From: a virus | DNA: 34,895 nucleotides | IMG/VR virus record: IMGVR_UViG_3300037339_000034 | Span: 1 to 34,895 of that record | Direction: 5' to 3' (one strand) | Part shown: positions 1 through 34,895 of the stretch, in pieces | Position numbering within the stretch: the stretch's first letter is position 1 | Layout of the letters: each line of letters begins with the position of its first letter | Notes under the pieces: generated by a model | Databases searched by the model: none | Told to the model about the DNA's origin: nothing | Seen by the model: only the letters and a program-made list of their open reading frames with translations | Position numbers and translations under genes: made by a program

Positions 1-96
1 TACGTGATGGACGCCGCCGAGATCCTGCAAGCGCTCGCTGGCACCACGCTCGTGTTGGTGCTGACGGTCGACGGCGAAGAGATCACGCTGGGCTAA
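1..96 (+). CDS. C-terminal fragment of an unidentified protein, cut by the window edge
   Basis: The first 31 codons are open from the window edge to a TAA at 94-96 and end in a short beta-like stretch ([10 protein letters not shown]). The start lies upstream of the window. The frame is the same direction as, and closely spaced with, the genes that follow, so it is probably the previous member of the same operon. Too little is present to assign a function, and an ATG at 7-9 could also be an internal methionine. Confidence 0.45.
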
Positions 97-113
97 TAGC
101 TCAGACGGAGCCT

Positions 114-132
114 GGCGGGGCCCTCGCCCGCC
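114..132 (+). other. GC-rich hairpin in the gap before the first complete gene
   Basis: GGCGGG at 114-119 can pair with CCCGCC at 127-132 around a 7-nt loop, just after the stop of the partial gene. No T-run follows, so it is not a typical intrinsic terminator. It may be an mRNA structure or chance in GC-rich DNA. The rest of the 61-nt gap holds only a weak ribosome binding site (GGAG, 149-152) ahead of the ATG at 158. Confidence 0.25.
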
Positions 133-157
133 ATGGCACCGACCACATGGAGTTGAT

Positions 158-292
158 ATGCCGCTGAAGAAGGGTTCGGGCAAGAAGGTCATCTCGGCCA
201 ACATCCGCACCGAGATGCACGCGGGCAAGCCGCAGAAGCAGGCCATCGCCATCGCGATGAGTAAGGCCGGGAAGGCCAAGAAGGGGAAGTAA
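158..292 (+). CDS. small basic phage protein with KQAIAIA motif
   Basis: This 44-residue ORF is very lysine-rich (about 11 Lys) and carries the segment [13 protein letters not shown] near its C-terminus. Many phages encode a short basic protein with a K(Q)AIAIALS-type motif, usually near the start of the structural region. Its role is unknown; charge and size would suit nucleic-acid or partner binding. The start is the only ATG in frame with a GGAG-type signal about 6 nt upstream. The stop TAA shares its last base with the next ATG (TAATG at 290-294), which suggests translational coupling. Confidence 0.75.
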
Positions 293-573
293 TGCCGACA
301 CCGTATACACAGCAGACCAGCAAGAGCAGCACGAACGTCAAGACCGGCCCGCAGAAGTCAGCCTCGACGCAGCGCTCGCAGAACCGCGCCGCAGCGATGG
401 CCGGGCTCGGGGCGGCCAAGGACATGACCGCGCGCAAGGCCGAGATCGAACGCGAAGACCGCCTGTCCGGGGGTGAGGCCAATCAGGCGACCGCTCACGC
501 AGTTGACCTCGTGGCCGGCACGGCTGGCGAGATGAACCTGGCGGCAAAGGTGCGACGCCAGCGGAGAGTCTGA
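292..573 (+). CDS. hypothetical small phage protein with GLGxAxDMxAR motif
   Basis: The 93-residue product has a Ser/Thr/Gln-rich N-terminus (1-30), then a predicted helix at about 33-55 with the text MAGLGAAKDMTAR. A close variant of that helix recurs at the end of the next protein and, more weakly, in the one after. The gene is coupled on both sides: TAATG with the previous gene and TGATG with the next. I do not recognise the family. Its place in the run of small genes before the terminase suggests a virion-associated or accessory role, but that is inference. Confidence 0.65.
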   Translation: MPTPYTQQTSKSSTNVKTGPQKSASTQRSQNRAAAMAGLGAAKDMTARKAEIEREDRLSGGEANQATAHAVDLVAGTAGEMNLAAKVRRQRRV

Positions 574-1322
574 TGCCGAACGATTGGGACACCCGGATCA
601 TCACCGAGCCTGACGGCTCGCGACATGACGATCAGGACCGGCCGAGCTATGCTCGTCAGATGTGGGAAGAGCGGGCGCGGCAGCAGGCTGATGAGGCCGA
701 CGCCAAGAGGTCTATGCCTGATCCCGAGGGCACATACCACCGCGAGGTCCCGACCGTTCATGGTCAGGGCGCCGGCACGTACCACCAGCAGACGGATCGG
801 GTAACGCCCGGCCCGCCGCAGCTGCCGACCAACGCGATCCTGGATCACCACTTCGCCAACATCCGCGACAAGAAGACCGTGCAACAGAGTGACGGCAGGA
901 CATCGAGCGTCAAGACGATCATCGTCGAGTTCGATGGCAAGCCGACCGTCATCCCGACCATCTGGGATGGGCGCGAGCTGTCGAAGGATGAGGCGGTCAA
1001 GCGGGCCCTCAAGTCGGGCAAGAACTGGCCACGGTTCGACACCAACGATGAGGCCGACGCCGCCGACGCCGAGTGGCACAAGTACATGAGCGTGCCGGGC
1101 ATGGACAGCGGTCAGGGGCCGCCGGCAGACTACCCGTATCAGGCTCCCGAGTCGGAGCCCATGCAGTCCGACTTCACGAGCGAGACGCCGCCCATGGAGC
1201 CGCTGCCCAAGACCTTCCGCCAGTCAGCCATCGAGGGCCTCGGCGAAGCGCGCGACATGCAGGCACGACGCCAGGAGATGATCAACGCCACTATGGACAT
1301 CGACTATGCCAATGAACCGTAA
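573..1322 (+). CDS. phage protein with a virion-protein-associated domain
   Basis: The 249-residue product is acidic and polar. Residues about 96-172 resemble a domain found on many phage structural or large internal proteins, with a conserved core of the type nxDG..sTv....i...gk.vliPTi.dg..ls..eA......tG..w..FdT...A..ya. Visible here are SDGRTSSVKTI, VIPTIWDGRELS, DEAV, and GKNWPRFDT followed by an Ala/Glu-rich helix. Residues about 217-239 carry a second copy of the GLGxARDMxARR helix of the upstream protein. The function is unknown. The start is fixed by the TGATG overlap at 571-575, and the 3' end overlaps the next gene by 11 nt. Confidence 0.75.
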   Translation: MPNDWDTRIITEPDGSRHDDQDRPSYARQMWEERARQQADEADAKRSMPDPEGTYHREVPTVHGQGAGTYHQQTDRVTPGPPQLPTNAILDHHFANIRDKKTVQQSDGRTSSVKTIIVEFDGKPTVIPTIWDGRELSKDEAVKRALKSGKNWPRFDTNDEADAADAEWHKYMSVPGMDSGQGPPADYPYQAPESEPMQSDFTSETPPMEPLPKTFRQSAIEGLGEARDMQARRQEMINATMDIDYANEP

Positions 1323-1548
1323 TCGCAAGGGCCGCTCATCGGGCGGCAAGACCCGTTCGTTCGGGCAGTTCGACCAGGGCGCAGGTCAGCGCTACGCGAC
1401 CAAGGACCGCCGCCAGGCGATGGACGGGCTGGGCACTACGCCACCGCCGATCGAGGAGCGCCGGACGGCCGTCGACAAGGCCACGTCCGATCTGATGGAG
1501 GTGTCCTCACCGTACATCGGGCCCAACCGAGTGGTGAATCGCACATGA
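1312..1548 (+). CDS. hypothetical small phage protein
   Basis: A basic 78-residue product whose first 15 residues are Arg/Lys/Gly/Ser-rich (MNRNRKGRSSGGK). An ATG six bases upstream (1306) would add two residues. Neither start has a good Shine-Dalgarno at normal distance, so translation probably depends on coupling with the upstream gene, which it overlaps. Residues 34-58 (RRQAMDGLG and an ERR helix) look like a diverged copy of the helix shared by the two preceding proteins. The stop overlaps the next start as ATGA (1545-1548). No function can be assigned. Confidence 0.65.
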   Translation: MNRNRKGRSSGGKTRSFGQFDQGAGQRYATKDRRQAMDGLGTTPPPIEERRTAVDKATSDLMEVSSPYIGPNRVVNRT

Positions 1549-2054
1549 GCGTAGGCATCAAGCCACGGGTGTGCATTCGCACCGGCCTCCCCTGCGACTG
1601 CACCATCGACCTGAAGACCGACACGATCAACTGCGCGCAGGACAGCCTGACCCGGTCGCTCGACCCGGTCATCTCGCTCGAACAGGCCAAGGAGCGCGTC
1701 GCCTCGAAGACGGCGCCGAAGGTGACGCAGCAGTCGATCGAGGAGCGCATCGAGCGCGTCAACTACACGGTCATGAACGACATCATGACGGTGTGCGTGA
1801 TCATGATGCGCAACGGTTACCAGGCGATCGGCTCGGCCTGCCCGGCGGACCCGGCCAACTTCGATGCCGAGGTGGGCAAGCGGTACGCATATGAGGACGC
1901 CTTCAGGGGCCTCTGGCGTGTCGAGGGCTACCTGTTGTGCGAGCGGCTGCGTGGCGATCGGCTGTCGATCCAGCACCCAAAGCACACGACCCGGCTGGAG
2001 CGCGCGCAGGCCGCCGAGCTGACCCAGGCGGCGAAGGGTCTCAAGAAGCGATAA
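1545..2054 (+). CDS. Gp49/gp66-family phage protein (N4 gp49 / Sf6 gene 66-like)
   Basis: A 169-residue protein. Residues about 55-140 fit the N4 gp49 / Sf6 gp66 family: a T.e.I...I....Y lead (TQQSIEERIERVNYTVMN), a short hydrophobic helix MTVCVIMMRNGYQ, the phrase IGSACPADPANFD and then a conserved helix with WRVEGYLL. The N-terminal 45 residues contain several Cys (C10, C17, C19, C30), which could bind metal. The family is widespread in podoviruses and siphoviruses, and no biochemical role is established to my knowledge. It sits directly before the terminase, but I would not call it the small terminase subunit on position alone. Confidence 0.8.
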   Translation: MSVGIKPRVCIRTGLPCDCTIDLKTDTINCAQDSLTRSLDPVISLEQAKERVASKTAPKVTQQSIEERIERVNYTVMNDIMTVCVIMMRNGYQAIGSACPADPANFDAEVGKRYAYEDAFRGLWRVEGYLLCERLRGDRLSIQHPKHTTRLERAQAAELTQAAKGLKKR

Positions 2055-2070
2055 GGACGGCCCTCAGCAC

Positions 2071-3711
2071 ATGGAAGTGCTTCAGCTCGCCAAGCAGTAC
2101 ACGATGGTCCAGGCCGAAGCCATGCGCCGGGACTTTCGGCTGTTCAACAAGAACGCCTGGAAGATCACCGAGCCCGGCGTGCCATTCGTCAACGGCATCC
2201 ACATCGATGCGATCTGCGACCACCTGACCTACGTGTCGCTGGGCGACATCGACGACCTCGTGATCAACGTGCCGCCACGGCACTCGAAGTCGACGACCAC
2301 GGCAGTATCGTGGCCGGCCTGGGAGTGGAGCTGGCATCCCTCGACGCAGTGGCTGTTCGCGTCGTACGCGCAGGGGCTGTCCATCCGCGACTCAATCAAA
2401 TGCCGCCGGCTGATCAACTCACCGTGGTATCGCGAACGGTACTCCGACGTGTACCAGCTGGCCGGTGACCTGAACAAGGTCATGCGATTCGACACGACGG
2501 CCAACGGTTATCGGCTGGCCACGTCAGTCGGCGGATCGGCCACGGGCGAGGGCGGTGACCGGATCGTTGTGGACGACGCGCACAACATGATGGAGATCGA
2601 GTCGGACAAGGTCCGCGAGGGTGTCGTGAGTTGGTGGCGCAACGTCATGAGTACGCGGGGCAACAACCCGAAGAAGCTCGGGCGCGTGATCGTGGCGCAG
2701 CGCGGCCATCACCAGGACCTGCCCGGCTACGCGATCGGCACCGGCAACTGGGTGCACCTCAAGTTGCCCGGATACTTCCGCCGCAACGATCGCTGCGTGA
2801 CCCGCGCGAAGAAGAACGGCCCGCTACGCGAGCGTGATCCGAAGACGGGCGAGGTAACCCAGCCGCCCGCGAAGAACCCGCGCTTCGCCGCACCACTCAA
2901 GGAAGGCCAGGAGATCTGGCGCGACCCGCGCACACGCGAAGACCAGCTGCTGACGCCCGAGCGGTTCGGCGAGCTGGAGATGATCAAGATGGCGAGCGAA
3001 TTGACCGCTCGCGGCTTCGAGGCGCAGATCCAGCAGAACCCCTCGGACAAGGCCGGCAACATCCTCAAGAAGCACCACTGGCGGCCCTGGAAAGAGCCCG
3101 AGATGCCGGTGTGCCAGATGGTGATCCAGTCGTACGACACCGCGTTCGAGGAGGAGGAGGTCAACGACTTCACCGCTCGCACGACGTGGGGCGTGTTCGA
3201 GTGGGAGGAGCACAACGATCCCGACATGCTGTGGAAGATCAAGTACCCGGGCCAGCCCAGGCTGGGCGCCATCCTGCTCGAACGTATGGAGGAGCGGCTG
3301 TCGTTCCCCGACCTGCGTGAGGCGGCGATGCAGTCGTACGCGGACTGGAAGCCCGATCGCATCCTGATCGAGAAGAAGGCCAGCGGGCACAGCCTGGCGC
3401 AGGAGCTGAAGCGGGCCGGGCTGCCGGTGTCGCGCATCAAGGTGTCCGACTCGAAGCACGTGCGCGCCCATGCCGCCTCGTTGGTGCTGGAGCGCGGCTG
3501 CATCTGGTTCCCGTTCGGGCGCAGGTGGGCGATCGACGTGATCGATCACTGCGCCAAGTTCCCGGCTGGCGAGCATGACGACATCACCGACACGGTCACG
3601 CAGATGCTGCTGTGGCTGCGCCGCCGTTGGAATGCCGAGTACCTCGACGAAGAAGAAGACGACATCGATCTGATGCGTCACCTCAAGAAGCGCAAGCCAA
3701 TTTACGGATGA
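2071..3711 (+). CDS. terL: terminase large subunit (ATPase and nuclease)
   Basis: The 546-residue DNA-packaging motor pumps the genome into the prohead at the portal and cuts concatemers. The N-terminal ATPase shows a Walker A-like PPRHSKST at 68-75 (SKS rather than the common GKS), Walker B IVVDD at 165-169 followed by AHN, and a coupling-type stretch RVIVAQRGHHQDLPG at about 209-223. The C-terminal RNase H-like nuclease shows three acidic sites: SYD at 354-356, LIEKK around E434, and HDDITD at 502-507. Length is typical. The ATG at 2071 follows AAGGAC about 14 nt upstream, which is a weak signal. The portal gene starts 4 nt after the stop, the usual order for this module. Confidence 0.96.
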   Translation: MEVLQLAKQYTMVQAEAMRRDFRLFNKNAWKITEPGVPFVNGIHIDAICDHLTYVSLGDIDDLVINVPPRHSKSTTTAVSWPAWEWSWHPSTQWLFASYAQGLSIRDSIKCRRLINSPWYRERYSDVYQLAGDLNKVMRFDTTANGYRLATSVGGSATGEGGDRIVVDDAHNMMEIESDKVREGVVSWWRNVMSTRGNNPKKLGRVIVAQRGHHQDLPGYAIGTGNWVHLKLPGYFRRNDRCVTRAKKNGPLRERDPKTGEVTQPPAKNPRFAAPLKEGQEIWRDPRTREDQLLTPERFGELEMIKMASELTARGFEAQIQQNPSDKAGNILKKHHWRPWKEPEMPVCQMVIQSYDTAFEEEEVNDFTARTTWGVFEWEEHNDPDMLWKIKYPGQPRLGAILLERMEERLSFPDLREAAMQSYADWKPDRILIEKKASGHSLAQELKRAGLPVSRIKVSDSKHVRAHAASLVLERGCIWFPFGRRWAIDVIDHCAKFPAGEHDDITDTVTQMLLWLRRRWNAEYLDEEEDDIDLMRHLKKRKPIYG

Positions 3712-3715
3712 AGCC

Positions 3716-6211
3716 ATGGCAGCAATGAACGATTACGAGCGCGCCCAGGGCATGGTCCCGGACGATCTCGCCGACCTGGACGAGGTCGACCAGAGCGGTG
3801 TGCGCATTCAGCGACGCGGCAACACTGCGGTCGTCGACTTCAACCCGGGCATGACGCAGACCTCCGCCGATGACAGCGAGGATCACGCCGGCAACCTGGC
3901 CGACAAGCTGACGGGGACGGAGCAGGTCAGGCTGATCAACACCGTGATCGAACAGGTGGCGGCCGACCTGGAGTCGCGATCGGACTGGCAGCGGCGCATC
4001 GACCAGGCCATGGAGTTGCTGGGGCTGCGCAACGAGCCACTGGCCGACTTGCCCTTCGAGTCCGCATCGGCGGTGAACTATCCGCTGTTGGGTGAGGCGT
4101 GCGTGCAGTTCCAGGCGCGGGCGATCGAGGAGCTGTTCCCGTCAGAGGGCCCGGCGAAAGCGACCGTGGTCGGCAAGAAGACGCCCGAGCTGGACGAGCA
4201 GGCCGAGCGCGTCAAGGATCACATGAACTACCAGATGACGACGCAGGATCGCGCGTACTTCTGGCACACCGACACGATGCTGTTCTGGCTGCCGATCGCG
4301 GGCTCGGCGTTCAAGAAGACCTACTACGACCCGAGCAGCGACATGGTGGTGAGCCGCCTGGTGCAGTCGGGCGACTTCATCGTGCCGTACCTGGCCACGG
4401 ATCTGCGCACCAGCTCACGCTACACGCACCGGCTGCGCACGTCCGAGCAGGACATGAAGCGGCTGATGAACTCCGGGTTCTACCGCACCACCAAACTGAT
4501 CAAGGCGTCATCCCAGGCGATCGACGAGTCGAACGATAACGGTCAGGTGATGCGCGACGAGGCTGACGATCGGCAGCAGGCGACGCACCCCGAGGACCAC
4601 GTTTACGAAGTGCTGGAGATGCACTGCGACCTCGAACTGGAGATGGACCAGGCGATGTTCGGCTCCCCCGGCGCTGGAGCCCTGGGCTCGGACAAGCCGC
4701 TGGGCACACCGCTGCCGTACATCGTGACGATCGATAAGACGAGCCGCACGCTGCTGTCGATCCGCCGCAACTGGAAGCAGGACGACCCGCTGTTCACGAA
4801 GCGGTTGTGGTTCACGCACTACAAGTATCTGCCGGGGCTGGGCTTCTACGGGTTCGGTCTGTTGCACCTGATTGGGTCGGTTGCGGAGTCCGCGACAGGG
4901 ACGTTGCGGGCTCTTCTCGACTCGGCTGCATTCGCGAACCTCCAGGGCGGCTTCGTGTCCGACGAGGCCAAGCTGCCGCCGGGCGACATCCACATTCGTC
5001 CAGGGGTCTGGGCGCAGGTCAAGATGACCGGCGAGGAGATGCAGCGCGCGTTCTACACGCCGCCACGGCACGAGCCTTCGACGGCGCTGGCGCAGCTGTT
5101 CGAGATGCTGACCGACACGGGCCGGCGCTTCGCCTCGATCACCGAGGAGATGACCGGGGATGCGGCCAACACCGGCCCGGTGGGCACCACGATCGCGCTG
5201 ATCGAGCAATCGCAGAAGGTGTTCAGCGGCGTGCACCGCCGGCTGCACGTTGCCCAGGCCGAAGAGTTCCACCTGCGCGCCGAGTTGAACTTCGAGTTCC
5301 TCGACGACCAGTACCCGTACCAAGTCGAAGGCGCCGACCAGTTCGTGCTCAAGACCGACTACGACGGCCGCGTCGATGTGATCCCGGTCTCCGACCCGAA
5401 CGTGTTCTCGACCACCCAGCGCATTGCGCAGGGCCAGGCGCTGATCCAGCTGTCGGCGGAGAACCCTGATCTGTACGACCGGCGCAAAGTCCACGAGCGC
5501 TTCCTGAAGGCCATCCGGGTGCCCGACTACGATGAGCTGCTGAAGGGTGGCGAGAAGGAGCACAAGCGGCTCGACCCGGTGAACGAGAACATGAACATCC
5601 TGATCGGCTCGCCGGCCGTCTGCTTCCCCGAACAGGACCACGACGCGCACATCGCGGTACACATGAACTTCCTCCAGGGCCTCAACGAGCAGGCGCTGGA
5701 GATGGCCGGCCCGGCGATGCAGGCGCACCTGGCCGAGCACTTCGCGCTGAAGTATTACGTGGCCATGGCCCAGCAGATGCAGCAGGCCGGCATCCAGCTG
5801 CCGCCGCCGGCATTCATGTCGGGCGAGGAGCAGGAGGAGATCGACCCGCAGGTCGAGACGATGATTGCGCAGATGGCCGCACAGCTGCCACCGATGCAGA
5901 TCATGCCGCCCGACCCACCGAAGCCGGACCCCGAGGCGGAGTTCCAGGCCGAGGAGCGGCGCAAGGAAGAGGCGTTCGCGGCCGACGAGGAGCGGAAGTC
6001 GCGGGCGTTCGATGCGGATCAGGTGCGTAAGGACTCACTTACATCCACGGACGCGGAGCGTAAGATGCTCGCGTCTGCGGTGGACGTGATGAACAAGGAC
6101 GTGAAGGCTTCGCAAGAGCGCGACCAGAAGGACGCCTCGAATGCGATCGACCTCGAACACCAACGTGCAGTGGCCCGCACCAAGCGGCTGGCCAAGGACC
6201 GGAGCAAGTAA
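3716..6211 (+). CDS. portal (head-tail connector) protein
   Basis: A large, 831-residue portal of the podovirus kind, forming the dodecameric ring at the unique vertex that binds terminase and then the tail. Evidence is position directly after the terminase, length (P22 portal is 725 residues) and composition. It has an acidic N-terminus, a conserved N-terminal block around residues 75-200 (WQRRIDQAMELLGL, FESASAVNYPLLGEA, GSAFKKTYYDP), and a long central alpha/beta body. From about residue 655 there is a Gln/Met-rich helical barrel-like region. The last 100 residues form a highly charged Glu/Lys/Arg coiled coil, as in portals with an internal barrel. An in-frame ATG nine bases later (M4) is an alternative start. 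Confidence 0.88.
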   Translation: MAAMNDYERAQGMVPDDLADLDEVDQSGVRIQRRGNTAVVDFNPGMTQTSADDSEDHAGNLADKLTGTEQVRLINTVIEQVAADLESRSDWQRRIDQAMELLGLRNEPLADLPFESASAVNYPLLGEACVQFQARAIEELFPSEGPAKATVVGKKTPELDEQAERVKDHMNYQMTTQDRAYFWHTDTMLFWLPIAGSAFKKTYYDPSSDMVVSRLVQSGDFIVPYLATDLRTSSRYTHRLRTSEQDMKRLMNSGFYRTTKLIKASSQAIDESNDNGQVMRDEADDRQQATHPEDHVYEVLEMHCDLELEMDQAMFGSPGAGALGSDKPLGTPLPYIVTIDKTSRTLLSIRRNWKQDDPLFTKRLWFTHYKYLPGLGFYGFGLLHLIGSVAESATGTLRALLDSAAFANLQGGFVSDEAKLPPGDIHIRPGVWAQVKMTGEEMQRAFYTPPRHEPSTALAQLFEMLTDTGRRFASITEEMTGDAANTGPVGTTIALIEQSQKVFSGVHRRLHVAQAEEFHLRAELNFEFLDDQYPYQVEGADQFVLKTDYDGRVDVIPVSDPNVFSTTQRIAQGQALIQLSAENPDLYDRRKVHERFLKAIRVPDYDELLKGGEKEHKRLDPVNENMNILIGSPAVCFPEQDHDAHIAVHMNFLQGLNEQALEMAGPAMQAHLAEHFALKYYVAMAQQMQQAGIQLPPPAFMSGEEQEEIDPQVETMIAQMAAQLPPMQIMPPDPPKPDPEAEFQAEERRKEEAFAADEERKSRAFDADQVRKDSLTSTDAERKMLASAVDVMNKDVKASQERDQKDASNAIDLEHQRAVARTKRLAKDRSK

Positions 6212-6412
6212 GTGGCGACGAAGCCGTCAGAGGTACGCGAGGCGCGGGAGTTCCTGCGCAAGCGTGGCATCCGAGGAACGTCCCCACGCACATTCGCCCA
6301 GGCGTCGAGTGAGTCTGGGTTGTCGTTCAAAGCACTGCTCGATTTCCGGGCAGGAGTAGTGGAGAAGGAACTCAATGAACGTGAGACAGTTCGTAAGGGA
6401 CGCTCGGCATAG
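6212..6412 (+). CDS. hypothetical small protein, GTG start
   Basis: A 66-residue basic protein beginning with GTG immediately after the portal stop. It contains a helix-turn-helix-like pattern (TKPSEVREAREFLRKRG, then SGLSFKALLDF), which could be a small DNA-binding or head-associated fold, but I do not recognise the family. Translation would rely on the GGAG at 6202-6205 inside the end of the portal gene. Its 3' end overlaps the next gene by 38 nt, longer than most junctions here, so both the start and the reality of the gene are less certain than for its neighbours. Confidence 0.5.
   Translation: MATKPSEVREAREFLRKRGIRGTSPRTFAQASSESGLSFKALLDFRAGVVEKELNERETVRKGRSA
6361..6369 (+). promoter_or_regulatory. 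ribosome binding site for the gene at 6375
   Basis: GGAGAAGGA lies 5 nt before the ATG at 6375. It is a strong Shine-Dalgarno inside the end of the upstream ORF, and it supports the 6375 start despite the 38-nt overlap. Confidence 0.7.
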
Positions 6413-6596
6413 TTTCGCCGAGGCACAGCTCGTGCTGAGCACCAAGCTGGGGAAGAATCAGGTGGGGTCGATGGAAGAGTATCGGCACATCACTGGCGTG
6501 ATCGTGGGCTACGAGAAGGCGGGCGAGATCCTAATCGCGCTGCTCAAAGCCGGCGACGCTGATGCCGATGACATGGCGCCGGGGACAGAGCTATGA
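6375..6596 (+). CDS. hypothetical small helical phage protein
   Basis: A 73-residue, largely helical protein. The pattern MEEYRHITGVIVGYEKAGEI resembles small phage proteins in head modules that carry a Y..i.G...G...a.e.i helix; many phages encode one of this size between the portal and the scaffold. No function is known to me. A strong ribosome binding site at 6361-6369 fixes the start. The stop overlaps the next ATG as ATGA (6593-6596). Confidence 0.7.
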   Translation: MNVRQFVRDARHSFAEAQLVLSTKLGKNQVGSMEEYRHITGVIVGYEKAGEILIALLKAGDADADDMAPGTEL

Positions 6597-6976
6597 GCGA
6601 AGTCAAATTCGTGCCCCCGACCAGCCCGGAGATGCGCGCCGCGACGCCGCCGAGGGTCACCCTCTGGCGCGTGCTGGTGCGTCCGTACAAGCCGCCGAAG
6701 GTAGCCCCGGGCGGGCTCATCGAGCTGGCTGACATCGCCATCGAAAACGCCAGATTCCTGACGACCGTGGGCAAGGTGTGCGCCATGGGCGAGCAGGCAT
6801 ATCAATCGCCAAAGCTGAAGGACGGCAACAACCCGACCGTCGACAGCTGGGTGATCTACGGGAAGTATGCGGGCCAGCGCGTGATCCTGCGCGACGGCAG
6901 CGAGTACCTGATCCTCAACGATGACGAGATCATCGCTGTGGTCGACAACCCCGCAGACTATATGCAGTTCGCTTGA
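6593..6976 (+). CDS. GroES-like (Cpn10-fold) co-chaperonin
   Basis: A 127-residue protein with the hallmarks of the GroES fold. Residues about 23-60 read RVTLWRVLVRPYKPP, then GGLIEL at the place of the GroEL-binding mobile loop (GGIVL in GroES), then a GKVCAMG turn. Residues about 85-120 read WVIYGKYAGQRVILRDGSE, then YLILNDDEIIAVVDNP, very close to the GroES end (GKYSGTEVK..geeyLil.e.dIlAvve). Known phage co-chaperonins (T4 gp31, phage RB49 CocO) replace host GroES to fold the capsid protein. A position between portal and scaffold fits capsid folding. The mobile-loop match supports working with host GroEL, although that is inference. It is about 30 residues longer than GroES, with the extra at the N-terminus and in the middle. 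Confidence 0.85.
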   Translation: MSEVKFVPPTSPEMRAATPPRVTLWRVLVRPYKPPKVAPGGLIELADIAIENARFLTTVGKVCAMGEQAYQSPKLKDGNNPTVDSWVIYGKYAGQRVILRDGSEYLILNDDEIIAVVDNPADYMQFA

Positions 6977-6994
6977 TTGTAAGCACTCACTAAC

Positions 6995-7008
6995 CTACAC
7001 GGATGTAG
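6995..7008 (+). other. small hairpin over the scaffold gene's ribosome binding region
   Basis: CTACA (6995-6999) and TGTAG (7004-7008) can form a 5-bp stem with a CGGA loop, ending 3 nt before the ATG at 7012. There is no clear Shine-Dalgarno apart from GGA in the loop, so the structure may present or modulate the start site. The 35-nt gap is otherwise featureless. Short stems of this kind also occur by chance. Confidence 0.3.
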
Positions 7009-7011
7009 ACC

Positions 7012-8043
7012 ATGGCAAACGAAAAGATAGTGTTTGAAGACCTCCGGGGCGTCTCCGATGGCGGCGGCGACCTGGGCAGAATCGAGATCGATCTCGACGC
7101 CGAGACCCCCGGTATGCGTCGGCTCGCCGATAAGGCGCCCGCCGGCAAGGCATCCGAGGATGATGACCCCGACTTCGTCGTAGTCCCCCGCAAGGCGGAC
7201 GGCGGGCTTGGGGATGGTGTCGAGGACGATGACGATGCCGGCGATGACGACAAATTCTCCCGCAAATTCCAGGCCCGCCTCGAACGCGAACAACGCGCAA
7301 AGCGCCGTGAACGCCAGCTGAGGGAAGCCACGGAGGTCGAGAACGTGCAGCTGAAACGTCAGCTGGCGCAATCGAACAGTGCGGCGATGAAGGACACCAA
7401 GGAGTCGCTGGACAGGCAGATCAACGCGATCGAGCAGAATCTCGAACAGGCGATCGAGAAAGCGGACACCAAGTTGCAGGTGCGCCTCACCAGTGACTTG
7501 ACGGACGCGAAGGCCCGACGCATTGCTGCCGACTACGGTCCGGCTCCAGTCCCTGGCCAGGATGACGAGCCGGGCACGAGGACCACCCCGGTGCGCGCGC
7601 AACTGGCTCAGGAGTGGAAAGACAGCCACGCCGACTGGTACGCGCGATCCGGTTTCGAGCGGCATACCCGCATTGCGAATCGCATCGACAAGGAGGTTCA
7701 TGCGGCTGGGTTCGACCCGGCGGAGGAGGACTACTTCACGGAGCTGGACAAGCGCCTGAAGAAGGCCATCCCCGAGGTGTTTGACACAGCCGTCAAAACG
7801 GGTGACGATGATGATGACAGTGAGCGCTTACTGCCGCGATCGAGGGACAAAGGACGGTCCCCCGTAGCTCCAGCAGGAGATGGCTCCAGGACCGATCGGC
7901 AAGTCGTTCAGACAGGGAAAGTCGAATTGAACGCAGATGATTTCGCTTCAATGCGCAAGTTCGGGCTGGACCCGAACGATCCCGCTGTGCTCAAGGAGTT
8001 CGCCAAGAATCGTCGGCAGTTGCTGGCGGAGGGCGGACGCTGA
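7012..8043 (+). CDS. capsid scaffolding protein
   Basis: The 343-residue protein is strongly acidic at the N-terminus (Asp runs around residues 45-83). A long charged coiled coil follows at about 84-165 (FSRKFQARLEREQRAKRRERQ onwards), then a helical middle. A conserved-looking C-terminal end follows, with LNADDFASMRKFGLDPND, the kind of short helix-turn-helix scaffolds use to bind capsid protein. Scaffolds direct prohead assembly and leave or are degraded before packaging. Position between portal and capsid gene agrees. The stop overlaps the next start (TGATG, 8041-8045). Confidence 0.85.
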   Translation: MANEKIVFEDLRGVSDGGGDLGRIEIDLDAETPGMRRLADKAPAGKASEDDDPDFVVVPRKADGGLGDGVEDDDDAGDDDKFSRKFQARLEREQRAKRRERQLREATEVENVQLKRQLAQSNSAAMKDTKESLDRQINAIEQNLEQAIEKADTKLQVRLTSDLTDAKARRIAADYGPAPVPGQDDEPGTRTTPVRAQLAQEWKDSHADWYARSGFERHTRIANRIDKEVHAAGFDPAEEDYFTELDKRLKKAIPEVFDTAVKTGDDDDDSERLLPRSRDKGRSPVAPAGDGSRTDRQVVQTGKVELNADDFASMRKFGLDPNDPAVLKEFAKNRRQLLAEGGR

Positions 8044-8648
8044 TGGCGCGACAGCCGCAAGTCCCAGAAGAACTCTCCGATGAAGCCGAGGACGCGGGTC
8101 TTCGGTTCATTGGCAAGGACGCCCCCGCAGAGGCCGGGGCATCTCGCCGCGACGACCGTCGCGCGCACGATACTCGTGTGGACGAGGTATCGGAGGAACG
8201 TGCCACCCACCAACGCCGCGAGGCGAAGTGGCAGCGACCAACCAGCCTGGATGCACCACCGGCCCGGCCGGGGTACAAGCAGCGCTGGGTTCGCGTGTCA
8301 TTCAGAGGTGCGGATGACCCCCGTAACAGGAACCGGCGACTACGCGAGGGATGGAACCCTCGACCACTCGAATCGATCTCGGCCGAATGGCAGGGGATCG
8401 CGTCGACAGCCGGCCCGGTGACAGGGGCCTTTGTGGTTGATGACCTCATGTTGTGCGAGATGCCAGAGGACATTTACAACGAACGGAAGGCTCACTACGA
8501 GAAGCTGACCTCGTTGCAGATGACGGCCGTTGAGGCAGATCTGGATAAAGCACAAACAGGTGGTCATCGCATCCTTCGTAACCATACGACTGCTGTGAGC
8601 CACCCTGCCCGAGTAATCGGCAGGAAGGTAGACGCGGCGGTCGACTGA
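8043..8648 (+). CDS. conserved head-module protein of unknown function
   Basis: A 201-residue polar protein. The N-terminal 65 residues are Glu/Arg/Ala-rich and low in complexity. The middle (about 72-130) has RPGYKQRWVRVSFRG, DDPRNRNRRLREGWNPR and then VVDDLMLCEMPEDIYNERKAHYE. Phages with this gene order often have a protein here with a W[VI]R......Dp.N.....r.GW.p....l...gdl.L...p.e......yy pattern. It may be a head or scaffold-associated component; the exact role is not known to me. It overlaps the scaffold gene by one base and precedes the decoration-like gene by 15 nt. Confidence 0.7.
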   Translation: MARQPQVPEELSDEAEDAGLRFIGKDAPAEAGASRRDDRRAHDTRVDEVSEERATHQRREAKWQRPTSLDAPPARPGYKQRWVRVSFRGADDPRNRNRRLREGWNPRPLESISAEWQGIASTAGPVTGAFVVDDLMLCEMPEDIYNERKAHYEKLTSLQMTAVEADLDKAQTGGHRILRNHTTAVSHPARVIGRKVDAAVD

Positions 8649-8663
8649 CAGAGGTAACTCTCG

Positions 8664-9281
8664 ATGGCAAACGTCGACGCTAAGTTCGGATTCCGAACGA
8701 ACACTCACCAAGCCGGTGGGTGTCCCGCGCGGATGAACGTGTACAACATTCCCACAGGCCAAGCCACCTCGATCTTCACGGGTGACCTTGTTCGATCCAT
8801 CATCAACTCGGTTGGTGCTGGCGTCGCTCAGGGCCTCGCGGCGATCGAGCGCGGTGTCGGTGTTGCGGATACCGTGCTCAACCTGCTTGGACCATTCGCA
8901 GGCTGCCAGTACGTGAACGCAGCTGGCGACATCGTGTTCTCCCCGTACTGGCCTGGCGGCACGGCGCTGGCCACCGGCACGCTCTGCACCGCGTGGGTCT
9001 ACGACGACCCGGCGCTGGAGATGATCGCGCAGATGACCACGTTCGCGCTGGCTGACTCGAACGCGAACTACGACTTCACCCCTGGCACCGGCAGCACCGT
9101 GACGGGCCGGTCCGGCTCGGACATCAACGCGGCAGATACGACCGATCCGAAGATTCGGGTCTACGGTCTGGCGCAGGTGGGCGATACCGGAGTGTTGCCG
9201 TCTGAACTGGGAGCGTTCGCCAAAGTTCGCTGCCGCATCATCAACCACGAGCGTGGGTCCGTCCTCACGACTGCGTTCTAA
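8664..9281 (+). CDS. head decoration-like structural protein
   Basis: A 205-residue, beta-rich protein of a widespread phage family. It opens with MANVDAKFGFR and then NVYNIPTGQATSIFTGDLVR, the usual start of these proteins (MAN.DApFGfrPv...........y.ip...g..lf.GD.V). It continues with CQYVN.AGDIVFSPYWPGGT and a VYDDPALEMIAQ stretch that matches the common V.Ddp...f..Q. Members lie directly before the capsid gene and are thought to decorate or stabilise the capsid surface. A good ribosome binding site (GAGGTAA) precedes the ATG. Confidence 0.75.
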   Translation: MANVDAKFGFRTNTHQAGGCPARMNVYNIPTGQATSIFTGDLVRSIINSVGAGVAQGLAAIERGVGVADTVLNLLGPFAGCQYVNAAGDIVFSPYWPGGTALATGTLCTAWVYDDPALEMIAQMTTFALADSNANYDFTPGTGSTVTGRSGSDINAADTTDPKIRVYGLAQVGDTGVLPSELGAFAKVRCRIINHERGSVLTTAF

Positions 9282-9295
9282 GGGGAGCCGCAAAC

Positions 9296-10210
9296 ATGGC
9301 TGTTATGAATCGAGCGGCGTTCCGCAAGGAACTGCAAGAGGGCCTGAACACGGTGTTCGGTCTCGAATACACGCGCTACGAACAAGAGTGGCGCGCACTG
9401 TTCGAGGTTGGGAACTCCAACAAGGCGTACGAGGAAGATGTGCTGCTGGCTGGCCTGGCAGGTGCACCCGTGAAGCCGGAAGGCTCTGCGGTCACCTACG
9501 ACACGGGCGGCGAGTCGTACACTTCGCGGTACGTGCACGAGACGATCGCGCTGGCGTTCGCGCTCACCGAGGAAGCTGAAGAGGACAACCTCTACGGCGA
9601 CGTTGGTGCGAAGTTCGCCCGCGCTCTGGCCCGGTCGATGCAGCACACGAAGGAAGTGAAGGGGGCCGCGATCTTCAACAACGGCTTCAACGCATCCTTT
9701 CCCGGCGGCGACGGTGTTGCGCTGTTCTCGGCATCGCACCCTCTGTGGGGCGGTGGCTTGCAGTCGAACACGTTTGCCACCCCGGCGGACTTGTCGGAGA
9801 CGAGCCTGGAAGAAGCCTGCATCCAGATCAGCAAATTCGTTGACGAGCGCGGTATTCCGGTCGCGATCCGCCCGATGAAGCTCGCTATCCCCCCGGATAC
9901 GGTGTTCATCGCAGAGCGGATTCTGCAAACGCCGGGTCGCCCGGGTACGAACGACAACGACATCAACGCGATGCGATCGAAGGGCATGGTGCCCGGTGGG
10001 GCTCACGAGAACCACCGCTTCACCGACCCGGATGCGTGGTTCCTGATCACCGACTGCATGGACGGTCTGAAGCACATGGTGCGGAAGAACATCCAGCGCG
10101 GTGTCGAGGGTGACTTCGAGACCGGCAACATGCGGTACAAGTCGCGCGAGCGATATTCGTTCGGCTGGTCCGACTACCGAGGAGCGTTCGGTACGGCTGG
10201 CGGCGCGTAA
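9296..10210 (+). CDS. major capsid protein (Mu gpT-like, HK97 fold)
   Basis: The 304-residue protein has the size and signature of the Mu gpT-type major head subunit. A helical N-terminus (FRKELQEGLNTVFG) is followed by the spine-like segment with YVHETIALAFALTEEAEEDN and then VALFSASHPLWGG. That ALFS.sHP phrase is a strong marker of this family. Later come RPMKLAIPPD and a capsid-like AWFLITD segment. A GGGGAG ribosome binding site lies just upstream and a hairpin terminator just downstream, consistent with high expression of the capsid gene. There is no N-terminal delta domain, in agreement with a separate scaffold gene. Confidence 0.92.
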   Translation: MAVMNRAAFRKELQEGLNTVFGLEYTRYEQEWRALFEVGNSNKAYEEDVLLAGLAGAPVKPEGSAVTYDTGGESYTSRYVHETIALAFALTEEAEEDNLYGDVGAKFARALARSMQHTKEVKGAAIFNNGFNASFPGGDGVALFSASHPLWGGGLQSNTFATPADLSETSLEEACIQISKFVDERGIPVAIRPMKLAIPPDTVFIAERILQTPGRPGTNDNDINAMRSKGMVPGGAHENHRFTDPDAWFLITDCMDGLKHMVRKNIQRGVEGDFETGNMRYKSRERYSFGWSDYRGAFGTAGGA

Positions 10211-10215
10211 AAATC

Positions 10216-10239
10216 AGGGGGCTGGCAACGGCCCCCTTT
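10216..10239 (+). terminator. intrinsic terminator after the capsid gene
   Basis: AGGGGGC (10216-10222) pairs with GCCCCCT (10231-10237) around an 8-nt loop and is followed by a short T run (TTT at 10237-10239), 5 nt past the capsid stop. It looks like a partial terminator that lowers downstream tail transcription. The remaining 50 nt up to the next gene hold no clear promoter, only a GAGGTGA ribosome binding site. Confidence 0.7.
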
Positions 10240-10290
10240 CCTCAACCCTGACGACCCGCAAGGGACAGATCCTCAAAGAGGTGACGACAG

Positions 10291-10770
10291 ATGGGCAGAC
10301 GAACAACCAACTCTGGCTACCAGCGGTGGCGTAACAACTCGGACAACCCGTGCCGGCCGGCAAGCGGCGGCCCTTCCCCGGCTGTTTCAATGCAGTGCGT
10401 GCGAACGGCAGACATCTCGGCGACCCAGTCGAGTGCCACGCGCGTGAACCAGTTCGGCTCAGGCGAGCCGCTGGTGCTGCCGAAAGGCGCCATGATCAGA
10501 CACGTGATCACGGAGAGCGCGTTAGGTACGGGCGGCGTGAACCCGACCTACGACCTCGGGCTGGAAGGCTTGGCGGTCGACTCGATCGTGAACGAGGGCG
10601 ACGTGGACACGGCGAGCAACTTGCAGGTTGCCACGGGCACGAGCATTGGCGTGGCGTTGTCGACAGATCGATTCGTGACGGGCGGCGCTGGAGCCTCGGC
10701 GGCCGGTGCCGGCACGTTCCGAGTGGCGATCTTCTTCACGATGCTCGACGACGGCACCCTGGCCAACTAA
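10291..10770 (+). CDS. putative virion structural protein, family not recognised
   Basis: A 159-residue protein, Gly/Ala/Ser/Thr-rich and probably beta-structured. It has a hydrophilic start (MGRRTTNSGYQRWRNN) and the segment GEPLVLPKGAMIRHVITES, then YDLGLEGLAVDSIVNEGDV. The LVLPKGA..... / .vdiG pattern resembles small phage head or tail decoration proteins. Two Cys (C21, C36) are present. It begins after the terminator with a GAGGTGA signal at normal distance. The function is unassigned; a head-tail junction or surface role is inferred from position only. Confidence 0.65.
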   Translation: MGRRTTNSGYQRWRNNSDNPCRPASGGPSPAVSMQCVRTADISATQSSATRVNQFGSGEPLVLPKGAMIRHVITESALGTGGVNPTYDLGLEGLAVDSIVNEGDVDTASNLQVATGTSIGVALSTDRFVTGGAGASAAGAGTFRVAIFFTMLDDGTLAN

Positions 10771-10794
10771 GGGGCAACCCACTGAGGTGACCCC

Positions 10795-11142
10795 ATGACT
10801 CAACGTGTAATCGTAGTCGAAACGGTTGCGGGTGTAGGTGTTACCTACATCCCGATCAACCGCTATTCGCCCAACATCACTGTCCAGGCCACGCCCAACG
10901 GCGCCGCGACGTTCACCGTGGACTACACACTCGACAACATCATCCGAGGGGCGGCGAATCCATACGACACCAGCGAGGGCCTCGTGGCCGCCGCTTCTGC
11001 CATATGGAGCAACCTGATCGCCTCGGGCGCTGTGGCTGCGGTGTTCACTGGGAGCCTGTCGGCGTACGCGCTGCGGGTCAATCAGACGGCGGGCGCTGGG
11101 AACGTGTCGATACGCATCTCCCAGTCGAGTGAGACCCTATAA
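10795..11142 (+). CDS. hypothetical small structural protein
   Basis: A 115-residue beta-rich protein. Visible are alternating hydrophobic/polar strands (VIVVETVAGVGVTYIPIN, ITVQATPNGAATFTVDYT) and a helical middle segment with SAIWSNLIASGAVAAVF. The pattern is typical of small phage tail or head accessory proteins that form rings or cap spikes. I do not recognise the family. TGAGGTGA precedes the ATG. It lies directly before the adaptor gene, in the usual position of head-completion components. Confidence 0.6.
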   Translation: MTQRVIVVETVAGVGVTYIPINRYSPNITVQATPNGAATFTVDYTLDNIIRGAANPYDTSEGLVAAASAIWSNLIASGAVAAVFTGSLSAYALRVNQTAGAGNVSIRISQSSETL

Positions 11143-11163
11143 AGCGGCGATGAGGTAAGGACA

Positions 11164-11874
11164 ATGGCCACCAGTGGAACCTACATATGGTCGCCTGACC
11201 TTGCCGAAATGATCGATGAAGCGTTCGAGCGTTGCAAGATTGACCCTTCAACGCTCGACATCGCGCACATCCTCAGCGCGCGGCGATCGATCAACTTCAT
11301 GCTGTCCGAGTGGTCGACCGACGATCGGCACGACTTCAGGGTCGACCGGCTGTCGGCGTTCCCGCTCGTGCAGGGTACGCAGCAGTACACCGTAGACCCG
11401 AGCGTCGATGGTCGAGTGATCGACATCTTGTCGATGTCGCTGCGGCGCGCGGGCTCGGACACTGCTATGTGGCCGATGAGCCGCCAAGAGTGGATGGACA
11501 TCCCCATCAAGACGACGCAGGGGCGACCGTCCAGGTACTTCGCCGACAAGCGGCAGAACTCCGTCATCATCAGCTTGTGGCCCATCCCGGAGAACTCGAC
11601 CGATACGCTGCTCATGGACGTGATGCGGAAGTTCACCGACGCCGGCACGGCTGGGAACAACCCCGACATCCCGTACTACATGCGCGAGGCGTTCGCTGCC
11701 GGCCTGGCCGCCAAGCTGGGCGAGAAGTATGCGCCCGAGAGTTTCCTGCCGAGATTGATTGGTCGCGCGATCGAAACGCTGAAGGCGGCTGACGCATCGC
11801 AGCGAGTGTTGGGCGATGTTCGCATCGTCCCCGGATCGAACTACCGTGGCCGGCGCGGCGGTCGTGTGCGGTGA
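11164..11874 (+). CDS. head-tail adaptor protein (P22 gp4-like position)
   Basis: A 236-residue helical protein of the family that forms the first ring below the portal in short-tailed phages. It shows the usual opening (MIDEAFERCKIDPSTLDIAHILSA split as a helix pair), then NFMLSEWSTDD, a beta strand pair with GTQQYTVDP, the phrase MSRQEWMDIPIKTTQGRPSR, and a WPIPEN strand near residue 140. The C-terminal end is basic (RGRRGGRVR). Such adaptors close the portal and hold the nozzle. GAGGTAAGG lies upstream of the ATG. The next gene starts with GTG inside its stop codon. Confidence 0.8.
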   Translation: MATSGTYIWSPDLAEMIDEAFERCKIDPSTLDIAHILSARRSINFMLSEWSTDDRHDFRVDRLSAFPLVQGTQQYTVDPSVDGRVIDILSMSLRRAGSDTAMWPMSRQEWMDIPIKTTQGRPSRYFADKRQNSVIISLWPIPENSTDTLLMDVMRKFTDAGTAGNNPDIPYYMREAFAAGLAAKLGEKYAPESFLPRLIGRAIETLKAADASQRVLGDVRIVPGSNYRGRRGGRVR

Positions 11875-14216
11875 ACCGTAACCGCAGGCGGCGCTACGCC
11901 TATGGCATCCGAGCGAAGGGCGAGTGTCAGCGGTCCGGGCAGAAGATGGCATACGGTGATCTGGTCGAGGATGGACACATCCCCGGCCTGCTCGTGCACC
12001 CCGATTGGTACGAGCCGCGCCACCCGCAGGAACTGCCTGTCGATGCGTCTGACTCCGTAGCGCTGTGGCACCCAGCGCCCGAGCTGTCCGAGGATGGCGG
12101 CGTTGGTGTCGACGTGCTGACCGGGGTGTGGTCGCCTGCGCCAGTCAACGAGACCCTCGACGAGGGCAACGAGACTGTCACCCTGTATACGTTCACCGCA
12201 GCCGGCGGTTACCCGGGCTACACGTACCAATACCAGCTGATCGGCAGCTCGAACATCCAGCTGGTGATCGTCTCGGCCACGACGCTGCGGCTGAAGGCGA
12301 TCGTCAGCCCGCTGGGCGACACCGAGTACACGGTCACGGTGGTTGGCACTGTGACCGACGATCTCGGGCAGCAGGTGACTGACACGTTCGACGTGACCCT
12401 CGACGTGCTAGAGCCGACCATCCCGGCGGGCTTGATACTGTTCTCGGACAACGGCATCAACAATACGCGGCCGGGCTGGGAGGCGGTGGACAAGGTCACC
12501 GGCCTCATCACCCACCTGGCCCCCGTGTTCGGGAGCGTGGCGCAGATCACGAGCGGAACGCGGTGGCAGCCTTCCGGCAACTACGTGTCGACGGCGTACA
12601 GCACGACCCAGCCACGGGTGGCTATCTTCAAGCGCACCGGGGATACGGCGGCCTTGTCGAGGCTCACGGCTGGAGTGCCAGCGTGGTCGAGCTTCAAGAC
12701 CTGCACCGCATGGGACGGTGACAACAGGCTCATCGCCGTTGGCGAGGTCAGCCTGTACTGCGAGGTGGCCAGCCGCTCGGGCGACACATTCTCGCTGATC
12801 AGCACGCCATTGAGTCTCCAGCACCTGAGCAACAACTTCGGCTGCGATGTGCTCAACGGGTCCTTGATCGTCTGCGGGAATGACGTTGGCGGCGTTCATA
12901 TCCGCACCTACCTTTGGAACGGCTCGAATCAGTACGTTCTCGCAAACAGCTATGGCCTCGGCGCAAGCAGTGTCGCCAACAATGTGAGGATCAGTCCTGA
13001 CGGTTTGTGGGTGGCGGTGTTTGGGATAGGGGCCGCGAGCGCCGGGATCTTGCGCGTCTACTCGCGCGCCGGGGAGGCGTTGACGCAGGTTCACGCGAAC
13101 CTGCTGACGGGGACTTCGGGGGCCGGCAGCAAAGTCGTCTTCTCGCGTGATAGCCAGTTCCTGTACATGCAGAGCGCCACCGGCACCACGACAGCCTTGC
13201 AGGGATGGAAGAACATCTCTGGCACGTGGACGCCGATCGCGCTGGGGGTAGCCCCGTCGCTGGCCGGGGCCGGCGTCAGCGTGAGCCCCAACAATGCCCT
13301 GTTGGCAATAGGCGCATCCGGGGCCAATCGCCATACGATCTACGGCATCGACCAGAGTTCTGGTGCGCTCACGCAGCTGGACACCTCCGACTGGGCCAAC
13401 AACGTCGGCAGCGACCTGGCCTTCAGCGACAACGAGAACCTGAACGGCAACGACCCGCTGCCGCCCACGCTGGCCGCGTACATCGCGTTCCTCAATCCAG
13501 ATCACCACTGGAAGTTCGACGAAGCCATCGGCTTCCTGCCGGACACGCTCAACGATACGGGCTCTGTCGGCAACGTCGACATGACCGTCATCGCGCCAAC
13601 GTCAGCCCAATACGCGCAGCCCGGGCCGGACATCCTGGACTCGACGAAGTCGGCGGACTTCACGACCGGCGCCATCGCGGATATTAAGGACAACTTCACC
13701 TCGCCCGGCATGGGCTCAGCCGCAGTCGGTTCGTTCATCTTCTTCGTCAGGCGGTCTGCGGGATTCGCCGACATCACCAGTAGCAACCTGTTCGTGACCG
13801 ACTCATCGCCGGTCACTGCGCAGCTGGTGTTCGCTATCGGTTCGACCGCGCCGTCACGCCGGCCCGAGTTCCGACACACGCCGACGCCCGGCAACTCGGT
13901 CAGCTATTACCCGACGACCGACTCGCTGACCACGAACGATACCTGGCAGTGCATCGTGTTCTCGCAAGCCAACGATGGGACCGGCCCGAAGATCTACATC
14001 AACGGCAACCCGATGACGCTGACCACCAGCGTCCAGGGCACGGGCGGCTCGGCCAATGCGTGGTTCAGCAGCGTCGGCCCTCGCTGCGCGTTCTCAGCCG
14101 GCAACGCGGACACGGGGCAGATTTTCAGGATTCGCATCGGCAGCGTGTTCACGCTCGACAGAGTGATCACGCAGCAGGAAGTCACCAACCTCATGTCGTA
14201 CCTGGCGACACCGTAA
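11871..14216 (+). CDS. multidomain adhesin: Ig-like, beta-propeller-like and LamG-like lectin domains
   Basis: A 781-residue protein with a GTG start at 11871 overlapping the upstream stop (GTGA). Residues 1-50 resemble a phage N-terminal anchoring segment (C19-QRSG, GLLVHPDWYEPRHPQE); only one Cys of the common CxxC pair is present. About 83-190 is an Ig-like beta sandwich (LYTFTAAGGYPGYTYQYQ, TEYTVTVVGTVTDD). About 190-530 carries several propeller-blade-like repeats (ISPDGLWVAVFG, FSRDSQFLYMQS, VSPNNALLAIGA). About 540-778 is concanavalin A/LamG-like (HHWKFDEA, KIYINGNPM, and a closing FRIRIGSVFTLDRVITQQEV). It is probably a surface adhesin or fibre that binds glycans on the host. The domain calls rest on patterns, not on a profile search. 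Confidence 0.7.
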   Translation: MNRNRRRRYAYGIRAKGECQRSGQKMAYGDLVEDGHIPGLLVHPDWYEPRHPQELPVDASDSVALWHPAPELSEDGGVGVDVLTGVWSPAPVNETLDEGNETVTLYTFTAAGGYPGYTYQYQLIGSSNIQLVIVSATTLRLKAIVSPLGDTEYTVTVVGTVTDDLGQQVTDTFDVTLDVLEPTIPAGLILFSDNGINNTRPGWEAVDKVTGLITHLAPVFGSVAQITSGTRWQPSGNYVSTAYSTTQPRVAIFKRTGDTAALSRLTAGVPAWSSFKTCTAWDGDNRLIAVGEVSLYCEVASRSGDTFSLISTPLSLQHLSNNFGCDVLNGSLIVCGNDVGGVHIRTYLWNGSNQYVLANSYGLGASSVANNVRISPDGLWVAVFGIGAASAGILRVYSRAGEALTQVHANLLTGTSGAGSKVVFSRDSQFLYMQSATGTTTALQGWKNISGTWTPIALGVAPSLAGAGVSVSPNNALLAIGASGANRHTIYGIDQSSGALTQLDTSDWANNVGSDLAFSDNENLNGNDPLPPTLAAYIAFLNPDHHWKFDEAIGFLPDTLNDTGSVGNVDMTVIAPTSAQYAQPGPDILDSTKSADFTTGAIADIKDNFTSPGMGSAAVGSFIFFVRRSAGFADITSSNLFVTDSSPVTAQLVFAIGSTAPSRRPEFRHTPTPGNSVSYYPTTDSLTTNDTWQCIVFSQANDGTGPKIYINGNPMTLTTSVQGTGGSANAWFSSVGPRCAFSAGNADTGQIFRIRIGSVFTLDRVITQQEVTNLMSYLATP

Positions 14217-14226
14217 AGGGGCGATC

Positions 14227-14907
14227 ATGGCACTCAACACCTACAACTTTCTGCTCGCTGGCATCCAGGCGTTCATGGAGGACAACGACGCCGAGCTGAC
14301 CGCGTCGGTCCCCGACATCGTCAACCTGGCTGAGATCCGCCTGGTTCGAGATCTCGACCTGTCGATCTTCCGGCGGATCGATTCGACAGCAACGCTCACG
14401 ATCGGCAACCCGGTCAGGGCCAAGCCCACGATCGCGGCGCCGGACATCCTGGTGGCGGCGAAGGGGATCTGGCTGACGGGCGGTACGATCGTCGGCGGCA
14501 AGTTCCTCGAAGAGCGCAGCTACGAGTACCTCGTTGACTACAACGCGGGAGCATCGAACGGCATCCCGAAATACTTCGCCGAGATCGATGAGGGCAACTG
14601 GTACTTCGCTGTGCCGCCGCTTGCCGCGTACGTCGTGAACGTGCGCTACCTGTCGCGGCCGAACCCCCTGACGGTGGCGAACCAAACGAACTGGTTGTCG
14701 ACGTATGCCTCGGACATCTTGTTCAAGGCGTGCCTCGCCGAAGCGGAGAAGTTCCTCAAGGCCGATGAGCGCAGCGTCATGTGGAGCAACGATTACGACC
14801 TGGCGCTGCCCCTCGCGAGGCGCGAGTTGACCAGCAAATTCAGCAACCAAGTCGACAAGATCGGCGCTACCTCAGTTCCGCAGGCGCCCAGGAGCCAAAC
14901 TAAATGA
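14227..14907 (+). CDS. second adaptor / tail tube-like protein (SU10-type adaptor)
   Basis: A 226-residue protein resembling adaptor or tail-tubular A proteins of podoviruses such as SU10. A helical opening (LLAGIQAFMEDNDAEL, IVNLAEIRLVRDLDL) is followed by a beta block ending in NGIPKYFAEIDEGNWYFAVPP. A helical end follows, with LTVANQTNWLSTYASDILF and CLAEAEKFLK. The G.P.yy......w...P.P and tN.w....pd.Ll.a.L.EA patterns are typical. It shares this plan with the protein at 11164-11874. AGGGGCG precedes the ATG. The stop overlaps the next start (ATGA). Confidence 0.75.
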   Translation: MALNTYNFLLAGIQAFMEDNDAELTASVPDIVNLAEIRLVRDLDLSIFRRIDSTATLTIGNPVRAKPTIAAPDILVAAKGIWLTGGTIVGGKFLEERSYEYLVDYNAGASNGIPKYFAEIDEGNWYFAVPPLAAYVVNVRYLSRPNPLTVANQTNWLSTYASDILFKACLAEAEKFLKADERSVMWSNDYDLALPLARRELTSKFSNQVDKIGATSVPQAPRSQTK

Positions 14908-15707
14908 CCACCTTCACAACGCGCCTTCGCACAGCCGTTCAGCTGACTGGCGAGAACAACAACACCTGGGGTGATGTCGCCAACGCGGCAGTGTTCCAGC
15001 TGCTCGAAGATGCCATTGCGGGGATCGTGGCTGTCTCGTTGACGGCCGGCAACGTCACGCTGACCGCCAACAACGGTACGAGCGATCAGGCCCGCGCCAT
15101 GATCCTCAACCTGACTGGCTCGCCGGGTGCCGCGCGATCCGTCACGGTGCCCACCGTCTCGAAGGTGTACCTGGCGGTGAACGGCACGACCGGCGGGCAA
15201 GCGATCACCGTGAAGACCGCAGCCGGCACGGGGACCGTGCTCGGGGCTGGCGCGCAGTGGGTGTACTGCGACGGCGTGGATGTGTTCGCGCTCACCACAT
15301 CGGCAACGAACAGCACTTCGCTCGGTGGAATTGCCGCCGCTCAGTACGCTCGTCTGGATGTGCAGCAAGGATTCTCGAAGGCGCAGTCGGTCACGCGCGT
15401 GGTGCTCACCGAATCCGGCGGATCGGTGGCGGTCAACGCCTCGAACTCGAATGCGTTCCGCCTGACCATGCAGGGGAACTGGACGATCGCCAACCCAACC
15501 GGCGGGCTGGACGGCCAGGCGATCCGCATCATCATCGTGCAAGACGGCACCGGCTCTCGCATCGTGAGCTGGGGCGCCAAGTTCCGCTTCCCGGGCGGTG
15601 TTGATCTGGTGCTGTCGACAGCGCCGAACGCGGTCGACTACGTGTCGTTCGAGTACGACTCCACGCTCGACATCTGGGTCGGCGGCGGCGCGAAGGGGAT
15701 GGCGTAA
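14904..15707 (+). CDS. tail fibre-like protein
   Basis: The 267-residue protein is Ala/Thr/Val/Gly-rich and beta-structured. The opening (MTTFTTRLRTAVQLTGENNN followed by TWGDVANAAVFQLLEDAI) is a common start of phage tail fibre or tail-tip proteins (W...lN..~~~lle.AiaG). About residues 60-130 form strands with VYLAVNGTTGGQAITVK and AQWVYCDGVDVF. At about 138-150 SLGGIAAAQYARLD matches the LGG..aa.YA fibre motif, followed by a short beta domain. It is probably a virion fibre or trimeric attachment component. The stop overlaps the next ATG by one base. Confidence 0.75.
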   Translation: MTTFTTRLRTAVQLTGENNNTWGDVANAAVFQLLEDAIAGIVAVSLTAGNVTLTANNGTSDQARAMILNLTGSPGAARSVTVPTVSKVYLAVNGTTGGQAITVKTAAGTGTVLGAGAQWVYCDGVDVFALTTSATNSTSLGGIAAAQYARLDVQQGFSKAQSVTRVVLTESGGSVAVNASNSNAFRLTMQGNWTIANPTGGLDGQAIRIIIVQDGTGSRIVSWGAKFRFPGGVDLVLSTAPNAVDYVSFEYDSTLDIWVGGGAKGMA

Positions 15708-16564
15708 TGCCCTGGGGCTCGAACTTCATCGCCGTCTCTGGCGGGGCGGGAGGCTCACTCGACGTGACCTTCAGCGTCAACCAGACGGACCTCAACCTGT
15801 TCACGTTCTTGGGTAGCCCGCCCTTGGCTTCCGTCGTGAATATGATCCTGGACGGCGCCGACATTCGCACATTCGATATCGGCTCGTGGCCGAACAGTTC
15901 GGTGATCAACATCACCGTGATCAACAGCGGTCGGATCTTGGGGCGCGGCGGTGTCGGTGGCGCTGGCGGCGGGTCGGTGCCGTACGGTCACGACGAGAAC
16001 GAGGGCCAGAACGGCGGGGCGGGAACGGCTGGCGGGCACGCCCTCTCGGCGCCCGTTGGCACGTTCATCATCAACCTCAACCTCGATGCCGGCTATTGCT
16101 GGGGCGGTGGCGGTGGCGGTGGCGGCGGTGGCGGCTCGTCCGGCTCGAACGGCGGCGGCAACTACGGCGGTGGTGGTGGCGGCGGCGGCGGAATGGGATG
16201 GGATGACGCGGCCGGCGGCCTTGGTGGTTACGCCACTCGTCGACCTGGCAACAATGGCTCGCAGGCTACGCAGGCCGGCGGGCCGGGTACAGGTGGCTTT
16301 TCCGGCCGACACATCGCTGCGGGCCACTCTGTGCCGGATGGTGATGGTTCGATCGGTGGTGACTGGGGCCTGGTCGGAACGGCCGGCATCGACTGCTGGC
16401 AGTTCAACGTCGCATTTCCGCTGCTCGACCAAACAGGCGGCGCGGCTGGAGGGCCCGGCAGCGCGATTCAAGCGGCAACCACGGTCATCAACTTTGTCGG
16501 CGCCCTCAACGAGGCGACGCTGATCGGCACCGGCCGCATCGTCGGAGCGAGTAACCACCTGTGA
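15707..16564 (+). CDS. glycine-rich tail-tip / adhesin-like protein
   Basis: A 285-residue protein. Residues 1-75 are beta-helix-like (VINITVINSGRIL) with the N.G.I.G turn pattern seen before polyglycine blocks of phage tail tips. Residues about 78-250 are Gly-rich, with runs of 10 or more Gly (at about 131-142 and 154-163). The C-terminus returns to beta-helix-like text (ATTVINFVGALNEATLIGTG). Polyglycine runs can form polyglycine II sandwiches, as in the adhesin gp38 of phage S16, where the loops bind receptor. By analogy this is a receptor-binding or fibre-tip protein. Three further Gly-rich genes occur downstream. Confidence 0.7.
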   Translation: MPWGSNFIAVSGGAGGSLDVTFSVNQTDLNLFTFLGSPPLASVVNMILDGADIRTFDIGSWPNSSVINITVINSGRILGRGGVGGAGGGSVPYGHDENEGQNGGAGTAGGHALSAPVGTFIINLNLDAGYCWGGGGGGGGGGGSSGSNGGGNYGGGGGGGGGMGWDDAAGGLGGYATRRPGNNGSQATQAGGPGTGGFSGRHIAAGHSVPDGDGSIGGDWGLVGTAGIDCWQFNVAFPLLDQTGGAAGGPGSAIQAATTVINFVGALNEATLIGTGRIVGASNHL

Positions 16565-19068
16565 GAATCATCGTCGATCTGCCAGTCGAGCCGGGGGTGT
16601 ACACCGAGCAGACGCCGCGCGGCGCGAAGTCGCAGTGGAAGGATGCCGACAAGGTGCGCTTCCGCTACGGGCTGCCCGAGAAGATCGGCGGCTGGACGCG
16701 GCTGGCGAACGTGTTCATCGGGCTGGCCAGGAAGATCTGGGACTGGACCTCGCTCGACTCGCGCAACTGGGTGGGCTTCGGCACCGAGGCCAAGCTGTAC
16801 CTTGTGCAGGATGAGGTGCAGACCGACATCACGCCGATGCGATCATTCGGCAACCTGACCAACCCGTTCACCACGCTCATCACGAATCCGATCGTCACGG
16901 TTGTGCACGTGAACCACGGGGCGCAGGCGAACGACTATGTCCGCTATGCCGGCGCAACTGCGGTGGGCGGCCTGACGATCAACGGGCAGTACAAGATCGT
17001 GACCGTGATCGACGGTGACAGCTACACCATCAACGCTGGAACGCCGGCCGGCGGATCGGCGACGGGTGGCGGCACCGTGGCCTACGAGTACGACATCACC
17101 GCTGGCGGCAGCAGCGCCGCATTCGGCCAGGGCTGGGGCGTGGGTCCGTGGGGCGAGAGCACCTGGAACACTCCGCGCGTGGCATCATCGCTGCTCGCCC
17201 CTCTGCGAACATGGTCGATGGACAACTGGGGCGAAGACCTCATGGCCAACCCAAGGGGCGGCTCGATCTACTGGTGGGACCGCACGACCGGCCCGAACGC
17301 CCGAGCCGCCTTGCTGGTCGGTGCGCCGATCCAGGCGACGCTCATCATCATCTCGCAGCGCGATCTGCATATGTTCGCGATGGGTTGCACTGACGCGATC
17401 CTGAACACCTTCGACCCCATGCTGATTCGCTGGTGCTCGCGCGAGAACTTCAACGATTGGATTCCTTCATCCTCGAACACGTCGGGCGACCTGCGCGTGT
17501 CGAGCGGATCGAAGATCGTTGCCGCGTGCAAAACCCGTGGCGAGCTGGTGCTGTGGACCGACAAGTCAGTTCACCAGATCACCTACATCGGCGGCCAATC
17601 GGTTTACGGGCTGACGCCGATGGGCGAGAACATCTCGATCCTGGGCCCCAACGCTTTCGTTGAGGTGGACTCGCGCGTGTTCTTCATGACCGAGACCGAC
17701 TTCTACGTGTACGACGGGGTGCCGCAGCCGATGCCCTGCATGGTGCGCGCGTACGTGTTCGACAACCTCAACGTGTTCCAGAAGGACAAGGTGTTCGGCG
17801 GGCTCAACAAGACCTTCAACGAGGTGTGGTTCTTCTACCCAGCGAAGGCCAACAATGTCTGGATCGAGACCGACTTCAGCGCTGGATTGAACCCGGCCCA
17901 GTACACCGTCCAAACGATGGCCGGCACACAGCGCTACTCGGTTGCGCTCAATGGCGCCGGCTACGTGTACCTGGCCAGCTACGACAACGCGGGCGGGGAG
18001 ACGGTAAACACTTACGAATCGATCTACATGCTGCGCAACGCCGCCATGCTGGCAACGCCGCTTGAGTCCGAATACGAGATGATGGTGGTGATCAGCGACA
18101 CGACAGCGTTCTTCGGCGTGGCGATGGATGTCATCGATCTGAACAGCGCAGCCGATACGCTTGACGACAACATCAAGGCGCTGCTGGTCACTGTTGATCT
18201 CGCCACCAGCTCGATGTACTTCACCAAGACCGATGCGCTTGGCGCCACCTCGACGCTGGCCAACGCGGCAGGATTCTACGACCTGGGGTTGCTGGCAACA
18301 CCGATCAGCCTCACGGTTGGCAACACCTACGCGATCACGATGACGCGCACCAACAATACCATTAAGGGGTATATCTACGACGAGGCCAGCGGGACCAACC
18401 AGCTGGTTGCAACAATTACGCTCAGCGCTGGCGAGATCGCGGCGTATCTCGGGACGGGTGTCGCGGGTGCGATCCTGCGCCCATCCAGCCAGTCGGCCGA
18501 CTTCAACGATACGCAGCTGCTGTCGTTCCGCGCTGCGCCGGCCGGCGTGCTCATCGCGCAGAGCGCGCCCGGGGCCGCCCGTGAAGTGAATCGTTACGTG
18601 GCCTTCAACTACCAGGAGCAGCACTGGACGATCGGCAACATGATCCGAACCGCGTGGCACGAGAAGAGCCCGGTGTACAGCAAGCCGTACGCGGCGGGCC
18701 CGGACAACTATCTGTATCAGCACGAGACTGGCTCCGATGACAACGGTTCCGCGCTGACGGCGTATGCCGAGACCTACGACATGGAGATCCCCGAGTCGGG
18801 CGAGAACCTGATGCACGTCGATCAGCTGATCCCCGATTTCCTCGATCTCGATGGGACGGTGAACATCAAGCTGAAGGGCAAGAAGTATCCGCAAGGCCAG
18901 GTGTATCAGGAGAAGGGCCCGTACCCGGTCACCGCCAGCACAGCGAAGATCTCGACGCGCATCCGTGGCCGGCAGATCGCGCTGCGCATAGAGTCCACCA
19001 CCACTGGCGCAGCGTGGCGCATGGGTACAATGCGCGCCAGGATTCAGCCGCACGGAAAGCGAGCTTAA
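16561..19068 (+). CDS. tail nozzle / tail hub protein (P22 gp10-like) with an inserted domain
   Basis: An 835-residue protein with a GTG start overlapping the upstream stop. It opens with VEPGVYTEQTPRGAKSQWKD, then VRFRYGLPEKIGGW, the classic start of the packaged-DNA stabilisation (gp10) family. Propeller-like segments follow (WGEDLMANPRGG, DLHMFAMG, ISILGPNAFVEVDSRVFFMT). Residues about 488-665 look like an insert with a separate beta-rich, lectin-like pattern (FFGVAMDVIDLNS, YAITMTRTNNTIKGYIYDE). From about 676 the family text resumes (VNRYVAFNYQEQHWTIGN) and ends with RIRGRQIALRIES and WRMGTMRARIQPHGKR. The protein forms the lower tail tube that retains the packaged DNA. Confidence 0.85.
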   Translation: MRIIVDLPVEPGVYTEQTPRGAKSQWKDADKVRFRYGLPEKIGGWTRLANVFIGLARKIWDWTSLDSRNWVGFGTEAKLYLVQDEVQTDITPMRSFGNLTNPFTTLITNPIVTVVHVNHGAQANDYVRYAGATAVGGLTINGQYKIVTVIDGDSYTINAGTPAGGSATGGGTVAYEYDITAGGSSAAFGQGWGVGPWGESTWNTPRVASSLLAPLRTWSMDNWGEDLMANPRGGSIYWWDRTTGPNARAALLVGAPIQATLIIISQRDLHMFAMGCTDAILNTFDPMLIRWCSRENFNDWIPSSSNTSGDLRVSSGSKIVAACKTRGELVLWTDKSVHQITYIGGQSVYGLTPMGENISILGPNAFVEVDSRVFFMTETDFYVYDGVPQPMPCMVRAYVFDNLNVFQKDKVFGGLNKTFNEVWFFYPAKANNVWIETDFSAGLNPAQYTVQTMAGTQRYSVALNGAGYVYLASYDNAGGETVNTYESIYMLRNAAMLATPLESEYEMMVVISDTTAFFGVAMDVIDLNSAADTLDDNIKALLVTVDLATSSMYFTKTDALGATSTLANAAGFYDLGLLATPISLTVGNTYAITMTRTNNTIKGYIYDEASGTNQLVATITLSAGEIAAYLGTGVAGAILRPSSQSADFNDTQLLSFRAAPAGVLIAQSAPGAAREVNRYVAFNYQEQHWTIGNMIRTAWHEKSPVYSKPYAAGPDNYLYQHETGSDDNGSALTAYAETYDMEIPESGENLMHVDQLIPDFLDLDGTVNIKLKGKKYPQGQVYQEKGPYPVTASTAKISTRIRGRQIALRIESTTTGAAWRMGTMRARIQPHGKRA

Positions 19069-19668
19069 ATGGCAGATACCAGGGAGAGGTTGCCGGACTG
19101 GCGCTCGCCGACATTCGATGCGGCGCGGATGCGCACGCTCACGCAGATCCTCGATCGTCGCTTCGGCGGCATCGATTCAGCGATCGACGAACTCATGGCG
19201 GCCTCCGCTGCAATCGGCGGGCCGTTCGCGCCGCTGGTACACGGTCACGAGTGGACCGAGATCAACAACGCGCCGGACTTCCTGACCCTCGTCGACATCC
19301 AGACCGTCGTCGACCTCGATGACCTGGCCAACGTGAACGACGCGGGCATAGCGCCTGGGCAGACGATCGTGTGGAACGGTCTCGCGTACGTGCCCGGCTC
19401 GATCGCTTCGGGTGTCTCGTACCTGCGCGACCTGCTCGATGTGGACGTGACGCCCGTCAACGATCAAGACCTGCTTCGATACGACGCCTTCCAGGCGAAG
19501 TGGATACCGTTCCCGTTCGGCGCGATCGTCGCTGGCGTTGGCGGTGGTGGGCAGCAGGGGCCGCCAGGAATGGATGGGGAAGATGGGCAGCAGGGCGATC
19601 AAGGTCCGCCAGGGCCAGCCGGCGCTGCGGGCTCGGGCGATTCATGGCTAACGTGGGCGGGCTTGTAA
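19069..19668 (+). CDS. short tail fibre with C-terminal collagen-like repeat
   Basis: The 199-residue protein starts directly after the nozzle stop (TAA-ATG). Residues about 60-155 carry two copies of a fibre motif of the type dlddl.nVn......G..i.wng..yvp (VDLDDLANVN, IVWNGLAYVPG; then LRDLLDVDV, LLRYDAFQAKWIPF). About 163-190 are Gly-X-Y triplets ([18 protein letters not shown] and GPPGPAG), a short collagen-like stem. The last residues (DSWLTWAGL) may be a trimer cap. It is probably a trimeric fibre or linker attaching other fibre proteins to the nozzle. Confidence 0.75.
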   Translation: MADTRERLPDWRSPTFDAARMRTLTQILDRRFGGIDSAIDELMAASAAIGGPFAPLVHGHEWTEINNAPDFLTLVDIQTVVDLDDLANVNDAGIAPGQTIVWNGLAYVPGSIASGVSYLRDLLDVDVTPVNDQDLLRYDAFQAKWIPFPFGAIVAGVGGGGQQGPPGMDGEDGQQGDQGPPGPAGAAGSGDSWLTWAGL

Positions 19669-20001
19669 ATGCCATTCGTCGGTAAGTCACTCGCCGATGG
19701 TCAGCTCCCGAGTGGGCTCGGCACGCTGTACACCGTGCCCGCCTTGACGCGCGCAGTGATCAAGCAGATCGACATCGTGTCGGCGACCGCGATCGTCCAG
19801 GTCGTCCAGCTGTACATCAAGCGCAGCGGCAGCAGCTCGCGTCGAGTCATCAATGTCAACGACCTCAATCTCAATGAGGCGATCCACTTCGGCGACGAAG
19901 GTGAGTCGATCTCGCTGTCTGCTGGTGATCAGATCGAGGGCGTCACGACTACGGCCGCGTCCGTCGACTACACGATCACGGGGGCCGAAGAAACGCCATG
20001 A
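19669..20001 (+). CDS. small beta-rich tail-associated protein
   Basis: A 110-residue protein of a common phage type with [21 protein letters not shown] near the N-terminus and repeating strands after it ([29 protein letters not shown]). Many phages carry a protein with lYtvPa.t.a.i..i...N........v.l.i, encoded beside fibre genes. It is probably a capping or attachment component of the fibre cluster. It is coupled to both neighbours: directly after the previous stop and ATGA with the next. Confidence 0.7.
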
Positions 20002-21368
20002 AGGTCTACAACGCAGACGGCACCGAGAAGCAGAACACCGGCACCACGGGCGCGACCGGCGCCACGGGACAGCCTGGGCAGCCCGGGCCTCCGGGCATGG
20101 ACGGCATTGATGGGTTCGATGGTGAGCCGGGTCCTCCGGGCCCCCCGGGTATTGGCGAAATCGCCCCGGGCGGCGCGAGCGTCTCGGCATCCTGGAACTT
20201 CGATACATCAACCGCTGCCGCCGACCCCGGCAACAAGAAGTTCAGGCTCGACAACGCCACGCTGGCCAGTGTCACGAACATCTACATCAACGACACGGCG
20301 AACCAGAACTTCGACGCGAGCACGATCATCTCCTTCATGCTCACTGGGTATCGGGTTTACATCCAGCAGAAGGATGACGCGAGCCGGGCTGCGCTGTTCT
20401 CGCTAACCGGCCCTGCCGTCGACAATGGCGGCTGGTGGACTATTCCCGTCACGCCGGTCGCGAACGGCGGCGTGCTTTATGGCAATAGCAAGGAATGCGC
20501 GGTCGTCTTCATCCTGTCGACGGCGACCGGCACTGGCGGCGGCGGCAATGGTGTCGTCGGGGCGCCGGGCATGGACGGTGCCGATGGTGAGGAAGGTCAG
20601 CCTGGCCCGCCCGGGCAGCCCGGCGCGCAAGGCGTTCAAGGGCCTCCAGGAACTGGCGCTGTCGGACCCGGTGGTCCGCCCGGGCTGGACGGCGAACCCG
20701 GCGTCGATGGCGAGGCTGGTCCGCCCGGCCCGCTGGGACCGCAAGGACCGCAGGGCACTCAAGGCATTCAAGGCGCGCAAGGGGTTCAGGGTGCGCCCGG
20801 GATAGATGGGCAAGACGGCGCTGACGGCGAGCCCGGCCCGCCCGGCGTAGGCATGGCTGGAGCGCCCGGCACCAATGGAGTCGTTGGTCGAGACGGGGCG
20901 CCCGGGCTGGACGGTGCTGATGGCGTCGAGGGCGAACCCGGCCCTCCGGGCAACCCAGGGCCGCAAGGCATTCAGGGTCCGATCGGCCCGCAAGGGAACC
21001 CGGGGATGGACGGCCAGGATGGCCAGGACGGTCTCGATGGGGCGCCTGGGGGTGTTGGCCCGCAGGGCGCAACGGGGCCCGCAGGCAGCGGCATACAGGG
21101 CATTCCCGGCCCGCAGGGGCTCGATGGTCAAGACGGGGTCGATGGCGAGCCAGGCCCGCCTGGTGTTGGCTCGGCTGGCGCGCAGGGTCCCCCTGGCGCA
21201 GGCGGTGCACCGGGACCCGCAGGCCCGCCCGGCATGGACGGGGAAGATGGAGCAGATGGTGAGCCTGGCCCACCCGGGGTGGCGGGCGCGAACGGAACAT
21301 CAGGCGGCACTACCGGGGTCAGTCTCGGGAAGCTGCTCGCCATCAATGCAGGACTATTGAGGAGCTAA
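19998..21368 (+). CDS. collagen-like tail fibre protein with inserted globular domain
   Basis: A 456-residue protein with two collagen-like blocks. Residues about 14-52 are Gly-X-Y triplets ([13 protein letters not shown]). A globular beta domain spans about 53-183 ([48 protein letters not shown]); its strand pattern is that of phage fibre head or collar modules. Residues about 190-435 form a long second triplet block rich in Pro at Y and Asp/Glu/Gln at X and Y ([14 protein letters not shown] recur). Collagen-like phage fibres form triple helices without hydroxyproline. A C-terminal GLLRS tail follows. It is probably a side fibre stem. The reverse-strand ORFs over this region are repeat shadows. 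Confidence 0.85.
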
Positions 21369-21371
21369 GGC

Positions 21372-21785
21372 ATGGCCGCGAACACGAACCCAATCTTCAC
21401 GCTGGTGCCCGTCATCACGTGGGGCACGACCACGATCGCGACGGCGAATACCGCGAAGGACGGCACCGGCACGGTGATACAGGTGTGCGTCGGCAGCACG
21501 GATGGCACGTACGTGTGGAAGATCCGCGCCCGGCCAGCCGGCACGAACGTGGCCACGGTGCTGCGGCTCTTCATCAACAACGGCTCCACGAACGCGACGC
21601 CCGCGAACAACATCCTGTACGACGAGTTCACGCTCGCGGCCACGACGTTGTCGGAAGTCTCGGCGCTCGCGATGTACGAGATACCAATGAACATCGCGCT
21701 GCCGAACACGTACCGGATCTATGCGACGATCGGTACGACCGTGGCCGCTGGGTACTACCTGTCGGCGGTGGCCGGCAACTACTGA
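21372..21785 (+). CDS. small beta-rich fibre-associated protein
   Basis: A 137-residue protein, Thr/Ala/Asn-rich with alternating strand pattern (TTIATANTAKDGTGTVIQV, YVWKIRARPAGTN, VLRLFINNGS, TYRIYATIGTT). The TA.....dgtg.v..vfta...G..v..i...p.gtn....~rifinng pattern is shared by small phage proteins encoded next to collagen-like fibres. It may cap the collagen stem or join it to the polyglycine adhesins that follow. It starts 3 nt after the previous stop with GGAGC just upstream. Confidence 0.7.
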   Translation: MAANTNPIFTLVPVITWGTTTIATANTAKDGTGTVIQVCVGSTDGTYVWKIRARPAGTNVATVLRLFINNGSTNATPANNILYDEFTLAATTLSEVSALAMYEIPMNIALPNTYRIYATIGTTVAAGYYLSAVAGNY

Positions 21786-21786
21786 G

Positions 21787-22692
21787 ATGGCGTTCTTCCC
21801 CTACTTCGGCGGGCCCGACGCCGAGTACACGTGGCGCTGGACAGCCGGTCAGACGGCGGTATGGGAGCCGCCGGACACCTTCGCGTTCTTCTTCATCCTG
21901 GTCTGCGGTGGCGGTGGCGGGGGAGGAGGCGGGGCCGGCCGCATCGCTGGCGCTCAGGGCGGTGGCGGCGGAGGCGGGGGACCGGGCGGACTCTTGCAGG
22001 CGATGGTCCCGGCAATGTTTCTGCCGATGCGATTGATCATCACTGCTGGCGCGGGCGGGAACTCTGGGGCGGGCGGCGTTGGCGCCGGATCGTCGGGCTC
22101 AGCCGGGACAGCGGGCGGGACCAGCTCGATCCTCTCTATGAACTACGGCGACAACGTGATCTTCAGCTGCGCGGGCGGGGCTCTGGGTGGCGCCGGGACT
22201 CCAGGTGCGGGCGGTACGGGCGGGGGCAGTGGATCGTTCAGTACGTCCCAGGTGATCAAGACGCTCTGCCTGAGAGGGACGGGCGCCACCACGGGTAGCG
22301 CTGGGGGCGGGGGTGGTTCGTCGGGTGGGGCAAACGCGGCTGGCAACAGCGGCACGATCGTCAATGGCGGCGGCGGTGGCGCTGGGATTTCAGCGGGCAA
22401 CGTGCCGGCTTCCGGCAACAGCTCGAACTCGATCCTGGCGCCCGACTACCCCAGTTCGGCAGGCGGAGCTTCCGGGGGTGCTCCGGGGGCGAGCGCAGTC
22501 CGGTGGGATGGTCCGCCGATGATGTTCGGAGTCGGCGGCGGTGGTGGTGGATCGCACGACGCTGGGACTGGCGGTGCGGGGGGCGAGGCCGCGTTCGGTA
22601 GTGGTGGTGGCGGTGGTGCTGCCGGCACCTCAACCGGCGGTGCGGGCGGCAAAGGCGGGCACGGGCTCGTCATGATCATGGGGCTAAGATGA
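21787..22692 (+). CDS. polyglycine-rich adhesin-like protein 1 of 3
   Basis: A 301-residue protein. An in-frame upstream start (21721) is possible but would run inside the previous gene; ATG 21787, one base after that gene's stop, gives MAFFPYFGGPDAE and matches the compact spacing here. Residues 1-40 are Trp/Phe-rich strands (YTWRWTAGQTAVWEPP, FAFFFILVCGG), then repeated Gly runs with loops (LLQAMVPAMFLP, LRLIITAG-type strand, ILSMNYGDNVIFS). The final strand GHGLVMIMGLR closes the domain. The plan resembles phage tail-tip proteins with polyglycine II sandwiches and receptor-binding loops. It is paralogous in plan to the next two genes. Confidence 0.75.
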   Translation: MAFFPYFGGPDAEYTWRWTAGQTAVWEPPDTFAFFFILVCGGGGGGGGGAGRIAGAQGGGGGGGGPGGLLQAMVPAMFLPMRLIITAGAGGNSGAGGVGAGSSGSAGTAGGTSSILSMNYGDNVIFSCAGGALGGAGTPGAGGTGGGSGSFSTSQVIKTLCLRGTGATTGSAGGGGGSSGGANAAGNSGTIVNGGGGGAGISAGNVPASGNSSNSILAPDYPSSAGGASGGAPGASAVRWDGPPMMFGVGGGGGGSHDAGTGGAGGEAAFGSGGGGGAAGTSTGGAGGKGGHGLVMIMGLR

Positions 22693-23627
22693 CGAGTCCA
22701 GTTCTCAACGAAGCGCTGATGCGACGCGGGATCATCGATGCCTTCGTGTTGCGCCACGATGTGGTTGGCGGCGGGGCAGTGAACTTCGCAAAGACATGGT
22801 ACAAGCCCGAGCACGCCTCGCTCGTGTGGATGCTGCTGATGGGCTCTGGCGGCGGCGGTGGTGGTGGCCGAACGGCAGCGACAGGCATCGGTAAGGGCGG
22901 TGGTGGCGGTGGTGGATCGGGCGCCATGGCGCTGTTCCTGTTCCTCGCGCAGATGGTGCCCAACCAGCTTCGATTCACGGTCGGCGCAGGCGGCGCGGGC
23001 GGGGCGGCCGGGACAGCTGGCGGCACTGGGAACGGCGCCGGCATCAGCCTGCCAGAGGCATCGGCGACCGCGATATTCAGCGTTGCTGGTGGCGGTGCTG
23101 GCGGCGGCTCAGCGGGAACTGGCGGCGGCGCGGCTGGTGCAGCAGCGGCCTCCCCGACGACCTCGGCATTCACCTTCATTTGCCCGATCGCATACGAATC
23201 GTATAGCGGCTTCGCGGGAGCCATTGGCGGCACGTCAGTTGCAACAACCCCAGCCGCAAGCGCAGCTTCGAGCGGGCTCAACTCGGGTGGCGGTGGCGGT
23301 GGTGGCGTTACGACAGGTAACGTCGGCGGAGCCGGTGGAGTCTCGGCAGTTCCTGGCACGCCGTTCAACGCGATACTCGCCCCGCCCGGTGGGGTTGCCG
23401 GCGCCAAGGGCAGCGAAGGCTGGCAATTCCCATTCGGGTGGAACCAGGCGTTCGGGTTCCTCTACGGGATTGGCCCTGGCGGTGGTGGTGGATCGGGCGC
23501 CGGCACGGGCGGCATCGGCGGGATTGCCATAGCCGCTGGCTGCGGTGGCGGTGGCGGTGGCGGTGGAATTACTGGCGGAGCGGGCAGCGCTGGCGGTCCA
23601 GCAGTGGTGGCGGTCGTATGCTGGTAA
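22689..23627 (+). CDS. polyglycine-rich adhesin-like protein 2 of 3
   Basis: A 312-residue protein starting in ATGA overlap with the first copy. The same layout is visible: an N-terminal strand region with FAKTWYKPEHASLVWMLLMG, a poly-Gly block (GGGGGGG at about 54-60), a hydrophobic loop (MALFLFLAQMVPNQLRFTV), then Gly/Ala-rich stretches with loops, including FICPIAYESYSGFAGA and WQFPFGWNQAFGFLYG. It ends GGPAVVAVVCW. Loop sequences differ from the other copies while the frame is kept, as expected for diverging receptor-binding loops. Its stop lies inside the third copy. Confidence 0.75.
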   Translation: MTSPVLNEALMRRGIIDAFVLRHDVVGGGAVNFAKTWYKPEHASLVWMLLMGSGGGGGGGRTAATGIGKGGGGGGGSGAMALFLFLAQMVPNQLRFTVGAGGAGGAAGTAGGTGNGAGISLPEASATAIFSVAGGGAGGGSAGTGGGAAGAAAASPTTSAFTFICPIAYESYSGFAGAIGGTSVATTPAASAASSGLNSGGGGGGGVTTGNVGGAGGVSAVPGTPFNAILAPPGGVAGAKGSEGWQFPFGWNQAFGFLYGIGPGGGGGSGAGTGGIGGIAIAAGCGGGGGGGGITGGAGSAGGPAVVAVVCW

Positions 23628-24517
23628 CTTCGCTCGCGTCGCAAACGTCGTTCAACTCAGAGTTCATCATTGGGCCGCGCCGCTTCGTCTGGATAAAGCC
23701 GCAGGGCTGCGTGGCACTAGCAATCAAAATGGTGGGGGCGGGCGGTGGTGGCGGCGCGGGCGTAAACCGGGCGACCCTCGCTGCCGGCGGTGGCGGCGGC
23801 GGCGGTGGGTCAGGCGGATGGTGGCTCGGCGGCATGATCTGGGGGCCAATGGTCCCCGACGCTTTGTACTTCGTCTTGGGCGATGGCGGGCTCGGGGGCG
23901 CGGCATCTGGCAACGCCGGGGCAGCCGGCATTACCTCGCAGATACAGTATCGAAATGCGTCAGGCGCGATCCTCCTCCAATGTGCTTCAGGTGGCGGTGG
24001 TGGCGCAGGAACGGCCGGCGCTGGCGGAACCGCTGGGACCGCTGGAGCGCAACCGAGTCAGGCGTTCATCATGTCTCTCTCGCTCGGGCGGCTCGGCACG
24101 GGCGGTGGCGGTGGTGGCGCAGGAGGGGCAACCGGCGCGGGGTCGGCGGTCACGTCCACCAACCAGTGGGCGACCGGCGGAGCCGGTGGCGCCGGCACTT
24201 CGGCGGCTAACGTCGGCGGAGTAGGTGGCACGGTGACCGGCTCATTCCCCAACCCGTCACACTCGCCGACATTGGCCGGCGGGGCGGCGGACTCGCCAGG
24301 AATCGGCGGATTCGGCGTGAGGATGCCGCAGGGGCGTTCGATACAGCAAAAATACGGCGGCACGGGCGGCGGCGGCTCGGGTGCGGGGACCGGCGGGCGT
24401 GGCGGGCGCGGGGAGCCTGGCGCTGGTGGCGGCGGGGCCGGCTCGGGTATAACCGGCGGGGCCGGTGGAGATGGAGGTCCTGCGTTCGTCGTCATTCAGA
24501 CGTGGTGCTTCAACTGA
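23618..24517 (+). CDS. polyglycine-rich adhesin-like protein 3 of 3
   Basis: A 299-residue protein. Upstream in-frame starts (from 23438) would overlap the second copy by about 190 nt and encode Trp/Arg-rich shadow text. ATG 23618 overlaps by only 10 nt and gives MLVTSLASQTSFNSEFIIG. The plan matches its neighbours: FVWIKPQGCVALAIKMVGAGG, a poly-Gly block, WWLGGMIWGPMVPDALYFVLG, further Gly/Ala blocks with loops, and the end GGPAFVVIQTWCFN. The shared ending (GGxAxVV followed by an aromatic/Cys) with copy 2 supports duplication. Likely a fibre-tip or adhesin subunit. Confidence 0.75.
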   Translation: MLVTSLASQTSFNSEFIIGPRRFVWIKPQGCVALAIKMVGAGGGGGAGVNRATLAAGGGGGGGGSGGWWLGGMIWGPMVPDALYFVLGDGGLGGAASGNAGAAGITSQIQYRNASGAILLQCASGGGGGAGTAGAGGTAGTAGAQPSQAFIMSLSLGRLGTGGGGGGAGGATGAGSAVTSTNQWATGGAGGAGTSAANVGGVGGTVTGSFPNPSHSPTLAGGAADSPGIGGFGVRMPQGRSIQQKYGGTGGGGSGAGTGGRGGRGEPGAGGGGAGSGITGGAGGDGGPAFVVIQTWCFN

Positions 24518-24533
24518 TGTTTCACGTGGAACA
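24518..24533. promoter_or_regulatory. parS-like palindrome (putative ParB binding site)
   Basis: TGTTTCACGTGGAACA directly follows the stop of the third glycine-rich gene. It differs from the bacterial chromosomal parS consensus TGTTTCACGTGAAACA at one base and is a hybrid of that form and the TGTTCCACGTGGAACA variant. It lies in one of the few intergenic gaps (42 nt) and ends 14 nt before the next ribosome binding site. It could recruit host or phage ParB, or act as an operator for the downstream genes. No parA or parB gene is visible in the window. Confidence 0.55.
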
Positions 24534-24547
24534 ATCAATCAACGTCC

Positions 24548-24554
24548 AAGGAGA
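24548..24554 (+). promoter_or_regulatory. ribosome binding site deciding the acetyltransferase start
   Basis: AAGGAGA sits 5 nt before the ATG at 24560 and only 2 nt before the in-frame TTG at 24557. The spacing favours the ATG. Confidence 0.75.
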
Positions 24555-24559
24555 CCTTG

Positions 24560-25120
24560 ATGAAGAAGAGCGAGAGCCAGACGATCACCATCAGGAAGGC
24601 GAAAGCCTACGATGTCAGCAACCTCTGCCGACTACTGGAGCAGGCGTACTCTGATGCCGAGGGCATGTATCCCGAACCTGATCAATACATGGTCATCAAC
24701 TGGGTGACAGGGATCATCAGTGAGGGGTACTGTGTCGTTGCGGAGAAGGCGGGCCGGATCATCGGCTCGGTAGCGGTCACTAACTACAGGTTCCCCTGGA
24801 GCCCCAAGTGGTTCATCTACGTCGACTGGATGTACGTGAGCGTCGGGTTCCGAGAGGGCGGAGTGTTTGATGGATTGCTGACGGCGATCCATGCGTATGC
24901 AGATGAGCGCCAGGCCCCGATCTTCGGTGGCATATCGTCAGGGAAGGCGGCGGTGCTCAAGGATCGATTGATGCAGATGAAGGGTTACCACTATCTCGGT
25001 GGTCAGTTCATGAGGGGCACGGAGGTCCAGGATGAGCGGCGGGAGCAAGAAGACGACGCAGAAGTACGCACCAGCAGCGTACATCGAGCAGGGCGCGCAA
25101 CAGTCGGCGGCGCTGGCTAA
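24560..25120 (+). CDS. GNAT-family N-acetyltransferase
   Basis: A 186-residue protein. Residues about 5-150 follow the GNAT fold: ITIRKAKAYDVSNLCRLLEQA (strand 1 and helix 1), then CVVAEKAGRIIGSVAVTNYR (strands 2-4), IYVDWMYVSVGFREGG (strand 4 and the acetyl-CoA pyrophosphate loop, usually Q/RxxGxG/A; here FREGGV), the helix LLTAIHAYADE, and KGYHYLGGQFMRG at the end. The acetyl-CoA loop is non-canonical, so activity is uncertain. GNAT genes recur in phage structural operons, where substrate is usually unknown. It may modify a virion protein or a host target. Its last 89 nt overlap the next gene in another frame, and residues after about 155 have no GNAT-like pattern. Confidence 0.8.
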   Translation: MKKSESQTITIRKAKAYDVSNLCRLLEQAYSDAEGMYPEPDQYMVINWVTGIISEGYCVVAEKAGRIIGSVAVTNYRFPWSPKWFIYVDWMYVSVGFREGGVFDGLLTAIHAYADERQAPIFGGISSGKAAVLKDRLMQMKGYHYLGGQFMRGTEVQDERREQEDDAEVRTSSVHRAGRATVGGAG

Positions 25121-26120
25121 AGAGTACGCGGCGAAGCCGTGGCAATCCTACGACCGCGCCCGCGTTGCAGACCTGTCCGAGAACGAACAGGCGGGTATTA
25201 GCCTCGCCAAAAATTCGACGGGCGCCTGGCAGGGAGATCTGACCAAAGCGCGGGGCGCGCTCGATACCGCGAGCGGCACATTCAACAACGCCGACATCCA
25301 GTCGTACATGAACCCGTACATCAAGGGCGCGCTCGATCCGGCCGCCCGTGAGATGCGGCTTCAGGGTGCGCAGCGGAATGCCGAGCTGACCGGCCAACAA
25401 GCCAGCTCAGGGGCGCTGTCCGGTTCGAGGGCGGTCCTGGCCCAGCGCGAGCAGGACAGGGCCACGGACCAAGGGCTCGCGGACCTGTATGGTCAGGGGT
25501 ACGCAGCGGCATTCGATAAGGGCTCTGCGTTGTGGTCAGCCGACCAGGACCGACAAATCTCGGTCGCCAATGGATTCATGCAGGCGGCGGGCATGGGCCA
25601 GGAGTTCATCAATCAGGACTACAAGCGACTGATGGACTCAGGCGAAGCGGTGCGGGCCGTCGATCAGCTGAAGAAAGACTTCGACTATTCGCAATTCATC
25701 GAGAAGCGCGACTGGGGCGGGCGACAGGCGTTGTACCTCGCCGATACGCTTCGCACCCTGAAGGGTTCGTTCAGCGAGACGACCACCTCGAAGACGAAGG
25801 AGAAGGGCGATCTGGCCGGGCAAGTCATTGGCGCGGTTGCGACCGTTGCCGGCGCTTACTTCACGGGCGGGGCATCGCTGGCGGCCTCTGATCGTAGACT
25901 GAAGACCAGCGTCGTGCGGATCGGTCACCTGAAGACGAACGGCCTGCCGGTGTACACGTACGTGATCAACGGCTTCAAGTCGATGGGCTGCATGGCCGAT
26001 GAGGTCGAGAAGCAGTTCCCCGAGGCAGTGGGCGTGAACAGCATGGGCACGCAGATGGTTGACTACCACCTCATCGACTTCACTCCCGAGAACTTGGTCT
26101 TCGAGAAGGAGGCCGCATAA
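25032..26120 (+). CDS. virion protein with C-terminal S74 intramolecular chaperone
   Basis: A 362-residue protein. The N-terminal 240 residues are helical and resemble phage internal or tail-tip proteins with a YmNPYi..al.......r.......q....GAl.GSR....q.e.......l..l...Gy..A pattern (MNPYIKGALDPAAREM, SSGALSGSRAVLAQREQDR, LYGQGYAAAFDKG). A hydrophobic Gly/Ala stretch follows at about 262-285. The C-terminal 77 residues start at S286 with SDRRLK and continue VYTYVINGF, GCMADEVEKQFPEAV: the endosialidase-type S74 chaperone, which trimerises and then cleaves itself off just before the Ser. The ATG at 25032 follows a GGAGG (25020-25024). Overlap with the acetyltransferase gene is 89 nt. Confidence 0.8.
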   Translation: MSGGSKKTTQKYAPAAYIEQGAQQSAALAKEYAAKPWQSYDRARVADLSENEQAGISLAKNSTGAWQGDLTKARGALDTASGTFNNADIQSYMNPYIKGALDPAAREMRLQGAQRNAELTGQQASSGALSGSRAVLAQREQDRATDQGLADLYGQGYAAAFDKGSALWSADQDRQISVANGFMQAAGMGQEFINQDYKRLMDSGEAVRAVDQLKKDFDYSQFIEKRDWGGRQALYLADTLRTLKGSFSETTTSKTKEKGDLAGQVIGAVATVAGAYFTGGASLAASDRRLKTSVVRIGHLKTNGLPVYTYVINGFKSMGCMADEVEKQFPEAVGVNSMGTQMVDYHLIDFTPENLVFEKEAA

Positions 26121-27319
26121 TGCCAGATCCACGCTCGGGACTGTCCGCGCTCAATCGTCCGGCACCGGAAGAAGAGCAACCCCGGCCCGCGCTCGTAGCG
26201 CCGCCGCCCAAGGGTGTGCCCAGCTCGTCACCGTACGTGATGGCCCCGGGCGCGAATAATCCAGCGGCAGCGCCAGCACCAGCAGGCCCCCCAGTTCAAC
26301 CGTCAGCGTTGTCGCCCGCAATGTCTGCGCCTCCGCCCGTGCAAGGTGGGGCAGCACCTGCGCCGCAGGCCGGTCAGCCAGCGCTCGCGCCCGAGGGTGA
26401 CGCTCAGCCAGATCCAGCGCAGGCGCGGAAGATCGCGCAGGATACGGCGCGGCAGTCTGCCGAGGCAGTAAAGACTGCGCCGCCAGAGGCCAAAGCGGAA
26501 GTCGGCAAGCAGCTCGAAGAGATTGGCGGCGGGCCCCAGTCGCTCGCCGATGCGTACTTGCAGACCCTGGAGAAGCTGGGTGGCGAGAAGGAGCTGGACC
26601 TGAAGCTGACGAAGGAGGACTGGGGTCTATTCCTGATGGACTTCGGGATGCGCATGATGGCGGCGTCAGGCGACTGGCGCGGCACCGCGCTCAGCCATGC
26701 AGGCGAGGCGGGCTCGGGTACGCTTGGCGCCATCCAAGCTGATCAGGCCAGCCGCACCAAGAGCACCGATGAGTACAACGCCAACCAGCGCAAGTCCGCG
26801 TTGGATATTGCGACCAAGCAGTATGAGATCGACAATCCCACGCCTTCCTCTTCGACCGGGCGTTACGTTCAGACCGAGAAGGGGTTACTCGACCCCAGGA
26901 CCGGCAAGTACATACTGGATGAGAACGGCGAGCGGATCATGAAGGCTCCCACGGGTGGCGGTAACAAGGAGCTGGAGCGCGAGTATCGCTACAAGTCGTT
27001 GGTGCAATCCGGCATGGAGGACTGGATGGCGCGGCGTATGTCGACCAGCGATGCGCCCTCCCCGGAGTCGATTCGCTTCGAGATGATCCAGGCGCTGGAG
27101 CGCCGCGCCGCGCAGGACCCGTACGCGAAGGTCACCTCGCCAATCGACGGCAAGCAGTACAAGATCGGCGACCTGCCCGAGGCAGCGAAACGCGCGTACC
27201 TGGAGAACAACATCCGGTTGGTGTGGCAGAAGAATCAGGAAGCTGCGGTCAAGCCCGGGGCTGGCGCGCTGGACGATGCGACCAGGGCGGCAACCAAGGA
27301 TGTTCCCGGCCTCCAGTAA
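26120..27319 (+). CDS. putative internal virion / DNA-ejection protein
   Basis: A 399-residue protein. The first 100 residues are extremely Pro/Ala-rich and low in complexity (AAPAPAGPPVQPSALSPAMS). A helical, acidic region follows (about 100-160) and then DWGLFLMDFGMRMMAASGDWRGTALSHAG, a pattern seen in phage internal proteins encoded beside the ejected giant protein. Later text is polar (KELEREYRYKSLVQSG, YKIGDLPEAAKRAYLE). Its position between the S74 protein and the giant gene fits a short-tailed phage ejection module, but the precise role is inferred. The start is in TAATG overlap with the previous stop. Confidence 0.65.
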   Translation: MPDPRSGLSALNRPAPEEEQPRPALVAPPPKGVPSSSPYVMAPGANNPAAAPAPAGPPVQPSALSPAMSAPPPVQGGAAPAPQAGQPALAPEGDAQPDPAQARKIAQDTARQSAEAVKTAPPEAKAEVGKQLEEIGGGPQSLADAYLQTLEKLGGEKELDLKLTKEDWGLFLMDFGMRMMAASGDWRGTALSHAGEAGSGTLGAIQADQASRTKSTDEYNANQRKSALDIATKQYEIDNPTPSSSTGRYVQTEKGLLDPRTGKYILDENGERIMKAPTGGGNKELEREYRYKSLVQSGMEDWMARRMSTSDAPSPESIRFEMIQALERRAAQDPYAKVTSPIDGKQYKIGDLPEAAKRAYLENNIRLVWQKNQEAAVKPGAGALDDATRAATKDVPGLQ

Positions 27320-27363
27320 TTAGAATCATCAATCCATTGCCGTATTAGGGCAGGGGTATAAGC

Positions 27364-30300
27364 ATGGCGGTCAAGGATGACCTGCGGACTGAGCTGGAAC
27401 AGGCTCAGCGCAATCTCGAAGCGGCGACTCGGCAAGGCGATTTCAATCAAGAGGATCACTTCGCCAGCCAGGTGAAGCAGCTGGGCGATGAGCTGAGCGC
27501 CTATGATCGGCAGAATCCGCGCGCTCCAGTGGACACACCGCCCTCCACGGGTCCGGCGCTCGCACAGCAAGCCCCCGTCAGTCGCGAGGACTTCAAGCAG
27601 CAGGTCGGCGCGCTTTCAGCCTATACCCCGGACGAGTACCCGGCGCCAGGCGGCCCGGGCCAGGGCGCGCTCAGCATCGAGCAGGATACGCCCCAAGGCG
27701 TACAGCCAGACGAATGGTGGGCTGGGTCCGAAGAGGGCGTCAGGAAAGCCAGCGGCGCGCTCGACAGCTACGTCGACAACCGAGGCGTGACCTCCAGTGA
27801 TGTCGCCAAAACGGCGGCGGCGGCCATCATCAAGCAGGGCGCGCAGGCGCTGTTCGAGCGCGCGAGGGATGCGCAGTCGCAGCAGTATGCGTGGCTTCAG
27901 GAACAGATCTCATTCGAGCCCGACAAGAGCGACAAGGTCGCGCACGCCAAGTGGCAGGCCGCGATTGATCGGCAGACCGCGACGCTGCAAGCCGGCGGCG
28001 AAATCGACCCCACGTTCTGGGGCACGTTCGTGCGCCCGTTCCTTGCGCCAACGGGCAAGACCTCGTTCGGCCAGAAACTGGAGAACCTGTCTGAGCGCGT
28101 GAACAGATCGCGATCGGAAGAGGCGAAGACGGCCGAGAAGAAGCAGTGGCTCCCCACCGCTGAGATGTTCAACAAGAACTTCAACGCGGGCGACCCGAGC
28201 ACATGGTTCGAGGGCACGGCAATGCCGTGGGAAGATCTCGATGCGTTCTCGTTGCACTTCGCGGCGCAGGCGCCCAGCTTCAGCGGCGGCTTCATCGCCA
28301 ACCGCGCGGCGGGTCGCGCATCGGCGGCAGTCGCTGGAGCCATCAAGCGGGCTGAGGGAATCCTCAACCCGAACATGGTCAAGCGCTACGCGGACAAAGT
28401 GCAGACGGTGGTCGGTACGGTCGCGGGTGTGGCCACCGACTACATGCTCACGAAGGAGCAGCTTGAGACGCAGATTCAGGAGGCGATCAAGCCACATTGG
28501 GATGACGAGCCAAAGTGGGACGCCGACCCGGACTTCACGAAGCTGGTCAATGCCGGCGTGCCGAGAGAGACCGCCAAACAGTTGCGCGCCAACGAGGCTG
28601 CGGTAACCGGCGCAACGGCGGCGGCGTTCGTCTCCGCAATGGGCGAGGCCCCGCTGCAAAAGTTCTTCGCGAAGATCGGTATCGGTGAGGCTGTCTCGCG
28701 CGCAGGCACCGCAGCGAAGGCGGGCGTGGGCGGCGCGCTCACCAACGCGGCTCAGGAAGCGAACGAACAACTCCAGACGAACTGGCAAGAGCGTCAGTTC
28801 GATCCATCCACGCCGATGACCAAGGACGTGATGAACTCGCTGGTCGGCGGCATGATGATCGGCGCCCCGGTGGCGACTGTCGGCGGCGCGCTGGCTGGCG
28901 GCACACCGCACAACGCATCGCTCAACAAGGACCAGAAGCGACTGCTGGAGAGCGGCTTCAAGCTCTGGACGGATACCGCCAACAAGCGGTCTGCCGTGCA
29001 AGCGAAGGTGTACGACCCTGAGTACATCAAGAACACCGAGCCCGAGCAGCGGCTGAAGGATTACGCCGAGATCGAGGCGCTGCAAGAGGCTGAATCAAAA
29101 GCGTTCCTCAAGTCCGAGCCCGTCATTCGGAAGATGCAGGAGAAGTACGGCGCAACTCCGCAGTCGAAGACTCGCGTCGATAAGTTCGCGACGCAGCACG
29201 GGCAGCGCATCGCCAAGATCGAGGCCAATCGTCAGGCGCGCTGGCACGGCGAGAACATCAAACAGACTGAAGATCAGGTAGCCCAAGAGGCAGCCGACGT
29301 TCAGCGCCAGATCGAGGAGAACGCGAACAAGCTCGGTGAGTTCACGCAGACCCGAGACGACCTGACTATGGTTCAGGAAGGCGGCGTGATCGAGGAAGAG
29401 GGCGGCCTCGCCGCGATGGATCGGTACGATCGTCTGATCGATCAGGGCTACGGTCGCTGGACCAGCAACAAGAAGACTAAGTTCGTGCTGACGCCGGCCG
29501 GTCGCATGGCGCGCGACTCGATCGACGCTGCGATCAATGCGCAGCAGAAGACAGTCGACGTGAAATACGCCGGCCCTGAACGCCGACAAGAAACGCTCAG
29601 CCGCCTCAGCGACGAGAAGTGGAGCGCGATGTCGGCGACAGAGCAGCAAGCCTGGTACAAGGAGTCGCGCACTGACGACTTGACTGGGGTGCAAAACGTC
29701 AAAGCGCTCAAGGATTACAACACCTGGGTGGAAGAGGGCAGGGTGCCGCCGGCCGCCGCAGTCGGCTTCATCGATAGCGACTCGCTCGGGTGGGTCAACA
29801 AGAACATGGGCGACAAAGCGGGCGACGAGTTCCTGGCCAAAATCGGCAAGGCGTTCAAGACTGCCGGTCTCGCCGATGTGACGTTCCGCAAAGGCGGCGA
29901 CGAGTTCGTCGTGCACGGCGACACGCAGGAAGAGGTTGATGCGGCGATCCGCGTGGCACAGCAAACCCTGGCGGGGATGGACCCTGTCACGGACGAGACC
30001 GGGCGCAGCGTTCAGCCGGAAATCACGTGGGGCACTGGCGATACGCAGGACATGGCCGATGCCGCGATGCGCTCCGCAAAAGTGGCCAAGGTTGCTGAGG
30101 GGCGGCGCTCGAAGACGGGCCAGCCGCCAACCTCGCTAAGGCAGGCCCGCCCGGGCGACCTGCCCATCATGTCGTATGACGGATCAGGCGAGCCCACCGA
30201 GACGAACGCGATCATCGATGAGATGCAGCGGATCGCTGACGCCACCGACGAGTTTTCGGTGCGGCGGTTTGAAAAGTTGAGCGATCAGCTCGACCGGCTG

Positions 30301-33300
30301 GTCACGATGGAGGGTGAGCGAACCGACATCATGCGTTTCGCGCAGGGGTTGCTCAAGGCGATGAACCTGTCGAAGAGCGGGTTGTCGCACGCGAAGATCG
30401 TGGCCGAGGCGAAGGTCAAGTGGATGGCCATGAGCGTGGAGCAGAAGGCGTTCTACGAAAAGCGGGCTGCCGAGTTTTTCACGCCGTTCTTCGGTGAGTA
30501 CGTCGGCGGCGTTGATGCCTACATCTCCGAACAGCACAGCCTGGACGGCGACCCGGACTTCGACTCGAAGATGCCGTCGTTCACTCATGACGAGAACGGC
30601 AATCGCGCGTATGGCGAAAACACCGCAGCCTTCACGTCGCTGAAGCGGTTGATCGACGAGAAGCGGCTGCCGCCGAATGTGATCCGCGATCTCGACGACA
30701 CGAGCACATGGTGGCGCGGGCTGGGTCACGAAGACATCACGCCGGTCGACGTGTTGATGACGCGGGTGCACCGATGGATCGGCGTCGAGATGATGGCTGG
30801 CGGGCCGTCGCCATTCTCGGATCAGCTCGAAGAGTACAAGCGTGTCGCGGCTGAGTTCGACGATGCGGCGTATCCGCTGTTGCAGCTGTACGGCGATCCG
30901 CTCGCCGGCAACAACTTCTACACGCCGTTGCAGAAGGGCAGCCGCGTCGAGATCATCTCCGAGGGGCGCAGCGTTGCCGGCGTCGTGATCAAGGCCGACA
31001 ACGATTCGGTGGTCGTGAAGTGGGACGAGGACATGAAGGTCTTCGACCCGGACGTGGAGAAGAAGGGCGACACCGCGCGCTTCTCGCGCAGGTTCGGCTG
31101 GCAGATCTCGGCGCGTCACGCGCGTGGCGGCAAGTCGTATGGTCGACAGTTCGGCTCCTGGCCCGGCCAGGCGCGGATGGGGCGTCGCTGGAACCCCGAT
31201 CAGGAAGCGTGGGAGACGGCGGCGGATGTCGCCAGGCGCAGTGATCGAGCGAGGGTCGTGAACGCCAGCAGGAACGTGCTGCGCGGATTGGCGGAGAACG
31301 CCAAGGTCAAGGCCACCCGCAACGAGATGCGCCGGGCCCGGGCTTCAGCCAACGAGATGATGGCCGGCATGGGCAACCTGCCGCAGATCACGCTGGCGAA
31401 CTCGGTGGCTGACCTGCCGCCACACATGCAGGCGAAGCTGGTCGCGCACGGCTCGAACGGCGCTGGCGTGCAGGGCATGTTCGATGAGGACGACCCGAGG
31501 AACGGCGTCTGGGTGCTGATCGGCAACAGCGTCGTGGCGGCGAAGAAGCGCGGCATCACCCTCGAACGCCAGATCGCGGAAGCGGTCATCCACGAGACGG
31601 TCGGCCACTACGGCCTGCGTGGCTGGATGGGCAACGACAAGACCATGAACCAGTTCATGGACGCGATCGAGGCGGCGTTCCCCAAGGAGGTCCGCGCGAA
31701 GGGGCGCGACTATGGCTTCATGGTTCGCAGGGGCGCCTGGCGCGCTCAACCCCTGGCGGAGTCGCCCGGCGCGATCCTGATGTCCGCCGAAGCAGATGCG
31801 ATCCGCTTGATGATCAACGAGCGCAACGCGAGGACCTTCGTGACCGGCGACGGCAGCAGGGTCGTCAGTGATCGCCCGCGCCCGGATGATCGCTGGATTG
31901 AGACAGCGAAAGTTTATGACGGCATTCGTGCGCTGCTGAAGGACTCGATGAACTCGACTACCGGCGGGTACGGGACATTCCCGCCCGGGCGCGGCGAGAT
32001 CACGCAGGAAGAGCTGGCCAAACACATTGGCATGAAGAAGCAGCGGCTTGCCGCGATCCTGACGACCGGCGCGGGGCGCGCGTCCGAGAACGAAATACTT
32101 TCGATTCTCGATGGCATTGAGTCGCTTAGCAGTGGCGGCGGCCCAATCCGAACCGAGCTGAAGGCCGCTACGGAAAAGGTCAAGACGGACCTGTCTGGAT
32201 ACGCCGCATCGCTGGGCAGGCTGACGTTCGAGCAGGTGCTTGATGAGGCCAACAAGGCGATCAAGGCGCAACTTGGGGAGGGTGCGCTTCCCATCAAGGC
32301 GCGGACCCTTCGCTGGTGGGGGGCCTCTGGGCTGTTGCCGAAGATCGGCACGCGCGGGCGATTGTCGACGTATCCGAAAGACCATGTGGATCGGATCGTC
32401 CGCATCAAGACTTTGCAGGAGCAGGGCCTGACGATCGAGCGAATCGGCAGGGAGATGAAAAAAGCCGAGAGCGATCAGGTCTCCGCGCAGACGAGGAGAG
32501 ATGTGCGTGGATTCGTTGATCAGATGTTGGGTGCCGGGGTCAGCGCCAGGGCGATTGCGAACGCGCTGAAGGTGCGGATCACCGAGGTTAAGGGCGGCGT
32601 CAATCTGACAGTCGGCGTAGATCAAGCCGACGCTCTCATGCGATTGGCTGAGCGTAATGCCGAGGATGTCAAGGTCGGCCTGCCCGCGCCGCCGCCGTTC
32701 ATGAAGACGCCCGGGTCGCACTGGGAAACATCGAGTAGCGGCGAGGGTGACCTGTACATCGCGCGCATCGGGCCGAACGCTGGCGCCCCCAGCCGTACGC
32801 GCACGGGCCCGAACGACATCGCGATCAAGTTCGATAAGGAGAAGCTGCTCCCCGACTATATGTTCTACGTGTTGCAGTACCTGCAACCGAAGATGGCTGC
32901 GCGGCTGCGCGGCACGGCGCAACAGTCGATCAACCAGAAAGACATCGACACCGTTCTGCGCGAGCACTTCCAGGCGCCGACATCTCAGCTGAGGGGTGGT
33001 CTGCAAGAGCCTGGATCGACAGACGGGATGGAGTGGATGTCGGACGCGCATCGCCGCCTGGCCGCCGAGGAGTACCTGGCCGAGATGGCGCAGCTGATCG
33101 TGACGGACTACGGCGGCAAAATGCCGAAGCCGCAGCTCAATATGTTTCAGCGCATCGCGAATCACATCCGCAACTGGATGGTGCGCAAGGGCTACGGGCG
33201 CTTCATGCGCGGTCCGATGAAGTTCACCGACAACGACATCGCGATGATCATCTGGAACGCGCAGAACTTCGTGAGGAACGAGAAGGGCTGGGCCTACCAG

Positions 33301-34895
33301 GGTGCGAGCGGCAAGGTGCTGACCCCGTTCATGCGGGACAAGAACCTTTTCAGGTCGTCAATCCTGACGGTGATGGAGAGGGGCGCGCGCCCAACCACCA
33401 AGCAGGAGCGCCAGCAAATGGTGGCGGCCGGCAATGCGCCGACCACTACGGTGGCGCTGTTCCCCGAGTTCGGCACGCGGGCGCAGTACAGCGAGATCTT
33501 CGAGAAGCTGGTGAAGGACGGCAAGATCAAGCGAGCCGAACTTGAGGCCCTGGGCTTGGCCAGCGCGCTGAACAACATGAAGAAGTGGGGCGACGTTATC
33601 GGCCTGGCCCAGATGGCAGACACCGAAGGTCGAGACCCATACATGGTTGGGGCCGACGCGCTGCCGCCGCAAATTCGCAAAGCGTACATGAAGGCGCACG
33701 TGATCTCGCGCGAGAACCGGAACCAGATGTACGAGGACCTGCATCTCGCCAGGGAGCGGTTGGCAAAGTACGAGGAAGAAGAGCGCCAGCAGGACCTGCC
33801 GTATGTGCCGCTGCCGGGCGAGGGCTTTGTGCTTCCCGAGTTGTTGGCCGCGTTCAGAGGGGAAGGAGAGCAGGGGCCCCGGACCTCCCAACAAGAGCAG
33901 GTTACTCGCGCGGCAGACATCGCGGCGACGAAGGAGATCATCGCGTTCCTGGAGAAGGAGGGAACCATCCCCACAGCGGAGCAGCAGATCGCTGCGCGTG
34001 ATGAGATCAACAGCATTCTCGAACTGCCAATAGGCCCGAAGGACAAGATCCCCATAGGCATACTGGAGATGATCGCGGCGGCAGCGGCCGTCAAAGTTCG
34101 CGTTATGCCGGACAACCCGTACCGCAACTCCGGTCGCGACGCGATGACGATCGATGGCTCGGTCAACGTCGACATCACCCCGGAGAACTGGCGGAGCCTG
34201 CGTCCAGAGACGCCCGAGTATTACTACAACTACCGGCCCGTGGGGCGCTCGAACGAAGACGCCTATGGCGCGTACGTGTTCTTCCAGGACAACCCGCACT
34301 TCGCGGGTCAGGTGACCCACAATCGATTCAGACCGCCCGGTGGTTACCGTGGCTCGTTCATGCACTTCCGCTATGCGGAGTCGCAGCTCACCAACGGCGA
34401 ACCCGCTTACGAGGTCATCGAGGTTCAGTCCGACCCGTTCCAGGGAACCGAGCACATGGCCCGCAGTCAGCAGGAATGGAACGCGACGAAGAAGTCTGCC
34501 GAGTCTCTACGTGCGCGCCTCGACCGAGTTGGTTTCACCATGATGGAGCGCACGTCGAAGGCGCTCGAAACGCGGATGGAAGCGGCACACATGGGTGTGC
34601 TTGATGCGTGGAACGATACCGAGGGCAGGACGCAGGCAGAGATCATCACCAATCGCGGCCACCTGATCGTTGAGTGGGAGAAGGAGCGAACGCAGATCTA
34701 CGAGACCGCGATTGAGCGCATCGAACTATGGCGCGAGAACAATACTCGCCCGGTCCTCCGCGACCTGAACAACATCACGAGCGAAGACGCGCGGGCGTTC
34801 AAGCTGCTCGACAACAAGGCCATGGATGAGGTCGCCGTTCAGGTGAAAGCCTGGCTGGAGTGGATGCGCGACGCCACGAACTTCAACCCGGGCGG
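27364..34895 (+). CDS. giant polyvalent virion protein with GGDEF, zincin-like, MerR-like and specificity-subunit-like regions (3' end outside window)
   Basis: More than 2510 codons, open to the window edge; start ATG 27364 after AGGGG at 27353-27357. Seen: Gln/Ala-rich helical N-terminus; Gly/Ala hydrophobic stretches about 290-515 (AAQEANEQLQ at 462-471). Residues about 768-915 form a GGDEF domain: DDLTG 771-775, D804, N812, D821, GGDEF 844-848, ADAAMRSAK 898-906. The I-site position reads GLAD, so the RxxD Arg is absent. HETVGH 1410-1415 is zincin-like. Residues 1640-1700 look like a MerR helix-turn-helix (TLRWWGASGLLPK, TYPKDHVDRI). About 1793-1870 resembles an HsdS repeat (GDLYIARIG, GTAQQSINQKDID). 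AAEEYLAE is at 1900. EVIEVQSD at 2350-2357 is a polyvalent-protein motif. Proteins of this kind are packaged and ejected ahead of the genome; that role is inferred from architecture and position. Confidence 0.85.
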   Translation, partial: MAVKDDLRTELEQAQRNLEAATRQGDFNQEDHFASQVKQLGDELSAYDRQNPRAPVDTPPSTGPALAQQAPVSREDFKQQVGALSAYTPDEYPAPGGPGQGALSIEQDTPQGVQPDEWWAGSEEGVRKASGALDSYVDNRGVTSSDVAKTAAAAIIKQGAQALFERARDAQSQQYAWLQEQISFEPDKSDKVAHAKWQAAIDRQTATLQAGGEIDPTFWGTFVRPFLAPTGKTSFGQKLENLSERVNRSRSEEAKTAEKKQWLPTAEMFNKNFNAGDPSTWFEGTAMPWEDLDAFSLHFAAQAPSFSGGFIANRAAGRASAAVAGAIKRAEGILNPNMVKRYADKVQTVVGTVAGVATDYMLTKEQLETQIQEAIKPHWDDEPKWDADPDFTKLVNAGVPRETAKQLRANEAAVTGATAAAFVSAMGEAPLQKFFAKIGIGEAVSRAGTAAKAGVGGALTNAAQEANEQLQTNWQERQFDPSTPMTKDVMNSLVGGMMIGAPVATVGGALAGGTPHNASLNKDQKRLLESGFKLWTDTANKRSAVQAKVYDPEYIKNTEPEQRLKDYAEIEALQEAESKAFLKSEPVIRKMQEKYGATPQSKTRVDKFATQHGQRIAKIEANRQARWHGENIKQTEDQVAQEAADVQRQIEENANKLGEFTQTRDDLTMVQEGGVIEEEGGLAAMDRYDRLIDQGYGRWTSNKKTKFVLTPAGRMARDSIDAAINAQQKTVDVKYAGPERRQETLSRLSDEKWSAMSATEQQAWYKESRTDDLTGVQNVKALKDYNTWVEEGRVPPAAAVGFIDSDSLGWVNKNMGDKAGDEFLAKIGKAFKTAGLADVTFRKGGDEFVVHGDTQEEVDAAIRVAQQTLAGMDPVTDETGRSVQPEITWGTGDTQDMADAAMRSAKVAKVAEGRRSKTGQPPTSLRQARPGDLPIMSYDGSGEPTETNAIIDEMQRIADATDEFSVRRFEKLSDQLDRLVTMEGERTDIMRFAQGLLKAMNLSKSGLSHAKIVAEAKVKWMAMSVEQKAFYEKRAAEFFTPFFGEYVGGVDAYISEQHSLDGDPDFDSKMPSFTHDENGNRAYGENTAAFTSLKRLIDEKRLPPNVIRDLDDTSTWWRGLGHEDITPVDVLMTRVHRWIGVEMMAGGPSPFSDQLEEYKRVAAEFDDAAYPLLQLYGDPLAGNNFYTPLQKGSRVEIISEGRSVAGVVIKADNDSVVVKWDEDMKVFDPDVEKKGDTARFSRRFGWQISARHARGGKSYGRQFGSWPGQARMGRRWNPDQEAWETAADVARRSDRARVVNASRNVLRGLAENAKVKATRNEMRRARASANEMMAGMGNLPQITLANSVADLPPHMQAKLVAHGSNGAGVQGMFDEDDPRNGVWVLIGNSVVAAKKRGITLERQIAEAVIHETVGHYGLRGWMGNDKTMNQFMDAIEAAFPKEVRAKGRDYGFMVRRGAWRAQPLAESPGAILMSAEADAIRLMINERNARTFVTGDGSRVVSDRPRPDDRWIETAKVYDGIRALLKDSMNSTTGGYGTFPPGRGEITQEELAKHIGMKKQRLAAILTTGAGRASENEILSILDGIESLSSGGGPIRTELKAATEKVKTDLSGYAASLGRLTFEQVLDEANKAIKAQLGEGALPIKARTLRWWGASGLLPKIGTRGRLSTYPKDHVDRIVRIKTLQEQGLTIERIGREMKKAESDQVSAQTRRDVRGFVDQMLGAGVSARAIANALKVRITEVKGGVNLTVGVDQADALMRLAERNAEDVKVGLPAPPPFMKTPGSHWETSSSGEGDLYIARIGPNAGAPSRTRTGPNDIAIKFDKEKLLPDYMFYVLQYLQPKMAARLRGTAQQSINQKDIDTVLREHFQAPTSQLRGGLQEPGSTDGMEWMSDAHRRLAAEEYLAEMAQLIVTDYGGKMPKPQLNMFQRIANHIRNWMVRKGYGRFMRGPMKFTDNDIAMIIWNAQNFVRNEKGWAYQGASGKVLTPFMRDKNLFRSSILTVMERGARPTTKQERQQMVAAGNAPTTTVALFPEFGTRAQYSEIFEKLVKDGKIKRAELEALGLASALNNMKKWGDVIGLAQMADTEGRDPYMVGADALPPQIRKAYMKAHVISRENRNQMYEDLHLARERLAKYEEEERQQDLPYVPLPGEGFVLPELLAAFRGEGEQGPRTSQQEQVTRAADIAATKEIIAFLEKEGTIPTAEQQIAARDEINSILELPIGPKDKIPIGILEMIAAAAAVKVRVMPDNPYRNSGRDAMTIDGSVNVDITPENWRSLRPETPEYYYNYRPVGRSNEDAYGAYVFFQDNPHFAGQVTHNRFRPPGGYRGSFMHFRYAESQLTNGEPAYEVIEVQSDPFQGTEHMARSQQEWNATKKSAESLRARLDRVGFTMMERTSKALETRMEAAHMGVLDAWNDTEGRTQAEIITNRGHLIVEWEKERTQIYETAIERIELWRENNTRPVLRDLNNITSEDARAFKLLDNKAMDEVAVQVKAWLEWMRDATNFNPG

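Follow-up and report, generated by a model that had tools for sequence, protein, structure and literature searches.

A GGDEF domain of a phage-only clade in a giant, probably virion-packaged protein of an uncultivated phage

Enzymes by which phages degrade or sequester cyclic nucleotides are known, and a cyclase delivered by the phage particle itself has so far only been predicted. GGDEF domains in virion-type polyvalent proteins were described by Iyer et al. (2017), who proposed interference with nucleotide signals as their role and gave as an example WP_004096050.1 from an Acetonema longum prophage (PMC5512222). The initial annotation of the DNA considered here, which took a GGDEF domain in a virion protein not to be a characterised infection mechanism, therefore overstated the novelty, since such proteins and the same role had been published in 2017 (PMC5512222). 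Experiments on the GGDEF domains of giant proteins were not found in the literature searched.

The window, by which is meant the whole stretch of DNA analysed (a fragment from IMG/VR, 34,895 bases long), ends with a reading frame of 2510 codons that is open at the contig end; the 3′ end of this giant gene is missing from the contig. As in the proteins of Iyer et al., the GGDEF domain is part of a giant multi-domain phage protein that would be packaged and injected and would act in cyclic-nucleotide signalling. The example from 2017 comes, however, from a Firmicutes prophage and combines SWI2/SNF2, methylase, zincin and ART domains, whereas the giant of the window is podovirus-like and has a MerR-type helix-turn-helix. 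It should also be noted that such domains were called "not very widespread" in 2017, whereas at least 75 non-redundant viral reading frames of at least 900 amino acids with this domain were found here.

The DarB-like proteins JC1 gp69 and Bcep22 gp75 resemble the window's giant in that a giant gene, preceded by those for a head-closure protein and an acetyltransferase, closes a podovirus virion operon (PMC9144972). Both carry LPD38, which is also present in the closest homologue of the window's giant, L178. They differ in having methylase/helicase and lytic transglycosylase domains and no GGDEF domain listed; moreover, JC1 gp69 was seen in virions by mass spectrometry, whereas the giant of the window is known from sequence alone (PMC9144972). 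The diguanylate cyclase-like proteins of the YuA gp44 type and of Vojvodinavirus (phrog_5594), a sister group of the giants' domains, have in common with the window domain the DSL-x-W-N motif, a compact build and the absence of the I-site Arg. They are, however, stand-alone proteins of about 150 amino acids encoded outside the virion operon and with Lys at the position of PleD K332, whereas the window domain is embedded in a protein of 2510 amino acids or more. A YuA-type gene is present in Bordetella phage LK3, whose lysogens form hyperbiofilms, with no mechanism shown (PMC8471281). With PleD, WspR, SiaD and DgcR the window domain shares the fold and the metal- and base-binding residues, but it is without the I-site Arg, K332 and D336, and no adjacent sensory input domain was recognised. 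The mCpol of Panoptes (OptS) also has a palm fold of related type and makes cyclic dinucleotides in the conflict between phage and host; it is, however, a bacterial defence enzyme nearly without a GGDEF motif, whereas the window encodes a phage protein with the canonical motif.

The initial annotation had placed the domain at 29665-30108, equal to residues 768-915 of the reading frame 27364-34893 (+), which is correct, and the profile search that it had proposed shows the GGDEF domain to be genuine: over residues 770-895 the score of PF00990 is 43.4 bits, the cut-off being 23.8 (E 4e-11 with the 2510-residue protein, 4e-12 for the region alone). A six-frame search of the contig finds the GGDEF match with E 4.8e-14, and chance is excluded as the source of the profile match. 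The nearest NCBIfam models are the diguanylate cyclases DgcN/YfiN and SiaD. Structure prediction with AlphaFold2, which had likewise been proposed and for which an alignment of 45 GGDEF domains was the input, gives a GGDEF fold (mean pLDDT 91.5, pTM 0.83). Its best matches in the PDB are SiaD, WspR, DgcR, PleD and DgcB (Foldseek E about 3e-10 to 1e-9), to which the VIA-align Z scores are 14-16 (top 15.8, with 163 residues at 4.7 Å), and every top PDB match listed is either a diguanylate cyclase or a GGDEF/EAL protein. In predicted viral proteins, the best structural match is part of the 1143-residue entry A0A516M277_1, followed by the cyclase-like protein of Bordetella phage CN1.

An alignment that includes PleD puts all residues named in the initial annotation where it had located them. 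DDLTG occupies residues 771-775 and ADAAMRSAK residues 898-906; D804, N812, D821 and D846 are equivalent to PleD D327, N335, D344 and E370, and R842-K843 precede GGDEF (844-848). The active signature is accepted as [G/A/S]G[D/E]E[F/Y] (PMC6456294), and this signature is present together with the two metal acidics D804 and D846. The reported loss of the RxxD inhibitory site (I-site), which reads GLAD at 835-838, and of the Lys of the FK pair (PleD K332 is Gly809) is borne out as well; the initial annotation did not list that PleD D336 is Lys813. The description of the domain as "intact" holds for the metal acidics and the guanine-binding residues, which are kept, but not for the near-invariant K332 and D336, which have become G809 and K813. 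Without K332 the domain stands outside the canonical diguanylate cyclases and is filed here only as a GGDEF domain that possibly works in a similar way.

Conservation was read in two sets of viral domains, in each only at the positions left free by its search pattern (DxDx[FL]Kx[IV]ND for the first set, [YF][HR]x[SG]GDEF for the second). Conservation at D327, D329, K332, N335 and D336 in the first set was accordingly discarded as evidence, these residues being fixed by the pattern. The counts for the main catalytic positions are given in Table 1. At the D336 position the second set has Asp in 59 of 70 members and Lys in 3, and at the K332 position Lys is found in all 44 rows of the alignment of bacterial and YuA-type domains. 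Ten columns are invariant in 42 of 42 rows, the window included (D804, D806, N812, G820, G845, D846, E847, K906, G913 and R915), of which the C-terminal K906, G913 and R915 had not been singled out in the initial annotation. In most phage members the signature is SGDEF, and the residue at PleD R366 is His. Since the catalytic residues are kept in both sets of viral giant proteins, which were seeded independently, the constraint on these positions points to an enzyme and against a dead fold. The G809/K813 state of the window recurs in L300 (SLGWVNK), and G809 also in L292 and L317 (SLGWVND), with the metal and GDEF sites intact there; judged from these sequences, G809 is a minority state among phage members and not a unique accident. 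Diverged variants, in which GGDEF or SGDEF is kept and K332, D336 or G343 is changed, were seen in L298, L335, L303 (with His at K332), L320, L321 and L332, and are possibly sub-clades with altered chemistry.

Table 1. Coordinates of features in the window, with the observations on which each assignment is based
Feature	Position	Strand	Basis
Head/tail stabilisation protein, start of conserved block	16561..19068	+	phrog_3287 virion structural protein; podovirus homologues
GNAT-like gene, same operon	24557..25120	+	matches CRP-902 gp35, annotated GNAT acetyltransferase
Two genes upstream of the giant (362 aa and 399 aa)	25032..27319	+	both match L190 neighbours
Giant polyvalent-type protein	27364..34893	+	ORF list; at least 2510 aa; collinear with the L178 giant
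Conserved N-terminal region, residues 217-760, upstream of GGDEF	28012..29643	+	aligns with the L178 and L190 giants
GGDEF domain, residues 770-895 (Pfam); model to about residue 915	29671..30048	+	PF00990, AlphaFold2, PDB Z about 15
D804 codon, first metal-binding Asp (PleD D327)	29773..29775	+	Asp 70/70, set unselected here
G809 codon, position of PleD phosphate-binding K332	29788..29790	+	phage members: K 57/70, G 5, A 3
N812 codon, base-binding Asn (PleD N335)	29797..29799	+	Asn 70/70
D821 codon, guanine-binding Asp (PleD D344)	29824..29826	+	D 63/70, N 6
GGDEF signature, residues 844-848	29893..29907	+	GDE 41/41, set unselected on the motif
HETVGH motif, residues 1410-1415, zincin-like metallopeptidase candidate	31591..31608	+	columns kept in seven giants
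MerR-type helix-turn-helix, residues 1644-1699	32293..32460	+	PF13411 36.1 bits, cut-off 21.6, E 7e-9

The initial annotation had missed that the window domain, as judged from trees and searches, belongs to a large clade of GGDEF domains found only in phages. The closest annotated phage proteins are those of the stand-alone YuA gp44 type (31-34% identity). A search with an alignment retrieved 80 viral loci, about 50 of them with the domain in reading frames of roughly 1000-4400 amino acids, and a second, independent seed from the GDEF side yielded 70 non-redundant domains. Combined, these are 84 non-redundant proteins of at least 600 amino acids, the window included, at least 75 of which have at least 900; PF00990 is matched by all 42 members of the main alignment. 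In the tree, the giants together with the YuA type are separated from 21 bacterial cyclases with support 100/100, although these 21 rows were gathered by pattern searches and wider sampling could shift the limits of the clade. The giants alone are supported by 98/92, and the window domain lies inside them (98/86), with L182 and L178 as its nearest neighbours. Its branch measures 6.29 changes per column in the first tree and 1.3 in the later one. In the first tree, of 85 rows, the window domain had stood on this very long branch at no supported place, which was resolved once relatives from giant proteins were added.

Neither the giant protein as a single query nor the GGDEF region alone found close relatives in the viral or genome collections, and the matches listed from 50,697 deposited phage records include no giant GGDEF protein. 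The family signature was absent from all 398 Pseudomonadota genomes, and therefore no prophage hosts were found. Plasmid matches were set aside as ordinary plasmid-borne cyclases, and so were the GGDEF domains in the "Bacteriophage sp." fecal scaffolds L010-L013, which resemble ordinary cyclases of the bacterial type and lie on unannotated scaffolds. A YuA-like phage fragment (L098, 6235-6687) was met in a Microbacteriaceae metagenome-assembled genome, into which it had been binned. Beyond the earlier description, the present analysis defines the phage-only clade, shows how frequent it is in uncultivated phages, measures the constraint on its active site and notes an association with inorganic pyrophosphatase (InPase) domains. 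The clade supplies many natural homologues, and the conservation of their catalytic site argues for real enzymes.

The position of the giant gene in a late virion operon, which accords with the virion protein of the initial annotation, is corroborated by a gene order collinear with that of podoviruses and of L190. Terminase, portal and head/tail proteins are encoded ahead of the giant gene, and the stabilisation protein, the GNAT-like gene and the 362-residue gene occur, where present, in the same order in Roseobacter phage CRP-902, Pelagibacter phage HTVC027P and phage DSL-LC04, the 362-residue gene having its counterparts at the same place in all three. The final large gene at the place of the giant is annotated "putative structural protein" in HTVC027P and "DNA transfer protein" in DSL-LC04. 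On the viral contig L190 the gene order of the window is kept, with a GGDEF giant at the end. Within the stabilisation protein, about 245 residues (432-675; 17854-18585, +) are inserted relative to the homologues from CRP-902, HTVC027P, DSL-LC04 and 023Pt_psg01. The C-terminus of the 362-residue protein (25032-26120, +) is an endosialidase-type chaperone domain (Peptidase_S74, PF13884), a tail missing from the homologues in kin phages.

The late virion operon, together with the fact that the closest homologue, L178, is a polyvalent protein recognised by Pfam (LPD38, a domain named for such proteins, at residues 3117-3305), makes it likely that the giant of the window is packaged in the virion and ejected. 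For example, gp69 of the Burkholderia podovirus JC1, a 4515-residue LPD38 protein that ends a similar operon, is represented by 51 unique peptides in purified virions (PMC9144972), and the class of polyvalent proteins as a whole has been inferred to be packaged (PMC5512222). Other members of the family carry InPase, PBECR5, RadC or GNAT domains, and the giant of the window likewise has several unrelated domains recognised by Pfam, GGDEF and MerR. An LPD or zincin domain of Pfam was not seen in the 2510 residues at hand, from which the C-terminus is cut off, but the motif HETVGH is present. Among 50 records of kin phages found through the stabilisation protein, none has a GGDEF domain, and the domain is therefore dispensable in the wider group.

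Cyclases release pyrophosphate, and the link between InPase and GGDEF domains in the giants therefore fits an active enzyme. InPase is present in 15 of the 84 GGDEF proteins as compared with none of 30 kin giants that lack GGDEF (Fisher p 0.010), the control set being small and fragmentary and the 15 InPase proteins partly interrelated. In 14 of the 15 it lies within 300 residues of the GGDEF domain, on either side. This adjacency has p below 5e-5 against uniform placement and p 0.025 after an exchange of positions between proteins, whereas a variant of the test that counts impossible overlaps as adjacent gives no signal. The association is no more than suggestive; InPase could remove the pyrophosphate, a role that Iyer et al. 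discussed for it in general (PMC5512222). InPase was not seen in the giant of the window.

The presence and fold of the domain, the conservation of its catalytic residues, its clade and the place of the gene in the operon are shown here; what we infer is packaging, ejection, catalysis by the Gly809 variant, its product and the benefit to the phage. In the reading that we prefer, with a probability of roughly one half, a giant polyvalent protein with a GGDEF cyclase of the phage clade would be packed in the particle and ejected along with the DNA. In the host cytoplasm the domain would then condense GTP at the start of infection, most likely to c-di-GMP, and without an I-site it should escape product inhibition of the usual kind; the resulting nucleotide may disturb the cyclic-nucleotide signalling of the host or its nucleotide-based defence. 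This reading predicts that synthesis of a cyclic dinucleotide takes place within the first minutes of infection and needs no expression of phage genes. Against it count the loss in the window of K332 and D336, which are near-invariant and lie in or beside the substrate site, and the fact that catalysis by canonical diguanylate cyclases needs a homodimer. The dispensability of the domain in the wider group and the weakness of the InPase adjacency in the stricter control count against it as well.

The same replacements (K332 by Gly, D336 by Lys), together with the long branch of the window domain, speak for a degenerate copy that binds GTP or c-di-GMP, makes no product and serves as sensor, sponge or allosteric switch for other domains, the enzymes being its Lys-bearing relatives. 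Degenerate GGDEF domains with regulatory roles are indeed well known in bacteria. One example has been described in PMC10333796. We nevertheless regard degeneracy as unlikely, since every other catalytic column is kept, Gly or Ala at the K332 position recurs in several giants that retain D327, N335 and GDEF, and no I-site is there to bind the product. It is quite improbable that the domain is active but reaches the cell by another route than the particle, being made late and acting inside the infected cell, a mode presumed also for the stand-alone cyclases of the YuA gp44 type. This would accord with the sister clade of YuA and Vojvodinavirus, where the gene is separate and outside the virion operon, and with the hyperbiofilm of LK3 lysogens (PMC8471281), but in the giants the domain is fused into a late-operon protein at the place where known virion proteins sit, an LPD38 protein was found in JC1 virions (PMC9144972), and the polyvalent class is inferred to be packaged (PMC5512222). 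A different product, 3′,3′-cGAMP or a linear nucleotide as made by Hypr GGDEF enzymes or the palms of Cas10 and mCpol, is highly improbable. The altered substrate pocket (G809, K813) and the fold common to GGDEF, Cas10 and mCpol (PMC12657218) would be compatible with it, but diguanylate cyclases and GGDEF/EAL proteins make up the top PDB matches listed, and at PleD D344, where Hypr enzymes have Ser (PMC6456294), the window domain has the Asp of canonical enzymes (D821), which is why c-di-GMP is favoured as the product.

Early delivery of a cyclase by the particle, the reading preferred above, can be extended to the clade as a whole, which we do only tentatively because the extension is rather doubtful. 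A widespread, phage-specific clade of cyclases that escape product inhibition would be carried by the virions of diverse uncultivated tailed phages and injected within giant proteins, in some cases next to a pyrophosphatase by which the by-product is cleared; the host would be flooded with a cyclic dinucleotide ahead of all phage gene expression, as a general counter to nucleotide-based immunity or signalling.

The giant of the window is collinear with L178 (3477 residues) over residues 217-927 (31% identity, E 1e-77) and again over residues 1306-1450 (44% identity), and the giant of L190 aligns with its N-terminal region from residue 277 on. The HE, H and G columns of the HETVGH block are invariant in an alignment of seven giant proteins. 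The model of this region is of low confidence (pLDDT 68.6), and its best, weak matches in the PDB are metal hydrolases of the YbeY type. In HETVGHYGLR, as the stretch reads in the window, the spacing is HExxGH rather than HExxH. The MerR-type helix-turn-helix, which is absent from the text of the 2017 paper on polyvalent proteins (PMC5512222), may be an added DNA-binding module. Residues 1779-1940 are 47% identical with residues 1399-1564 of the giant of L183 (E 4e-29), an unnamed module common to giants that otherwise differ.
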